Shown here: positions 1-64,000 of the stretch, one piece after another | Layout of the letters: every line of letters begins with the position of its first letter | Numbering within the stretch: the stretch's first letter is position 1 | From: Psychrobium sp. MM17-31 | Lineage (GTDB): Bacteria > Pseudomonadota > Gammaproteobacteria > Enterobacterales > Psychrobiaceae | NCBI RefSeq assembly: GCF_022347785.1 | Contig: NZ_JAKRGA010000001.1 | Span: 434,001-498,000 of the forward strand | Direction: 5' to 3' | DNA: 64,000 nt | Position numbers and translations under genes: made by a program | Notes under the pieces: model-generated | The model's database searches: none | What the model was told of the DNA's origin: nothing | The model's input: only the letters and a program-made list of their open reading frames with translations

Positions 1-1087
1 CTAACTGCTCATCTAGCTTTTCTTCATCGAAGCTAAGCTTACCATACCTATCTGACGTCACCCCCAATTGACTTAAAGTCAAAGTTTCGTCAGTCGCAGA
101 CTCATAAGTTGCACTCATCATGTTACGAAGGCTTGAGTTGAGGCTACGAAGCATGGCATCACCGGATAACACTCCACCATTTTCACCTTGGCCACCTGCC
201 TTACCAACCTGATTGGCAACTTCGCGATAAGCATTATAGGCGTCAACGAACTTCGTTAGTGTTTCTTTTACGACATTATTATTTTCAGAAATGCTGATTT
301 GTGAGATATCGTCGTCAACATCATGCGCCTTCTTAACGTTAATTGTTAATCCTTGAATTGCATTTTTAAATTCATTCGAAGGACTCGTTAACGTCACGGA
401 ACCATCGACCGTAATTGAAGCATCTCTAGCTTCAGTTAGCTGTGTTAACTGAGTTGCAGGATCGGTATTTCCCTTATCGAACTCGGCTAATCGACCAGAT
501 GCTCCCGAAACACTAATATCCAAAGCATTGTCAACTCCAGTATTTTTTGCACTCATGACTAAACGCTGCGCACCATTACTATCAGTAATAATAGTAGCTA
601 TTGCAGAATCATTACCATCAGCGTTATTAATCTTATCTCGAACGTCTTTAAGTGTATCTTCATCGGTAATATCAACGTCAAACGTTTTTGAACCATCAGC
701 AGTCGCGATTGAAATAGTGCCAGCACCAAGCGTCTCTTCATTAGTAAAATTAGAGCTAATAACCTTATGTGCAGTCGCAAGATTATTAACTTTCAAATCA
801 AAATTGCCCACTTGTGCAGACTTATCGGAAGTTACATCAAAGAAATTATCAGCGCCGGAAACACTTCTTTTTTGGAAATTATCTTCAGATGTTAAATCTT
901 CAAGAGCCGTTTGTAATTTATCTAATTCACTTTTAAGTGTGCCTACTGCAGAGATTGAAGTATCTAAGTTAGTCTTTTGAACATTACTACGCTGTTCGAA
1001 TGGCTGTCTTTCAGCCTGCACCAAACCAGTCACTATATCGTTAACCGGCAGGCCGGAACCTAATCCCGTAAATGAAATTCCTGACAT
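1..1087 (-). CDS. fliD: Flagellar hook-associated protein 2 (filament cap), partial
   Basis: FliD forms the cap at the filament tip and guides flagellin polymerisation outside the cell. About 362 codons lie inside the window; the frame is open to base 1, so the C-terminal part is missing. The start (MSGISFTGLGSGLPV) has a GGAG site 7 bases upstream. The GLGSGL/VNDIV opening and the heptad-like stretch after it are typical of the FliD N-terminal domain, and the middle (Asn/Asp/Thr-rich beta region) is the variable part. It lies 33 bases after flaG on the same strand, in the common order flagellin-flaG-fliD, so it is probably co-transcribed with flaG. Confidence 0.95.
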   Translation of the reverse strand, partial: MSGISFTGLGSGLPVNDIVTGLVQAERQPFEQRSNVQKTNLDTSISAVGTLKSELDKLQTALEDLTSEDNFQKRSVSGADNFFDVTSDKSAQVGNFDLKVNNLATAHKVISSNFTNEETLGAGTISIATADGSKTFDVDITDEDTLKDVRDKINNADGNDSAIATIITDSNGAQRLVMSAKNTGVDNALDISVSGASGRLAEFDKGNTDPATQLTQLTEARDASITVDGSVTLTSPSNEFKNAIQGLTINVKKAHDVDDDISQISISENNNVVKETLTKFVDAYNAYREVANQVGKAGGQGENGGVLSGDAMLRSLNSSLRNMMSATYESATDETLTLSQLGVTSDRYGKLSFDEEKLDEQL

Positions 1088-1120
1088 TTTAAATCTCCAA
1101 AAACGCTAAGCTCAAAGCGA

Positions 1121-1537
1121 TTAAGCTTGAGAATTGATAAAGTTACCTGCTGCGTCAGACAGTTTAGCAACCAATTCTAACACTTCTTCCGAAGGGTATT
1201 GACGAACAACTTCATCTGATTCTCGATCGATTACCTTGATTACATCGCGACCAGACTCTTCATGAACACTAAATTGCAATCCTTTATTTAAGCTACTGAC
1301 GAACTCTTGCAATTTTTCAGCCAATACTTCAAGCTGCTCTTTAGAAACATCTTGATTTGTTAATGAATTTGCTTCTTCAGACTTTGCAACTACTTTCTCT
1401 AGTTTTCGCTCATTGGCAGCTTCAACACTCTCAGTTTGCTGATACGAGCTAACCATATTTGAATTGGATTGTTTTACTTTCTCAACAGCTGACAGCGATG
1501 ACAATTGTTGATTAGCAATGGATGAATCAATATTCAT
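1121..1537 (-). CDS. flaG: Flagellar protein FlaG
   Basis: FlaG is a small protein that influences filament length in polar flagellates; its mechanism is not well defined. The 138-residue product has a low-complexity, Ser/Gln/Glu-rich N-terminal half and the conserved FlaG domain in the C-terminal half (LQFSVHEESGRDVIKVID, then YPSEEVLEL). I prefer the ATG at 1537 to the in-frame GTG at 1543 because AGGA sits 7 bases before the ATG. It lies between a flagellin and fliD, as in Vibrio and Shewanella. I see no sigma-28 motif directly upstream, so its transcription may depend on read-through past the hairpin at 1631-1655 or on an unrecognised promoter. Confidence 0.9.
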   Translation of the reverse strand: MNIDSSIANQQLSSLSAVEKVKQSNSNMVSSYQQTESVEAANERKLEKVVAKSEEANSLTNQDVSKEQLEVLAEKLQEFVSSLNKGLQFSVHEESGRDVIKVIDRESDEVVRQYPSEEVLELVAKLSDAAGNFINSQA

Positions 1538-1630
1538 TTTCACTTCCTCTTCATATTGTTCACATGACTAGTACAACTTACATGTTGAATAAATTAGGTT
1601 AAGTTTACCAAGTTTCTATAACCAAAAACA

Positions 1631-1655
1631 CCGTTGCTGATAAATCAGGCAACGG
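1631..1655 (-). terminator. Terminator after the small flagellin gene
   Basis: A 7-bp stem (CCGTTGC/GCAACGG) closes a loop that can itself pair partly. On the minus strand it is followed by a short T-rich run (TGTTTTTGG). It lies 75 bases beyond the flagellin stop codon and fits a rho-independent terminator, possibly leaky towards flaG-fliD. Confidence 0.6.
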
Positions 1656-1730
1656 CTGTTTATTATTTTCTCCACAAAGGATAATTTTAGCTGTGGAGAA
1701 GCCCGTCATTTGACAGGCTTACATCAACCA

Positions 1731-2549
1731 TTAACCTAATAGACTTAATGCTGCTTGTGGTAACTGATTGGCCTGTGCAAGAATCGAAGTACCAGCTTGT
1801 TGCAGAATTTGGTTCTTAGTCATTGCAGCAGTTTCAACAGCGAAGTCAGTGTCACGAATTCGGCTACGAGATGCTGATACGTTTTCTTGAACATTAGCTA
1901 AATTAGAAATAGTGTGTTCAAAGCGGTTTTGAGTTGCACCAAGTTTCGCACGTTCAGAATCCACAGTAGCGATAGCAGCATCAATTGTAGCAATGTGCGC
2001 ACTAACACCAGTACCAGTAGAAACAATAGCATTTACACCTAAACCAGTAGCATCAAAGTCTTGTGATAAATCTATTGTGATATTCTCAGCAGCTTTAGCA
2101 CCTACTAGGAATGTTTTCGAGGTAAACGAACCGTCTAGTAATTTTTGCTCACCAAAAGTAGTTGTATCAGCAATACGAGTTAACTCATCTTTCAATGCTG
2201 TAATCTCTTCGTTAATCGAAGTTTGGTCAGCAGTTGAAACCGAACCGTTAGAGGCTTGAGAAATCAAGTCACGCATGCGGTGTAAGATATTAGTAGACTC
2301 TTGTAATGCACCCTCAGCAGTTTGTGCCATAGAGATACCGTCTTGAGCGTTACGTTGTGCTACACCTAAACCGTTAATCTGTGAAGTTAGACGGTTTGAA
2401 ATTTGTAGACCCGCTGCATCATCTTTTGCGCTGTTAATACGCATACCAGAAGATAGACGTTGCATTGAAGTTTGTAAGCCAGAAGTTGACTTGCTTAGGT
2501 TATTTTGACCATTCAATGAAGCTGTGTTAGTTGATACGAATAAAGCCAT
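1731..2549 (-). CDS. fliC: Flagellin, short form (272 aa)
   Basis: This is a filament subunit exported through the flagellar type III system. The N-terminal D0/D1 helices ([31 protein letters not shown]) and C-terminal D1/D0 helices ([26 protein letters not shown]) are complete. Between them only about 60 residues replace the surface domains, so it has the compact form usual in Vibrionaceae and Shewanella. It shares nearly identical ends with the 483-residue flagellin upstream, which points to gene duplication. A sigma-28 motif at 2629-2655 lies about 80 bases before its start, so it should be a late gene switched on when FlgM is exported. Confidence 0.96.
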
Positions 2550-2628
2550 GATGATTCTCCTATTAGCTACTGCTAAAGTTGTTTAATCTTAGTTAATGTC
2601 TTTAAGGGTGTGTTCCCTTGATAATTAC

Positions 2629-2655
2629 TTAACGGCGGCAATAAGAGGTTCTTTA
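2629..2655 (-). promoter_or_regulatory. Sigma-28 (FliA) promoter of the short flagellin
   Basis: On the minus strand the sequence reads TAAA, 15 bases, then GCCGTTAA. This is one base from the sigma-28 consensus TAAA-N15-GCCGATAA and has the exact spacing. It lies 80 bases before the flagellin start and after the terminator of the upstream flagellin. Confidence 0.8.
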
Positions 2656-2781
2656 ATTTTTTTTTGAAAAAAGTTTAATTTATTTTTAAGTTGTTGATAT
2701 TTAAAAATATAAAAAATAGAAAATAACTAAACTTTGGCGAGAGGCAGTATTATGCCGCTTTTTTAGAGAGATTCAAACAAC

Positions 2782-2808
2782 AAAAAGCCCACACGATGTG
2801 GGCTTTTT
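2782..2808 (-). terminator. Terminator after the long flagellin gene
   Basis: A perfect hairpin (AAAAAGCCCACA, CGA loop, TGTGGGCTTTTT) lies 35 bases beyond the stop of the 483-residue flagellin. Both flanks give T runs, so it can work in either direction. Confidence 0.85.
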
Positions 2809-2842
2809 GTTTGCGCTAGCAGTATTATTGAAAAGTGTTGGA

Positions 2843-4294
2843 TTAACCACCCAATAATTGTACCGCTGCTTGCGGGATTTGGTTGGCTTGCGACAAGATA
2901 GACGTACCAGCTTGTTGTAAGATCTGGTTTTTAGTCATCATCGCAGTTTCTTTCGCAAAGTCAGTGTCACGAATTCGACTACGTGCCGCAGAGTTATTCT
3001 CAACAACGTTTGATAAGTTAGCAATAGTTGTTTCTAAACGGTTTTGAATCGCACCCATCATTGCACGGTTACTATCAATGAATGCTAATGCATTATCGAT
3101 AACCGAAATAGATAGCTGTGCGCCCGTCGCTTTACTGACATCGATATTATCAACCGATGCAAGTGCAGCTGAAGTTACAGTAGTCGGTGCTACTGAATCG
3201 TCACTACCTTGTACCGTGTAGTTAATTGGCGATGACAGACGAACAACACCTGTTGCAGTACCTGCTGGTGCACCATTATTCACGGTGAAAGTATCACCTG
3301 TCGCATTACCTTCATAGTCTAGAGATTCAAGACCCAAGTCATTTGTACCAACGTAGCTTGCGATATTGATGTCATCACCTTTCTCACTGGTTAGTACAAT
3401 TTTATCATTAACAACTTCCGCTGTAATACCAGTTTTACCTGAAATCTTATTAATTTCATTAGCAAGTGGTGTCGCACTGTCAGACGCTACCGCAGCAGAT
3501 ACTTGAATTGGTGTACCGTTAGAGCCTTGTAGGGTAAATGATAATGAACCACCAGCGCCAAAGGCTGAAACGTCAAGTTCGACACCAGTACGTGCGTCAG
3601 CTTTAGCCGAAGAATCACTACGGTTAATTGCTGCCGCTAATTCTGCCGCCGAGTTACCAACAGCGCCTAAACCAGAATCAGTACCTTCACTACTTACGAT
3701 AGTTAACGTGCCACTTACTGAATTTGCCGCGCCAACTGCGCCGTAACCATCATTACCATCACCAGCGATATCAACTTCGTATGAACCGATATCACGTGCA
3801 CCGAATGCCGCTAAGCCCATGCTAATAGTTTCAAATGATTTCGCACCTACTTGGAAGCTCTCAGTACCAAATGAACCGTCAAGTAATTTACGATCACCAA
3901 AAGTAGTAGTCTCTGCGATACGTGTTAATTCTTGTTGCAGCTGAGTCACTTCTTCCTGGATCGCACGACGATCTTCAGGAGAGTTAGAACCATTCGCTGC
4001 TTGAATCGATAGATCACGCATACGGTGCAATATATTAGTAGACTCTTGCAGAGCACCCTCAGCAGATTGCGCTAACGAGATACCGTCACCTGCATTTCGG
4101 ATTGCCACATTTAGGCCCGAAATTTGCGAGGTTAATCGATTAGAAATTTGTAAACCAGCCGCGTCATCTTTTGCACTATTGATGCGTAAACCAGAAGACA
4201 AGCGTTGCATTGATGTAGAAAGGGCACTGCCCGAAGTCCCTAAGTTGCGCTGTGCATTTAGCGACGTAACATTTGTTTGTACTGTAAGAGCCAT
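2843..4294 (-). CDS. fliC: Flagellin, long form (483 aa)
   Basis: This second flagellin keeps the conserved D0/D1 ends ([19 protein letters not shown] near residues 30-50; [19 protein letters not shown] near 435-455). It carries an insert of roughly 200 residues in the middle, rich in Gly, Ala, Ser, Thr and Asp. That insert contains a flagellin-IN-like repeat (SNGTPIQVS, then [19 protein letters not shown]) and probably forms surface-exposed D2/D3 domains. It is transcribed from its own sigma-54 promoter (4388-4403) with possible enhancer sites further upstream, unlike the short flagellin. By analogy with FlaA of Vibrio cholerae it may be the earlier, core filament subunit; that is inference. 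Confidence 0.95.
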
Positions 4295-4387
4295 AATATA
4301 GCCTCCACGTTGATGGCTGTTGCATCAACGATTGATGCCCACGAGCCGGTATAATTATTAAAAGTACTGTCTAGCTACGTAACTAAA

Positions 4388-4403
4388 AGCAACGGGTGTG
4401 CCA
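4388..4403 (-). promoter_or_regulatory. Sigma-54 (RpoN) promoter of the long flagellin
   Basis: On the minus strand the sequence is TGGCAC, ACCCG, TTGCT, matching the -24/-12 consensus TGGCAC-N5-TTGC exactly. It lies about 95 bases before the flagellin start. The same motif with the same central five bases occurs before flgF. Confidence 0.9.
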
Positions 4404-4498
4404 AAAGTTAAAATAAATGTAAAAATAAATTTAACCAACTAAATAACAACAACTTAAATCTAATTATCTTTAATTGATTTTATACATACCGTGTGAGT

Positions 4499-4610
4499 AG
4501 CGGCAACTTTGTCAACATATTGACCGCCTTGCCGCTTTGTATTTCGATCATTTAATGATCACCGACTGAAAAATGACAACTCTTGCCGCCATTTGCCACC
4601 CTTTGCCGAT
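4499..4610 (-). promoter_or_regulatory. Repeated TTGCC motifs upstream of the sigma-54 flagellin promoter
   Basis: The 471-base gap between flgL and the long flagellin holds no clear gene. It contains an inverted repeat AGCGGCAA/TTGCCGCT (4499-4506 and 4529-4536), a near-palindrome GATCATTTAATGATC (4546-4560), and three copies of TTGCC at exact 10-base spacing (4583, 4593, 4603). They lie 100-205 bases upstream of the sigma-54 site, where an enhancer-binding protein of the FlrC type would act. Binding by FlrC is inference; the repeats are seen directly. Confidence 0.45.
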
Positions 4611-4732
4611 CATCCAAAGATCTAAAATAGGATCATTGGGCTCTGGAGTACTATTTGTGGAATTAAATAAAGAAATTAAAGAAACGGTGCTGGCGAGAGT
4701 GAATTGCCATATAGAGGAAAGAATAAAGAAAA

Positions 4733-4758
4733 AAGCCGCTTAATAAATTAAGCGGCTT
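4733..4758 (-). terminator. Terminator after flgL
   Basis: An 11-bp perfect stem (AAGCCGCTTAA/TTAAGCGGCTT) with a TAAA loop lies 8 bases beyond the flgL stop. On the minus strand it is followed by TTTTTTC. It ends the flgF-to-flgL transcript. Confidence 0.88.
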
Positions 4759-4765
4759 ATAAAAT

Positions 4766-6016
4766 TTAGAGGAAGTTAAGCAGATTCATGTTCTGCACTT
4801 GCGAAAATGCCGTTTGCGCAGCTTGCAGGGATATTTTTCGTTGTTCAAACTGAGATATAGCTTCTACCATATCTAAGTCTTCAAGTGCCGAGCGCGATTT
4901 TTCAATCGTTAGATTATAGTCTTCATGGCGCTTATCCTGACTCTCGGTAACTTGCAGTCTGGCACCGATTTCCGCGCGAATACCACCCAGTTCAATTTGA
5001 ATTTGATCGACATCGCCAAGAATATGACCAATTTCCAATTGGCGCTGTGCTTCATCAACACCCACGCCGTTTGGTTTCTCTAACCAATCGATAGCATCTT
5101 GAATAACACTAAACATATCGACATCTTTTTGCGGCGTTAATGAAATTGAATCGCCATCTTGTGGCGTCTCTTCCATTTTCACAGATACACCATTAAAGCT
5201 CACGGTCCCACCAGCGACATAAGGCGCAGCAGCAGTTGGCGGTGTAGGATATTGTTGAGCGCCTGTACTATCTAATACAGTCACCCCCATTTCACCGCTT
5301 GGCATGGTGGCAAAGTTGATGGTGTAATTATCTGGATTGCCCACTGGAACATAGTTGGCTCTACTGCTAATACTCGCGTCACTAATTCGCGCGCGATCGA
5401 CATTATCAATACCCGCATTGAGATTGTAGGTTGGACGAAAATCACCAGTACTACTTGCCACTTCCATGAAAATCTTTTCACCAGAGTCACTAGTCGCTAC
5501 GCGAACACCAGGACCAATGTTCGTTTCACGTTGACCATTGTCGCCGTGATACATCACACTGTTGTCACTTTGTTGTTCAAACGGTGGATTTTGAGTTTTA
5601 AAACCACCAAACACATAGCTGCCAGATTCATCTCGACTATTAGCCAGCGATAACAACTCTTCCTTACGCTCTTTAAGTTCATCGGCAATTGCCTGACGCG
5701 CCGCATCATCATTACCAATGCTGTTACCTTGAATGATCAAATCTTTGACGCGAAACATCACATCTTCTGCTGATTTCATAGCTGACTCTTGCACGTTAAT
5801 ACGCGAATCGGCGAAATCGATGTTAGTTTGATATTGCTTTAATAGCGCCTGCTCTTGGCGAATATTTAAAATTGAGTTGGTCGCAACCGCATCATCACCA
5901 GCGGTAATAACGCGTTTACCTTCAGAGATATTTAAGATCGACTGATTAACACTCGATTGGCGCTCAATAATATTAGTAGTATTGCGGTGGTAAAATTGGT
6001 TAGTTGATATTCTCAT
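4766..6016 (-). CDS. flgL: Flagellar hook-filament junction protein 2
   Basis: FlgL (HAP3) joins the hook-cap protein FlgK to the filament. The 416-residue product begins with the flagellin-like N-terminal helix (MRISTNQFYHR, then SEGKRVITAGDDAVA) and ends with the typical C-terminal helix (DLDMVEAISQFEQRKISLQ, QNMNLLNFL). The ATG at 6016 is chosen over the in-frame GTG at 6019 because AGGAG lies 6 bases before it. It starts 9 bases after the flgK stop and is the last gene of the flgF-flgL unit. Confidence 0.96.
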   Translation of the reverse strand: MRISTNQFYHRNTTNIIERQSSVNQSILNISEGKRVITAGDDAVATNSILNIRQEQALLKQYQTNIDFADSRINVQESAMKSAEDVMFRVKDLIIQGNSIGNDDAARQAIADELKERKEELLSLANSRDESGSYVFGGFKTQNPPFEQQSDNSVMYHGDNGQRETNIGPGVRVATSDSGEKIFMEVASSTGDFRPTYNLNAGIDNVDRARISDASISSRANYVPVGNPDNYTINFATMPSGEMGVTVLDSTGAQQYPTPPTAAAPYVAGGTVSFNGVSVKMEETPQDGDSISLTPQKDVDMFSVIQDAIDWLEKPNGVGVDEAQRQLEIGHILGDVDQIQIELGGIRAEIGARLQVTESQDKRHEDYNLTIEKSRSALEDLDMVEAISQFEQRKISLQAAQTAFSQVQNMNLLNFL

Positions 6017-6025
6017 CACTATCTC

Positions 6026-8035
6026 CTATCGAGCCGCTTGTAATAGAGTGTTAAAAATTTCATTAGCTGTAGAAATCACTCGCGCGCTGGCTGAATATGC
6101 CTGTTGGAATCTAAGCATATTTGATGCCTCTTCATCGAGGTTAACGCCAGAAGTGTTCGACATTCTCGCTTCAGCCTGACTAAATAAGGTTCTTGCGGCG
6201 CTGGCTTCAATATTTGCCGTTGCGGTGGCCGAGCCAACACTGGTGACTGATTCTTCATACAAATCGTTCATGGTTGAGCGGCCTTGGTTAGCCATTTTTT
6301 TGTCAACTAGACTCGCCATTTCAAGGGCATTTTTATTGTTACCCTCGCCTACCGCGTAATTAATTTTATAGCGCTCTGGTGCATTAACACCTTCACCGCT
6401 TGCTAAACCATTAAGCTGAAAACTCATGCCGGCCGCTTGAAACTTCAATGGACTCGAGGTGTAAGTAGCTGTAGTGCCAAGTGCCGCACCATTTTCGTCA
6501 AATAGTGGCTGTGCAGTACCTGAACTATCGAGCATGCGATAATTAAAAGTTCCCGCAGGCGCTTCATAGACTTCCAACGTTAAATCATTGCCCGCGCTTG
6601 GAAAGCCAGCAGCACCAGTGTTATCGACGCTGGTAATTTCCAATTTGGCGGTGTTTACGTTTTCATCGTCAGCGTACACTTCAACAATTGACGATGTCGC
6701 AATTTGCTCCGGCTGAGTTAGGTTAACCGTTAAGTTTGTCGCACCTAAACGCGTCGGCTGAATAATAAAGCTATCGCCATTGGCTGGCGCACCACCTGTT
6801 TCTTTAAAGGTAAAGCCATCACTTGTTGCATAAGTACGGCTACCTACTGGCGCAGCTGGATTTTCTGGCGTTAATACTTGTGACTCGCCTGTCGACTGAT
6901 TGGTTAGCGTGTAATTAGTGCCGTCATATTCTAAGCGATAGTCATCGCTTGAAAGCTGATTAACATCGGTAATATCTACCGCGCCAGTTAGCGTCCCCGT
7001 ATTGTCGAAATCAGTAAGGAAACGGCGAGCCGATGATTCAGTGTCATTAATATCTTTAAATAGATTTTGACCTTGTAAGCCGTTGAGATCCATCCCTTGT
7101 GATTGCGCCGTATTAAAAGCATCAGCCACGGTAATGGCGGTTTGGCCGAGCTTGTTCATAGTGTCAGATAACACACCGTCCCGGTAGCCGATTAGCGCGC
7201 CCATGCTGCCACCAATGCTGCTACCAGGCAGTCCCTGTTTGGCACCAGAAGGCGACTGAATGTAGATTTGCGTTTGACGAGGATCAGGATTACCGCGATC
7301 AACACCAACAGAGAAATGGGTTGTGCCCGTCACTAATGTTTGACCGCCCGCCATATAAACATTAAGCGCTCCGTCATTAGTTTCTACTGTCGATACTGAT
7401 GTATAGCTCGATAACTCTTTAACGAGATTATCGCGCTTATCCAGTAAATCACTCGGCGTTGAATTATTGGCAGAAGCTTTTACGATATCGCGGTTAAGCG
7501 CCGCCAATTGTTCGGCAATCTCTGTCACGTTAGTTGCTGAAGATTCTAAATCTTCATTCACAGAATTATATTCCGCATCCAGTGCCGATTGCACTGAACT
7601 CATATTTTTTGAAAGTGTATCGGCTTTTGACAGCATTACCTCACGCAAACCGATATCACCCGGCACGTCAACCAGTGAGTTTACCGCCGAAAATAAATCG
7701 TTAAGAGAGGTCGAAATGCTTTTGCCGATTAACGACATGGTTTCATCGAGACGCTGCATTTTTGACGCGGTTGTTTGCGCTGCCGAATCTAAGGTTTGAT
7801 TAAACACAACTTCGTTATAGCGAAATTGATCGAATACACGTTCGATTTGAGAAATACGAGTACCAGTACCAGCAAAATTATTACCAGCACGCACTGGGCT
7901 GCTAGTTTCTTGCAAAATGGTTTGACGTGAAAACCCATCAGTATTCACGTTGGCAATATTGTGACCTGTGGTTCCCAAGCGTTGTTGGGAGGTTAGCAAT
8001 CCACTGACACCAACCTGAAGTAAATCAACACCCAT
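6026..8035 (-). CDS. flgK: Flagellar hook-associated protein 1
   Basis: FlgK (HAP1) sits between the hook and FlgL. The 669-residue product has the rod/hook-type N-terminal motif (GLLTSQQRLGTTGHNIANVN, residues about 13-32) and the matching C-terminal helix (NLDEEASNMLRFQQAYSASA). Its long middle domain makes it bigger than the Salmonella protein (about 550 residues), as is common in Vibrio and Alteromonas relatives. It is followed closely by flgL and preceded by flgJ with a 47-base gap. Confidence 0.96.
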   Translation of the reverse strand: MGVDLLQVGVSGLLTSQQRLGTTGHNIANVNTDGFSRQTILQETSSPVRAGNNFAGTGTRISQIERVFDQFRYNEVVFNQTLDSAAQTTASKMQRLDETMSLIGKSISTSLNDLFSAVNSLVDVPGDIGLREVMLSKADTLSKNMSSVQSALDAEYNSVNEDLESSATNVTEIAEQLAALNRDIVKASANNSTPSDLLDKRDNLVKELSSYTSVSTVETNDGALNVYMAGGQTLVTGTTHFSVGVDRGNPDPRQTQIYIQSPSGAKQGLPGSSIGGSMGALIGYRDGVLSDTMNKLGQTAITVADAFNTAQSQGMDLNGLQGQNLFKDINDTESSARRFLTDFDNTGTLTGAVDITDVNQLSSDDYRLEYDGTNYTLTNQSTGESQVLTPENPAAPVGSRTYATSDGFTFKETGGAPANGDSFIIQPTRLGATNLTVNLTQPEQIATSSIVEVYADDENVNTAKLEITSVDNTGAAGFPSAGNDLTLEVYEAPAGTFNYRMLDSSGTAQPLFDENGAALGTTATYTSSPLKFQAAGMSFQLNGLASGEGVNAPERYKINYAVGEGNNKNALEMASLVDKKMANQGRSTMNDLYEESVTSVGSATATANIEASAARTLFSQAEARMSNTSGVNLDEEASNMLRFQQAYSASARVISTANEIFNTLLQAAR

Positions 8036-8082
8036 GTCTATTCCTCAAAATCTCTCAATCGTTTTTGCGCCAACATAATTTG

Positions 8083-9018
8083 CTATGGCGCGAGTTTTGA
8101 AACCTGTTTTAGGACTGCCATGATCTTAGACGCGTAGTTTGGATCAGTGGCATAACCTGCTTGCTGTAACTCATGCAAAAAGCTTGCCGAGTTTTCAACT
8201 TTGCTTAAGGCTTTTTCATAACGAGGAGAATTTTTGAGAAACTGACCAAAGTCAATAAAGCTTTGTTCGAAGTCTTGATAACGTCTGAAAGACGCTTTTT
8301 CTTTGAGGGGAACGCCTTCACGGTACTCGATAGTCGACACTTCTGTACTATCTCCATCCCAGCGTTTGTCTGCTTTAATATTAAATAAATTAAAGCTAAA
8401 TTCACCTTTGTCTTTACCGACAATTTTTTGACCCCAGCCTGTTTCAAGCGCCGCTTGAGCAATCATTGTCTGAGGCGATAATCCTAACACCTGAGCTGCT
8501 TTTTTGGCATAAGGCATCATTTGCTCAACAAAATCCTGCTGTGATTTAAAGTGAGCAGTCTCATTGTCAGCAGCTTGGGTTTTAACTGAAGCATTATCAG
8601 CCCGATTAACTGGCGATGATTTCGCAGCTTTCATTGGCAAATCATTGTTGGTACGCAATACCGACGCAGGAGTTACGCCACTCGTTTGCGGGCTAAGCTG
8701 CTGTACGATTAATTCGGCTAAACCTAAACTGCCACTTTCACTGAGCTCAGTAGCCATTTGATCATCGTGCATGTTGCGATAAGTTTCAGTACCTTGACTG
8801 TTAAACGGCGAATCTGCTTCAAAGGCTTTATTAGCTTCACGCATACTCTTTAACAGCATCTTCATGAAGATACCTTCAAATTGCTTCGCGACTTTATTAA
8901 GTGCCGCTTTTTCATCGCTTTGTGCTTCTTGACGTAGCTTGTCTAGACTCGCAATGTCTTGATAATTCGACTGACTTGTCGGCAATTGACGCGATAATGA
9001 TTGAGCAAAACTATCCAT
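8083..9018 (-). CDS. flgJ: Flagellar rod-capping protein and peptidoglycan hydrolase
   Basis: FlgJ caps the growing rod and cuts peptidoglycan to let it through. The 311-residue product has the N-terminal rod-binding domain (about residues 35-105, KQFEGIFMKMLLKSMREA) and a C-terminal glucosaminidase domain (about 165-305). The motif AALETGWGQKIVG carries the likely catalytic glutamate, E192. A longer reading frame exists, but the ATG at 9018 has AAGGAG 6 bases before it and gives the usual MDSFAQSL start. It begins 10 bases after flgI. Confidence 0.96.
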   Translation of the reverse strand: MDSFAQSLSRQLPTSQSNYQDIASLDKLRQEAQSDEKAALNKVAKQFEGIFMKMLLKSMREANKAFEADSPFNSQGTETYRNMHDDQMATELSESGSLGLAELIVQQLSPQTSGVTPASVLRTNNDLPMKAAKSSPVNRADNASVKTQAADNETAHFKSQQDFVEQMMPYAKKAAQVLGLSPQTMIAQAALETGWGQKIVGKDKGEFSFNLFNIKADKRWDGDSTEVSTIEYREGVPLKEKASFRRYQDFEQSFIDFGQFLKNSPRYEKALSKVENSASFLHELQQAGYATDPNYASKIMAVLKQVSKLAP

Positions 9019-9028
9019 GATTCGCTCC

Positions 9029-10162
9029 TTAAATAACAACCAGTTCGCCGTGAAGAGAACCCGCCTGTTTAAGCGCTTCAAGAATTGCCATTAAATCTGA
9101 TGGCGATGCACCAACAAGATTCACAGCCTGAACTAGCTCGTCAAGTGTTGTTCCCGGCGCGAACTTAAACATCCGGCTATCGGCTTGATTAACATCAACT
9201 AATGAGTTTGCAGCAACTACTGTCTCGCCTTCTGCTAGCGCATTAGGTTGTGAAATTACAGGATTTTCAGCAATGGTTACCGTCAAAGAACCATGAGTAA
9301 TCGCTGCTGGCTTAAGACGTACTTGCTGACCGATGATAATGGTGCCAGTACGTGAATTAACGATGATCTTTGCCGCCGCTGTAGCTGGATTAACATTTAA
9401 GTTTTCTAAATGAGCTAAAAAGAATACTCGCTGACTAATATCTCTTGGCGCTCTAACTTGGATAGATGTTGCGTCTAATACTTTTGCGACAGCTTTCTCT
9501 TTAGTTGGATTGCTTGAGCCACTTAGCGCTTTATTGATCTCTTGAGCAAAGGCTTGCGCCGTTGAAAAATCAGGATTATGTAGATTAAAGGTAATGAAGT
9601 CACCTTGACCAAACGCACTTGGTACTTCACGCTCAACAGTCGCACCGTTTGGAATGCGGCCAACTGTTGGCGTGTTTTGAATAACTTTTGAACCGTCAGC
9701 ACCTTCGGCGCTAAAACCAGATACCATCATGCTGCCTTGAGCAACCGCGTAAACGTTGCCATCAAGACCTTTAAGGAAAGTTCTTAATAACGTACCGCCA
9801 CGTAAACTCTTAGCACTACCAATTGACGATACTGTAATGTCGATTGTTTGGCCCTGTTTAGCAAACGCATGTAAATCGGCGTGGATAGCCACTGCCGCGA
9901 CATTTTTAATTTTAGGGTTTAAGCCTGCAGGCATTGATATGCCAAAGTTTTTGAGCATTGTCATAAAACTTTGGTCAGTAAACGGGCTTTGCTCACCCGT
10001 GCCAGGTAAGCCAACGACTAATCCATAACCGACCAGTTGATTCGAACGAACGCCTTTCACCGACGCCAAGTCTTTGATGCGCTGCGCGTTTGCGCTAGTC
10101 ATGCAGCAAAGACACAATGCTAATAGCAATAGGCTTTGATTAAAGAAATTAAGCTTTTTCAT
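9029..10162 (-). CDS. flgI: Flagellar P-ring protein
   Basis: FlgI forms the periplasmic P ring around the rod, in the peptidoglycan layer. The 377-residue product has a Sec signal peptide (hydrophobic stretch about residues 8-22, cut after SANA) and the conserved opening [21 protein letters not shown]. The end ([28 protein letters not shown]) is typical and full length. It depends on the FlgA chaperone encoded at 17503. It lies between flgH and flgJ. Confidence 0.97.
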
Positions 10163-10192
10163 TCGAATTCTCCTGACGGTAAATTGACGTTT

Positions 10193-10870
10193 TTAAAACG
10201 GCCACCAACCACTATTAAAGAATCGTGCCAACCAGCCAGCTTTTTGTGCATCAGCGAATGCACCAGTGCCAGAATACTGAATTCGAGCATTCGCAACCTT
10301 GATAGAATCCACCTGATTATCGGCGCTAATGTCCTGTGGGCGGATGATTCCATTAAGGCGAATAAACTCATCACCATTGTTAATGGTAATCCACTTTTCA
10401 CCGCGCACAATTAAATTACCGTTACCTAACACCTGCATTACGCTTACCGAAATAGAGCCAGTTAAGCTATTTGACTGATCGCTCGTGCCTGTCCCTTTAA
10501 ATTCAGAGTCTTGATCAAGACCAAACGCCAATGAATTGCCACCAATAGTAACGTTTGCGCCGTTGAGCCCAGTAACAGGTGTCAAAGTCGCGCTATTTTC
10601 TTTCTTAGTATTACTGTTGGCTTTTTTCTTAGCAGAAGTGTTTTCACTTAACACCACTTCGATAATGTCACCAACGCGACGCGCTTTAACATCGGCGTAT
10701 AAACTTTCCAATCGATTAGCGTCAAATAATGAGCCCGTTTTTACGATATTGACTGGTGGTTGCTCAGGATAAATTGGCGCGTAATAAGGATCATCAGCGA
10801 TCGGCTTATCTTGAGTCGACATACAACCCGACAATAAAATGACAGATGCGATAGTTAATGCTTTTTTCAT
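10193..10870 (-). CDS. flgH: Flagellar L-ring lipoprotein
   Basis: FlgH forms the L ring in the outer membrane. The 225-residue product has a lipoprotein signal with lipobox LLSGC (Cys16), and the conserved features SLFDANRLESLYADVKARRV, GDIIEVVLSENTSA and a C-terminal NSGWWPF. The ATG at 10870 is preferred to the GTG at 10879, which lies too close to the AGGAG site. It lies 30 bases before flgI. Confidence 0.97.
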   Translation of the reverse strand: MKKALTIASVILLSGCMSTQDKPIADDPYYAPIYPEQPPVNIVKTGSLFDANRLESLYADVKARRVGDIIEVVLSENTSAKKKANSNTKKENSATLTPVTGLNGANVTIGGNSLAFGLDQDSEFKGTGTSDQSNSLTGSISVSVMQVLGNGNLIVRGEKWITINNGDEFIRLNGIIRPQDISADNQVDSIKVANARIQYSGTGAFADAQKAGWLARFFNSGWWPF

Positions 10871-10896
10871 GGTATTCACTCTCCTACAGCTAACGA

Positions 10897-11685
10897 TTAA
10901 AGTTGCTGTGTCACGAAGCTCATCATTTGATCTACTGCTGAAATGACTTTCGAGTTCATTTCATAAACACGTTGTGATTCAATCAAGTTAACCAACTCTT
11001 CCGTCACATTAACGTTTGAAGTTTCAAGCGCCCCTTGACGAATAGAGCCCAAACCATTTAACCCAGGATTACCTTGAATTGGCGTACCACTTACGCCCGT
11101 TTCGGTGTACAGGTTCTGTCCCATTGGCTCTAGGCCTTGTGGATTAATAAAGTTAGAAATTGTTAGCTGACCAATGACAGTGTTTTCCGCCTGACCGATT
11201 TGACGAACAGAGACTTCGCCTTCAGAAGAAATGGTAATACTTTGCGCATCTTGAGGAATAGTGATTGTTGGCTGTAGTAAGTAACCACTACCAGGCGTAA
11301 CAATTTGTCCCTGTTCATCAAGCATGAACTGACCGTTACGGGTATAAGCAATGTTACCGTCGGGCATAAGAATTTCAAAAAAACCATCGCCTTCCACCAT
11401 CATATCCAATGAATTTTCAGTGGTTAGCATGTTGCCTTGAGTAAACTCTTTTTGAGTGGCAACAACTTTGGTACCTGCACCTAACATTAAACCTGCTGGT
11501 AATTCGGTATTTTGCGATGAACGACCACCCGGTTGGTTGATGTTTTGATACAACAGATCTTCAAATACTGCTCGAGATTTTTTGTAACCGACGGTACTGG
11601 CGTTAGCCAAGTTATTTGAAATTGTAGCGATATCAGTTTGCTGTGCGTCTAGCCCTGATTTACTTATCCATAATGCAGCATGCAT
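10897..11685 (-). CDS. flgG: Flagellar distal rod protein
   Basis: FlgG makes the distal rod that crosses the periplasm. The 262-residue length is standard. The rod/hook N-terminal motif (TDIATISNNLANASTVGYKK) and C-terminal helix (SNVNVTEELVNLIESQRVYE) are complete. It sits 15 bases after flgF and just before flgH, the usual order. Confidence 0.97.
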   Translation of the reverse strand: MHAALWISKSGLDAQQTDIATISNNLANASTVGYKKSRAVFEDLLYQNINQPGGRSSQNTELPAGLMLGAGTKVVATQKEFTQGNMLTTENSLDMMVEGDGFFEILMPDGNIAYTRNGQFMLDEQGQIVTPGSGYLLQPTITIPQDAQSITISSEGEVSVRQIGQAENTVIGQLTISNFINPQGLEPMGQNLYTETGVSGTPIQGNPGLNGLGSIRQGALETSNVNVTEELVNLIESQRVYEMNSKVISAVDQMMSFVTQQL

Positions 11686-11700
11686 GTGAATTCTCCTAAA

Positions 11701-12444
11701 TTAAGATAGACGTAGCAAACGATCTTGTGATGTATCGACTTCTTCAGCCGTTTTCATCATCTTCACTTGCATGTCAAATTGTCGTTGAAGGCTGATCAAA
11801 TCAACCATTTCGCTAACCGCGTTAACGTTACTGCCTTCAAGCATTCCGCTGGCGATTGTCACATTAGCGTCATTTTCAAAAGGACCGCCATCTTTACGGC
11901 GGAACAGGCCATCTTCACCTTTAACCAAGTCGCGCTTATCGGGGTTAACCAATTGCAAACGCCCGGCTTCTTCAGTCACCGTAGCTGGCGCGCCTTGTGG
12001 ATGAACGGTAATAACACCGTCGTTACCTATTTTTAATTTATCGAGGGGAATTGGCAGCGCGATTGGCCCATTGTCACCTAATACCAATTGACCAGCGCCA
12101 TTGCGCAGCATGCCTGCATTGTCAATTTGTAATGAACCAGCACGTGATAAGGCTGGTGTTCCATCTTTAGACTCAACCACTAACCAGCCATCGCCTTGCA
12201 CTGCGACATCTAAATCGCGAGCCGTCGTTATCATGGCACCATGAGAAAAGTCTTGCGCAGGGCGTTCAGTGAGCGAGAACACGCGAGTTGGCATACCTTC
12301 ACCATAAGCTTGCATTGAACGCGCCTGCTCAATATCTGCTTTAAAGCCAGTTGTTTTAGCATTAGCAAGATTATTGGCACGCAATGCGGTTGCGTTTAAG
12401 TTTTCTTTGGCGCCACTCATGGATATATAAAGTAATTTATCCAT
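11701..12444 (-). CDS. flgF: Flagellar proximal rod protein FlgF
   Basis: FlgF is a proximal rod subunit. The 247-residue product carries the rod/hook motif (LNATALRANNLANAKTTGFK) and the C-terminal helix (SNVNAVSEMVDLISLQRQFD). Two ATG codons are adjacent; the second (12444) is better spaced from GAGG. It is the first gene after the sigma-54 promoter at 12503-12518 and so heads the flgFGHIJKL transcript. Confidence 0.96.
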   Translation of the reverse strand: MDKLLYISMSGAKENLNATALRANNLANAKTTGFKADIEQARSMQAYGEGMPTRVFSLTERPAQDFSHGAMITTARDLDVAVQGDGWLVVESKDGTPALSRAGSLQIDNAGMLRNGAGQLVLGDNGPIALPIPLDKLKIGNDGVITVHPQGAPATVTEEAGRLQLVNPDKRDLVKGEDGLFRRKDGGPFENDANVTIASGMLEGSNVNAVSEMVDLISLQRQFDMQVKMMKTAEEVDTSQDRLLRLS

Positions 12445-12502
12445 CATTCACCTCGTCAAAAAAATAGCGTTTTGCTGAAATCAGCGTTGTTATTCTTGAG
12501 AA

Positions 12503-12518
12503 TGCAACGGGTGTGCCA
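12503..12518 (-). promoter_or_regulatory. Sigma-54 (RpoN) promoter of flgF-flgL
   Basis: On the minus strand the sequence is TGGCAC, ACCCG, TTGCA, a full match to TGGCAC-N5-TTGCA. It lies about 60 bases before flgF and upstream of the flgE terminator on the other side, so it separates flgFGHIJKL from flgBCDE. Confidence 0.9.
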
Positions 12519-12560
12519 AAATAAAGAAATAAAATTTAAGAAATGATAATTGTAGGAAAG

Positions 12561-12591
12561 AAGGCGCTTAAACCACAGGTAAAAGCGCCTT
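12561..12591 (-). terminator. Terminator after flgE
   Basis: A 9-bp stem AAGGCGCTT/AAGCGCCTT with a further ACC/GGT pairing in the loop lies 15 bases beyond the flgE stop. The following minus-strand bases are CTTTCC, a weak T run. Confidence 0.65.
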
Positions 12592-12606
12592 AGGTAATCA
12601 GATTAA

Positions 12607-13917
12607 TTATCTGATTTGTAAGATAGTTTGTGACAAGGTTTGGTTAACCTCTAGTGCACGAGAGTTGGCTTGGAAGTTACGCTGTGCAGCAATCAAATCA
12701 ACTAATTCAGTAGTTAAGTCAACGTTTGCTTGCTCTAGGGCGGCAGACTTAATAGTACCAAATGTGCCGCTATCACCTTCACCAGCTAATGGCTCGCCAG
12801 AACCTTGACTCGCTTTCCAAGAAGTATTACCGATTTGCGTTAAGCCTTGCTCATTTCTAAAGCGCGCCATAGCAACACGGCCAAGAGGTTGTGAACTACC
12901 ATTACTGTATGTCGCTTTCACCAGTCCGTCTGGGCCAATTTCAACACCAGTTAATCGACCAACCGTTAAACCATCTTGCTCAAGAGAAGTTACCTCAAAA
13001 CCTGAAGAGAACTGCGTTGGCCCTTCAAGACGCACATTAACGTTTTGCGTACCATCAGCACCAGAGCTATAAACACCTGCACCTGGAGTACCTAGCGGCT
13101 CTAATACAATATCAGGATTCGCAGGCTGTTGATAAACACCGCTATTAGTGAAGTTAACCACCGCACCAACATGATTAGTACCCGCTGTTGCAGCAGTTAG
13201 GTTAGTGGTCGGCGCTACAGCATCAACTTTTTTACCGTCAACTGCCGTGAACATCGCCCATTGATTCGGCGCAGTATCATCTTTTACAAAATAACTAGTT
13301 TGAACATGTGCTTCACCCAAGGAATCGTAAATAGTAATGGAAGTTGAGTGGTTGTAAGTCGCTGGATCTGAAATATCAAAGTTTGCAACCGTTTTGCCTG
13401 TCGCGTTCGCCGGTAAGTTAGCCGCCATGTTCACCATACCCGTCTTAACCGGCACACCTGCAGTTTCAGGAATTTGCATACCTGATGTCGATGTCAAATT
13501 AATGGCAGCCGATGTACCGTCATTATTTACAGGGTAAGTTTGTAAATAATTGCCGTTAGAATCAACGATAAAGTTTTCATTGTTAAGCTTAAAGGCACCA
13601 GCACGAGTAAAAGTTAGATCTTTAGAATCTAAACCATCAGAAGTAACAAAAAAGCCTGGACCTGTAATCGCTAAATCTAACGCGTTATTAGTAAATGATA
13701 AACTACCTTGATGGAACTGCTGCGCCACTTGCGCCGTAGTTACACCGTCACCCGCTTTAGTACTTGAGTTAGTAAATAAAGAAGAGGCGTATACATCGGC
13801 AAACTCTGCGCGAGATTCTTTAAAACCAATAGTGTTTACGTTAGCAATGTTATTTGCAGTAACATCGAGATCCTTCTTCGCTGCTGAGATACCACTGAGT
13901 GCAATATTAAAAGACAT
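12607..13917 (-). CDS. flgE: Flagellar hook protein
   Basis: FlgE polymerises into the hook, the universal joint of the flagellum. The 436-residue product has the N-terminal motif KKDLDVTANNIANVNTIGFK and C-terminal NVDLTTELVDLIAAQRNFQ, with an intervening Thr/Asn/Gly-rich D1/D2 region of normal size. It begins 20 bases after flgD and is followed by a terminator, so it ends the flgBCDE unit. Confidence 0.97.
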   Translation of the reverse strand: MSFNIALSGISAAKKDLDVTANNIANVNTIGFKESRAEFADVYASSLFTNSSTKAGDGVTTAQVAQQFHQGSLSFTNNALDLAITGPGFFVTSDGLDSKDLTFTRAGAFKLNNENFIVDSNGNYLQTYPVNNDGTSAAINLTSTSGMQIPETAGVPVKTGMVNMAANLPANATGKTVANFDISDPATYNHSTSITIYDSLGEAHVQTSYFVKDDTAPNQWAMFTAVDGKKVDAVAPTTNLTAATAGTNHVGAVVNFTNSGVYQQPANPDIVLEPLGTPGAGVYSSGADGTQNVNVRLEGPTQFSSGFEVTSLEQDGLTVGRLTGVEIGPDGLVKATYSNGSSQPLGRVAMARFRNEQGLTQIGNTSWKASQGSGEPLAGEGDSGTFGTIKSAALEQANVDLTTELVDLIAAQRNFQANSRALEVNQTLSQTILQIR

Positions 13918-13937
13918 GTTCGAATCCTCTTCTTAGA

Positions 13938-14630
13938 TTAACTTTCGGCAACCGCTAATACTTCAGATAGCGAAATATTGCCGAGCCCTCTTAAATTTAA
14001 AATAACGCCGTTGCTGCCATTGCCAAGATTTACACTTGATACATGACTATAAGTTGATACGGCTAAATCTTGTTTTTCACCATCTACAGTACCAGTGGCC
14101 TTAATGGTATAATTACCTTCTTTTACTTGGTTGCCATCATTGTCTTTGCCATCCCAAGAAAATTCGTTGTTACCCGGATTTTGTTTACCGATGTTGATTG
14201 TGCGAATTAACTCGCCAGCTTCGTTCTCAACATTAACGATGACATCACCACTTGAAGATGCTGGCATACTAATTACTGCATCAACTCCTTCATTGGCTGG
14301 TTTATTTGACACATTTGTAGGAATAAGTACTTTCTGACCAACTAGCGTCGATGCTTGTAACGCCTGCGATGACGTCATTACCGTATTCAAGTTCTCGAAC
14401 TCTTTAGTCATGGTATTAATACCTTCTACGGTACTAATAGACGCCATTTGCGACAGCATCTGATCATTATCAACTGGCTTTGACGGATCTTGCTGTGATA
14501 ACTGCTGTGTTAACAACTTAAAGAAATCTTCTTGGTTGAGCGTTTGGTTAGAGCCATCGTCAACTTTATAAGGCTCTTCTTTAACTCGCAGAGAGTCTAA
14601 ATAAGCATTACCTGTGTTTACTGTAGTCAT
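13938..14630 (-). CDS. flgD: Flagellar hook assembly (capping) protein
   Basis: FlgD is the scaffold that caps the growing hook and leaves when the hook is finished. The 230-residue product has the conserved N-terminal FlgD motif (NQEDFFKLLTQQLSQQDPSK, residues about 30-49) and an Ig/tudor-like C-terminal half (FSWDGKDNDGNQVKEGNY). It lies between flgC and flgE with short gaps of 10 and 20 bases. Confidence 0.97.
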   Translation of the reverse strand: MTTVNTGNAYLDSLRVKEEPYKVDDGSNQTLNQEDFFKLLTQQLSQQDPSKPVDNDQMLSQMASISTVEGINTMTKEFENLNTVMTSSQALQASTLVGQKVLIPTNVSNKPANEGVDAVISMPASSSGDVIVNVENEAGELIRTINIGKQNPGNNEFSWDGKDNDGNQVKEGNYTIKATGTVDGEKQDLAVSTYSHVSSVNLGNGSNGVILNLRGLGNISLSEVLAVAES

Positions 14631-14640
14631 TTAGTCTCTC

Positions 14641-15060
14641 CTATCTGCCAAGTTGTAATGTTCTCATTAGCATTTGCTTTGCCGCATCTGCTACTTGAAC
14701 ATTGGTTTGATATGAACGTGAAGCTGAAATCATATTGGCCATTTCTTCCATCACATTAACGTTTGGTTTATAGATGTATCCGTCTTGATCAGCCATTGGA
14801 TGATTAGGGTTGTATTCCATCTTGAGTGGATCTTTATCTTCTACAATACCCAGCACTTTAACCTTAACCGATTCTTCCTGTTGCCCTGCGGCAGCTTTTT
14901 GCATTTCGGCGGCAAAAACTGGATGACGACCGCGGTATGTCTGCTCAGCACTGCTGCTAACACTGTTAGCATTGGCCAAATTTGATGCGGTTACATTTAA
15001 ACGCAACGACTGTGCGCTCATGCCAGAACCAGCGACATCAAAGATATTATATAAACTCAT
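14641..15060 (-). CDS. flgC: Flagellar proximal rod protein FlgC
   Basis: FlgC is a proximal rod subunit. The 139-residue product has the rod motif (SLRLNVTASNLANANSVSSS) and the C-terminal helix NVNVMEEMANMISASRSYQT, both complete. Its ATG overlaps the flgB stop by 4 bases, which suggests translational coupling. Confidence 0.97.
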   Translation of the reverse strand: MSLYNIFDVAGSGMSAQSLRLNVTASNLANANSVSSSAEQTYRGRHPVFAAEMQKAAAGQQEESVKVKVLGIVEDKDPLKMEYNPNHPMADQDGYIYKPNVNVMEEMANMISASRSYQTNVQVADAAKQMLMRTLQLGR

Positions 15061-15458
15061 GATCCTGTTCCTTTAATAGCTAATCTTAAGCTTTTGAACT
15101 TGCCGCCTAAGAATTGCAAGCTCGATTGATACTCTAATGCATTTTGCATATACAAGTTTCGTTCCACTTGTACATCTACCGTATTTCCATCGCCAGTATC
15201 AGGCTGTGTTGGCACGCGAAAAGCCTCACCAGAAGTATCTTTAGTGGTGATATTAAAATGTTTATCGTGTGTTCTCGCCATACTAGTCGACAAGTTTTGT
15301 TTAGCGGATTTCATAGCGGTGGCAAAATCTAAATCACGCGCTTTGTAATGCGGAGTGTCGGCATTAACGATGTTACTCGCCAACATTTCGGCACGTCTTG
15401 AACGCACACCTACTGTGTATTGGGAAATACCCAGTGCCTTTTCAAATGAAATCGCCAT
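15057..15458 (-). CDS. flgB: Flagellar proximal rod protein FlgB
   Basis: FlgB is the first proximal rod subunit. The 133-residue product contains SRRAEMLASNIVNADTPHYK near residues 20-39, the typical FlgB form of the rod motif. It heads the flgBCDE unit, 34 bases after a sigma-54 promoter. Confidence 0.97.
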   Translation of the reverse strand: MAISFEKALGISQYTVGVRSRRAEMLASNIVNADTPHYKARDLDFATAMKSAKQNLSTSMARTHDKHFNITTKDTSGEAFRVPTQPDTGDGNTVDVQVERNLYMQNALEYQSSLQFLGGKFKSLRLAIKGTGS

Positions 15459-15491
15459 ATTTTTGTCTCTGTTACGGTTTGTAGAGATAAA

Positions 15492-15507
15492 AGCAAGCGA
15501 TGTGCCA
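15492..15507 (-). promoter_or_regulatory. Sigma-54 (RpoN) promoter of flgBCDE
   Basis: On the minus strand the sequence is TGGCAC, ATCGC, TTGCT, matching TGGCAC-N5-TTGC with correct spacing. It lies about 34 bases before flgB, just after the cheR terminator. Confidence 0.9.
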
Positions 15508-15524
15508 ATATGAAGAAGATATAA

Positions 15525-15552
15525 AAAAAGGGCAATAATAGATGCCCTTTTT
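15525..15552 (-). terminator. Terminator after cheR
   Basis: The stem AAAAGGGCA/TGCCCTTTT is followed on the minus strand by a run of T (complement of 15523-15529). It lies 17 bases beyond the cheR stop and separates cheVR from the flgB promoter. Confidence 0.85.
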
Positions 15553-15568
15553 GGAAATGAATTACGGT

Positions 15569-16399
15569 TTAAACAGCTTGGTAAACGATGCCTGACGAAC
15601 AGCGGTTCATCTTGAAATCATCAGTTAAACCATTGATAGATTCTGATGCGCCAAGCATTAAATAGCCTTCTTTATTTGTCACCTTGGCAAAGTTGGCGAA
15701 TATTTGCCGCTTCACTTCCGGCGAGAAATAAATAAGCACGTTACGACAAAAAACAATGTCAAAACGACCGAGTAGCGCGAAATTGTCGAGTAAATTAAAC
15801 GAGCGAAACTTCACATGACGTTTCACTTCATCCTTAATCACATAACAATTATCTGACGATGGATTAAAGAACTTGCGTAAGCGCTCAGGCGACAAACCAC
15901 GCGACAGCGCTAATTTATCGTACTCACCCTTATTACAATGCGCCAACATACTGTCAGAAATGTCAGTACCCAATATTTCAAAACCAAATTTTAATGCGCC
16001 AGGGTTCTTTTCTTTATACTCTAAGCAGGTCATGGCAATAGAATAAGGCTCCTGCCCTGACGAGCTTGCCGCCGACCAAATTTTCAATGGTCGGCCAACT
16101 TTCGAAAATTCTGGCAACAAACGCGTAGTCAAAATATCAAATGGATATTTATCTCTAAACCACAGTGTTTCATTGGTAGTCATCGCATCGATAACGGTAG
16201 AGCGCAATGCACGTTCGTGAATCATCATCGCCTTTTTAACTAGCTGCGATAACGACTCACAATTTGTTTCACTTAACAGAGGTGATAAACGACTGCGCAC
16301 TAAATACTGCTTACTCGCGCCAAGCACAATACCGCAGTGCTTCTCTAAAAATTTACAAAATTCCGTGTATTCTTGAGGTGTTAAATCTGCTTTATTCAC
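15569..16399 (-). CDS. cheR: Chemotaxis protein methyltransferase CheR
   Basis: CheR transfers methyl groups from S-adenosylmethionine to glutamates on chemoreceptors during adaptation. The 276-residue product has the N-terminal helical domain, the family motif TTNETLWFRDKYPF (about 74-87), the SAM-binding motif WSAASSSGQEPYSIAM (about 108-123), LGTDISDSML and FCRNVLIYF. It overlaps cheV by 8 bases and is co-transcribed with it. Confidence 0.96.
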   Translation of the reverse strand: MNKADLTPQEYTEFCKFLEKHCGIVLGASKQYLVRSRLSPLLSETNCESLSQLVKKAMMIHERALRSTVIDAMTTNETLWFRDKYPFDILTTRLLPEFSKVGRPLKIWSAASSSGQEPYSIAMTCLEYKEKNPGALKFGFEILGTDISDSMLAHCNKGEYDKLALSRGLSPERLRKFFNPSSDNCYVIKDEVKRHVKFRSFNLLDNFALLGRFDIVFCRNVLIYFSPEVKRQIFANFAKVTNKEGYLMLGASESINGLTDDFKMNRCSSGIVYQAV

Positions 16400-17354
16400 T
16401 CGTTATGTCCCGAGCAGGCTCAGAATGTAAGATGTTAATATTTCGTTCAACCGCGCCCGCTAAATCATCCGGATTGAACTTGGCAATAAAATCATCGGCG
16501 CCAACGTTATCAACCATCGCTTGGTTGAATACGCCACTAAGAGAAGTATGAAGGATCACACGTAGGTCTTTCAATTTGTCTTTAGTACGAATTTCAGAAG
16601 TTAATGTATAGCCATCCATCTCTGGCATTTCAATATCTGAAATAAGCAAACCAATTTGTTCTGTAATTGATTCTTCACACTCTTCGCTGATTTCTAACAG
16701 CTTATCCAACGCTAAACGTCCATTCTTAGCTTCGACAATTTCAAGACCAAGCGGCGTTAACGCGCGTTTTATTTGATTAAGCGCTACCATAGAGTCATCG
16801 GCGATCATAATCTTCTTAGAAGTGCCTTTAACAATAGCTTTTGCATCTTCCAGCACCTCATCGGTCATTTCGTCTTCTGGTGGAGCAACTTCCATTAAGA
16901 TCTTCTCAACGTCAAGAATTCCCACCATGCCATTATCGACTTCAGTTACCGCTGTTAGATAGTTGGTTTTACCCGACCCTTCTGGCGGCGGCATGATTTG
17001 TTCCCAATTGAGGTTGATAATGCGTTCAACAGAATCCACCAAAAAGCCCTGAATTGAGCGATTGTACTCTGTAATAATAATGAAGCGGTTTTCGATATCA
17101 TCGATCATACGGCCACCAGTGGCCATACTTAAATCGATAACAGAAATGGTTTCACCGCGAATATGAGCTATGCCGCGAACTTCTCGCGCAAGGTTAGGTA
17201 ATGAAGTAAGACGAGGACATTGGAGAACTTCCTTAACCTTAAATACGTTAATGCCATAGCGCTGCATACCGTTGAGCTTAAACAGCAATAGCTCCAATCG
17301 ATTTTGTCCTACAAGTTGCGTTCTTTGATTTACTGAATCCAGGACACCGGCCAT
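16392..17354 (-). CDS. cheV: Chemotaxis coupling protein CheV (CheW-receiver fusion)
   Basis: CheV couples chemoreceptors to the CheA kinase and can be phosphorylated. The 320-residue product has a CheW-like domain (about residues 18-158; GIAHIRGETISVIDLSMATG) and a receiver domain (about 182-310) with acidic pair DD186-187 and likely phospho-acceptor D240 in LLISDIEMPEMDGYT. It lies before cheR and is divergent from flgA, with 148 bases between the two starts, the arrangement known from Vibrio and Shewanella. Confidence 0.96.
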   Translation of the reverse strand: MAGVLDSVNQRTQLVGQNRLELLLFKLNGMQRYGINVFKVKEVLQCPRLTSLPNLAREVRGIAHIRGETISVIDLSMATGGRMIDDIENRFIIITEYNRSIQGFLVDSVERIINLNWEQIMPPPEGSGKTNYLTAVTEVDNGMVGILDVEKILMEVAPPEDEMTDEVLEDAKAIVKGTSKKIMIADDSMVALNQIKRALTPLGLEIVEAKNGRLALDKLLEISEECEESITEQIGLLISDIEMPEMDGYTLTSEIRTKDKLKDLRVILHTSLSGVFNQAMVDNVGADDFIAKFNPDDLAGAVERNINILHSEPARDITSE

Positions 17355-17502
17355 AATAGCTCCATATAATAGACAGTTAGAGAAAAGGGTTCGTTTATGC
17401 TAGATTCATCCATGAATGTTATTGTGGCCTGCACAAGCTACCTACCATGTCTACGAACAATACATTTAATACAATGATTAATTAAATAAAATATAGTGAC
17501 TT

Positions 17503-18246
17503 ATGAATAGTGTCAAACAAAGTAATCAAATTAAGCATTATATGCAAATACCACGTTTCCTAATCTTTCTATCGGCCGTCTTTGCGTTTGTTTTAGCAAA
17601 AAATGTTGCCGCTAACACAATGTCTGTTCACGAAAAAATAGAAAACCAAATACATGCCTATATTAAAGGAAAAATCGAACAATCACCCGATAAAAAATCA
17701 GAAATTACTATTTCCCCCATCGATAGAAGAAAAAAGCTGACATCTTGTGGCAATAATTTGGCAATAGCCCTGTCGTCGAAGCGAGGTATTAGACGCAACA
17801 ACACAGTCAGTGTTTCTTGCCCAAATGCATGGCGAATTTTCGTGCCTGTACAAGTTAAAACGTTAAGCCCAGTGGTTACAGCTCGGCAAAACCTTGCCGT
17901 TGGCGAGCTACTGACAGTCCAAAACTTAGTCATTGAATATGTCGACACATCAATGGTCGTTGGCCCTGTTGTCTATAAAATCGAAGATATCGCTGGCTCT
18001 AAAGTTAAGCGTTACATCCAAGGTGGACGCCCGTTGCTGGCTAATCTCATCTGTATGGTGTGTAAAGACGAGCAAGTAAATATCACTGCAAAAAATGGCT
18101 CACTGCAGATTAAATCTACAGGGGTTGCCTTAAATGACGGCAGTCGCGGCCAAAAAATTTCCATCAAAAACAATAGTTCTGGTAGAATCATCGAAGCGAC
18201 TGTGGTTGCAGTAGGCCACGCAGAAATAAATTTAAAAAAACGCTAA
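17503..18246 (+). CDS. flgA: Flagellar P-ring assembly chaperone FlgA
   Basis: FlgA is a periplasmic chaperone that helps FlgI polymerise into the P ring. The 247-residue product has an N-terminal hydrophobic segment (about residues 18-33) and a C-terminal SAF/FlgA domain (VVTARQNLAVGELLTVQNL; DGSRGQKISIKNNSSGRI). A second in-frame ATG (MQIPRF, residue 14) could be the real start, since no strong ribosome site precedes the first. It is divergent from cheV and followed by flgM. Confidence 0.93.
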   Translation: MNSVKQSNQIKHYMQIPRFLIFLSAVFAFVLAKNVAANTMSVHEKIENQIHAYIKGKIEQSPDKKSEITISPIDRRKKLTSCGNNLAIALSSKRGIRRNNTVSVSCPNAWRIFVPVQVKTLSPVVTARQNLAVGELLTVQNLVIEYVDTSMVVGPVVYKIEDIAGSKVKRYIQGGRPLLANLICMVCKDEQVNITAKNGSLQIKSTGVALNDGSRGQKISIKNNSSGRIIEATVVAVGHAEINLKKR

Positions 18247-18270
18247 AGTTTCTTAAAGCCCCGCCGATAG
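18244..18270 (+). promoter_or_regulatory. Sigma-28 (FliA) promoter of flgM
   Basis: TAAA (18244-18247), 15 bases, then GCCGATAG, one base from the consensus GCCGATAA. The TAA of the -35 element is the flgA stop codon itself. It lies 36 bases before flgM. Confidence 0.85.
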
Positions 18271-18306
18271 AGGTTTTGAAGAGGAATATTAATAGTAGAG
18301 GCTATT

Positions 18307-18651
18307 ATGGCATTGGATATAAACAAACTAGCAGGCAATCATAGTCAACAACTTGACAAATTGAAAAGTCAAGCACAGTCAAAAACCGATCAGGTAAAGC
18401 AGCAAAATGTGCAACAACAAGCGCAAACAGCGGCACAGGCTAAGCCAGAAGCAAAAGATTCAGTATCTTTGACACAACAGGCACAGCAGTTGCATAACAT
18501 TCGAGAGAAGTTAAACAATACTTCCTCGGTAAACCAAGAGAAGGTTGAAAGTATCCGCAAAGCTATTGCAGCAGGTGAATACAAAGTTGACCCAGATAAA
18601 TTGGCAGCAAACTTGGCAAAATTCGAGGGAGATCTAGAGAAGATCTTTTAA
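18307..18651 (+). CDS. flgM: Anti-sigma-28 factor FlgM
   Basis: FlgM binds and blocks sigma-28 (FliA) until the hook is finished, then is exported. The 114-residue product has the disordered, Gln/Lys-rich N-terminal half and the conserved sigma-binding helices at the C-terminal end (VESIRKAIAAGEYKVDPDKL, then NLAKFEGDLEKIF). It is somewhat longer than the 97-residue Salmonella protein. A sigma-28 motif before it gives the usual feedback loop, and flgN starts on the next base after its stop. Confidence 0.95.
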   Translation: MALDINKLAGNHSQQLDKLKSQAQSKTDQVKQQNVQQQAQTAAQAKPEAKDSVSLTQQAQQLHNIREKLNNTSSVNQEKVESIRKAIAAGEYKVDPDKLAANLAKFEGDLEKIF

Positions 18652-19077
18652 ATGAATAATGAAAAACTACTGTCTTTATTAACTCTTCAGTTAACACACG
18701 TTAAGCAGCTTGATAAGCTGCTTAACGACGAAACCCAATCTCTTGTCGAGCGCGATCACGAGCTCATCGCATCACTAGCTCAAAGCAAACAACATCTTAT
18801 GCAGCAACTCGAAACCATCGATGTTGAACTGTCATCCTACGCTGAGCAAATTCCACAAAGCGAATCAGCGTTAGCGCTTAAAGATGAAATTACCGACCTC
18901 TTAGCCCAGTGCCATACTAAAAATCTCGCCAATGGCAAAGCCATCGAGTTAAGCATCAATAGTATCGAGCGACTACAAGGGGCACTTATTCAAAAACGCA
19001 GTGGCAATGCCATGACGTATAACGCCAAAGGTAAAACACGCGCTGGTTCAGCGTCTAGTGGCTATATTTCTGCCTAA
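18652..19077 (+). CDS. flgN: Flagellar export chaperone FlgN
   Basis: FlgN is a cytoplasmic chaperone for FlgK and FlgL. The 141-residue product is almost all helix with heptad character (LLSLLTLQLTHVKQLDKLL, LVERDHELIASLAQSKQHL) and has the C-terminal LAKAIELSINSIERLQG-type segment of the family. It begins directly after flgM, as is usual. Confidence 0.9.
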   Translation: MNNEKLLSLLTLQLTHVKQLDKLLNDETQSLVERDHELIASLAQSKQHLMQQLETIDVELSSYAEQIPQSESALALKDEITDLLAQCHTKNLANGKAIELSINSIERLQGALIQKRSGNAMTYNAKGKTRAGSASSGYISA

Positions 19078-19097
19078 GCCTGCACAAGGAGAAAATG

Positions 19098-19541
19098 ATG
19101 TTGAGATTATTAACCGCGATAGTCACTACCGTTTTACTTTGGGGCTGCACATCGTCATCGCAAGTTAAATACTACCAAGAAGCACCTAAAGAATTCGCCA
19201 AGTTTTACGCTACTGGTTATGCCCCAATTAATAGCCAAATGGGCGAGAATAAAACCGAGCGCATATTACAAGCGATAAAAGCATCGAAGCTTGAAGCCTA
19301 CCGCGAATTAACAGCGCAGGTTCACGGCCATCAAATTGACGGGCAAACACAATTGTCTGAGCTAATGGTGGCTAACTCATCGCTTAATGCCTCAGTCCAA
19401 GGACTTATTCGCGGCGCTAAAGTGATCAAGAGCTATCCAGTTAGCGACGAAATCTATGCCACCGAATTAGAGCTCGATTATAAAAACCTCTACTTGCTTT
19501 ACAACTCGACAGCTATGCCTCGTCGTATCATTAACGAGTAA
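19098..19541 (+). CDS. flgP: Flagellar outer-membrane lipoprotein FlgP (LPP20 family)
   Basis: FlgP is an outer-membrane lipoprotein needed for motility in Vibrio cholerae and Campylobacter, where it belongs to the extra rings around the flagellar base. The product has a lipobox LLWGC (Cys17) and an LPP20-type domain (ILQAIKASKLEAYRELTAQV; VQGLIRGAKVIKSY). Two adjacent ATG codons exist; the second is better spaced from AAGGAG. It follows flgN and is 5 bases before flgT. A FlgO gene, its usual operon partner, is not here but three copies lie at 41098-42917. Confidence 0.88.
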   Translation: MLRLLTAIVTTVLLWGCTSSSQVKYYQEAPKEFAKFYATGYAPINSQMGENKTERILQAIKASKLEAYRELTAQVHGHQIDGQTQLSELMVANSSLNASVQGLIRGAKVIKSYPVSDEIYATELELDYKNLYLLYNSTAMPRRIINE

Positions 19542-19546
19542 TTGTT

Positions 19547-20716
19547 ATGAAAGCTATCGCACTCTTAAGCTGTTTATTATTAACCATTAGCACCAATGTT
19601 GCCGCGCAGTGGTATGACGCCAAAGGACGCGCACCTATTGTTAATGGTGATGAAGATATTGCCCGTAATATGGCGGTGCAAGATGCGATAAAACACACCC
19701 TGCTCTTTACAGGTGCACAAGTTAATTCTATCAGTCAACTTTCTAACGGCTTACTAAGCTCAGATCGGTTTGAAGTTCGCTCAAGCGGCAGCGTCAGAGA
19801 TTTATTACTCATTAGCGAAGAAATCGTCGATGATACGATGATTGTCCACATCCGCGCCGATATCGTGGCAAGTAAAACATCTTGCCACGCGTCTAATACC
19901 AAGAAATATGTCGCGCTAACAAAATTCCCCCTCCGTAACAGACAGCAAGCTGTCGTCGGCGGTATTTTTGAGCTAGGCAGCGAAGCGGCTTATCAACTGT
20001 TTGAGCAGATGTCATCATTCAATGGTAGCTACGGCGTAAGTCAACTATTACCAATTAACCAAGTAATTGCCCCAAATTACCAGCCTTTTGTGACTGACCA
20101 ATCAAATATGTCGGCGCCGCAATTACTAGCAGCACAAACCGATAGCCAATATCTATTGAGCGGCGAAGTCAAAGATGTGTCTATCGCCCGCCCGACATCT
20201 AAATGGTTTGGCATCGCCAATAACAATCCACTGCGTCAATATATTGCTACCTATACCTTGTTTGATGGTTTAACTGGCGAGAAGGTGTGGCATAAACGCT
20301 ATACCACCCAAGCGCCATGGACCTTCGACCAGCGGGAAAAAATCGACCCTGCAACACAGGAGTTTTGGTCAAATGTATACGGTGAATCTATAACCAATCA
20401 ACTTAAGCAAGTGACTAATGACTTAAACATCTTTCTGCAGTGCCAAAACCTGCGCGGACAAGTCATTAAGGTTAATGATAGATTTGTGACGGTAAATTTA
20501 GGTAAGCGCCACGGCTTGATGGTTGGTAACGAATTGATGGTACATCACGCGACTCAATTTACTGATGATCGCGGTATCTTACGCCAATCGACGCAAGTTA
20601 ACCCGACAACTTTGGTTATCAAAACATTGTATGACAATCATTTAGAAGCTGAGGCAAAAGACAGCCCGCTCTACGGTGATATTCAAAACGATGCCATCGT
20701 TTCATTAAAACCATAG
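19547..20716 (+). CDS. flgT: Flagellar H-ring protein FlgT
   Basis: FlgT forms the H ring on the periplasmic/outer-membrane side of the basal body in Vibrio and supports the MotX-MotY T ring. The 389-residue product has a signal peptide (cut after NVAA, about residue 20) and the three-domain FlgT layout: an N-terminal domain with ARNMAVQDAIKHTLLFTGAQ, a middle TolB-N-like domain, and a C-terminal beta domain (GKRHGLMVGNELMVHH). It ends the flgM-flgN-flgP-flgT unit. Its presence implies a sodium-driven polar flagellum. Confidence 0.93.
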   Translation: MKAIALLSCLLLTISTNVAAQWYDAKGRAPIVNGDEDIARNMAVQDAIKHTLLFTGAQVNSISQLSNGLLSSDRFEVRSSGSVRDLLLISEEIVDDTMIVHIRADIVASKTSCHASNTKKYVALTKFPLRNRQQAVVGGIFELGSEAAYQLFEQMSSFNGSYGVSQLLPINQVIAPNYQPFVTDQSNMSAPQLLAAQTDSQYLLSGEVKDVSIARPTSKWFGIANNNPLRQYIATYTLFDGLTGEKVWHKRYTTQAPWTFDQREKIDPATQEFWSNVYGESITNQLKQVTNDLNIFLQCQNLRGQVIKVNDRFVTVNLGKRHGLMVGNELMVHHATQFTDDRGILRQSTQVNPTTLVIKTLYDNHLEAEAKDSPLYGDIQNDAIVSLKP

Positions 20717-20789
20717 CCTTACTTAACGCAATTTCAGCACTAGAATCAATTTCTATTCTCGTGTAATTTATCAATTAATTGCTGAAAAA

Positions 20790-20866
20790 GTCCCCGTAAC
20801 TCAGCTGGATAGAGTGCTAGCCTCCTAAGCTGGAAGTCGCAGGTTCGAATCCTGCCGGGGACGCCA
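20790..20866 (+). tRNA. tRNA-Arg (anticodon CCT)
   Basis: A full cloverleaf can be drawn: acceptor GTCCCCG/CGGGGAC, D stem ACTC/GAGT, anticodon stem CTAGC/GCTGG with loop CTCCTAA (anticodon CCT, reading AGG), T stem GCAGG/CCTGC with loop TTCGAAT, then GCCA. The CCA end is encoded. Such genes are common phage integration sites, but no integrase or duplicated 3' end is seen next to it. Confidence 0.97.
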
Positions 20867-20882
20867 TATTTCTTAGCCCTAT

Positions 20883-21686
20883 TTATTTTACAGGTTTTGC
20901 CATTCGATCTGGCATACCATAACGCGCGAGAATCTTTTCTAGTTCACCGCTTTTACGCAGTTTAACGATTCCTTCATCCATCATTTTTGCCAATGCCTTA
21001 CTCTGTGGTTTGCTTTCATCAAACAGCATGCCGGCGTATTCCGTGTTACCTGTTGCTGAGGTACTTACCGCGTATTGCGGGTATTTAGTCACCATATAGT
21101 TAAGTAAATCTGGGCTGTCTAACCAAATGTCGATACGGCCAATATCAAGCATTTCCCGCACGCGTTTTAAGATATTAGATCCTGTGACATAAATGGTTTT
21201 ATGAGGATTTTCAGCAAGGTATCGCGCTAGACGGCGATTTGAATTCACCGCGCCATAATAATTACCGATGGCATTAAATCTAGCAACATCAGTCACCCGA
21301 AATGGAGTCATCTGATTTTTTGGAAGGGATAAATACGCAATGCCTTTGACCATAAGCATCGGTGTTTCTGGCGTTAGGTAACCATTTTCGGTTTTATCAT
21401 GCTGATAAAACGTAAAGGCCATGCCGTCGCTCATGCCTGATTTGACCAGTCGCTTAGCCCTAAGCCAGCTGTCGATGCGTTTGAATGAAACGGTATGCTC
21501 AGAGTCTTTAAAAACGGCGCGGATTATATCAATGGCCACGCCCTCTTTGCCGTTTTCTAATTTGGCATCACACGTATAAGGGCAATAAGGATTCCAAATA
21601 AACTCATAGTCAGTCGCAAGCGCATCGCTTTGGTAAATCAACCCGATTATAAAAATGCCAATCGCTCTTACCATCTTGCTACTCAC
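20883..21686 (-). CDS. Periplasmic substrate-binding protein (family 3)
   Basis: A stand-alone solute-binding protein of the amino-acid (SBP family 3) type. The 267-residue product has a signal peptide (about residues 1-24, cut near DALAT), the family opening YTCDAKLENGKEGVAIDIIR and the closing segment MMDEGIVKLRKSGELEKILA. No permease or ATPase gene is nearby, so it may be an orphan sensor or scavenging protein rather than part of a full ABC transporter. The substrate is unknown. It points towards the tRNA gene. Confidence 0.75.
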   Translation of the reverse strand: MSSKMVRAIGIFIIGLIYQSDALATDYEFIWNPYCPYTCDAKLENGKEGVAIDIIRAVFKDSEHTVSFKRIDSWLRAKRLVKSGMSDGMAFTFYQHDKTENGYLTPETPMLMVKGIAYLSLPKNQMTPFRVTDVARFNAIGNYYGAVNSNRRLARYLAENPHKTIYVTGSNILKRVREMLDIGRIDIWLDSPDLLNYMVTKYPQYAVSTSATGNTEYAGMLFDESKPQSKALAKMMDEGIVKLRKSGELEKILARYGMPDRMAKPVK

Positions 21687-21756
21687 TAACGCCCTGTCGT
21701 TTATTTCATCAATTTGACTCTATCACGTTATTCTATAGCCAAGCCACCTCAAAATC

Positions 21757-22377
21757 TTAAAAAGACTCAGGCAAGCTTGGATAATTATTATCAGGCGCTA
21801 TCACAAACTGACCGTGAAATTTGACGTTTGACTTGTAATCACTGAGCTTATAACACAATACACCTAGCTCATAAGCTCGCTTAAAAAACTGCGCCTTATC
21901 GCCTCTAAGATATATGAAAAGTTCGGAGATAAATCGACCGCTATCATCAAATGCCTTGTCAAAACTATCACTGTCAATCACCAATGAAGACGACTGCTGC
22001 ATTTTCACCGACAACTTTTTTCGACCAATAAGTTGATAACTCACTTGCCAATCGCTTGCTTCGATATCACTAAGAAGCGCTTCAATCACCGATTTATTAA
22101 CGCCAGCACTAAAACTATCGACATGTTCAATATCACGCTTAATCGACATGAATTGCTGTTTAAGATTTGCCCCTTGTCCCAAGGTGCGTGCACTTTGCTG
22201 CCACTCTTTAAGCTGCTGAGACAAGCACACATCAAAGCGTTTTTGCTTAATGGCTTGAGTCACCCACAGACTTAAATAATGACTTTCGCTCACCGGATCA
22301 TTAGCCGAAGACTCATTTAGCTCATCGAGTGCGGTGGTGGCAAGTTTTAATAAATGATGTTTAAACAAATTCGTCAC
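21757..22377 (-). CDS. Hypothetical protein (206 aa)
   Basis: I do not recognise this protein. It is soluble, with no signal peptide or membrane segment. The N-terminal 110 residues look helical and charged (LKLATTALDELNESS, QQLKEWQQSARTL). The C-terminal half has a mixed pattern with VSYQLIGRKKLSVKMQQS and GRFISELFIYLRGDKAQFFK. It lies between the peptidase terminator and the solute-binding protein, all on the minus strand. The long frame and Shine-Dalgarno-like GAGGTGA just before the ATG support a real gene. Confidence 0.7.
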   Translation of the reverse strand: MTNLFKHHLLKLATTALDELNESSANDPVSESHYLSLWVTQAIKQKRFDVCLSQQLKEWQQSARTLGQGANLKQQFMSIKRDIEHVDSFSAGVNKSVIEALLSDIEASDWQVSYQLIGRKKLSVKMQQSSSLVIDSDSFDKAFDDSGRFISELFIYLRGDKAQFFKRAYELGVLCYKLSDYKSNVKFHGQFVIAPDNNYPSLPESF

Positions 22378-22387
22378 CTCAAATAAA

Positions 22388-22411
22388 AACGCGCGGCTTA
22401 AGCCGCGCGTT
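22388..22411 (-). terminator. Terminator after the S9 peptidase gene
   Basis: A 10-bp GC-rich stem (AACGCGCGGC/GCCGCGCGTT) with TTAA loop is followed on the minus strand by TTTATTTG. It lies 28 bases beyond the peptidase stop. Confidence 0.85.
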
Positions 22412-22439
22412 TCATCATATCATTAACACTCAATGATAA

Positions 22440-24752
22440 TTACTTTTGCTCACCAAACTTAAACTCTTTTGGTGGTTTAACACCCATTAGGTGCTCAACA
22501 AAGTAATCCCAACGCTTACGCATCATGTACGGTTCACGTGCCATGCCGTGACGGCGGTTTGGCAGCATTAATAAATCAAAGTCTTTGTTAGCCTTGATTA
22601 GCGCATCAACCACAATTAGCGTGTTAAACGGTGGAACGTTGTCATCTAATGTGCCGTGAGCAAGTAACAACTTACCTTTTAAACCATCAACAAATAACGG
22701 GTTTGATTGGTTGTCGTAGTTAGTGGTGCCATCTTCGTTCTTCTTGAACATGCCCTGCCACTTTTCGCCCCACGCATCTGCGTAGTTGCGGTTGTCGTGG
22801 TTACCAGCACCAGATACTGCCACTTTGTAGAAATCAGGGTAGCGTAAGATAGCGTTTGTCGAAGCGAAACCACCACCTGAGTGTCCCCAAATACCAACGC
22901 GATCTAAATCAAGCCAGTTGTATTTCGCACCAAGTTGCTTAATTGCAGACACTTGATCTGGAACACCGCTATCGCCCATATCGCCAAAGTAGAACTCGTG
23001 GAACTTCTTAGAGCGCATTGGTGTGCCTAGAGCATCAATCTCAATCAAGATAAAGCCAAGCTCAGCCATTGCTTGCTTATCGCCACGTGATGCAACAAAC
23101 GAACGTGAACCGATACTACCAGTTTGTGGGCCTGGGTATAGGTAGTTAATTACAGGGTATTTCTTAGTTGGATCAAAGTTTGATGGTTTGTACATCAAGC
23201 CGTGAATATCGAAATTACCGTCGCGATCTTTAACCACAAAGGCTTCTGGCGCGCGCCATGCAGTTGCTTGAAGCGCACTGATGTCTGATTTTTCTAATGC
23301 AACAGCCACTTTGCCATCGATGTTACGAATAACGCTTGTCGCTGGCACGCTTGGTGTTGAGTAAGAATCAACAAAGTAGCTGCGATCTTCACTTAACTTA
23401 ACGCTGTGATCGCCCTGCTCTGGTGTTAACAACGTTAACTCGCTACCGTCGAATTTCGCTTTGTAGAAATATTGGAAATACGGGTCACCTTTTTCACGGC
23501 CAGCGCCAGTGAAGTAAAGCTCGCGGTTTTTCTCATCGATAGCACGAACTTGTAATACATTCCAGTTACCTTCAGTCACGGCATTCTTAAGTGTGCCAGT
23601 GCCTAAATCGTACAGATATAAATGGCCCCAATCGCTGCGCTGCGAGAACCAGATAACTTCATTAGATTTTGGTAAGAAGAACCAGTTGGCTTTGCCTTTA
23701 CCAGATTCGAAGAACGTGCTCGCCTTCTCATCAAGAATCGTTGCAACCTTACCAGTCTTAGCATCGGCAACTTTTAGTGTCGCATGGTTGTGATCGCGTG
23801 ATACTGAAACATAAGCTAGTGAGTCACTCGCCTTGTTCCATTGCACGTCTAACATCTTACCGCGGCTGTATACGTGGTCAGTTACAGTAGAACGTTGATA
23901 ATCCGGCGCGTCTTTTAAACGAACCACTTTTTTGCTATCAACATCGATAATCACGCGCTCAAGCATGAATGTATGCTCGTCACCCGGCAGTGGATATTTC
24001 CAGCTATCAAGTGTTGGATGACCAACGTTGGTCGTTACCAAGTGCATAGATTTTACTTTGCGGCCATCGTGTTGGAAGGTAGCGATTTTCTTAGAATCTG
24101 GCGACCACATCATCACTGGTGTTTTAGAACGGATCCAACCAGCGTTATTGGTGCCGTAACCAAAGTCTTCAACGCCATCTTTAGTTAGCTGTGTTTTCTT
24201 GCCGCTAGCGACATCAAGTAACCACAAGTTGTTGTCTTTAATAAACGCCGCTTTTTTACCATCAGGTGATACTACCTGACCAGCAACATAGTGCTTCTTA
24301 TCAGCCTTATCACAACTGACTGGTGCTAGCTGACATTCCATCGACGTTTTGCCAAGGCGAAATGCAATCGATTTACCTTCGTCGCTAAACTTAAATGATT
24401 TAAATGGCAGAGTTGTCGCCGTGTAAGACTTTTCATCGTTTGACAATGCACTAGCAATAGCCGCGTGATCAAACGCCGCTGCTTTAGTGCCTTTAGCAGC
24501 ATCAGCAATCACAAACTCATGACCGCCTTTTACAGACGTACGATACAGTAAACGGTTATCACCAAGCCATTTGCTGGCTTCAACAGTGCCGTAAACTAAC
24601 TTATTAGTGTGAGAACGCAATTGACGTTCAGCGCGTTGATAATCGCTAACTGTCAACGCTTGTGACGTTGGCTGACTAGTCGTCGCACAACCGGACGTAA
24701 TAGCAACCACACTGGTTGCAATCAGTGAAATACCCAGTTTTCTATTAAGCAT
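22440..24752 (-). CDS. S9 family prolyl oligopeptidase / dipeptidyl peptidase IV-like lipoprotein
   Basis: A secreted serine peptidase of the S9 (prolyl oligopeptidase, DPP IV-like) family that trims short peptides, probably in the periplasm or at the outer membrane. The start at 24752 gives a lipoprotein signal (lipobox TSGCA) and has AAGG 8 bases upstream; a longer frame to 24815 exists but would bury the signal. The N-terminal beta-propeller covers about residues 100-520. The C-terminal hydrolase domain has nucleophile S625 in GHSGGGF, D704 in HGTLDD and H735 in NRRHGM. At 770 residues it is normal for the family. It lies alone between terminators. Confidence 0.92.
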   Translation of the reverse strand: MLNRKLGISLIATSVVAITSGCATTSQPTSQALTVSDYQRAERQLRSHTNKLVYGTVEASKWLGDNRLLYRTSVKGGHEFVIADAAKGTKAAAFDHAAIASALSNDEKSYTATTLPFKSFKFSDEGKSIAFRLGKTSMECQLAPVSCDKADKKHYVAGQVVSPDGKKAAFIKDNNLWLLDVASGKKTQLTKDGVEDFGYGTNNAGWIRSKTPVMMWSPDSKKIATFQHDGRKVKSMHLVTTNVGHPTLDSWKYPLPGDEHTFMLERVIIDVDSKKVVRLKDAPDYQRSTVTDHVYSRGKMLDVQWNKASDSLAYVSVSRDHNHATLKVADAKTGKVATILDEKASTFFESGKGKANWFFLPKSNEVIWFSQRSDWGHLYLYDLGTGTLKNAVTEGNWNVLQVRAIDEKNRELYFTGAGREKGDPYFQYFYKAKFDGSELTLLTPEQGDHSVKLSEDRSYFVDSYSTPSVPATSVIRNIDGKVAVALEKSDISALQATAWRAPEAFVVKDRDGNFDIHGLMYKPSNFDPTKKYPVINYLYPGPQTGSIGSRSFVASRGDKQAMAELGFILIEIDALGTPMRSKKFHEFYFGDMGDSGVPDQVSAIKQLGAKYNWLDLDRVGIWGHSGGGFASTNAILRYPDFYKVAVSGAGNHDNRNYADAWGEKWQGMFKKNEDGTTNYDNQSNPLFVDGLKGKLLLAHGTLDDNVPPFNTLIVVDALIKANKDFDLLMLPNRRHGMAREPYMMRKRWDYFVEHLMGVKPPKEFKFGEQK

Positions 24753-24789
24753 AGATAGAACCTTAGTTATTGTTTTATTTGAATTAGTT

Positions 24790-25161
24790 TCAATCATCCA
24801 TCCATTCGGCTTCATCGAGAACCTGACGAGCCTGAGCCAACGTACAATCTGTTAGCGCGATAAGCTGATTAGTAGAAATTGCTGGATTTAGCTTAACCAA
24901 ATTAAGTAATTCTTGTTGGGTCAGCGATTGCTTTTGCTCTCGCAACAACTTGGCAAACCATAGCCAACTTGGCTGGTCAGCAGCTTCTACATCACTGATA
25001 ATCTTGGCTATTTGCTTGGCATCTGCAATAAGCATCCAATTGCGAGAACGCCCCTTGCGCGACAAGTGTGCTCCGCTATCGCGGATAATGGCTTTTAATA
25101 AATAGGCATCAAAACACTTGCGTACAAATGCATTGAGGATAATTTTTGTTTTCTCGGCCAC
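24790..25161 (-). CDS. Ribosome recycling factor-like family protein (RRF_GI type), start uncertain
   Basis: The C-terminal part (RKGRSRNWMLIADAKQIAKI; NLVKLNPAISTNQLIALTDC) resembles the small gammaproteobacterial family annotated as ribosome recycling factor family protein, which is distinct from true RRF and of unproven function. The frame is open up to 25236 (148 residues), but the family-like region begins near the GTG at 25161, giving 123 residues. No clear ribosome site supports either start. It lies 37 bases before the S9 peptidase start on the same strand. Confidence 0.6.
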   Translation of the reverse strand: MAEKTKIILNAFVRKCFDAYLLKAIIRDSGAHLSRKGRSRNWMLIADAKQIAKIISDVEAADQPSWLWFAKLLREQKQSLTQQELLNLVKLNPAISTNQLIALTDCTLAQARQVLDEAEWMDD

Positions 25162-25263
25162 AAGCAAAGTAATGGATTGAAAGTGATGGCGTATTCTACC
25201 AATCTGACCAAAAATCTCACTACCTTTGTGGCGCAAAGATATTACAAAGTGTTACTGAAAATA

Positions 25264-26322
25264 TTATTGACTGAGGAACTTAGCTTCGTGCTCTAACAAC
25301 CACTTCTTGCGGGCAAGGCCACCAGCGTACCCCGTGAGACTGCCGTCTTTACCAATAACGCGATGACAAGGAATAACAATAGCAATACGGTTTTGACCAT
25401 TAGCGCTAGCAACCGCACGAATGGCTTTCTCGTTACCTAATTTGACTGCCTGCTGCAGATAACTTGTCGTGGTGCCATATTCCAGCTCGCGCAGCCCTTG
25501 CCACACAGACTCACGAAAGGCGGTTGATGGCGTATAAAGGGTTAAATCAAACTGCTGGCGACTGCCCGCGAAATACTCAGCAAGCTCAGCTTTCGCTTGC
25601 TTGATATGCTCGTTCTCCCCCGCCATCATCACACCATCAAGACGTTGTTGTAATTCTTCAAATTCTTGCTTTAAGTTTTTGCGATCGACAAACTCGATTA
25701 AACACACCCCTTGCGCGGTTGCACACACAAACATCGGACCGATAGGCGTGGTTAAACGATCAATCAAGATAATGGTTTTGCCATCTTCATTATTCGGCGA
25801 ATGTCCTGTCATCTTCTTAAAGGCTTCGTTAAAACCACTCAACGACTCATAGCCACTGTCAAAGGCCGTATCTATCGCCTTTTTACCATTATCTAATTCT
25901 TTCATCGCATTATTCATTCGCATCATTCGGGCATAAGACTGAAACGTCATGCCATAGTGTTTGTTAAACCAACGGCGCACTGTTTCAGGCGTAATGCCAT
26001 TGGCTTTTAAATCGGTATCTTTTACTTTTTGGGTTAAATCCGTTTTAACCAACTCCACCGCGCGTTTCACCATCAGCGGCATTTCATTGGCTTTTTCTAG
26101 CGGTTTACACACCTTACAGGGACGAAAGCCCGCCTTAACCACATCGTCAATCGAGGTATAAAAATCGACATTTTCTTTCTTGGGTTTACGGGCATGACAG
26201 GTCGCAATACAAAAAATCGAGGTCGTTTTTACCGCCACATAAAAGCTACCCACATAACTAGGCTGGCGTTCACATAGTGCTTTATAAAAATCATCGATTA
26301 ACTGTGGTTGGGTCACTAACAT
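25264..26322 (-). CDS. ada: Ada: methylphosphotriester sensor, AraC regulator and methylated-DNA-cysteine methyltransferase
   Basis: Ada repairs methylated DNA and activates the adaptive response. The 352-residue product has an N-terminal zinc domain with four cysteines (C38, C42, C69, C72), an AraC-type helix-turn-helix region (about 85-175; DTAFDSGYESLSGFNEAFKK) and a C-terminal O6-methylguanine methyltransferase with acceptor C319 in IPCHRVIG. This is the full trifunctional layout. It stands alone on the minus strand with no alkA or alkB next to it. Confidence 0.94.
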   Translation of the reverse strand: MLVTQPQLIDDFYKALCERQPSYVGSFYVAVKTTSIFCIATCHARKPKKENVDFYTSIDDVVKAGFRPCKVCKPLEKANEMPLMVKRAVELVKTDLTQKVKDTDLKANGITPETVRRWFNKHYGMTFQSYARMMRMNNAMKELDNGKKAIDTAFDSGYESLSGFNEAFKKMTGHSPNNEDGKTIILIDRLTTPIGPMFVCATAQGVCLIEFVDRKNLKQEFEELQQRLDGVMMAGENEHIKQAKAELAEYFAGSRQQFDLTLYTPSTAFRESVWQGLRELEYGTTTSYLQQAVKLGNEKAIRAVASANGQNRIAIVIPCHRVIGKDGSLTGYAGGLARKKWLLEHEAKFLSQ

Positions 26323-26476
26323 CTTATACTCAGCACACGCTTGTCAGAAAAAGAAAAGGCTATCACTTAACAGCTTAATGTTAAGGATAGCCTTGGTTCA
26401 TAACTCATCACAACCGAAAACTGGACAAGTATTTTTTATGATTAGTGCCTACAGCCTTCTTTATAGCTATTATTGC

Positions 26477-27262
26477 TTAGCAGTGCTCATCAATTGCGCC
26501 GTGCAGCACATCGGTTACCGCATCTAAGTCGTAGTCATGAATTTCAACCCATAACTTAGTTTCATCACGGCCAATCATCGATGCGAAGAAACCGCTGATA
26601 CCTTTCGCCTTGCGATCAACTTCGACCATCAGCTCTAGCGAATCGTCGTGATTAACCATCAACATTTCAACTTCATCGACACGGCCTCTGAAATCACCAG
26701 AATGAGCGTTAAATTCAAACTCTTGCACAAAGTGACCACCCAGCGCGTTACTCGCTTCGTTCTCAACTTCACCTAAGGCAAAACCAAGCTGACTCATCGC
26801 CACCAGCACTGCGTTTTGACGCTCGTTTGGCACCACATGCAGCATATCTTTGTCTGATTTATCCAGCGCGTAATCGATGTCTAAATCGGTATCAACCCAC
26901 ACACGTGACTGACCAAGTGATAACGGCGTGTTGGCTGGTAATGGAATTTCAAAATCGAAGTTAAGTTGCTGCCCTTCTTCAACATCAAAGCTGTCAGATA
27001 CTTGATAAGACGCTAACACCGCCGTGTGCTCAACAATACGCTCGTGCTCGTTGTCATCATCATCGGTGTAAGTTTCTTCGCTAAAGTAATTACAACACAC
27101 GTGAATTTTGATGTGATTAATATGCTGCTGCGTCGAACCACCATCAACCTGTACCGTTCCCGACAACACCTGTGTCGGCGCCACTTCTGGATTGTGAATA
27201 ATGGTATCCACCTTAGCACTACCAATGCCTACCGACGATAAAACCTTCTTGAAAAATGACAT
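26477..27262 (-). CDS. Spo0M-like sporulation-control family protein
   Basis: An arrestin-fold Spo0M family protein. Despite the name, the family is widespread in non-sporulating bacteria and its role there is unclear. The 261-residue product starts MSFFKKVLSSVGIGSAKVDT, typical of the family, with AAGGAA 5 bases before the ATG at 27262. Other family features are VAPTQVLSGTVQVDGG and FDFEIPLPANTPLSLG. The N-terminal extension to 27406 is rejected because it lacks family similarity and has a poor start. Confidence 0.9.
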   Translation of the reverse strand: MSFFKKVLSSVGIGSAKVDTIIHNPEVAPTQVLSGTVQVDGGSTQQHINHIKIHVCCNYFSEETYTDDDDNEHERIVEHTAVLASYQVSDSFDVEEGQQLNFDFEIPLPANTPLSLGQSRVWVDTDLDIDYALDKSDKDMLHVVPNERQNAVLVAMSQLGFALGEVENEASNALGGHFVQEFEFNAHSGDFRGRVDEVEMLMVNHDDSLELMVEVDRKAKGISGFFASMIGRDETKLWVEIHDYDLDAVTDVLHGAIDEHC

Positions 27263-27456
27263 AATGTTCCTTGTATCTAAATCGATGTTGATCACTGTTG
27301 GGGAGTAATCTAACTCATTATTGGGGGAATTACACGTTAATGAGTCAAAGTGGGTTGCATCATCATTCGTTTGTGAATGTTGCGCAGTTTGATGCACTCT
27401 TTCCACAGTTCGTCACTTTTAATGTTTTGATTTAATGAGAATTTATAAAAATCTCC

Positions 27457-27494
27457 TGCGTCATACATTGCACAGGCGTTCAATGTATGACGCA
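27457..27494. repeat. Perfect 14-bp inverted repeat
   Basis: TGCGTCATACATTG and its exact reverse complement CAATGTATGACGCA flank a 10-base loop. It lies in the 437-base non-coding gap between the Spo0M-like gene and the DUF4062 gene. Read on the minus strand it is followed by GGAGATTTTTA, which is a poor terminator tail, and no minus-strand gene needs one here. A protein-binding site or RNA element is possible. Confidence 0.6.
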
Positions 27495-27641
27495 ATGTTC
27501 ACTTTCTCCAAGAGAAAAAACCGACAAAAATTACAACGTTAGAATTTAAAGCTTTGACTTAAAATCGTTTTATTATTAGATTTGTGGGCAATTTAAAAAA
27601 TAGCGTGCTGTTTTTATTGTGCATGCGTGATAAATACACTG

Positions 27642-28731
27642 TTAGGTGTTCAATCAAATTTCGTGCAACATAGTACCTCAAAGGAAAGATAAATAGAAAA
27701 TGGCAAAGCCAAGAATATTCATTAGTTCAACTTATTATGATTTAAAACATATTCGCAACAGTATTGAGAGATTTGTTTCTGATCTAGGCTATGAATCAGT
27801 ATTGTTTGAAAGTGGCGACATCCCTTTCGATCATCAAGATCCATTAGACGAATCATGCTACAAAGAAATAGAAACATGTCATATATTTGTTCTCATTATT
27901 GGTGGTAGATATGGTTCCTCTGTTTCGAATGAAGAAAACTCATTACCTGAAGATGAACTAGAAAAACACTATCATCACTTCAACTCGATTACGCGAAAAG
28001 AATATGAGACAGCTAAAAAACTAGATCTGCCAATATATATATTTGTAGACAAAGGGGTTTCCGCAGAATATCAAACCTATAAAGAAAATAGAGAAAATAC
28101 ATCTATAAAATATGCTCATGTAGATAGCGTAAATATCTTTAAACTTTTAGATTCTATTCACTTACAGAGAAGAAACAATCTAGTCAGAGAGTTTGAAAAA
28201 TTTGATGACATCTCTTCATGGCTAAGAGAGCAATGGTCAGGACTTTTTGCTAAATATTTATCAAATAGATCCTCTGAATCCAACTTAAAATCATTAGCTA
28301 GGCAACTAGGTAACTTAGAAGATGTTGCAAGCGCTTTAAAAGATTACTCGGAAAACCTTCTAATAAATGTAAGTCCCCAGAACTCAGAACAACTTATCTC
28401 TGAAACTAATGAAAAACTTAAACATAAAAAAGAACTGAGCATCTTTGAAAGCTATAGATTTATCAAGCACTTAATTAATGACCATGGCGCTGATCCTGAA
28501 AAGCTTTTTGATGTATTTGTAGTATCTAAAACCTTAACTCAGTTTAAAAACAAGGCTAATGAGATGTTGCCAGAGGGGAAGACTTGCGGAGCATTTATTA
28601 GCCCTAAAGTAAGATTTGAGTTAGAAGATTTGCGAGAAGAATTAGATCTCAATGAATGGAAAAGGATGCCCCGGAGAAAAACACCTAACAAGTAAATCCA
28701 GGTGACGCCTACGGCGCACCTGATTTAGGCG
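27642..28731 (+). mobile_element. Single integron gene cassette (DUF4062 cargo) at a non-integron site
   Basis: The left boundary is G^TTAGGT (27641-27647) and the right boundary is G^TTAGAG (28731-28737). In an excised circle, the left end would supply an R' box GTTAGGT, the exact reverse complement of the R'' box ACCTAAC at 28683-28689. The attC hairpin between them is well formed. The cassette is 1090 bases with one gene in the orientation expected, a 58-base leader, and its stop codon inside the attC. No integrase gene, attI or second attC is seen, so this looks like a lone cassette placed by integrase at a secondary GTT site. Confidence 0.82.
27700..28695 (+). CDS. DUF4062 domain protein, integron cassette cargo
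   Basis: The N-terminal part (KPRIFISSTYYDLKHIRNSI, residues 3-22; ETCHIFVLIIGGRYGSS, about 59-75) is the DUF4062 domain, a nucleotide-binding-like alpha/beta fold often found at the N-terminus of STAND-type and other predicted signalling or defence proteins. The remaining 240 residues are helical and charged with no domain I recognise. It has no membrane segment. The gene is clearly more AT-rich than its neighbours and sits inside an integron cassette, so it is acquired. An AAGG site precedes the ATG. A defence role is inference only. Confidence 0.85.
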   Translation: MAKPRIFISSTYYDLKHIRNSIERFVSDLGYESVLFESGDIPFDHQDPLDESCYKEIETCHIFVLIIGGRYGSSVSNEENSLPEDELEKHYHHFNSITRKEYETAKKLDLPIYIFVDKGVSAEYQTYKENRENTSIKYAHVDSVNIFKLLDSIHLQRRNNLVREFEKFDDISSWLREQWSGLFAKYLSNRSSESNLKSLARQLGNLEDVASALKDYSENLLINVSPQNSEQLISETNEKLKHKKELSIFESYRFIKHLINDHGADPEKLFDVFVVSKTLTQFKNKANEMLPEGKTCGAFISPKVRFELEDLREELDLNEWKRMPRRKTPNK

Positions 28732-28737
28732 TTAGAG
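28683..28737 (+). repeat. attC recombination site of the integron cassette
   Basis: R'' box ACCTAAC, then an arm TAAATC-C-AGGTG-A-CGCC, loop TAC, arm GGCG-CACCT-GATTTA, then GGC and R' box GTTAGAG. Fifteen base pairs form with only two unpaired bases, C28699 and A28705, both on the same arm. On the bottom strand these are G and T, the pattern of extrahelical bases that IntI recognises. Size and layout match short attC sites such as that of aadA cassettes. The terminal TAGAG belongs to the host site. Confidence 0.85.
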
Positions 28738-28754
28738 CTATCGAGGGTATATTA

Positions 28755-28890
28755 GTGAAAAAAAGGACACCCACAAATTTCTCTATGATTTTTAACCCTT
28801 TACGACTGTAACAAACAAAAAGCTCAGTAATTAACAATAATTACTGAGCTTTTTTATTCAATTTTAACAGCCACGATTGATTAAAAAATT
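28755..28890 (+). repeat. Non-coding repeat unit, copy 1
   Basis: The unit contains GGACACCCA, then TTCTCTATGATTTTTAA, then a hairpin with AAGCTCAG/CTGAGCTT, then CACGATTGAT. The same order recurs at 28929-29060 with divergence. It belongs to the 410-base gap after the integron cassette, in which I see no gene. Similar GGACACCC-bearing units occur near REP-associated transposases in related bacteria; that link is from memory and unproven here. Confidence 0.65.
28817..28856. terminator. Strong hairpin with T run (inside repeat copy 1)
   Basis: A 13-bp perfect stem AAGCTCAGTAATT/AATTACTGAGCTT with a short loop is followed by TTTTTATT on the plus strand and has an A run on the other side. It can act as a bidirectional terminator and would end transcripts leaving the DUF4062 cassette. 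Confidence 0.7.
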
Positions 28891-28928
28891 CAATCTCTCC
28901 CTACACTAAATTTTCTTCATTCTTCCGC

Positions 28929-29060
28929 ATTGAGAAAAAGGGACACCCAAAAAATTCTCTTTGATTTTTAAAGTATTACAATTTCACTTCCCAATAAAGC
29001 TCAGCAAATAAAAATAATTGCTGAGCTTTAACGCCCACAATCGATACGAAATCAAATGGA
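28929..29060 (+). repeat. Non-coding repeat unit, copy 2
   Basis: This copy carries GGGACACCCA, TTCTCTTTGATTTTTAA, a hairpin AAAGCTCAGCAA/TTGCTGAGCTTT at 28996-29029, and CACAATCGAT, in the same order and spacing as copy 1. Changes in one stem arm are matched in the other (TAATT in copy 1, CAA in copy 2), so the hairpin appears to be maintained. Confidence 0.65.
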
Positions 29061-29105
29061 TTCATTGGACATCATTAACCAACAAATAAAAACCAAGGAA
29101 ACTCA

Positions 29106-29510
29106 GTGATAACCATTGATAACTTCACCATTGAAAAGCATCAGGGTGACTACGAAAACAGGCCGTTAAAGTCAGCCCTGCACTTCAATGGTGAAAAGTT
29201 AAATTTAAAGGTATCTGGCTATGTTATTGAAAAGCAGTTTGAACTGCCCAATTACTTCCTACTGCTCATAAATTGGGATTGCCCGTTCGAGGAAGGATGC
29301 GAGATTGTTGTATTAAATAAGGACTTTAAAATTGTTGGCAACTACAGCTTTACGCCGTTTTATCACAGCTATTTATTAACGAGCTTTTGCGAACTATCAG
29401 CCAATCAATATCAGTTAGTTTTTAATGACTCTGATAGCTTCGAACTAATCGTCAACTACCCCAAACGTCGCTTATTTAGCAAAGTTGTTTGCGTAAATAA
29501 GATCAATTAG
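29106..29510 (+). CDS. Hypothetical protein (134 aa), GTG start
   Basis: I do not recognise this protein. It begins with GTG; AAGGAA lies 5 bases upstream, which supports the start. The sequence is rich in beta-forming and aromatic residues (LPNYFLLLINWDCPFEEGCE, FTPFYHSYLLTSFCEL) with no signal peptide or membrane segment, and it would be a small single-domain soluble protein. It is AT-rich, between a duplicated non-coding unit and a toxin-antitoxin pair, which fits accessory DNA. An immunity-like or antitoxin-like role would be a guess. Confidence 0.65.
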   Translation: MITIDNFTIEKHQGDYENRPLKSALHFNGEKLNLKVSGYVIEKQFELPNYFLLLINWDCPFEEGCEIVVLNKDFKIVGNYSFTPFYHSYLLTSFCELSANQYQLVFNDSDSFELIVNYPKRRLFSKVVCVNKIN

Positions 29511-29685
29511 AAGAATAATAAAATTGAGGTAGCACTGTTATTAAAGCTGCTTCTATCAATTTTCACATAATCAAAAACAACACTTCAGATCATAGTCTAC
29601 GCTAAGTTATCAAAGTGAATTATCCCCAGTTTGCGGCCAAGCGAGCTGGATAACCGCCTTTGTTAAACGTTGAAAACATACCCTA

Positions 29686-30063
29686 ATGGAGTATACTTTG
29701 ATTTACAAAACCAGAGTTTTTGCTTCTTTAACTAAAAAAGAAACTATATCGGACAATGATCTAATCACTGCTTGCTTGGAAATGAGCGATGGTCTTTTCG
29801 ATGCGGACTTAGGTGGTAACCTTTATAAAAAACGTATTGCCTCAGGTAATAAAGGTAAAAGTGGTGGCTACCGTACAATTGTCGGCGCAGTCATTGGAGA
29901 CAGATATTTTTTCCTGTATGCCTTTGCGAAAAGTGATAGAGCAAATATCAATGCTAAAGAAAAACTGGCATTAAAAGAGTTAGCAAAAGAGATTTTAGCG
30001 TTTGAAGAGAAAGAGATTAACCAACTAGTAAAAGATGGTGAATTGATTAAGGTAGGTAAATGA
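29686..30063 (+). CDS. RelE/HigB-like toxin of a type II toxin-antitoxin system
   Basis: The 125-residue product matches the RelE-type family in which the toxin precedes a helix-turn-helix antitoxin. The conserved block is visible: LYKKRIASGNKGKSGGYRTI (residues about 46-65) and DRYFFLYAFAKSDRANI (about 73-89). Such toxins usually cut mRNA at the ribosome; here that is by family. The ATG has a weak AATGGAG site overlapping it. It overlaps the antitoxin gene by 4 bases. Confidence 0.88.
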   Translation: MEYTLIYKTRVFASLTKKETISDNDLITACLEMSDGLFDADLGGNLYKKRIASGNKGKSGGYRTIVGAVIGDRYFFLYAFAKSDRANINAKEKLALKELAKEILAFEEKEINQLVKDGELIKVGK

Positions 30064-30365
30064 TGAGTGACATTCTAAAGGCAGTTCATGACACAGCGAA
30101 AGGCTTGCAAGATTCAGGAGCTATCAGCAAAACAACTATGAGAAAGTTTGATGCCCTATGTCTAACCACAATACATGAATTTACGCCGGAACAAGTAAAA
30201 TCGCTTCGAAAGAAAAACAACCTTTCACAGCCTGTCTTTGCGCAGTATCTAAATGTCAGTGATAAGTTAGTGAAAAAATGGGAACAAGGTGAAAGCAAAC
30301 CAAGAGGCGCGGCATTGAAAATGCTTTCTCTCGCCGAAAAGAAAGGCTTGGAAGCTATTGCATAA
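30060..30365 (+). CDS. NadS-type helix-turn-helix antitoxin
   Basis: The 101-residue product has a short N-terminal segment and a Xre-type helix-turn-helix (about residues 40-90; VKSLRKKNNLSQPVFAQYL, then KLVKKWEQGESKPRGAALKM). This is the partner that binds the RelE-like toxin and represses the operon. Two possible ATG starts lie at 30060 and 30063. The overlap with the toxin stop implies coupled translation. Confidence 0.88.
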   Translation: MMSDILKAVHDTAKGLQDSGAISKTTMRKFDALCLTTIHEFTPEQVKSLRKKNNLSQPVFAQYLNVSDKLVKKWEQGESKPRGAALKMLSLAEKKGLEAIA

Positions 30366-30402
30366 CCATAGAAAAAAGAAATTAGAAATTTAGAAGGCAT
30401 GT

Positions 30403-30438
30403 AAATATTGCTGGTTAGGTAAGTAACCAGCAATATTT
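30403..30438. terminator. Long hairpin between convergent antitoxin and synthetase genes
   Basis: A perfect 15-bp stem AAATATTGCTGGTTA/TAACCAGCAATATTT closes a 6-base loop. It lies between the ends of the antitoxin (plus) and the acyl-CoA synthetase (minus). It lacks a long T run on either side, so termination would be of the bidirectional, stem-driven kind. Confidence 0.55.
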
Positions 30439-30450
30439 AACAACACTAAC

Positions 30451-32331
30451 CTACAACACCGCCGACAACGTTTCTAACACTGACTCATCTTCGATTGTCG
30501 CTGGCACAACAAACTCATCGCCGTTGGCCATTTTCTTCATAGTGGCTCGAAGAATTTTACCTGAGCGAGTCTTTGGCAATTTCTCAACACAGTGCACACG
30601 CTTAAACGCCGCTACTGCGCCAACTTGTTCACGCACCAATGATACTAACTCTTTGCTCACTTCTTCGGCTGATTTGTTGTTGCCACTACTTAATACAACT
30701 AACGCTAATGGCAATTCGCCTTTTAGTTCATCGTTGACACCAATCACTGCGCCCTCGGCGACACTTGGGTGATCACAAATCACTTCTTCCATGCGGCCAG
30801 TAGATAAACGGTGCCCTGCTACGTTAATCACATCATCGATACGGTTCATTACAAATAGGTAATCATCCTCATCTAAATAGCCAGCATCACCTGTTAGGTA
30901 ATACCCTTCGATTTGGCTTAGATAAGCGTCGTAGAAACGTTCGTTGTTATTCCACAGTGTTGGCAGTGTGCCCGGCGGTAATGGCAGTTTTGCGACTATC
31001 ATGCCTGATTGGCCTTGCGGCACTTGCTCGCCAAATTCATCGACGATTTGCACGTCGTATCCTGGTACGGCACGTGCTGGAGAGCCAGCTTTAACTTCAC
31101 TTGGGCAGCTACCTAATAAGTTAGACGCCATTGGCCAGCCAGTTTCGGTTTGCCACCAGTGATCGATCACAGGAATTTGTAATTGGTCTTGCGCCCAATG
31201 CAAGGTTGCTGGGTCACAACGCTCGCCAGCAAGGTATAGTGCATTAAGACATGAAATATCGTATTTCTTAATAAACTCACCGTCAGGATCACAGCCGCGA
31301 AGTGCGCGGAATGCCGTTGGTGCAGTAAAGAAGCTTTTCACATTATATTCACTAATAATGCGCCAGAATGTGCCAGCATCTGGTGTACCTATTGGCTTAC
31401 CTTCGAATACTACCGTCGTCGAGCGATTGATAAGCGGGCCATAACAAATAAAAGAATGGCCTACTACCCAACCAACATCCGATGCCGCCCAGAACACTTC
31501 GCCTGGTTTCACGTTGTAAACGTGCTTCATTGACCACGCTAGCGCCACCGCATGACCGCCGTTATCGCGCACCACGCCTTTAGGCTGCCCTGTGGTTCCA
31601 GAGGTATATAAAATGTAGAGTGGATCTGTCGCCGCAACACTAACACAGCCCACAGGCTCAGCAGCTTCAACAGCTTCGTTCCAATCGACGTCACGACCAG
31701 CAGTCATTTCAGCAGTCAGCTGTGGGCGCTGCAGAATAATTGTATGCGTTGGTTTGTTAGCGGCAATCTCGATGGCTTCGTCAAGCAGTGGCTTGTACGC
31801 AACAAGACGATTAGGTTCAATACCACATGAGGCGCTTAGAATTAGTTTAGGTTTCGCATCATCAATTCGTGTTGCGAGCTCTGGCGCAGCAAAACCACCA
31901 AAAACTACTGAGTGAATCGCGCCAATACGCGCACAAGCGAGCATACCAATTACGGCTTCAGCGACCATTGGCATATAAATGACCACAGTATCGCCTTTCG
32001 TCACACCAAGATTGGTCATCGCGCCAGCAAGTCTTGCTACTTTGTCTTGTAGCTCATTAAAGGTCAGTTGGTATTTTACGTCGGTAACTGGTGAATCATA
32101 AATAATAGCGGCTTGTTCGCCATAACCATCTTCAACGTGTCTATCGACGGCGTTGTAACAGGTGTTTAGCTCCGCACCTTTAAACCAGCGATAAAAAGGT
32201 TTGTTGCTGTCATCAAGAATTTCATCGGCTTCTTTATTCCAGCTAATGGCTTTGGCGGCTTCGCCCCAGTAGCCTCGTGGATCGTCGATGGCGTGTTGTT
32301 TGAGTGTTTGATAGTCGAGTTGCTCAGTCAT
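30451..32331 (-). CDS. prpE: Propionyl-CoA synthetase-like acyl-CoA ligase (PrpE/ACSS3 type)
   Basis: An AMP-forming acyl-CoA synthetase that activates a short-chain acid, most likely propionate, to its CoA ester. The 626-residue product has the PrpE-like N-terminal segment (PFYRWFKGAELNTCYNAVDR), the phosphate loop YTSGTTGQPKGV, the WWQTETGWP motif and the C-terminal active lysine in PKTRSGKILR. The ATG at 32331 gives the usual start; a longer frame reaches 32358. It is divergent from liuR across 233 bases, so shared control by LiuR is possible. Acetate as substrate cannot be excluded from sequence alone. Confidence 0.85.
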   Translation of the reverse strand: MTEQLDYQTLKQHAIDDPRGYWGEAAKAISWNKEADEILDDSNKPFYRWFKGAELNTCYNAVDRHVEDGYGEQAAIIYDSPVTDVKYQLTFNELQDKVARLAGAMTNLGVTKGDTVVIYMPMVAEAVIGMLACARIGAIHSVVFGGFAAPELATRIDDAKPKLILSASCGIEPNRLVAYKPLLDEAIEIAANKPTHTIILQRPQLTAEMTAGRDVDWNEAVEAAEPVGCVSVAATDPLYILYTSGTTGQPKGVVRDNGGHAVALAWSMKHVYNVKPGEVFWAASDVGWVVGHSFICYGPLINRSTTVVFEGKPIGTPDAGTFWRIISEYNVKSFFTAPTAFRALRGCDPDGEFIKKYDISCLNALYLAGERCDPATLHWAQDQLQIPVIDHWWQTETGWPMASNLLGSCPSEVKAGSPARAVPGYDVQIVDEFGEQVPQGQSGMIVAKLPLPPGTLPTLWNNNERFYDAYLSQIEGYYLTGDAGYLDEDDYLFVMNRIDDVINVAGHRLSTGRMEEVICDHPSVAEGAVIGVNDELKGELPLALVVLSSGNNKSAEEVSKELVSLVREQVGAVAAFKRVHCVEKLPKTRSGKILRATMKKMANGDEFVVPATIEDESVLETLSAVL

Positions 32332-32512
32332 TGTTCTTGTTCTCATTCTTCTAATCAATGTTGACTATAACTAACACGTTAAAGAGCCGCTTAAATATTA
32401 GACTTAGTGTTGAGTGGCAGATAAATTGCTGTTTAGGCTTGATAATAACTAGGTATCTCCATTAGTCTAACAAGACAAAAGTGGTAATTGGTTCTGGAGT
32501 TACGAAAAATAA

Positions 32513-32536
32513 CTTTACCTTTACGTAAACTTCAAG
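32513..32536. promoter_or_regulatory. Probable LiuR operator in the prpE-liuR gap
   Basis: The perfect palindrome TTTACGTAAA (32520-32529) lies within the wider imperfect dyad CTTTAC...CTTCAAG. A -10-like TATAAA follows at 32542. MerR-type regulators bind such dyads between promoter elements, and LiuR sites I recall from Shewanella-like genomes have a TTTACGTAAAC core. The assignment rests on position and symmetry. Confidence 0.6.
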
Positions 32537-32564
32537 TACCGTATAAAAAATTCAGGAGTTATGC

Positions 32565-32951
32565 ATGATAGATTCACAAAAAACATTTTCGATAAGCGAC
32601 TTATCAAAAGAGTTTGACGTTACAACTCGAAGCATTCGCTTTTACGAAGATCAAGGGTTAATGAAACCAACCCGCCGTGGACAAACACGTATTTACAGCC
32701 CGCAAGATCGCGTGCGACTGAAACTGATTTTACGCGGTAAACGCCTTGGCTTTTCACTTGCTGAAACCAGACGTTTATTCGACTTATATGACGCCGACCG
32801 CTCAAGCGTTCAGCAGCTACACACCATGTTGTCGTTGATTGATGAAAAGAAACAACATCTGCAACAACAAATGGAAGACATCACCGTCGTGCTGATGGAG
32901 CTAAGCTCGGTAGAAACCCGCTGTAGAGCGGAATTAAAAGAATTAAGCTAA
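32565..32951 (+). CDS. liuR: MerR-family transcriptional regulator of leucine degradation
   Basis: LiuR controls branched-chain amino acid degradation in many gammaproteobacteria. The 128-residue product has the MerR winged helix-turn-helix (DVTTRSIRFYEDQGLMKPTR, residues about 18-37; QTRIYSPQDRVRLKLILRG) and a C-terminal coiled-coil dimer helix. AGGAG lies 7 bases before the ATG. It is the first gene of the liu operon, 21 bases before liuA. Confidence 0.92.
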   Translation: MIDSQKTFSISDLSKEFDVTTRSIRFYEDQGLMKPTRRGQTRIYSPQDRVRLKLILRGKRLGFSLAETRRLFDLYDADRSSVQQLHTMLSLIDEKKQHLQQQMEDITVVLMELSSVETRCRAELKELS

Positions 32952-32972
32952 AAATAGCCAATGGAGCCCACT

Positions 32973-34142
32973 ATGTTATCTACATTTAGTTCACTAAATT
33001 TCAATCACGGCGAAACTATCGACATGTTGCGCGATACTGTTAACGCCTTTGCTCGCGACGAAATCGCACCACGCGCTGAGCAAATCGATTTAGACAACGA
33101 ATTCCCTGCCGATTTATGGCGCAAAATGGGTGACATGGGCTTATTGGGTATTACCGTTTCAGAAGAGTTTGGCGGTGTGGACATGGGTTACTTAGCCCAC
33201 ATGGTAGCAATGCAAGAAATCAGCCGCGCGTCAGCGTCTGTTGGTTTAAGCTACGGCGCACACTCTAACCTTTGTGTTAACCAAATCTACAAAAACGGTA
33301 ACCAAGCACAAAAAGAAAAATACTTACCAAAACTTGTGAGCGGTGAGCACATCGGCGCACTAGCAATGAGTGAGCCAAACGCGGGTTCTGACGTAGTTTC
33401 ATTAAAACTACACGCGCGTAAAGAAGGCGATAAATACATTCTAAACGGCAACAAAATGTGGATCACCAATGGTCCAAATGCCGAAACTTACGTAGTTTAC
33501 GCAAAGACAGACGTTAACGCGGGTTCACGCGGTATCACAGCATTCATCATCGAGCGCGGTTTCAAAGGTTTCTCTCAAGCACAAAAGCTAGACAAACTAG
33601 GTATGCGTGGTTCAAACACCTGTGAATTAGTATTTGAAGACTGTGAAGTACCAGAAGAGAACATTCTTGGCGAGCTAAACGGTGGCGTTAAAGTATTAAT
33701 GAGCGGCCTAGACTACGAGCGCGTAGTACTAACAGGTGGCCCACTAGGCATCATGGATGCGTGTATGGACATCGTTGTTCCTTACATTCACGACCGTCAG
33801 CAGTTTGGTAAATCAATCGGTGAGTTCCAACTAATTCAAGGCAAAATCGCCGACATGTACACACAAATGAATGCAGCTAAATCATACGCTTATGCTGTTG
33901 CAGCATCTTGTGATCGCGGCGAAACAACGCGTAAAGACAGTGCGGGTATCATTTTATACAGCGCCGAGCTAGCAACTAAGATGGCATTAGATGCAATCCA
34001 ACTGCTAGGCGGTAACGGTTACATCAATGAGTTTGCAACGGGTCGTTTACTACGTGACGCTAAACTTTATGAAATTGGCGCGGGTACTTCAGAAATCCGC
34101 CGTATGCTAATCGGCCGTGAGTTGTTTAACGAATCTAAATAA
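32973..34142 (+). CDS. liuA: Isovaleryl-CoA dehydrogenase
   Basis: LiuA oxidises isovaleryl-CoA to 3-methylcrotonyl-CoA, using FAD and passing electrons to ETF. The start at 32973 ([10 protein letters not shown]) has GGAG 6 bases upstream and gives 389 residues, the usual length. Acyl-CoA dehydrogenase motifs are clear ([37 protein letters not shown]), and E249 in GLDYERVVL is the position of the catalytic base in isovaleryl-CoA dehydrogenases. It follows liuR directly. Confidence 0.95.
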
Positions 34143-34169
34143 TTCATCCACGATTAGAACTCAGTTCGC

Positions 34170-34244
34170 TAACGGTGCTATACCTCCCCTTTTGTACCCG
34201 CAGGCTTTGGGCAATCGCCAAAGATTGCGGGGATAGCACCGTTA
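34170..34244. repeat. 75-base imperfect palindrome between liuA and liuB
   Basis: The outer stem TAACGGTGCTAT/ATAGCACCGTTA is 12 bp and perfect. Inside it lie CCCGCA/TGCGGG and then CTTTGG/CCAAAG around a 7-base loop, so the whole 75 bases can fold as one branched or stacked hairpin. It ends 13 bases before the ribosome site of liuB. There is no T run, so it is not a normal terminator; an mRNA processing or stability element, or an intergenic repeat, is more likely. Confidence 0.75.
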
Positions 34245-34271
34245 CCTTTAACAAGGTAAAGGAGCCCACTT

Positions 34272-35879
34272 GTGACTATTCTTTCCAGCAAAATTAATAC
34301 CCGCAGCCAAGATTTCATCGATAAAAGCAACGCTATGCAAGCGCTTGTTGATGAGCTAAACGACAACGTTGAAACCCTTAAAAAAGGCGGCGGTGAAGCG
34401 GCGCAAGAGCGTCATCAATCACGCGGCAAAATGCTTGCCCGCGACCGTATCAGCAATCTTATCGACGCTGGTAGCCCATTCTTAGAAATCAGCCAATTTG
34501 CCGCATGGCGTTGTTATGAAGACTACGTACCTTGTGCCGGCGTTGTGGCAGGTATCGGCCGCGTAGCTGGCGTTGAGTGTATGATTGTTGCCAATGACGC
34601 AACAGTTAAAGGCGGTACTTACTATCCGCTCACGGTTAAAAAGCATTTACGTGCTCAAGACATCGCCGAGCGTTGTCACCTGCCGTGTATCTACTTAGTA
34701 GACTCTGGTGGCGCATTCTTACCTCGTCAAGATGACGTATTCCCAGATCGCGATCATTTCGGCCGCATCTTCTTTAACCAAGCGAATATGTCTGCCAAAG
34801 GCATCCCACAAATTGCTTCGGTAATGGGTCTGTGTACTGCAGGTGGTGCTTACGTGCCAGCCATGGCGGACGAGTCAATTATCGTTAAAGAGCAAGGTAC
34901 TATTTTCCTTGCGGGTCCACCGCTTGTTAAAGCAGCAACGGGTGAAGTGGTTAGCGCAGAAGATTTAGGCGGCGCGGATGTGCACACCAAGATTTCTGGG
35001 GTGAGCGATCATTACGCACAAAACGATGAGCACGCTTTACAACTTGTACGCCAAGCAGTTAAACGCATCAATCACGTTAAACAGCCAAACCTAAGCGTAT
35101 TACCAACGGTTGAGCCACTTTATGACGCCAAAGAGTTATACGGCATCGTAGGTACGGATCTGAAAAAGCCGTTTGATGTGAAAGAAGTTATTGCTCGCAT
35201 CGTCGATGGCTCTGATTTTGATGAATTCAAACAGTACTACGGTTCAACGCTAGTGTGTGGCTTTGCCCGCATTCACGGCTATCCAGTAGGCATTGTTGCT
35301 AACAACGGTATTTTATTCTCAGAGTCGGCGCAAAAAGGCGCGCACTTTGTTGAGTTGTGTTGTCAGCGCAAAATTCCATTAGTGTTCTTACAAAACATCA
35401 CTGGCTTCATGGTAGGTCAAAAATACGAGCACGAAGGCATCGCTAAACACGGCGCGAAAATGGTAACAGCGGTTTCTTGTGCCAAGGTGCCTAAATTCAC
35501 AGTACTTATCGGCGGCAGTTACGGCGCTGGTAACTACGGCATGTGTGGCCGTGCGTACGATCCAACCATGATGTGGATGTGGCCGAACTCGCGTATCTCA
35601 GTAATGGGCGGCGAGCAAGCTGCTGGCGTATTAACGCAAGTTCGTCAAGACGGCTTAGCGCGTAAAGGCGAAAGCATGTCGGACGAAGAAGTCGAGAAAT
35701 TCAAAAAGCCGATTATCGATCAATACGAAGAGCAAGGTAATCCATATTACGCCAGTGCCCGTTTATGGGATGACGGCATTATCGATCCTGCGCAAACCCG
35801 TCAAGTACTTGGCCTAGCCATTAGTGCGTCGTTAAACAAAGAAATCGAAGATACCAAGTTCGGTATCTTTAGAATGTAG
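34272..35879 (+). CDS. liuB: Methylcrotonyl-CoA carboxylase, carboxyltransferase (beta) subunit
   Basis: LiuB moves the carboxyl group from biotin on LiuD to 3-methylcrotonyl-CoA, giving 3-methylglutaconyl-CoA. The 535-residue product is full length with both crotonase-fold halves ([40 protein letters not shown]). The GTG start is supported by AAAGGAG 7-8 bases upstream. It is separated from liuA by a 129-base gap that holds a large hairpin. Confidence 0.95.
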
Positions 35880-35888
35880 GAGTTGACG

Positions 35889-36680
35889 ATGACGGATTAC
35901 ATATCAACGGATATCGCGGGTGGCGTGGCGACTATTACCATGCTGCGCGAAGATGTTCACAACGCCTTTGACGATGTGATGATCGCTCAGCTTATCGCAG
36001 CATTCAACGGCGCAATAGCTAATGATGACGCGCGCATTATCGTGCTGCGCTCAACGGGTAAAAACTTCTCAGCGGGTGCCGATCTGAACTGGATGCGCTC
36101 GATGGCCAAGAAGAACTATCAAGAGAACATCGATGACGCTGGCGAGCTAGCGAACCTAATGAAAACTATCGCCACCTCGCCAAAGCCAACCATGGCCTTG
36201 GTGCAAGGTGCAGCCTTTGGCGGCGCAGTAGGTCTAGTGGCTTGTTGTGATATCGCCATTGCCACCGAGCGCGCAAGTTTCTGCTTAAGCGAAGTAAAAA
36301 TTGGCCTTATTCCAGCGGTTATCAGTCCTTATGTGGTTGCTGCTATGGGACAACGTCAGGCGCAGCGTTATTTCTTAACGGCTGAGCGCTTTAAAGCAGA
36401 CAAAGCAAGCGAGTTTGGACTTGTTCATGAAGTTTGTGCCGATGGCGAGTTAGACACAGCAGCAGCCCCTGTTATTGCATCGCTACTTGGCAATAGCCCA
36501 GCGGCCATGACAGCAGCGAAAGAGCTTATCGGTTTTGTTCGCTTTGATCATATCGACAGCACTATTATCGATGGCACCAGCGAGCGCATCGCCGCTATTC
36601 GCGTGTCAACCGAGGGTCAAGAAGGCCTGAGCTCTTTCTTAGAAAAACGCGCACCAAATTGGCTGCTAGCCGATAAATAA
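35889..36680 (+). CDS. liuC: Methylglutaconyl-CoA hydratase
   Basis: LiuC hydrates 3-methylglutaconyl-CoA to HMG-CoA. The 263-residue product is of the enoyl-CoA hydratase fold, with the oxyanion-hole motifs NFSAGADLNWM and VQGAAFGGAVGLVACCDIA. The ATG at 35889 is chosen because AGGAG lies 6 bases before it. It starts 9 bases after liuB. Confidence 0.93.
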   Translation: MTDYISTDIAGGVATITMLREDVHNAFDDVMIAQLIAAFNGAIANDDARIIVLRSTGKNFSAGADLNWMRSMAKKNYQENIDDAGELANLMKTIATSPKPTMALVQGAAFGGAVGLVACCDIAIATERASFCLSEVKIGLIPAVISPYVVAAMGQRQAQRYFLTAERFKADKASEFGLVHEVCADGELDTAAAPVIASLLGNSPAAMTAAKELIGFVRFDHIDSTIIDGTSERIAAIRVSTEGQEGLSSFLEKRAPNWLLADK

Positions 36681-36695
36681 GGTAAGGAATTAGTT

Positions 36696-38690
36696 ATGTT
36701 TGATAAAATTTTAATTGCCAATCGCGGCGAAATTGCTTGTCGCATCATCCAAACCGCACAGAAAATGGGTGTGCGTTGTGTGGCGTTATACTCTGACGCC
36801 GACAAAGATGCCCTACACGTGAAAATGGCTGATGAAGCTTTTCACATTGGACCATCGCCGTCGAAAGATTCTTACCTTCGTATGGATCGCATTTTAGAGG
36901 CAGCTAAAGAGTCTGGTGCCCAAGCAATCCATCCGGGTTACGGCTTTATGTCTGAAAATGTAGACTTTGCTAAAGCCTGTTTAGACAACAACATTACCTT
37001 TATCGGTCCACCGGTTGAAGCCATCGATGCCATGGGGTCAAAGAGTGCCGCTAAAGCAATTATGACTGACGCGGGCGTACCGCTAGTACCGGGTTACCAC
37101 GGCGACAATCAAGACGAAGCCTTCTTAAAAGAGCAATCACTTGCCATTGGTTACCCGCAATTACTTAAAGCGGCCTACGGCGGCGGTGGTAAAGGCATGC
37201 GTGTAGTTGAGTCTGCCGATGAGTTTGACGCAGCACTTGCTTCCACCAAGCGTGAAGCCATTGCTAGTTTCGGCAATGACAAGATGCTGATTGAGCGCTA
37301 CCTAACTAAGCCACGCCATGTTGAGATTCAAGTATTTGCCGATAACCACAGTAACTGTATTTACCTATCTGAACGCGACTGTTCAATTCAGCGTCGTCAC
37401 CAGAAAGTTATTGAAGAAGCGCCAGCGCCAAACCTGAGCGAAGAGACTCGCGTTGCCATGGGTGAAGCGGCTGTAGCGGCTGCAAAAGCCATTAACTATC
37501 AAGGTGCAGGTACGGTTGAGTTCTTATTCGACGAAGACGGCTCTTTCTACTTCATGGAGATGAATACTCGTTTGCAGGTTGAGCATCCAGTGACTGAAAT
37601 GATCACTGGTCTTGATTTAGTTGGCTGGCAGTTAAAAGTTGCTAACAACGAAAAACTACCACTTGAGCAATCTCAAGTAACCGTTGATGGTCACGCGATT
37701 GAAGTACGTATTTACGCCGAAGATCCTGACAATGAGTTCTTACCAGCGACAGGTCAATTGAACTACCTACGCCAACCAGAGCCGTCTAATCACGTGCGTG
37801 TTGATACGGGTGTTATTCAAGGTGACGAAGTATCAAGCTTCTACGATCCTATGATTGCTAAGCTAATCGTCTGGGATGAGACGCGTGATCGCGCTATCGC
37901 TCGCATGAACCGCGCGCTAGATGACTATCGCATCAGTGGTTTAAAAACCAACTTAGGTTTCTTAACGAACCTAGTAAACGCGCAGCCGTTTAAAGATGTT
38001 GAGTTAGACACGGGCTTTATCGAGAAACACGACGCCTTACTCTTTAGCGACAAGACAGAGACTTGTTACAAGTCACTAATGCTAGCGTGTTTAGCAACGC
38101 TGGCTAAAGAAGATGCGCCAATCGAACCGCATCGCACCAACAACGACCCATTCTCGCCGTGGAATATCAACAACGGCTGGCGTCTTAACGAACAAGCGTC
38201 ACACCTTGTTGAGCTAACCGACGAGAACGACAACAGCCATAGCGTGCGCGTTGGTGTTGAAGGCAATGGTTACGTATTTAACTTCGATGGCGAACGTTTC
38301 GATGCCACAGCAAGCGTTAACGGCGATCACCTAGTTGCTACCATCAATGGCCACAAAACAAGCCTACTATTTGATGTAACTAGCGAGCAAGTAACATTGT
38401 TTATCAAGCAAGATGTACATCACTTTACCCGTAAATCAGATGGCAGTGCAGGCTTTGACGTTGATGAAAGCGAAGACAAGCTAACAGCGCCAATGAACGG
38501 CACCATCGTTGAAGTGCCAGTGACCGCTGGTCAAAGCGTGAAAGAAGGCGACGTGCTAGTGATTATGGAAGCCATGAAAATGGAATACTCAATCACTGCA
38601 ACCCATGATGGCGTAGTCAGTGAAGTATTCTTTGCCGCCGGCGACATGGTAAAAGATGGCGATCAACTCGTTGAACTAAGCGAGGGCTAA
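36696..38690 (+). CDS. liuD: Methylcrotonyl-CoA carboxylase, biotin-containing (alpha) subunit
   Basis: LiuD carboxylates its own biotin with ATP and bicarbonate, then hands the carboxyl group to LiuB. The 664-residue product has the biotin carboxylase domain (about residues 1-445; [29 protein letters not shown]) and a C-terminal biotinyl domain with carrier lysine K628 in MEAMKMEYS. All parts are complete. It is 15 bases after liuC. Confidence 0.96.
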
Positions 38691-38692
38691 TC

Positions 38693-39598
38693 ATGAGTTT
38701 ACCGAAGAAAGTTCGCATCGTTGAAGTAGGCCCACGTGATGGCCTACAAAACGAGAAGCAAGTGAGCACCGATGCTAAAGTGGCATTAGTTAACGACCTT
38801 GCTGACGCTGGCCTTAAAGTGATTGAAACTGGCAGTTTCGTATCCCCTAAATGGGTGCCACAAATGGCGGATAGCAGCGATGTTTTCGCTGCTATTGATC
38901 GCAAAGACGGTATTACCTACGCCGCACTTACACCAAATGTTAAAGGCCTTGAAGCCGCTATCGCAGCGGGTGCATCAGAAGTTGCGGTATTTGGCGCGGC
39001 TTCTGAAAGCTTTAGCCAAAAGAACATTAATTGCTCTATCGATGAATCTCTAGAGCGCTTTACACCGCTAATGGCGATGGCCAAAGAGCACGGATTACCG
39101 GTTCGTGGTTATGTGTCTTGTGTCTTAGGCTGTCCATATGAAGGCGATATCGACGTAGCAACCGTGGCTCACGTTGCCAAAAAACTATTGGATATGGGCT
39201 GCTATGAAATCAGCCTTGGTGACACCGTTGGTGTCGGTACACCAATGGCGGTAAAAGCAATGCTTGAAGCAGTTACTACTAAAGTGCCCGTTGAAAAATT
39301 AGCGGTTCACTTTCATGATACCTACGGACAAGCGCTAGCCAATATCTTTAGCGCGCTGCAAATGGGTATTGCTACAGTAGATAGCGCCGTTGCAGGCCTT
39401 GGTGGCTGTCCATATGCTAAAGGCGCATCGGGCAACGTTGCCACCGAAGAGTTGGTTTATATGTTAAACGGTCTTGGTATCGAACACGGCGTTGATTTAG
39501 ATAAATTAGCGCGTGCAGGCTGGCGCATTAGCGACGCGTTAAATCGCGCACCTAATTCAAAAGTGTCATTGGCGCTAAAAGCCAATAGTAATGGATAA
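38693..39598 (+). CDS. liuE: Hydroxymethylglutaryl-CoA lyase
   Basis: LiuE splits HMG-CoA into acetyl-CoA and acetoacetate. The 301-residue product is a TIM barrel of the HMGL family: [15 protein letters not shown] near the start, [16 protein letters not shown], and the signature [19 protein letters not shown] with its loop cysteine near the C-terminal end. It starts 2 bases after the liuD stop. Confidence 0.96.
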
Positions 39599-39627
39599 AA
39601 TAATAATCTCTACCTAAGGAGCTCATA

Positions 39628-40329
39628 GTGGCTGGTTTAAATAAAGTAGTAGAAACATATGATCAAGCATTAGCTGGTCTTACTGATGACATGACCTTAA
39701 TGGTTGGTGGCTTTGGTTTATGTGGTATCCCTGAAAATCTCATCATCAAAATGCAGGAAATGGGCGTTAAAGGTTTAACGTGTATTTCAAATAACGCCGG
39801 TGTTGATGATTTTGGTTTAGGTTTATTACTGCAAAAGAAACAAATTTCGCGTATTTACGCTTCTTACGTTGGTGAGAATGCCCTATTTGAGCAACAAATG
39901 CTTAATGGTGAGTTAGAAGTTATTCTGACGCCACAAGGCACGCTGGCTGAGAAAATCCGCGCTGGCGGCGCTGGTATTCCAGCATTCTTCACTGCAACAG
40001 GTTACGGTACGCCAGTGGCTGAAGGTAAAGAAACCCGTGAAATCGATGGTCGTCACTACGTATTAGAGCCATCGTTGACTGCTGACTTCGCCTTAGTTAA
40101 AGCATGGAAAGCCGATACTATGGGTAACCTTGTATATCGCAATACAGCCATGAACTTTAATCCAATGATGGCAACCGCAGGTAAAATTACCGTGGTTGAA
40201 GTGGAAGAGATTGTGCCAGCAGGCACTTTAGATCCAAACCACATCCACACACCGGGTATCTATGTTAATCGCGTGATTAAAGGCAACTTTGAAAAACGCA
40301 TCGAACAACGTACAACAAGGGAGGCATAA
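39628..40329 (+). CDS. scoA: 3-oxoacid CoA-transferase subunit A (SCOT type)
   Basis: With ScoB it moves CoA from succinyl-CoA to acetoacetate, so the acetoacetate from LiuE can be cleaved to acetyl-CoA. The 233-residue product has [14 protein letters not shown] near residues 26-40 and [19 protein letters not shown], nearer to succinyl-CoA:3-ketoacid transferases than to E. coli AtoD. The GTG start has AAGGAG 6 bases upstream. It is 29 bases after liuE. Confidence 0.93.
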
Positions 40330-40331
40330 TC

Positions 40332-40988
40332 ATGGCACTATCACGAGAGCAAATCGCTAAGCGTATCGCTGCTGAGCTGCAGGATGGTTTTTATGTCAAC
40401 CTAGGTATCGGTATTCCAACACTAGTGGCTAACTACATTCCTGACGGCATGGAAGTGATGCTGCAATCGGAAAATGGCCTATTAGGTATGGGACAATTCC
40501 CAACGGAAGACGAAGTAGACGCCGATTTAATCAATGCCGGTAAGCAAACCGTTACTATGGAAACTGGCGCATCGTTATTCTCATCGGCAGAAAGCTTTGC
40601 AATGATCCGCGGCGGCCACGTTGATTTAACCGTACTAGGTGCATTTGAAGTTGATGTAAGCGGAAATATCGCGTCTTGGATGATCCCAGGCAAGCTTATC
40701 AAAGGCATGGGCGGCGCAATGGATTTAGTGGCTGGCGCTGAAAACATTATTGTGACGATGACTCACGCCGATAAGAAAGGTAACTCAAAACTGCTTGATG
40801 CTTGTACCCTGCCACTAACTGGCGCGCAATGTATCAAGAAAGTAGTAACTGACTTAGCCGTGCTAGAAATCAAAGACGGCGCTTTCCACCTACTTGAACG
40901 CGCCCCAGATGTATCGGTTGAAGAAATCATCGAAAAGACTGCTGGTAAATTAGTGGTTCCTGAAAATGTGAAGGTAATGGACGTTTAG
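40332..40988 (+). CDS. scoB: 3-oxoacid CoA-transferase subunit B (SCOT type)
   Basis: The catalytic partner of ScoA. The 218-residue product has VNLGIGIPTLVANYIPDG and the nucleophile glutamate E47 in QSENGLLGMG. It begins 2 bases after scoA and ends the liu operon, followed by a strong terminator. Confidence 0.94.
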   Translation: MALSREQIAKRIAAELQDGFYVNLGIGIPTLVANYIPDGMEVMLQSENGLLGMGQFPTEDEVDADLINAGKQTVTMETGASLFSSAESFAMIRGGHVDLTVLGAFEVDVSGNIASWMIPGKLIKGMGGAMDLVAGAENIIVTMTHADKKGNSKLLDACTLPLTGAQCIKKVVTDLAVLEIKDGAFHLLERAPDVSVEEIIEKTAGKLVVPENVKVMDV

Positions 40989-41010
40989 TCTCTTCATATT
41001 GCCCTGATAA

Positions 41011-41038
41011 AATGCTCGCTTAGGCGAGCATTTTTTTT
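41011..41038 (+). terminator. Terminator of the liu-sco operon
   Basis: Stem AATGCTCGC/GCGAGCATT with TTAG loop followed by eight T. It lies 22 bases after scoB. Confidence 0.92.
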
Positions 41039-41097
41039 GTGGCATACTATTTGCTAAATTCTCAGTAATCATTCACAGCAGCTCAATTGGAGCCATA

Positions 41098-41706
41098 ATG
41101 ACATTACGAAAATATCTAATGGCCTTTGCCCTTCTTGCCTTAGGCGGTTGTCAAACCATTGACACCATAGTTGGCAAGAGCAAGTCGACGGAGCAGCCAG
41201 TTGAAGTCGCAATCTCCTCGTTAAGTCAGCAACTTACAACAAATCCGCTTTTTTCGGTGGCAGATATCAAGGTTGTGAGTACTACTTTTGTGTGGTCAGA
41301 TAGTTTAAATACCACCACCAAAAACCAAAAGATGGAATATTTAGGTAATTTGCTGCAAGAGAGCATCAGCACCAACCTTAGCAACGCGGGTGCTAAGGTC
41401 ATGGAAATCAAATCAGCCAATGCCATCTATTTAACTGAGCACAGTGAACTCATTCTAAGTCGAGACGGAGAACGTGTTGCCAACGACACTGACGCCGATT
41501 ATGTTCTTACAGGAATTATGACACCAAGTGAATACGGTACTGTGGTCAATGCGAAGTTAATTAACCTACATAACAAACAAGTTGTTGCCGCCGCTCGGCA
41601 GGTGATTGCCGCTATGAGCGCCGATCGCAATCAAGGACAATCGTCGACAGTGAAAGACGGCCTACTCTATCGCGATAATTCGCGCCAAGGAGTTATTAAT
41701 GAATAA
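41098..41706 (+). CDS. FlgO-family outer-membrane lipoprotein, copy 1
   Basis: FlgO is an outer-membrane lipoprotein of the polar flagellum in Vibrio, needed for filament stability and part of the outer ring structures with FlgP and FlgT. The 202-residue product has lipobox ALGGC (Cys18) and the FlgO-type fold: an N-terminal helix with SLSQQLTTN, then LGNLLQESISTNLSNAGAKV and ADYVLTGIMTPSEYGTVVNA. It is the first of three adjacent paralogues, far from flgP/flgT. It overlaps the next gene by 8 bases, so the three form one operon. Confidence 0.8.
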   Translation: MTLRKYLMAFALLALGGCQTIDTIVGKSKSTEQPVEVAISSLSQQLTTNPLFSVADIKVVSTTFVWSDSLNTTTKNQKMEYLGNLLQESISTNLSNAGAKVMEIKSANAIYLTEHSELILSRDGERVANDTDADYVLTGIMTPSEYGTVVNAKLINLHNKQVVAAARQVIAAMSADRNQGQSSTVKDGLLYRDNSRQGVINE

Positions 41707-42343
41707 ATCAACGTTGAGCCTATTAGTTGCTGCTGCAATGATTCCAGCCTGCTCAATCTTTCCTTCACAAGAAGAGATGAGCCAGCAAGTTGTAAAGAAA
41801 GTCATCGAAGCAAAAGAAAAAAGCGCCTTTGATAAGAAAACACTGGTGAAGAATGTCAATCACTACGCCAAATGGCTGGTGCAAGATCTCTTTTCTCATA
41901 TCGATTCACCGAATAACAACAGCGCTTTCGCGGTAGCAAACTTTGCCCTACTCGATTCTGACTTAAAAACCACTAACCACTTTGGCCGCCAGCTTAACGA
42001 AGCTATCATGCACGAAACGAGTCGCTTAGGCTTTGCGGTTTTCGATTTAAAATCGACAGGCCGTTTACAGTTTTCTGAAGCTGGTGATATTTTCTGGCAT
42101 AGTGAAAACATTGACGAGCTATCGGGTAATTTTGATATTAACTACGTCATCACTGGCACAATGACTAAGCATCAAGGTGGCTATTTAATTAACGCCCGTA
42201 TTATCGATGTAAATACCAGTATTTTACTTTCGTCAGCGCAAATATTTACACCTGCCGAAGTGGTAAAAGCAGTGCTCAGCGAAGCGCCGGAAAGCGAAAA
42301 AGGCTTCCCGATTATTTCACTGGCTAATTCAGAGATGGAATAA
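41699..42343 (+). CDS. FlgO-family outer-membrane lipoprotein, copy 2
   Basis: The 214-residue product has a lipoprotein signal ending IPAC (Cys18) and the FlgO pattern: HYAKWLVQDLFSHI, FALLDSDLKTTNHFGRQLNE, FDINYVITGTMTKHQGGYLI and a closing ARIIDVNTSILLSSAQ. It is clearly related to copies 1 and 3 but diverged over most of its length. It overlaps copy 1 by 8 bases and ends 1 base before copy 3. Confidence 0.82.
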   Translation: MNKSTLSLLVAAAMIPACSIFPSQEEMSQQVVKKVIEAKEKSAFDKKTLVKNVNHYAKWLVQDLFSHIDSPNNNSAFAVANFALLDSDLKTTNHFGRQLNEAIMHETSRLGFAVFDLKSTGRLQFSEAGDIFWHSENIDELSGNFDINYVITGTMTKHQGGYLINARIIDVNTSILLSSAQIFTPAEVVKAVLSEAPESEKGFPIISLANSEME

Positions 42344-42344
42344 A

Positions 42345-42917
42345 ATGATGAAATTAGGATTGTCACTCACGTTAATTGCAACAGTTTTTACAAGCGGCTG
42401 TACCACTAACTTTCTGATGTCAGACGAACACCAAGTGCCACAACAAACCAGTGCGGCATCGATGGCGCAAGATAAAGCTGTGGATAGTGTGATGACGCCA
42501 CAATTTCATACCCACAGTCACCTTGCAAATTACACCGATTGGCTAGCCAATCAATTGGTTGAACAGGCAACCATGGACTTATCGTCGCAATATATTACTG
42601 TGTTGCCATTTACCTTTAGTCAGCCACCAGCAACCGTCAATCATCAATTAACCAAAGAACTTAGTGAACATGTTGCCCATGATTTACAGGCATTCGGCGT
42701 TAAGCTATTAGCAGGCCCAACGACGATGCTAACCGCCGACCAAGCACCGCAATTAGCTGCACAAGCAGGTAATGGTCAAGCGACAGCTTATTTAACAGGA
42801 ACGCTAATACCAACAAGCCACGGTATTATTGTGCATGCAAAATTAGTGGATTTAAGCACCAATGCGATGTTTGCTAGCGCTGAAAAATTTATTCCGTTTT
42901 ATGCATTAAGTGAGTGA
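42345..42917 (+). CDS. FlgO-family outer-membrane lipoprotein, copy 3
   Basis: The 190-residue product has lipobox FTSGC (Cys19) and the FlgO pattern YTDWLANQLVEQATMDL, TVLPFTFSQPPATVNHQLTK, TAYLTGTLIPTSHGIIVHA and AKLVDLSTNAMFASAEKF. It is the last of the three. No terminator is seen in the 205 bases that follow before the photolyase gene, and no sigma-54 or sigma-28 motif was found before copy 1. Confidence 0.82.
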   Translation: MMKLGLSLTLIATVFTSGCTTNFLMSDEHQVPQQTSAASMAQDKAVDSVMTPQFHTHSHLANYTDWLANQLVEQATMDLSSQYITVLPFTFSQPPATVNHQLTKELSEHVAHDLQAFGVKLLAGPTTMLTADQAPQLAAQAGNGQATAYLTGTLIPTSHGIIVHAKLVDLSTNAMFASAEKFIPFYALSE

Positions 42918-43122
42918 CTTAACCGAGTAAAATTGAACTAAACTTTCCTTTTCTTCGTATAGCTAGCTACTTGATTAGAACTTTGAGTAGCTCGTGACAC
43001 TTATAATTTGCAGACATAAATCAAACTATTACAAGCAAGCTACTATTCCAAGCTTACTTATTTCATTTTCTCGTCCAAAACACGCTGCACTCTTTAATAG
43101 CATTACGCAATCGAGTTAGCCC

Positions 43123-44682
43123 ATGAAACATCTACGCTTAATTTTGGGAGATCAACTAAATGCCAGCCATAGCTGGTATAAAACCGTCGATAATAATACG
43201 GTCTATTTGATCTGTGAGTTACATCAAGAAGCAAGCTACGTCACTCATCATATTCAAAAGATTGCTGCGTTTTTCAAAGCGATGGAGAGTTTTGCTACCG
43301 CCCTTAGCAAAGCGGGCCATCAGGTTATTTATTTAACCCTTGACGACACGGCGCAATATCAAGATTTACCGCATTTACTTGAAACCATTATTCAACAACA
43401 GCAAATCAGCCAATTTAGTTATCAGCAGCCAGACGAATATCGCTTAGCTCAGCAGCTAGCAGCGTTTTCACAACAGCTTGCTATCGCAAGTACATGTGTC
43501 AACAGCGAGCATTTTTATTTAGCACATAGCGAATTATCATCATATTTCAAAACAAACACTAAACACCGCCTTGAGCATTTTTATCGCGCCATGAGACGCC
43601 GTTTTAATTTATTAATGGACGGTGAAGAGCCCCATGGTGGCCAATGGAATTTCGATACTAATAATCGTTGTAAACTCAAGGCAAAAGATTTAGCTCAAAT
43701 TCCACAACCCTTACTCTTTGACACGAATGTGACTGAGATCCTTGAACGGATAAACCGCCATCAGATAACTACCATGGGTCACATCGGAAGTAACTTATTA
43801 TGGCCTGTAACAAGAGCGAGTGCCAAGGCGCTGCTCATTTACTTTTGTCAGTATTGCTTACCACGGTTTGGACAATTTCAAGATGCGATGACGGGTCGTC
43901 TCGGCTCTTTCACTGACGACAACGGCTGGAGTCTGTATCACTCCCGCTTATCATTTGCATTAAACAGTAAGATCCTCAGTCCACAACAAGTGGTTAACAC
44001 TGCAATAAACGCCTATCACGATAGTAATGGCGATATCTCTATTGCACAGATTGAAGGATTCATTAGGCAAATTTTAGGGTGGCGCGAATTTGTCCGTGGA
44101 ATTTACTGGCTTAACATGCCAACTTACCGTCAACTCAATGCACTCGATGCCAAAAGAGCACTGCCGAGCTGGTTTTGGAACGGCGATACAACTATGCGTT
44201 GTCAGCAGCAAGCCATCAGCCAATCGTTAGATTACAGCTATGCCCATCACATTCAACGTTTAATGGTTACTGATAATTTTTGCTTACTGACGGGAATAGC
44301 ACCAGATGAAGTAGACAATTGGTATTTAGGAATTTATATCGACGCCATAGAATGGGTTGAGTTGCCTAATACCCGTGGTATGAGTCAATTCGCTGATGGC
44401 GGCATTGTTGGCTCTAAAGCCTATGCGGCTAGCGGTAATTACATCAATAAAATGAGTGATTACTGCCAAGACTGTCATTACGACGTCAAACAAATTACCA
44501 GCGACAACGCCTGCCCACTCAATGCACTTTATTGGCATTTTATGCTGCAGCATCAGGCGCAGTTTGCCAACAATCCAAGAAACAGCATGGTTTACGCTAA
44601 TTGGCGTAAACGCTCACCAACAGTACAAGAGGAGATACTGGTAAAAGCCCAACATTTACTAGCTAACCTTGAGCAACTTTAA
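43123..44682 (+). CDS. Iron-sulfur cryptochrome/photolyase-related protein (DPRP, PhrB-like)
   Basis: A deoxyribodipyrimidine photolyase-related protein of the FeS-BCP class, flavoproteins that repair (6-4) photoproducts or sense light. The 519-residue product has the family opening LRLILGDQLNASHSWY and the conserved MDGEEPHGGQWNFDTNNR. Four cysteines (C360, C448, C451, C464) have the same spacing (88, 3, 13) as the 4Fe-4S ligands of Agrobacterium PhrB. It is followed 23 bases later by a flavin reductase gene. Repair versus signalling cannot be told from sequence. Confidence 0.92.
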   Translation: MKHLRLILGDQLNASHSWYKTVDNNTVYLICELHQEASYVTHHIQKIAAFFKAMESFATALSKAGHQVIYLTLDDTAQYQDLPHLLETIIQQQQISQFSYQQPDEYRLAQQLAAFSQQLAIASTCVNSEHFYLAHSELSSYFKTNTKHRLEHFYRAMRRRFNLLMDGEEPHGGQWNFDTNNRCKLKAKDLAQIPQPLLFDTNVTEILERINRHQITTMGHIGSNLLWPVTRASAKALLIYFCQYCLPRFGQFQDAMTGRLGSFTDDNGWSLYHSRLSFALNSKILSPQQVVNTAINAYHDSNGDISIAQIEGFIRQILGWREFVRGIYWLNMPTYRQLNALDAKRALPSWFWNGDTTMRCQQQAISQSLDYSYAHHIQRLMVTDNFCLLTGIAPDEVDNWYLGIYIDAIEWVELPNTRGMSQFADGGIVGSKAYAASGNYINKMSDYCQDCHYDVKQITSDNACPLNALYWHFMLQHQAQFANNPRNSMVYANWRKRSPTVQEEILVKAQHLLANLEQL

Positions 44683-44705
44683 TTTTTATCAGGACAAAAT
44701 TCACC

Positions 44706-45386
44706 ATGAACACAGCAATTAATAACTCTATTCACATCACTAGCGACGATATCGCCGATTACGATTCTCGTTATCGCGCCAAACTCATCAATAGTCTTTC
44801 CGGTTTTAAAAGCGCCAACCTCATTGGCACCATCGATGAGGATTTAGTCACGAATCTAGCTATTGTTAGTTCAGTCTTTCACCTAGGTGCCAATCCGCCA
44901 TTAATGGGCATGATAATTCGACCAGATACAGTGCCAAGGGACACACTGGCCAATATTCGCAGCAATGGCAGCTATACCATTAATCACGTCAACAGCGCTA
45001 TTTACCAACAAGCACATCAAACCTCTGCACGCTACGATGCCAGTGTTAGCGAATTTGACGAAACGCAACTAACACCGCAATTTACGCCAAATGTTAAAGC
45101 GCCTTACGTGGCACAAAGCCATTTAAAATTCGCGCTCGAAGTTCGCGACATTCAGTGGTTGGCAGTCAATGGCACCGTGATGGTGATTGGCGAAATTATG
45201 GAAATTATCACACCGAGTGATAGCATAAAAGCTGATGGTTATATCGATATCGAGGCCTTAGATTCTGTCGCCATTTCAGGACTCGATGGCTATCATCAAA
45301 CCACACGCCTGAACCGTTTAAGTTATGCGAAAGTCGCGACAACGCCATCCGCACTATCAATCGAAGGTGCTAACCTCGTCGAATAA
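44706..45386 (+). CDS. Flavin reductase-like domain protein
   Basis: An FMN-binding split-barrel protein of the flavin reductase-like family. The 226-residue product shows NLIGTIDEDLVTNLAIVSSV, PPLMGMIIRPDTVPRDTLAN and GSYTINHVN, typical of this fold. Such proteins reduce flavin with NAD(P)H or act as flavin-dependent oxidoreductases. It lies 23 bases after the photolyase-like gene, so it may supply or recycle reduced flavin for it; that is inference from position. Confidence 0.85.
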   Translation: MNTAINNSIHITSDDIADYDSRYRAKLINSLSGFKSANLIGTIDEDLVTNLAIVSSVFHLGANPPLMGMIIRPDTVPRDTLANIRSNGSYTINHVNSAIYQQAHQTSARYDASVSEFDETQLTPQFTPNVKAPYVAQSHLKFALEVRDIQWLAVNGTVMVIGEIMEIITPSDSIKADGYIDIEALDSVAISGLDGYHQTTRLNRLSYAKVATTPSALSIEGANLVE

Positions 45387-45587
45387 ACTAACTTCATCTA
45401 ATCGGCTGATAAATTCCATTGGTTATTTATCAGCTAATTTGTGCAAATGCTCTGCAACACCAACAGAACCGACATCCATTGCTAAAAACGCATAAATTAG
45501 CCTAAAAACCACTAACGCTTTGCATAAATATGCGGTAGTCTCAAAGCACATCAAGAATCAATATACAAAACAGGAAGCATAGAACTA

Positions 45588-46697
45588 ATGAAAAAAGTAG
45601 GTTTGGTCGGTTGGCGCGGTATGGTTGGCTCGGTATTAATGGAGCGCATGCAAAGTGAAGGTGATTTTAATCACATTGAGCCAGTGTTTTTTAGCACCTC
45701 TCAAACGGGACAAGCAGGTCCTGATATTGGTAAACCGGTAACCACCCTGCAAGACGCTTTTGACATTAGTATTTTAGCTGAGCAAGAGATCATTATTAGC
45801 TGTCAGGGTGGCGATTACACTAAAGATGTTTATCCAAAGCTGCGCGAGTCTGGCTGGCAAGGTTATTGGATTGATGCAGCTTCTGCATTGCGCATGGAAG
45901 ATGACAGCATTATTGTGCTCGATCCTGTTAACCGCGACGTTATCGACGCAGGTATTAAATCAGGCATTAAGACTTATGTCGGCGGCAACTGTACGGTATC
46001 GCTAATGTTATTAGCCCTTGGCGGATTATTTGCCGATGACTTAATTGAGTGGGTAAGCCCAATGACTTATCAAGCGGCTTCTGGTGGCGGCGCGCGTCAT
46101 ATGCGTGAACTGCTAACGCAAATGGGCGACATTAATGCTCATGTAAAAAGTGAATTAGATAACCCAAGCTCAGCGATTTTAGACATCGATGCTAAGGTAT
46201 CAAGCTATATTCGCAGTGGTGAACTTAATACCGATCAGTTTGGCGTGCCATTGGCGGGCAGTTTAATTCCTTGGATTGATACGCAATTAGCCTCAGGTCA
46301 AAGCCGCGAAGAGTCCAAAGCGGAAGTTGAAGCAAACAAGATTTTAAATACACAAGATGCGCCAACCCCAATCGACGGTTTATGTGTTCGTGTTGGTGCG
46401 ATGCGCTGTCACAGCCAAGCATTAACTATCAAGCTAAAGCGCGATGTCAGCGTTGAAGAAATTGAAGCCAAGCTTGCTGCCCACAACGAATGGGTTAAAG
46501 TGATTCCTAATGATCGTGACATTAGTATGCAAGAGCTTACGCCAGCTAAGGTCAACGGCACCTTATCTGTGCCAATTGGTCGTATTCGCAAACTCACCAT
46601 GGGGCCTGAGTACATCAGCGCCTTTACTGTTGGTGATCAGTTACTGTGGGGCGCGGCAGAGCCATTGCGTCGTATGCTGCGTATTTTGATTGATTAA
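45588..46697 (+). CDS. asd: Aspartate-semialdehyde dehydrogenase
   Basis: Asd reduces aspartyl phosphate to aspartate semialdehyde with NADPH, a branch point to lysine, diaminopimelate, methionine and threonine. The 369-residue product has the nucleotide-binding opening [18 protein letters not shown] and the active cysteine in [11 protein letters not shown] (about residue 134), followed by [16 protein letters not shown]. It is the Gram-negative form and full length. It stands alone with its own terminator. Confidence 0.96.
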
Positions 46698-46717
46698 CAA
46701 GTCCAATACATTAAATC

Positions 46718-46746
46718 ACGGCCGTTAACATCAACGGCCGTTTTTG
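46718..46746 (+). terminator. Terminator after asd
   Basis: Stem ACGGCCGTT/AACGGCCGT followed by TTTTG, 21 bases after the asd stop. Confidence 0.88.
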
Positions 46747-46963
46747 TTTAAACTATCAGCAACCAATTCAAGTTTCTCGATTTACTCCATCACATCCATT
46801 CGTATTACTGATACACTCCAAAAAATAGTTAGATAGACTTGCTGTTAATTTAATAACATTTGATACTATTTTTACTTTATTACCCTTTTTAACTAGGTTT
46901 TTACGATTGATTTGGCTAAATTAAAGCAACTTGATCTTAAACAATAATTATAAGAAGAAGAAT

Positions 46964-48310
46964 ATGAGCGCATCTAGAGGTAAGTTTAATTCTCGCATTG
47001 GCTTTATATTAGCCGCGGCAGGCAGTGCCGTTGGATTAGGGAATATTTGGGGCTTCCCCACGCAAGCGGCAGGAAACGGCGGTGCCGCTTTCGTATTAAT
47101 GTACTTAATTTTAGCCTTTTGTTTAGCCTATCCTGCATTTATGGCGGAGCTAATCATTGGTCGTCACGGTCAAGCTAACGCCGTAGAATCGCTGCGTAAA
47201 GTGTCAAAAGACGGCTGGCAAAAGAAGTTTGCCTTTATCGTCGGTTTTGGCGGCATCTTGTGTGCGGCGCTGCTGATGAGTTTCTATTCTATTGTCGCTG
47301 GTTGGATGCTAGCCTTTACCGCAGAGCCTATAACTACACTCGTTGGCGCAACAGATACCTCTAATTGGCTAACCGCGCAAAGCACCTCTCGCAACCTTAT
47401 TTTCACACTAATTTTTACACTACTGACGGTATTTATTATTAGTCGCGGCGTTGAAAACGGGATTGAGCGCTGGTCGAAACGTTTAATGCCAGCGTTAGTC
47501 GCCCTACTCGTTTCTCTTACTGTATACGTACTAACGCTAGATGGCGCGATGGATGGTTTAAAAGCCTACCTCATTCCAGATTTCAGCCAACTATTTGAGC
47601 CATCGCTGATTGTAAGCGCACTTGGCCAAGCATTCTTCTCGTTATCGCTAGGTACCAGCGTAATCATTATCTACGGCTCTTATGTCGCTAAAAATGAAAA
47701 CCTCGTGAGCCTTGGCGCATCGGTAACGCTAATTGATGTATTTATTGCATTCTTAGCAGGTCTATTAATCATTCCAGCAATGTATGTTGCAGCGGCTCAA
47801 GGCGTACAGATTTTCGATGCTAATGGCGCTCTAATATCGGGCGACACTCTTGTGCTTACTGTGCTACCAGCATTATTTGATGGCATGGGCAGTGTTGGCG
47901 TTATTGTCGCGCTAGCGTTCTTTGCATTGATGTCAATTGCTTCGCTAACATCGTCTATCTCAATGCTAGAAGCACCAGTATCATACACAGTGGAGCGTTT
48001 TGGCATTGCACGTAACACGGCAACAATGGTGATTGGTGCGTTAATCTTCGCTACCAGCTGTTTAATTATCTTTAATTTCAACACCCTATTTGGCTTTGTA
48101 ATCGCGCTGACAACTCAGTATGGTCAACCAATAATCGGTATGCTATGTTGTATATTCGTAGGCTGGATCTGGCACCGTTCATCGCTACTCGAAGAATTGA
48201 AATCGGGTAATGAACATGTTGAAAATCAACTCTTTTGGAAAATCTGGCCGTGGTATACGAAGCTTGTGTGTCCGGTAGCTATCGCTTTGGTATTTATTCA
48301 CTCGCTGTAA
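46964..48310 (+). CDS. Sodium-dependent neurotransmitter-symporter family (NSS) transporter
   Basis: An inner-membrane sodium-coupled symporter of the NSS/SNF family (LeuT-like), probably for an amino acid. The 448-residue product opens with the signature RIGFILAAAGSAVGLGNIWG in the first membrane helix and has 11-12 hydrophobic segments. The ATG at 46964 has AAGAAG-type purine-rich sequence before it; a longer frame to 46931 has no support. Substrate is unknown. It stands alone between two terminators. Confidence 0.92.
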   Translation: MSASRGKFNSRIGFILAAAGSAVGLGNIWGFPTQAAGNGGAAFVLMYLILAFCLAYPAFMAELIIGRHGQANAVESLRKVSKDGWQKKFAFIVGFGGILCAALLMSFYSIVAGWMLAFTAEPITTLVGATDTSNWLTAQSTSRNLIFTLIFTLLTVFIISRGVENGIERWSKRLMPALVALLVSLTVYVLTLDGAMDGLKAYLIPDFSQLFEPSLIVSALGQAFFSLSLGTSVIIIYGSYVAKNENLVSLGASVTLIDVFIAFLAGLLIIPAMYVAAAQGVQIFDANGALISGDTLVLTVLPALFDGMGSVGVIVALAFFALMSIASLTSSISMLEAPVSYTVERFGIARNTATMVIGALIFATSCLIIFNFNTLFGFVIALTTQYGQPIIGMLCCIFVGWIWHRSSLLEELKSGNEHVENQLFWKIWPWYTKLVCPVAIALVFIHSL

Positions 48311-48334
48311 CCAATTAGCTCCAGACGCTTCACA

Positions 48335-48370
48335 AAAACCAGTAGTTGTTATTCATCTACTGGTTTTTTT
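48335..48370 (+). terminator. Terminator after the NSS transporter
   Basis: Stem AAAACCAGTAG/CTACTGGTTTT with an 11-base loop followed by a run of seven T in total, 25 bases after the stop codon. Confidence 0.9.
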
Positions 48371-48401
48371 GTCTCTGTCACCTAGGTTAAAGGAGCTAGC
48401 C

Positions 48402-48812
48402 ATGTATATTCTCGGTATTGAACTTAAAGGCAACGACGCTTATATGGCGTTAGTCGACAAGAAAGGTCGCTGTCGCCATCAACAACAACTAGAACTAGGC
48501 GATCGCGATGACGCCGCTCAAGTGGCAACCTTTTATCGCGCCATCACTAGTTTAATCAAACCCTATTCCATCGCTTGCGTTAAACTAACGCGTACCCCAC
48601 ACATTGCAACCAACGCCAACGCTATTGATGTGGTGCGAATGGAAACTATATTCCAACTGCACTTTAGTCACTGCTTTTCGATTATTGAGCGCGATGAATT
48701 GGAAGATTGGATGACTCACCATTTGGTAGAGCATCATCCAATGACCCAATTTCATTTAGCCATCACAGCTGCACAATACGAGCTGCAACATAATATCTGT
48801 TTTATTGATTAG
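48402..48812 (+). CDS. DUF3010 family protein
   Basis: A small gammaproteobacterial protein of unknown function, resembling the DUF3010 family by its opening YILGIELKGNDAYMALVDKK. The 136-residue product looks like a ribonuclease H-like alpha/beta fold with two-strand start, though this is by pattern only. AAGGAG lies 7 bases before the ATG at 48402; an upstream in-frame start has no ribosome site and overlaps the terminator. A weak hairpin AAGCCAG/CTGGCTT follows at 48839-48868. Confidence 0.8.
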   Translation: MYILGIELKGNDAYMALVDKKGRCRHQQQLELGDRDDAAQVATFYRAITSLIKPYSIACVKLTRTPHIATNANAIDVVRMETIFQLHFSHCFSIIERDELEDWMTHHLVEHHPMTQFHLAITAAQYELQHNICFID

Positions 48813-49019
48813 CTTGATATCTTATGTAGATTATATCTAAGCCAGTATTACTGCGCGTTTGCTGGCTTATTTCCATTCATTTTCCCCATAATCGCCATTT
48901 CTTTAAAAAATTGTGACAGAGTATCTTTAACAAGCTATGTTAGGCTAAAGTCTAGTCGGTTAGAAGATTATTCATACTAACCGATTAATTTTTAGCGTTT
49001 TTGTTGAAGGAGTTTTGTC

Positions 49020-50561
49020 ATGCTGATCAGTATTCCCAAAGAGCAATTGGCGGGAGAAACACGAGTTGCTGCGACCCCAAAGTCGGTGACTCAATTAATT
49101 AAATTGGGCTTTGACGTTCAAATCGAGCAAGGCGCTGGTACCCAAGCCAGTTTTAGCGATGCCGATTATCAAGCCGTTGGCGCTTCTACCGTTAATGGTG
49201 ATGACGTTTATAACACCGATATCTTACTCAAGGTCAATGCCCCACTGATCACCGAAGATTGTGATGAAGTCAGTAAAATCAAAGACAATACCACGCTCAT
49301 AAGTTTCATTTGGCCAGCGCAAAGCGAAGAGTTGATGGCTAGGCTCACAGCAAAAAGTATCAATGTTATGGCGATGGACTGTGTGCCGCGTATGTCGCGC
49401 TCGCAGTCACTCGACGCACTCAGCTCTATGGCTAATATTGGTGGTTATCGCGCGGTGATTGAAGCGGCACACGAATTCGGCCGCTTCTTTACCGGACAAA
49501 TTACCGCTGCGGGTAAAGTGCCACCAGCTAAAATGTTAGTGATTGGCGCTGGTGTCGCTGGCCTTGCAGCTATTGGTGCTGCTGGCAGTCTAGGTGCTAT
49601 TGTCCGAGCATTTGATACTCGCCTTGAAGTAAAAGAGCAAATCACCTCTATGGGTGGTGAATTTCTAGAGCTGCAATTTGATGAAGATACCGATTCTAGC
49701 GATGGTTACGCCAAAACCATGTCAAAAGAATTCATTGAAGCAGAAATGGCACTCTTTGCCGAGCAAGCCAAAGACGTAGATATCATCATTACCACCGCGC
49801 TTATCCCTGGCAAACCTGCACCTGTGCTAATTACCAAAGAGATGGTGGATAGCATGAAAGCGGGTAGCGTGATTGTCGACTTAGCAGCGGCTAACGGCGG
49901 TAACTGTGAATACTGTGAAACAGGTAAACTCATTACCACCGACAACAACGTCAAGGTTATTGGCTACACCGATTTACCGGGTCGCCTGCCTGTGCAATCT
50001 TCACAACTCTACGCCACTAACCTAGTTAATTTACTCAAACTACTGGCACCAGAAAAAGATGGCAGTATCAATATCGACTTTGAAGATGAAGTCATTCGCG
50101 GTGTTACTGTGGTTAAAGCCGGTGAATTAACATGGCCAGCACCGCCAATTAAAGTCAGCGCCGCACCAGCTGCCGCGCCAGCGCCATCAGAGCCTGCGGT
50201 GGTGGAAGAAAAAGCCATGTCGCCAATCCTTAAAGGGTTGCTAGCTGCTTGCGGCATTTTTGCCTACGGCGCAATGGCGATGTATGCACCAAGCGAGTTT
50301 ATGGCGCATTTTACTGTCTTCGCCCTCGCCTGTGTTATTGGCTATTACGTGGTATGGAATGTCAGTCATTCACTCCACACCCCTCTGATGAGTGTTACTA
50401 ATGCCATTTCCGGCATCATTATTGTCGGCGCGCTATTTCAGGTCGCAAGTGGTTCAATCATTGTCACTATTTTAGCGACCATAGCGACACTGATAGCAAC
50501 CATCAATATCGCGGGTGGATTTTACGTTACCCAGCGCATGCTGAAGATGTTTAGAAAATAA
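49020..50561 (+). CDS. pntA: NAD(P) transhydrogenase subunit alpha
   Basis: PntA with PntB forms the proton-driven transhydrogenase that makes NADPH from NADH. The 513-residue product has the NAD-binding domain I (about residues 1-380; [38 protein letters not shown]), a short Pro/Ala-rich linker (about 380-398) and four C-terminal membrane helices. This is the E. coli-like two-subunit layout. It starts 12 bases after an AAGGAG-like site and is followed by pntB after 11 bases. Confidence 0.96.
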
Positions 50562-50572
50562 GGGGAATTGAA

Positions 50573-51940
50573 ATGTCACAAGGCTTAGTTAGTGCTGCTT
50601 ATCTCGCAGCGGCCATTCTCTTTATTTTGAGTTTGGCGGGATTATCGAAACAAGAAACAGCCCAGCGCGGTGCCTACAGCGGGATTATCGGCATGGCCAT
50701 CGCGTTAATCGCCACGCTGTTATCACCATCAGTTGAAGGTTTAGTCTTTATAATTTTCGCCATGGTAGTTGGCGGTGCGATTGGTATTCGTCTGGCCAAG
50801 AAAGTCGAAATGACGGAAATGCCAGAGCTCGTCGCCATTCTGCACAGTTTCGTTGGCTTAGCAGCGGTATTCGTTGGCTTTAATAGCTATATCGATGCCC
50901 CAGCGACTACGGGTGCGCTGCACACCATTCACTTGGTTGAAGTGTATTTAGGTATTTTTATTGGCGCAGTCACCTTCACTGGTTCAGTTGTAGCTTATGG
51001 CAAACTGAGCGGCCGTATTGATAGTTCAGCGTTAATGCTGCCACATCGTCATAAACTCAATTTACTGGCGCTTATTGTTTGTGGTTACCTGCTTAGCCAA
51101 TTTGTTGGCGATAGCTCAATTGGTATCTTGCTGATCATGACATTAATTGCCTTTGCCTTTGGGTATCATTTAGTTGCTTCAATTGGCGGTGCCGATATGC
51201 CTGTAGTTGTATCTATGCTCAACTCATATTCGGGCTGGGCAGCAGCGGCAGCGGGCTTTATGTTGGCCAATGATTTACTCATCGTCACTGGCGCGCTAGT
51301 AGGTTCATCGGGGGCGATCTTAAGTTACATCATGTGTAAGGCGATGAATCGCTCGTTTATCTCGGTGATTGCCGGTGGTTTTGGCACAGATGTCACAGCA
51401 TCAGGCGATGAAATTGAAGGTGAAGCGCAAAGTGTAACCGCAGCTGATGTTGCCGACAAACTAGTCAATGCATCACGTGTTATTATCACTCCAGGCTATG
51501 GAATGGCGGTGGCTCAAGCGCAATACCCAGTATACGAATTAACCCAGAAACTACGTGATAAAGGTGTTGAAGTTCGCTTTGGTATTCACCCTGTTGCAGG
51601 TCGTTTACCAGGTCACATGAACGTACTCCTTGCCGAAGCCAAGGTGCCGTATGACATCGTATTAGAGATGGATGAAATCAACGATGATTTCGACGATACC
51701 GATGTCGTGCTGGTTATTGGCGCGAACGATACGGTAAACCCTGCTGCAAAAGAGCCGGGTAGTCCGATTGCTGGTATGCCTGTACTAGAAGTGTGGAATG
51801 CGAAAAACGTAATCGTGTTTAAACGCGGCATGGCAACGGGTTACGCTGGTTTACAAAATCCGCTGTTCTTTAACGACAATACACAAATGCTATTTGGCGA
51901 TGCCAAAGACAGTGTCGATCAAATTATCCACGCGATGTAG
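50573..51940 (+). CDS. pntB: NAD(P) transhydrogenase subunit beta
   Basis: PntB supplies the remaining membrane helices and the NADP-binding domain III. The 455-residue product has about nine membrane segments in the first 270 residues and the soluble domain after about 285 ([40 protein letters not shown]). It is full length. A strong hairpin ends the pntAB transcript. Confidence 0.96.
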
Positions 51941-51957
51941 AGTTAAACGTCAGACAC

Positions 51958-51985
51958 AAAAAAGGATGCCGCGGCATCCTTTTTT
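51958..51985. terminator. Bidirectional terminator between pntB and a small membrane protein gene
   Basis: Stem GGATGCC/GGCATCC, flanked by A6 on the left and T6 on the right, sits between two convergent genes. Confidence 0.9.
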
Positions 51986-52010
51986 ATTAAGTGCTTTTAA
52001 TAAAAGCGAC

Positions 52011-52223
52011 TTAAGATTTGTCTACTTTAGCGCTGTAAAGCAAGCCACCAATTGCTGAAGCAATTAAGATAAACGGTGTTGCTTGGATGAAGAACGCAAC
52101 TACAGATAGTTCGTTACGCAAGAATGAGAATGCAATTGGAAACGCAATTGCTGCTACAACAACTAATAATAAAAGACCCATTTTTGCTTCTGCAGATATG
52201 TTTTGCTCAGTTCTTTCGCTCAT
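52011..52223 (-). CDS. Small two-helix membrane protein (70 aa)
   Basis: I do not recognise this protein. It has a polar N-terminal segment (MSERTEQNISAEAKM) and two hydrophobic segments (about residues 16-34 and 42-63), so it should be an inner-membrane hairpin with short tails. It shares a terminator with pntB and is convergent with it. The codon pattern and its isolated place between a terminator and a 260-base gap support a real gene. The gap up to the M16 peptidase (52224-52483) shows no other feature I can name. Confidence 0.65.
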   Translation of the reverse strand: MSERTEQNISAEAKMGLLLLVVVAAIAFPIAFSFLRNELSVVAFFIQATPFILIASAIGGLLYSAKVDKS

Positions 52224-52483
52224 TTTTGATCCAAATCAATTAATTTTTAAGTGGCGAGATTATAGGGCAATATAATTAGCAACCCAAGTTTTGTTTTGCT
52301 ATTTTGAGAGGTTTTTCGACTAATTTATAATCACCTGTTTCCATCCGAAATTTTTACCACTTGCGCTAAGTTGACAAAACTTCAGCTAACTCCCTAATAA
52401 AACGCTTATTTCCAGTGAAAGGTTGGCGAATTGTTAAGGAGTTTGATAGATTGTTACCGTCTAAAAATAGCGAGAATATTCAG

Positions 52484-55324
52484 ATGAAAAAATGGATGAT
52501 TAGTGCTGTTGCACTGGCGATCACCGCCTGTTCACAGTCACCTAAGACAGATGATGTAAATATTGCTGGTGTTAAGTTTGTTGAAAAAGTTAGCGCGCAG
52601 CCTGGCAAAACAACTATTCCCTACAAAAAATTCCAACTTGCTAACGGTTTAACCGTTATCTTACACGAAGACAAATCAGATCCCTTAGTTCACGTTGATG
52701 TGACCTATCACGTTGGCTCAGCCCGTGAAGATCTTGGTATGTCTGGTTTCGCCCACTTCTTCGAGCACATGATGTTCCAAGGCTCAGAGAACGTTGGCGA
52801 TGATGAACACTTTAAGATCGTTACCGAAGCTGGCGGTACTATGAATGGTACCACCAACAGCGATCGCACCAACTACTATCAAACAGTACCAGTAAACCAA
52901 CTGGAAAAAATGCTGTGGTTAGAATCAGATCGCATGGGTTACCTACTCGATGCGGTAACACAGGAAAAATTCGAAGTTCAGCGTGAAACCGTTAAGAACG
53001 AGCGTGGTCAACGCGTCGACAATGCACCTTATGGCCGCTTAGGCGAAATCAAAGCGCGCGCAATGTATCCAAAAGGTCACCCATACTCATGGCCGGTAAT
53101 TGGCTACATGGCCGACTTAAATCGCGTAAACGTAAATGACCTAAAAGCCTTCTTCTTGAAATGGTACGGTCCAAACAACGCGACCCTAACCATTGGCGGT
53201 GACATCAACGTTGCAGAAACTATGCAGCTAGTGAACAAGTACTTTGGCGACATCACGCCGGGTCCTCAAGTAATACCACAAGATAAAACGCTGATTAATC
53301 TACCACGCGATCGTTACGTATCTTTCGAAGACAACGTTAGCCTACCGCTTGTTTACATGAGTTTCCCAACGGCTTACGCCCGTCATGAAGACGAAGCAGC
53401 ACTTGATTTACTTGCGCAAATCTTAGGTGGCGGTAAAACATCACTGCTCTACAAAAACCTCGTTAAATCACGTCTTGCGGTACAAACGTCGGCAACACAT
53501 CCTTGTCAAGAACTCGCCTGTACCTTCGATTTATACGCCCTACCTCACCCTGCAAGTGGCAAGAGTTTAGGCGAAATTGAAAAAATCATGCGCAAGACCA
53601 TTAGCGAATTTGAAACACGCGGCGTGATGGACGATGACCTAGCAAAAGCCAAAGCACAAATGGAAGCGAGCTTTATCTTCGGCCTACAAAGTGTACAAGG
53701 TAAAGTAGCGCAACTTGCCGCATACGAAACCTTCACTGGCGATGCCAATTACATCGAAAAAGACATTGCGCGTTACAACAACGTTAGCAAGGTAGATGTA
53801 ATGCGTGTGTTTAACCGCTACATCAAAAACAAACCGTCTGTTATCGTTTCAGTTGTGCCAAACGGCCAAGGCGCTATGGTGGCTAAGGCTGATAACTATG
53901 AGCCACAAATCACTAAGTTAAGTGGTGAATCAACCACTAGTGCAGCTGATTTAAAAATGCGTGATAACCCAAATACCTTTGATCGCAGCAAGCAGCCTAA
54001 AGCGGGCGCAATTAAAGCGGTTGACGTACCAAGCTACTGGACAGAAACATTCGACAACGGAATTAGCGTACTAGGCAGTGTTAGTAACGAAACACCAACG
54101 ACTTCGTTACTATTGCGCATTCCAAATGGTCACTTCACTGAAAACAGTGCTAAAGCGGGTATTACCTCTTTGACTGCACAAATGATGAATGAAGGCACCA
54201 AGAACTATTCAGCAGAGCAAATGAGTAAAGCGCTACAAAAACTAGGTAGCTCTATATCTTTCTCAGCAGGCAACATGTACACCAGCGTGTTCGTAAGCTC
54301 GTTAACGAAGAACCTTGATCAAACCATCGATTTGTTAAACGAGAAATTGTTTAACCCAGTGTTTAAAGAAGCTGATTTTGAGCGCATTAAGGCCAACCAA
54401 ATCGAAGGCCTAATCAATGCACAAAAAGACGCAGGTTCACTATCGCGTAACGCATTTAGAGCACTGATGTTCCAAGGCACTATCGCTGCCCTACCAACCG
54501 CAGGTACTGTTGATTCACTTAAGCGTTTAACCATTGAAGATGTGGAGCAATATTACAACCGCAACTACAAGCCAAAACGCGCACAGTTAATCGCCGTATC
54601 AAACCTTGGTGAGCAAGCCTTAGTTAACAAGTTCAACCGCCTTAAGTCTTGGAAAGGCCACACAGGTGTTACTGAGCTAAACCTATTGCCACCAAGCTAC
54701 GCGAAAAACACCGTGTACCTAGTGAACAAAGATAACGCTGCACAATCAGCTATCCGCGTTGGCCAACGTGCCATCAAAGAAGATATCACTGGCGAGTACT
54801 ATGAACTTGGCCTAATGAACTTCCCAATTGGCGGTAACTTTAACTCGCGCATCAACATGAATTTACGTGAAGACAAAGGCTACACTTACGGAGCTGGCTC
54901 GACCTTCTACGGTAACAAGTTCGGCGGTGCTATGGTTGTATCAGCAGCGGTTCGCGCCGATGCCACTATCGCCTCTTTAAAAGAAATCATTAAAGAGCTT
55001 AAAGACTACCGTGAAAACGGTATTACCGACGAAGAACTCGCCTTCATGCGCGCTGCTATCAATCAGCAAGACGCTCTGAAATACGAAACGCCTAACGCAA
55101 AACTTAACTTCCTAGCACAAATCATCGAGCATGACTTAACGCCAGCATTCGTTAAAGAGCGCGCTAATATCGTTTCTAACATCAGCAAAGAGCGCATCAA
55201 CAGCCTAGCTCGTCAATATCTAAACATCGACGATATGGCTATCGTGATTGTAGGTGACGCGAAAACGCTGAAACCTCAATTACAAGAGATGGGCTACAAC
55301 GTAGTTGATTACACAGCGCCTTAA
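52484..55324 (+). CDS. M16 family zinc metallopeptidase, lipoprotein-anchored
   Basis: A pitrilysin/insulinase-type zinc peptidase with two tandem M16 units (about residues 45-450 and 500-940). The inverted zinc motif HFFEH (H91, E94, H95) is intact in the first unit; the second unit lacks it, as is normal. The start at 52484 gives a lipoprotein signal with Cys16 (AITAC), so it is probably exported and lipid-anchored. A longer frame to 52415 would hide the signal. At 946 residues it is usual for periplasmic peptidases of marine gammaproteobacteria. Confidence 0.93.
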   Translation: MKKWMISAVALAITACSQSPKTDDVNIAGVKFVEKVSAQPGKTTIPYKKFQLANGLTVILHEDKSDPLVHVDVTYHVGSAREDLGMSGFAHFFEHMMFQGSENVGDDEHFKIVTEAGGTMNGTTNSDRTNYYQTVPVNQLEKMLWLESDRMGYLLDAVTQEKFEVQRETVKNERGQRVDNAPYGRLGEIKARAMYPKGHPYSWPVIGYMADLNRVNVNDLKAFFLKWYGPNNATLTIGGDINVAETMQLVNKYFGDITPGPQVIPQDKTLINLPRDRYVSFEDNVSLPLVYMSFPTAYARHEDEAALDLLAQILGGGKTSLLYKNLVKSRLAVQTSATHPCQELACTFDLYALPHPASGKSLGEIEKIMRKTISEFETRGVMDDDLAKAKAQMEASFIFGLQSVQGKVAQLAAYETFTGDANYIEKDIARYNNVSKVDVMRVFNRYIKNKPSVIVSVVPNGQGAMVAKADNYEPQITKLSGESTTSAADLKMRDNPNTFDRSKQPKAGAIKAVDVPSYWTETFDNGISVLGSVSNETPTTSLLLRIPNGHFTENSAKAGITSLTAQMMNEGTKNYSAEQMSKALQKLGSSISFSAGNMYTSVFVSSLTKNLDQTIDLLNEKLFNPVFKEADFERIKANQIEGLINAQKDAGSLSRNAFRALMFQGTIAALPTAGTVDSLKRLTIEDVEQYYNRNYKPKRAQLIAVSNLGEQALVNKFNRLKSWKGHTGVTELNLLPPSYAKNTVYLVNKDNAAQSAIRVGQRAIKEDITGEYYELGLMNFPIGGNFNSRINMNLREDKGYTYGAGSTFYGNKFGGAMVVSAAVRADATIASLKEIIKELKDYRENGITDEELAFMRAAINQQDALKYETPNAKLNFLAQIIEHDLTPAFVKERANIVSNISKERINSLARQYLNIDDMAIVIVGDAKTLKPQLQEMGYNVVDYTAP

Positions 55325-55347
55325 TTAATTTAAGCGCTAAAACGACA

Positions 55348-55377
55348 AAAGCCGATGTTTATGCATCGGCTTTTTTT
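55348..55377 (+). terminator. Terminator after the M16 peptidase gene
   Basis: Stem AAAGCCGATG/CATCGGCTTT followed by T run, 23 bases after the stop. Confidence 0.92.
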
Positions 55378-55400
55378 GTGGGTATTAGATATTGTTGAAA

Positions 55401-55712
55401 TCAGTCTAGCTTGTAGTTAATTTGATGATTAGAGTTAGCAAACGGTTTCCAGCCGGAGTCCAGCCCTTCCGCTATTGCGTTAGCTATAAATCTAGGCGTC
55501 ACATTGTTTGAATAATTACTGAAGAAACTATCATTTCTTGGACACAAGAAATCAATAATCAGTTTTGACTGCGGATCGTTATAAAGCTCGACAACAGCGG
55601 TTAAATTGGTCCACTCGAGACCAGAACTATAAGTAGGCTTATGTCTGATTCCCCAGCGATAATCATCACCATTAATCTGTATTTTCCTGGTTCCCTTCTT
55701 AGATAACGCCAT
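55401..55712 (-). CDS. Hypothetical protein (103 aa)
   Basis: The opening ALSKKGTRKIQINGDDYRW resembles a scattered small family of uncharacterised bacterial proteins that share the pattern KxGTRxIxxxGxxYRW; I know no function for it. No signal peptide or membrane segment. The C-terminal part has VTPRFIANAIAEGLDSGWKP. AAGGAA lies close before the ATG. It is the first of three orphan genes downstream of der and is convergent with the M16 gene. Confidence 0.7.
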   Translation of the reverse strand: MALSKKGTRKIQINGDDYRWGIRHKPTYSSGLEWTNLTAVVELYNDPQSKLIIDFLCPRNDSFFSNYSNNVTPRFIANAIAEGLDSGWKPFANSNHQINYKLD

Positions 55713-55745
55713 AATTTCCTTCAGTTGATCAATCGTTTATACCAT

Positions 55746-56330
55746 TTAAGAATTATCCCACTCCTTAAACCAAACCAATATAGACTCTAACTTGAGGATA
55801 AAAACAAGCTCATCATCGCTGGAGCGATCTCGAAAGCTTTCGTCAACTGTAACCAAGGTAATTCCGTTTTCAGTATCTTTACTAATAGAATGAAAGCCAA
55901 GGGTTTGAGGGTAGTTCTTTAATACTCCGTTCAAACAAATGTCAGTAGAGCTATCGTTGGTAGGCTTAGTTATATACAGCAATATCTCATCACCCAACTG
56001 AGCCCTTCGATAACTACCTCCTCCCCAAGTAATAAACTTATCCCGCTGCTCTCCCTTAAAGGTTTCAATTACTTCAAAAACCCACAATTTAGCAGAACAA
56101 TCACCATTATCGCTAATTACAGTTTGATAATCCGTGAGTTTACCTCGAATCACACTATGAGAATTCAAATATTGCCACTTCAAAACGTCCATAGACGGCT
56201 CTTTTGGCTTGCAGCCACTAAGTATAAAAGTGACTATTAACAAAAAGCAGAAGCAATTTACTTGAATTCTAAATAATCCACTAAACTTCCATTTACACGA
56301 CAAGCCTGCCGCTAACTCTTTACTCACCAC
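55746..56330 (-). CDS. Putative lipoprotein of unknown function
   Basis: I do not recognise this protein. The likely GTG start at 56330 gives a 30-residue polar stretch, then a hydrophobic segment and lipobox ILSGC (about Cys40). The long n-region is unusual, so the true start may lie further in at a non-ATG codon. The mature part contains VIRGKLTDYQTVISDNGDCS and DEILLYITKPTNDSSTDICL, with cysteines that could form disulfides, and looks like a beta-rich periplasmic domain. It is AT-rich, and lies next to two other orphans. Confidence 0.6.
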   Translation of the reverse strand: MVSKELAAGLSCKWKFSGLFRIQVNCFCFLLIVTFILSGCKPKEPSMDVLKWQYLNSHSVIRGKLTDYQTVISDNGDCSAKLWVFEVIETFKGEQRDKFITWGGGSYRRAQLGDEILLYITKPTNDSSTDICLNGVLKNYPQTLGFHSISKDTENGITLVTVDESFRDRSSDDELVFILKLESILVWFKEWDNS

Positions 56331-56384
56331 TCACTTCTTCCTAAACATTGAAAATGAATAGATTAAAGATAACTATCAAATAAT

Positions 56385-56840
56385 CTATTTTACCGTTTCT
56401 TGTTCCCCGCTTTTTTTATATCGAAATGATTTTGGTCCTTCGAATGGTTCAATTGTAATTAGCCGAGAGTAATACCTATTGGGGCAAACAAAGAATACTA
56501 TTTCTGATTTTTTCGATACTAAATATTGCTGTTTAAACTGCATGTTTATAATCAGACTCCCTTCACAACTTTCAATACTCTGGCCAGAAGAAACACGAAG
56601 AGTTTCCAGTAATGGATAAATATCACCTTCAAGTTCCTGTGAAGGGATCAATATTGTACGTTCGCTAGTAATGACTTTAAATAGATGTATTTTTTGGTCT
56701 CTAAGAGTTATCTCTAAAGTCTTATATTCTTCACTATTTAGCTCTAATTTAATTCCATTCCAACTAACTGGAATATCAATTGATGCTATCGAAAAGCTAT
56801 TCATGCATAACATCATAAAAACGAAACTAAAAATTCTCAT
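56385..56840 (-). CDS. Hypothetical secreted protein (about 151 aa)
   Basis: I do not recognise this protein. The ATG at 56840 gives a signal peptide (MRIFSFVFMMLCMNSFSIAS) with probable cleavage after SIA. The mature part has IPVSWNGIKLELNSEEYKTL and two cysteines. The frame is open further upstream to 56942, but that extension would run through the der terminator and lacks a good start. It is AT-rich compared with der. Confidence 0.6.
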   Translation of the reverse strand: MRIFSFVFMMLCMNSFSIASIDIPVSWNGIKLELNSEEYKTLEITLRDQKIHLFKVITSERTILIPSQELEGDIYPLLETLRVSSGQSIESCEGSLIINMQFKQQYLVSKKSEIVFFVCPNRYYSRLITIEPFEGPKSFRYKKSGEQETVK

Positions 56841-56893
56841 TAATAAGCTCACGTATAATTGTGTCAAGGTCAGATTCGCTTCAACTTTACCAT

Positions 56894-56918
56894 AAAAAAA
56901 CCGCCTCTCGGCGGTTTT
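56894..56918 (-). terminator. Terminator after der
   Basis: Stem AAAACCGCC/GGCGGTTTT with a TCTC loop; the minus strand continues with a run of T. It lies 25 bases beyond the der stop. Confidence 0.9.
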
Positions 56919-56942
56919 CATAATCTTCAATCTAAACGTCAA

Positions 56943-58409
56943 TTAACGCTTTTTATGGAATTTCACTAAGCGGTCACGTTTGCGTTGCTGTGATGCGGTA
57001 AGCTTGTTCTTCTTACCTTCAAATGGGTTATCAGAGTTACGGAACTCGATTTTAATTGGTGTGCCCATAATTTTTAACGTGCGGCGGAAGTAGTTCATCA
57101 GGTAACGCTTGTATGATGAATCAAGCTTCTTAACTTGGTTACCATGAATGACGATTACCGGTGGGTTGTAGCCACCAGCGTGGGCGTAACGCAGCTTAAC
57201 ACGACGACCTTGGAACATTGGTGGGTTGTGATCGTCCACAGCCATTTGCATGATTTTAGTCAGCATTGACGTCGATGTACGCTTGGTTGCTGAAACGTAA
57301 GCTTCGTTTACCGACTCAAACAAGTTACCTACACCACTGCCGTGCAATGCTGAGATAAAGTGGATACGCGCGAAGTCTACGAAACCTAAGCGGCGATCTA
57401 GTTCTGATTTGATACGCTCTTTAGTATCGTTGTCTAAACCGTCCCATTTGTTAACGGCAATCACGATTGAGCGACCAGCATTTAGAGCAAAACCTAGCAG
57501 GCTTAAATCTTGATCTGAGATGTTTTCACGCGCATCAATCACTAGCAATACTACGTTAGCGTCTTCTACTGCACGGAGGGTTTTGATGATAGAGAATTTC
57601 TCTACTGCTTCATTAACATTTTTACGACGGCGAATCCCCGCCGTGTCGATAATGACATATTCACGCTCATCGCGCTGCATTGGAATGTAGATACTATCGC
57701 GGGTCGTGCCCGGCATATCATAAACAACAACGCGCTCTTCACCCAGAATTCGGTTTGTTAGCGTCGATTTACCGACATTTGGACGACCGATAATGGCAAG
57801 TTTGATTGGCTGATCTTGCAGGGCTTTCGCTTGCTCTTCAGCTGTCTCTTCGGTGAGTTCTTCTTCCTCCGGCCACTCGTCTTCTTTTTGCTCATCAACG
57901 TCTAACAAGCCCATTTCTTTGGCGTAAGGACGTAAACAAGTTTCGATAAGTACTTGAACACCACGGCCGTGTGCTGCCGCAATTGGATGAACATCACCTA
58001 ATGACAAGGCGTAGAAGTCACCAGTTACTGAATCGATATCCACACCGTCGGTTTTATTAGCCACCAAGTAAACGGTTTTATCTAATTGACGTAAGTGGTG
58101 AGCAATGGCTTCATCAGCTACCATGATGCCGTCGCGAGCATCTACTAAGAATAATACAACATCTGCTTCTTCAATCGCTTGTAGCGATTGCTCAGCCATC
58201 AGTGCATCGATGCCCTCTTCGTCACCTTGGATACCGCCAGTGTCGATAAGTAGGAATTCATAACCGCCTAGTTGCGCTTGACCGTATTTACGATCGCGAG
58301 TTAGCCCCGGAAAGTCTGCAACAAGTGCATCACGGGTTCGTGTTAAACGATTAAATAGCGTTGATTTACCAACATTTGGGCGACCAACTAAAGCCACAAC
58401 TGGCAGCAT
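56943..58409 (-). CDS. der: GTPase Der (EngA), ribosome assembly
   Basis: Der is an essential double GTPase for maturation of the 50S ribosomal subunit. The 488-residue product has two G domains ([15 protein letters not shown] at about 8-22; [16 protein letters not shown] at about 210-225) joined by an acidic linker ([20 protein letters not shown]), and the C-terminal KH-like domain ([20 protein letters not shown]). It ends the conserved pilW-to-der block. Confidence 0.97.
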
Positions 58410-58430
58410 GACACTTTCTCCAAAACAAAC

Positions 58431-58464
58431 AAAAGCGGCGCTGAAAATTCAGAACCGCTTTTTT
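58431..58464 (-). terminator. Possible attenuator between bamB and der
   Basis: Stem AAAAGCGG/CCGCTTTT with a pairable loop (CTGAA/TTCAG) lies between the end of bamB and the start of der; the minus strand continues TTTTGTTTG. It may reduce read-through, implying der also has its own promoter. Confidence 0.6.
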
Positions 58465-58515
58465 AAATAGTTGAATGTTCAAATTAGCGCCAAGGCGCCG
58501 AACATCGCGATGGCG

Positions 58516-59700
58516 CTATTTTATAGAAATAGCTGACAATAAGCCATCTTTAGATTGTAGATACAGCAAGTTGCCGTCGACAATTGGCTTAGCAATGTGA
58601 CCATCGTCATCAATTTCTAATTGGCCAACAAACTCACCTGTCTCACTCGACATTAGGTGTAATACACCTTCAAAATCTACCACAGCAACATAGTCATCAA
58701 AAATAACTGGCGCTGTTAAACCGCGATTTTCTAGGCCAAGTTGTGACCATTTTTCTAAACCAGAACGACGATCAATAGCCACGACGTGACCCGCTGCGGT
58801 CGTTAGGTAAAGGTTAAAACCACTTAGGGTCATTGATTTAAACGCCGAGTAATCACGCTTCCACAATACTTTACCAGTGCGAATTTCAATGGCGGCTAGG
58901 TTACCGTTGTAACCGACGGCGAAAATCGTTTCACCTAAAGCGATTGGCGTTGAATCAACGTCGATAATGCTCGCTAACTCATTGCCGCCAGATTGAGGCG
59001 TCACAATGGCTTCCCAAATAGCGCGACCGTCATTAACTAACACACCGCCGATTTTACCGTTTGGCAAACCGAAAAATGCTGCGCCTTGGCTTTCAGTTAA
59101 ACCAGAAATACCACGTAATGTTAAGGCAGGTACGTCTTGCTGATAAGTCCATACTTCTTTGCCATCGGCAATATCAAAGGCTTTGATTTTACCATTGCCC
59201 ATTGCGGCGATAACTTTGTTATCACTCAGTAGTGGGCTAGATAGAATTTCACCATCGGCTTGTACTTTCCAAATCAGTTCACCTGTTGCTTGATCAAGCA
59301 GGTATAACATTCCGCTTTCAGCACCAATGGCGATTTTTTCGTAACCAGCGCTAATGCCGCCAGATAATTGGGCATCAACACCTGATGAAAAGCTAAAGAT
59401 TGAACCTTGATCTTCTACTTCAACTTCCCAAACTTGTTCACCAGTTTCTTTGTCAAAAGCGGCAACAACACCAGCGCGATCACTAGCAAATACTTTGCCG
59501 TAAGCAACAATAGGTGCCAGTTTGCTAAAGTAATCTTGCGTACCGTCACCAACACTGTGTTCCCAGTTCACGGTAACTTCAACACTTGGCTGAATTACTG
59601 GTAATGGCGCGATTTTAATTTCGTCATCGTTTGACGAACAACCCGCTAATGTCCCCAATAACACAACGCTAGCAACTAATGATTTAGACCATTGTTTCAT
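58516..59700 (-). CDS. bamB: Outer-membrane protein assembly factor BamB
   Basis: BamB is a lipoprotein beta-propeller that helps BamA insert outer-membrane proteins. The 394-residue product has lipobox LAGCS near residue 22 and repeated PQQ-like blades (FDKETGEQVWEVEVEDQ, LDQATGELIWKVQADGE, EIRTGKVLWKRDYS). The ATG at 59700 has AAGGA 6 bases before it. It begins 9 bases after yfgM. Confidence 0.96.
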   Translation of the reverse strand: MKQWSKSLVASVVLLGTLAGCSSNDDEIKIAPLPVIQPSVEVTVNWEHSVGDGTQDYFSKLAPIVAYGKVFASDRAGVVAAFDKETGEQVWEVEVEDQGSIFSFSSGVDAQLSGGISAGYEKIAIGAESGMLYLLDQATGELIWKVQADGEILSSPLLSDNKVIAAMGNGKIKAFDIADGKEVWTYQQDVPALTLRGISGLTESQGAAFFGLPNGKIGGVLVNDGRAIWEAIVTPQSGGNELASIIDVDSTPIALGETIFAVGYNGNLAAIEIRTGKVLWKRDYSAFKSMTLSGFNLYLTTAAGHVVAIDRRSGLEKWSQLGLENRGLTAPVIFDDYVAVVDFEGVLHLMSSETGEFVGQLEIDDDGHIAKPIVDGNLLYLQSKDGLLSAISIK

Positions 59701-59709
59701 AATCATTCC

Positions 59710-60321
59710 TTAAGCCGCTGGCGTTAAGTCGTTTAATTTCATTTGTAAATCGTTGCTCACTTGATCGCCGGCAGCTTTTTCAGCAGCTTGATAGGCAGTG
59801 CGTGCTTTATCAACATTACCTTGAGCTAATTCAATATCGCCCATTAGTTCGTTCTTTTGTACGTCAAACGCGCTATCTTTTAACTGAGCCAGTGTGCTTA
59901 ACGCTTGTGCGTATTGTTGCTGAGCGTTCTCAATGCGCGCTAAACGCATGATTGCAATTGATTTTACTGAGCTATCTACGTCGCTAGCAATAACGTCTTT
60001 TAGCAGCTTAGTTGCTTCATCAAATTTCTCACTATCCACTAGCGATTTAACCGCTAATAGCTGCGCCAATTGGCTGTATTGTGTATCACTGTGAGATTTT
60101 GCATAGGCCTCGGCAGAAGCAGCAACATCGTCTGATGTAGCGATTTCAGAATACGCCATAGAGTTATCAGCGATAGTTTGAATTTGGTTGGCTTGGTATT
60201 GGTTGTAACCGTAAATGCCACCTAAACCAACAACAGCACCAATCACTAATACCGTACCGTTATCTTTGAGAAATCGTTTGATCGCTTCTTCTTGTTGTTC
60301 TTCTGTGCTGTAAATTTCCAT
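59710..60321 (-). CDS. yfgM: YfgM-family SecYEG-associated TPR protein
   Basis: YfgM is a membrane-anchored periplasmic TPR protein linked to the SecYEG translocon and periplasmic chaperones. The 203-residue product has the opening MEIYSTEEQQEEAIKRFLKD, a single membrane helix (about residues 22-42) and TPR-like helices to the end. It lies between hisS and bamB, as in E. coli. Confidence 0.95.
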   Translation of the reverse strand: MEIYSTEEQQEEAIKRFLKDNGTVLVIGAVVGLGGIYGYNQYQANQIQTIADNSMAYSEIATSDDVAASAEAYAKSHSDTQYSQLAQLLAVKSLVDSEKFDEATKLLKDVIASDVDSSVKSIAIMRLARIENAQQQYAQALSTLAQLKDSAFDVQKNELMGDIELAQGNVDKARTAYQAAEKAAGDQVSNDLQMKLNDLTPAA

Positions 60322-60331
60322 CAGGAGTTCC

Positions 60332-61603
60332 TTATAATTCTTCTAATCGTGATGCAAGCTCGTCCATAGTCACTGTGACTTGTGGCTTGTCTTCACGTAA
60401 ATACTTCACGGTCACAGAGTTGTTCTCTAACTCGTTGTCACCAAATAATAAAACGATTTTTGCACCGCTTTGGTCGGCCTTCTTCATTTGCTTTTTGAAG
60501 TTACCGCCACTGTTGTGCTTCATAATACGCAAGCCGCTGTGTGCTTCACGCAGCGTCTGGCTAATAATCATGGCTTGGTTTTGTGCGTTATCGCCCATGG
60601 CGCAAACATAAACATCAACCGCGCTTAGGTTAGTGTCTACAAGCTCAAGGGTTTCAAGCATTAACACTAAGCGCTCGATACCCATGGCAAAACCAACGGC
60701 TGGGCTAGCTTTACCACCAAGTTGTTCAACAAGACCGTCGTAACGACCGCCTGCTAACACTGTACCTTGTGCGCCTAACGAGTCTGTCACCCATTCGAAC
60801 ACTGTACGGTTGTAGTAATCTAAGCCGCGAACCAGTCGTTCGTTAACCGTGTATTCGATGCCTGCGAGGCTCAACAGTTCACATAATTTTTCAAAATGTT
60901 GCTTTGACTCTTCGCCAAGGTGATCAGATAGCTTAGGAGCATCCACTAAAATCGCCTGTACATCATGGTTTTTAGTGTCTAATACACGTAATGGGTTAGT
61001 GTACATTCGGCGTTGTGATTCTTCATCAAGCACGTCTTTGTGTTGCTCTAAAAACGCAATTAAGGCGTCGCGATATTCTGCGCGCTCTTCATTGTCGCCT
61101 AGTGTATTTAGTTCTAAGCGCACGTGCTCCGTCATGCCTAATTGCTTCCACAAATACGCAGACATCATTAACACTTCAGCATCGGCGTGGGCATCGCTGA
61201 TCCCGTAAACTTCAACACCAAATTGGTGGAATTGACGATAGCGACCTTTTTGCGGACGTTCGTGACGGAACATAGGTCCCATGTACCACAAACGTTGCTC
61301 TTGGTTATATAGCAGACCGTGTTGGTTACCAGCGCGAACCACACAAGCGGTACCTTCTGGACGCAGTGTTAGGCTGTCGCCATTGCGATCGTCAAAGGTG
61401 TACATTTCTTTTTCAACGATATCGGTGACTTCACCGATAGAGCGCTTAAATAAATCGGTACTTTCAACGATTGGTGTTCTGATTTCACTGTAACCGTAGG
61501 CTGCAACTGTGTTGCGAACGGCTTGCTCGGCGAATTGCCACAGCGATGTTTGTGTTGGTAAACAATCGTTCATGCCACGAATGGCTTGGATAGTCTTTGC
61601 CAC
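60332..61603 (-). CDS. hisS: Histidyl-tRNA synthetase
   Basis: Charges tRNA-His. The 423-residue product is a class II synthetase with motif 2 ([20 protein letters not shown]), the histidine-specific [15 protein letters not shown], and motif 3 ([15 protein letters not shown]), plus the C-terminal anticodon-binding domain. It lies 10 bases before yfgM. Confidence 0.97.
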
Positions 61604-61685
61604 AATAACCCTATTTAAAACTTATATATGCTAATGAAGCGACCGCAGCCGCCACTAAAAATTGCTAAGCATTATGCTTAAAAAA

Positions 61686-61710
61686 CGCGATGGTTGCTAC
61701 CTTTACCGCG
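61686..61710 (-). terminator. Weak terminator after ispG
   Basis: Short stem CGCG/CGCG with GT/AC-type extension just after the ispG stop, followed on the minus strand by TTTTTT. Low stem strength; a second small inverted repeat AAGCAT/ATGCTT lies just beyond. Confidence 0.4.
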
Positions 61711-61711
61711 A

Positions 61712-62821
61712 TTAAACTTCTTTAATATCTATCTTGTTTTTTTCGTTCGCCAAACGCTCACGGATCTTCTTCTCTAAAGAGTCGACAAGATCGGTATTAT
61801 CAAGGCGTTCTTTTTGACGTACGCCGTCTTCATAAAAACCGCTCATACGCGCGCCACCAGCGAGTCCCATGTCTGATACTAGGGCTTCACCTGGGCCGTT
61901 AACCACGCAACCGATAATAGAAACATCCATTGGCGTGACGACATCTTCAAGACGGTTTTCTAACTCGTTTACCGTGTTGATCACATCAAACTCTTGGCGA
62001 GAACAACTCGGGCACGCGATAAAGTTAATACCACGACTACGAATGCGCAGTGATTTTAAAATATCAAAACCAACTTTTATTTCTTCTACCGGATCAGCAG
62101 CAAGTGATACACGCAGCGTGTCACCAATGCCGTCATTTAGTAGCATGCCTAAGCCAATAGCCGACTTAACCGCTCCAGCTCTAAATGCACCAGCTTCGGT
62201 AATACCAAGATGCAATGGCTGAACGATTTGCTTTGCCAATAAGCGATAAGATTCAACGGCTAGGTGAACATCAGATGCTTTTACTGACACCTTAAATTGA
62301 TCGAAGTTCAGACGATCGAGAATATCGACGTGACGCATTGCTGATTCAAGTAACGCTTGCGCGGTTGGCTCGCCGTATTTTTCTTGAATATCGCGCTCTA
62401 ACGAACCGCCGTTAACGCCGATGCGAATTGGAATATTTTTGTCACGGGCACAATCTACTACCGCACGAATACGCTCTTCACGGCCGATGTTACCAGGATT
62501 AATACGCAAACAATCAGCGCCATATTCCGCCACTTTTAAAGCGATGCGATAGTCAAAGTGAATGTCTGCCACCAGTGGAATTGGTGTTTGCTCTTTGATC
62601 ACTTTAAAGGCTTCGGCATCATTCATGGTTGGTACTGATACGCGAACAATATCTGCGCCTGCCGCTGCAATGCGCTTGATTTGAGCAAGCGTTGCGTCAA
62701 CATCGCTAGTGCGGGTGTTGGTCATCGACTGAACTGCAATTGGCGCGCCGTCACCGATAGGTACATTGCCTACCATGATACGCGTTGATTTACGGCGGAT
62801 GATTGGATTCTCGCTATGCAT
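61712..62821 (-). CDS. ispG: 4-hydroxy-3-methylbut-2-enyl-diphosphate synthase (IspG/GcpE)
   Basis: IspG is the iron-sulfur enzyme of the MEP isoprenoid pathway that makes HMBPP. The 369-residue product has the TIM-barrel part ([39 protein letters not shown]) and the cluster ligands in [11 protein letters not shown] plus the third cysteine in [12 protein letters not shown]. It lies 3 bases after rodZ. Confidence 0.97.
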
Positions 62822-62824
62822 AAT

Positions 62825-63610
62825 TTATTGTTCCAGCGGCAAGGTAAAGGTTGCCGTTTCATTTGAAATATAAGGAGTTATATCGAGTATTTGTTGCTGA
62901 TAAGTAATCTCGACGGCTGTTGGCGCGCCTAAAATCACTTCAAGCGGCGCAACGCCTATGACGTCAATTGACGTGCCTGCTTTTTTGATGCCGATTGCAA
63001 CAACAGCATTGGTGGCGTCGGTAATTTTTACCCAGCAATCTTGTTTAAATTTGAACGTCGACTCCACGTTAATGGTTTCAATTTCCATCGCTGCGTTTGT
63101 CGCCATTGGCGCTATTGGTAAGCGCGGCGAAGGCTCTAGGGCTACAGTAGTGGTTTCTTCCACTACCACAGGCATTTCATTCATCGCCTGACGCTGCCAC
63201 CACCAAGCAATCACAGCCATTAAAATGACAGTGACTACGCCAAAGGTAATGAGATTTAGGTAATTGTTGTGGGTGTTGTTTTTCGAGCGATTTGAGAATG
63301 TCTGCATCGACTTTAAATCGCCATCACAATGATACTGGGTGCGAAAATGGGCGATCATTTCATCGCAATCTAAGCCCACTAGCGTGGCGTATGATTTAAC
63401 ATAGCCTTTAAAAAATAACGCGTTGGCAGATTCTGGCACCGTGTCTGTTTCGAGCTGCTGAACTACGGCTTTTGATAAAAACAATTTTTGCGCAGCATCA
63501 TCAAGGCTCAGTCCTGCAGCTTGGCGCGCTGCAAGTAATACACTGCCCAGACTCGGCTGAGTTTCGCTTTGCTCACTGTTTTGTTGTGACGTGTCGTCGG
63601 TGTTACTCAT
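62825..63610 (-). CDS. rodZ: Cytoskeletal protein RodZ
   Basis: RodZ links MreB to the membrane and keeps rod shape. The 261-residue product has an N-terminal helix-turn-helix domain (about residues 20-90; LLAARQAAGLSLDDAAQKLF), one membrane helix (about 120-138) and a periplasmic C-terminal beta domain (DCWVKITDATNAVVAIGIKK). It starts directly after the pilW stop and precedes ispG, the classical order. Confidence 0.95.
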   Translation of the reverse strand: MSNTDDTSQQNSEQSETQPSLGSVLLAARQAAGLSLDDAAQKLFLSKAVVQQLETDTVPESANALFFKGYVKSYATLVGLDCDEMIAHFRTQYHCDGDLKSMQTFSNRSKNNTHNNYLNLITFGVVTVILMAVIAWWWQRQAMNEMPVVVEETTTVALEPSPRLPIAPMATNAAMEIETINVESTFKFKQDCWVKITDATNAVVAIGIKKAGTSIDVIGVAPLEVILGAPTAVEITYQQQILDITPYISNETATFTLPLEQ

Positions 63611-64000
63611 TTAAAATTCTTTTGCTAAATAGGCTTTGGTGGCCGCTGAATTAGGGTATTTTTGCAATAATATGCGTCCCAATTGTTTAGCGATATCCAC
63701 GCTGCCGCGTTTCTGTTCTACTTGAATGGCTAACCACAAGCTTTCAGAAGTTTGACTGTATATTCGGCGATAGTTCCGTAATTGCTGCGCAGCTTCATCT
63801 AATAACCCTAATTCGAGATCTGCTTTGGCCAACCCTAAAATTGAACGTGCGCGAATAGATTCATAACGCAGCACGGCACTTAAATGAGATTTAGCACGCT
63901 GCCATTTTTGATCCCGCAGTGCGCACAAACCAGCATTTTCATAGCTGTTGGCGGTTTGGGTATTTAACGGTGATTCGATGGCTTTAACAAATTGCGCTTC
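63611..64000 (-). CDS. pilW: Type IV pilus biogenesis/stability protein PilW, partial
   Basis: PilW (PilF) is an outer-membrane TPR lipoprotein that supports the PilQ secretin. The last 129 residues are inside the window; the frame is open to the right edge, so the signal and first TPR units are missing. Visible TPR-like pieces are SYENAGLCALRDQKWQRAKS and ILGLAKADLELGLLDEAAQQ. The next gene, rodZ, starts one base after its stop. Confidence 0.9.
   Translation of the reverse strand, partial: EAQFVKAIESPLNTQTANSYENAGLCALRDQKWQRAKSHLSAVLRYESIRARSILGLAKADLELGLLDEAAQQLRNYRRIYSQTSESLWLAIQVEQKRGSVDIAKQLGRILLQKYPNSAATKAYLAKEF

Follow-up and report, generated by a model that had tools for sequence, protein, structure and literature searches.

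A gene cassette in Psychrobium sp. MM17-31 at a probable integrase-less integron platform, one of about ten in the genome

The window analysed here, a 64,000-nt stretch of the Psychrobium sp. MM17-31 genome (9 contigs, 4.17 Mb, completeness 100; G000, called the own genome below), contains a gene cassette between a Spo0M-like gene and an acyl-CoA synthetase-type gene that we take to be prpE-like (Table 1). A module composed of a hairpin, a Pc-like promoter and an attI-like site (27457-27644) precedes the cassette, which begins precisely where the module has its 3' end.

Table 1. Features at the cassette locus, with positions in the window.
Feature	Position	Strand	Basis or remark
Left host neighbour, Spo0M-like gene	26477..27406	-	Listed start probably too far upstream, judging by relatives
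Module, probable integrase-less integron platform, ~188 nt	27457..27644	+	G007-only profile, E 6.9e-37
H2 hairpin, inverted repeat TGCGTCATACATTG...CAATGTATGACGCA	27457..27494	.	Sequence
Pc-like promoter TTGACT-17-TAGATT	27554..27582	+	Module-family consensus TTGACA
Orphan attI-like site, presumed crossover core G|TTAGGT between 27641 and 27642	27596..27647	+	Conservation
Gene cassette, 1,090 nt	27642..28731	+	Boundaries G|TTAGGT and G|TTAGAG
Cassette gene, 331 aa, DUF4062 N-terminal domain (PF13271)	27700..28695	+	E 4.5e-21
attC site, 55 nt	28683..28737	+	Folding and covariance model match
Bidirectional terminator-like hairpin, 17 pairs, 3' of cassette	28817..28854	.	2 found vs 0.6 expected
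Right host neighbour, acyl-CoA synthetase-type	30451..32358	-	Kept on the right of the G007 platform

The cassette has precise G|TTRRRY boundaries and an ORF in the orientation of its attC site. GTTAGGT at 27641-27647 is reverse complementary to ACCTAAC (28683-28689) at 7/7 positions, a level reached by about 0.001 of the comparable window positions, and the right boundary lies in the core GTTAGAG (28731), of which the last base is off consensus. The attC site shows complementary R'' and R' boxes, paired L boxes and a hairpin of 15 base pairs in which two bases of one side stay unpaired, namely C and A on the top strand and G and T on the bottom strand; extrahelical G and T in the folded bottom strand are canonical for attC sites. 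When the bottom strand, R boxes included, is folded as single-stranded DNA, it reaches -14.5 kcal/mol (z -4.7), a value equalled by one of 200 shuffles. Trained on 17 attCs from the array in genome G002, and not on the window's attC, a covariance model gave this site as its sole match up to E 5 in the 64-kb window (40.8 bits, E 2.8e-8), superseding a hand-made scan whose candidates numbered 24 on one strand and 23 on the other. Rfam at the gathering threshold yielded tRNA alone in the window.

An earlier note, made from these letters without database searches, had described a precisely bounded integron cassette, pointing to the exactly complementary ends, the hairpin with its two same-side unpaired bases, a stop codon inside the attC and the lack of a second attC, and had proposed a covariance model search as a check. 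All of this is borne out by the results above and by the stop of the ORF 27700-28695, which falls within the attC; only the bounds given there, 27641-28737, have to be drawn in to the cassette proper. The last six bases of the attC (28732-28737, TTAGAG) we infer to be the right half left from the recipient attI.

For the cassette protein, PADLOC (E <= 0.01) and a PDB sequence search (E <= 0.1) gave no match, and its predicted structure is of low confidence (mean pLDDT 59). DUF4062 relatives were found at three loci of a genome-contig collection and in five plasmid records (26-33% identity), with none on viral contigs; no relative in these genome, viral and plasmid collections showed a cassette context, and no attC was seen at the closest, L016. 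In genome G008, another orphan attI-like site has a homologue of 40.6% identity as its first ORF.

To the right of the cassette, two similar GGACACCCA...TTCTCT.TGATTTTTAA stretches (28766-28800 and 28937-28972) have a REP-like look, and a gene near the own-genome platform C2:164k is presumably a RAYT-like transposase. Between cassette and right host gene, 29686-30365 holds a pair of a RelE-type toxin and an HTH antitoxin, with no attC detected, and the same interval in the sister species (G007) holds a different pair, by reading RHH and GNAT-like. As the pairs differ between the two genomes, the spo0M-prpE gap as a whole has the appearance of a hotspot.

The upstream module scores 119.7 bits with R2, a module model that includes the window's own copy, and was also recovered with a profile of five G007 copies without any own-genome copy. 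A profile made only of nine copies from another family (f12) matches 27455-27584 at E 3.3e-10, covering the hairpin and the promoter while the attI is not aligned. With a 73-nt query around the hairpin, six own-genome matches at E <= 0.05 were obtained, all six at module loci, besides three module loci of G007 and one weak place in G006. The Pc-like promoter is called on its conservation and not on its consensus match, because three promoter-like sites were found in 27400-28900 vs 5.2 expected by chance.

By a matrix of four intI-linked attIs, the attI-like site ranks third of 378 GTTA sites and sixth of 127,962 positions of the window in the short form, and seventh of 378 and 130th of 127,930 in the long form. 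It belongs to a diverged subtype, weak by this matrix; its tie to intI-linked attIs runs via its orthologue and paralogues, among them the cassette-bearing site C121 of G007, which it resembles at E 6.2e-5. A 16-nt attI pattern with three mismatches was too loose to be of use (16 forward and 23 reverse matches in the own genome vs 11 and 24 for a backward control), and a XerCD/dif-like site was considered and rejected by eye and recall only.

The module family is homologous to attI regions that lie beside intI. The Pc-attI part of R2 matches such regions in G005 (E 2.8e-10), G004 (1.5e-8) and G002 (7.4e-4), and related sequences precede the first cassettes at other loci of G000, G007, G002 and G001, where they resemble the attI beside intI of G001, G004 and G005 and in many cases end a module of about 188 nt. 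The earlier note had seen no attI and had placed the cassette outside any integron, at a host site reading GTTAGAG. Neither view finds support, since an attI-like site, unrecognisable from the window alone, lies directly upstream, and the cassette begins at the end of a repeated module homologous to Pc-attI regions.

The own genome contains at least seven full and two partial modules and one of a second type, giving about ten loci. Among the best 150 of 2125 R2 candidates scored, which makes the module counts lower bounds, 16 matches fall in the own genome: seven full modules, two partial ones (C3:733k, E 1.7e-13, and C2:156k, E 3.8e-4), six reverse readings of the palindrome and a weak one on C5 (E 0.006), which was set aside from the counts. 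The same seven full modules are detected by the G007-only profile in the own-genome loci to which it was applied, the window's and those of L088 (E 6.2e-30), L091 (2.9e-26), L089 (4.2e-26), L136 (8.6e-24), L135 (1.2e-20) and L087 (1.1e-18), and a profile of the second type without own-genome members detects L090 at E 2.5e-21.

At least 12 attCs are present in the own genome, namely ten from the genome-wide search (a lower bound, with the best 150 of 1338 candidates scored, which missed the window's own attC), the window's and one at C3:189k. They lie at seven of the ten platform loci, each headed by a module: one in the window, two at C2:110k, four at C2:164k, one at C3:189k, two at C3:371k and one each at C3:540k and C3:644k; none was found in the attC search at the platforms C2:510k, C3:733k and C2:156k. 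Three of these attCs belong to one short type of 55 nt (44-49/55 identical, the window's being 48/55 and 49/55 identical to the other two), and their genes differ. The cores are mutated at 110k (GCTATAT) and 733k (GCTCTGC), and at 371k the first attC pairs with the core at 5/7 positions only. DUF6602 proteins occur at the platforms 371k of the own genome and C191 of G007.

Cassette starts were surveyed at 33 loci chosen among the attC matches, and 18 of these have a 7/7 start. Twelve of the 18 show an attI-like sequence upstream by eye, L121 resembles the attI of G008 itself, and five (L104, L107, L109, L119 and L120) have no attI-like match upstream. Platforms drawn from this survey have a 7/7 core by construction; at the seven platforms found by the module alone (110k, 164k, 189k, 371k and three of G186), the core, taken as the best within 4 positions, pairs at 7/7 in four, 6/7 in two and 5/7 in one. 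The G008 loci L119 and L120 share a stretch, AATTCTACAGCCTC, right before the first core, which is perhaps another class of docking site. Genome G002 has at least 43 attC matches over several contigs (L101-L106 and L037), including arrays away from its single intI.

Four platforms are common to the own genome and G007, as indicated by a tree of 23 module copies (support values not considered), which pairs the window with C48, 371k with C121, 510k with C57a and 110k with C191. The flanking genes agree on both sides for the window/C48 and 510k/C57a pairs, and on the left for the other two, where the G007 contigs end and about 2.1 kb of cargo is comparable. The first cargo differs at all four. 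Three pairs show no tblastx match at E <= 1e-5 (two of them within about 2.1 kb), and in the 510k/C57a pair the first ~500 nt of cargo differ while part of the rest is common to both. At the window's orthologous site, the spo0M neighbourhood of G007 is conserved relative to the window up to GTTA and diverges beyond, the cargo there being a CBASS cyclase (PADLOC E 8e-164) and a 2TM effector (3.4e-31). No attC was found in the search at C48, and this two-gene CBASS (L023, 9736-11651) is apparently without one.

Within the window/C48 pair, the attI stretch (-45 to -1; 27596-27640 in the window) is identical at 43/45 positions (96%), against 33/40 in the promoter stretch (-100 to -61), 15/30 between hairpin and promoter, 38/59 in the hairpin stretch (-189 to -131), 58/81 from -270 to -190 and 148/180 from -450 to -271, the other upstream stretches thus lying at 50-82% and the following cargo at 43-56%. 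The corresponding values for 371k/C121 are 36/45, 32/40, 17/30, 47/59, 43/81 and 118/180; with 80%, the attI is no more conserved there than hairpin and promoter, and it stands out in the window/C48 pair only. Among 58 genomes searched, own included, a close spo0M neighbour besides the own one is found in G007 and G002 only. In G002 the whole module is absent, prpE and spo0M being about 120 bp apart. The empty site that the earlier note had proposed to look for, with 27641 joined to 28732, was thus encountered in none of the 58 genomes, the G007 site being occupied and that of G002 module-less.

No intI lies adjacent to the window cassette, as it would in a complete integron, and the absence reported by the earlier note extends to the whole assembly: nothing in the own genome scores above the cut-off of the integron integrase family, and its two PF00589 matches, the only tyrosine recombinases, are presumably XerC-like and XerD-like. 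The integrase therefore came from elsewhere or was lost, unless an intI sits in a gap of the 9-contig assembly. In the family sample (nine genomes of one genus throughout), intI exceeds the cut-off in six; G000, G003 (88% complete) and G006 (80%) are without. The intI contig of G007 (L036, C181) ends so that its attI is hidden, with a terminal sequence that we take for sequencing adapter.

R2 matches at E <= 1e-4 in 13 of 247 genomes of the order, five from the own family and eight from others, and all eight outside the own family have an intI over the cut-off. In family f12, a full module adjoins an intact intI at G186 C34, and another adjoins an intI with two TGA stops at G164 C12:316k. N-terminal pieces of intI lie beside modules at G164 346k (query 1-90), G186 C59 (1-29 and 38-64), G186 C40 (10-48) and G098 C108 (1-31), so that matches below E 1e-4 occur at six of 41 loci searched (G186 C34, C59 and C40, G164 C12:316k and 346k, G098 C108); at the own-genome platforms, the sole match in the intI search is at chance level (L089, E 0.86). 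A LexA-type box along with apparent first intI codons (MNVSSPFF, by eye) is found at G007 C47, the box is kept at the own-genome platform C2:110k, and a strict box occurs in 2 of 25 platforms scanned. Over a 32-nt stretch of the attI, there is no difference between G186 C34, which lies beside intI, G186 C40 and C59 and G007 C47. The intI remnants, the LexA-type box and the intI-adjacent modules together make the orphan platforms look like integrons whose intI eroded from the far end while Pc-attI was kept.

We consider it probable, at roughly 0.7, that we are dealing with one of many integrase-less integron platforms in this genome, which was filled by attI x attC recombination with IntI acting in trans and is now probably frozen. 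The platforms would go back to complete integrons (intI-attI) that existed or were copied at several loci and whose intI genes eroded while Pc-attI was kept; the dispersal to ten loci fits best with multiple ancestral integron copies and later intI loss. Beside spo0M, a platform of Pc and attI would have been retained, at which the IntI of a resident or visiting integron would have inserted a circular DUF4062 cassette at G|TTA. Pc may then drive the cassette gene, and the terminator-like hairpin would end the unit. A change of cargo since the split from the sister species would need IntI acting in trans, most relatives in the genus having intI. The own genome seems to have lost its intI, so the platforms are probably frozen until an integrase re-enters, unless an assembly gap hides one.

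The same anatomy could also result from plain decay, in which dead relics of several old integrons persist, intI and activity disappeared long ago, the cassettes stayed by chance and the species differences reflect old loss and rearrangement instead of exchange in trans. This reading differs from the platform filled in trans in activity only, and the odds of the two overlap; taken by itself we regard it as unlikely. It is in line with the series of eroded intI pieces beside modules, the lack of intI in the own genome, the unremarkable attI conservation of 371k/C121, the mutated cores at 110k and 733k and the partial modules at 733k and 156k, and these damaged cores and partial modules, together with the diverged window attI, the lack of an attC at C48 and the module-less locus of G002, keep it a serious rival. 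However, the attI that is nearly unchanged between species in the window pair, the 32-nt stretch shared by the intI-linked copy, two orphan G186 copies and G007 C47, the intact cassette ORFs and the differing first cargo at all four shared platforms argue against mere relics.

It is very improbable that a trans-acting integrase put an isolated cassette into a secondary, non-attI chromosomal site. Such attG insertion is reportedly a described reaction (Loot et al. in 2024), and a single cassette without intI, along with the weak score of the window's attI against intI-linked ones, would suit it. Secondary sites of attI-like sequence are described as frequent in genomes (PMC10127599). The recipient, however, is itself attI-like, if weak by the matrix, so that it does not qualify as a site that is neither attI nor attC; it closes, at the 3' end, a repeated Pc-attI module which also stands before other cassettes and which in another family is the attI region of integrons with intI, and a random genomic site would not bear a conserved 188-nt module upstream. 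The homology of the module to intI-bearing Pc-attI regions and the other cargo at the G007 site make an orphan attI the most likely recipient. That the module is a promoter-bearing REP- or MITE-like repeat unrelated to integrons, meeting cassette starts by chance, is scarcely credible despite its dispersal and its near-perfect hairpin, given that it adjoins intI in G186 and G164 and that its 3' end is the core complementary to the first R'' box.

The platforms share a Pc-like promoter, an attI-like site, cassettes with attCs of the genus type and a module homologous to intI-adjacent attI with sedentary chromosomal integrons, from which they differ in having no intI, a single cassette here and about ten separate sites instead of one with a long array. 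A CALIN is a cluster of attC sites lacking integrase and, in the available part of PMC12444791, occupies conserved, dispersed positions in about half of the Xanthomonas genomes. The likeness lies in the attC cassettes without intI and in such positions; by contrast, the loci here have a conserved Pc-attI module at the head, whereas attI goes unmentioned for the Xanthomonas loci in that part, and often a single attC, below the usual threshold of two. The window locus, with one attC, stays under this threshold, and other own-genome loci reach 2, 2 and 4. With attG insertion, which is treated together with delta-attI cassettes in PMC12901181, the locus shares a cassette outside an intI-bearing integron and the need for an integrase in trans, the recipient here being attI-like with a conserved module upstream. 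In0, an integrase without cassettes, is likewise an incomplete integron and the mirror image of a cassette and attI without integrase. Among the matches listed in the open-licence PMC literature, no description of multiple integrase-less attI platforms was found.

In the textbook integron a single attI lies in cis to intI, and expression is for the most part that of the first cassettes. About ten Pc-attI platforms in one genome would allow many first-position cassettes, with one integrase for many loci. We tentatively raise the possibility, in our view somewhat improbable, of a distributed integron, in which one integrase, permanent or acquired intermittently, would serve many chromosomal Pc-attI sites in trans and several first cassettes would be expressed at once, with anti-phage-type genes among the cargo. 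The platforms also account for lone attC cassettes, which do not reach the threshold of two attCs used in common annotation. Whether losing intI in cis amounts to decay or to a mode of operation becomes testable, and the module model can be used to count such platforms in other genomes.
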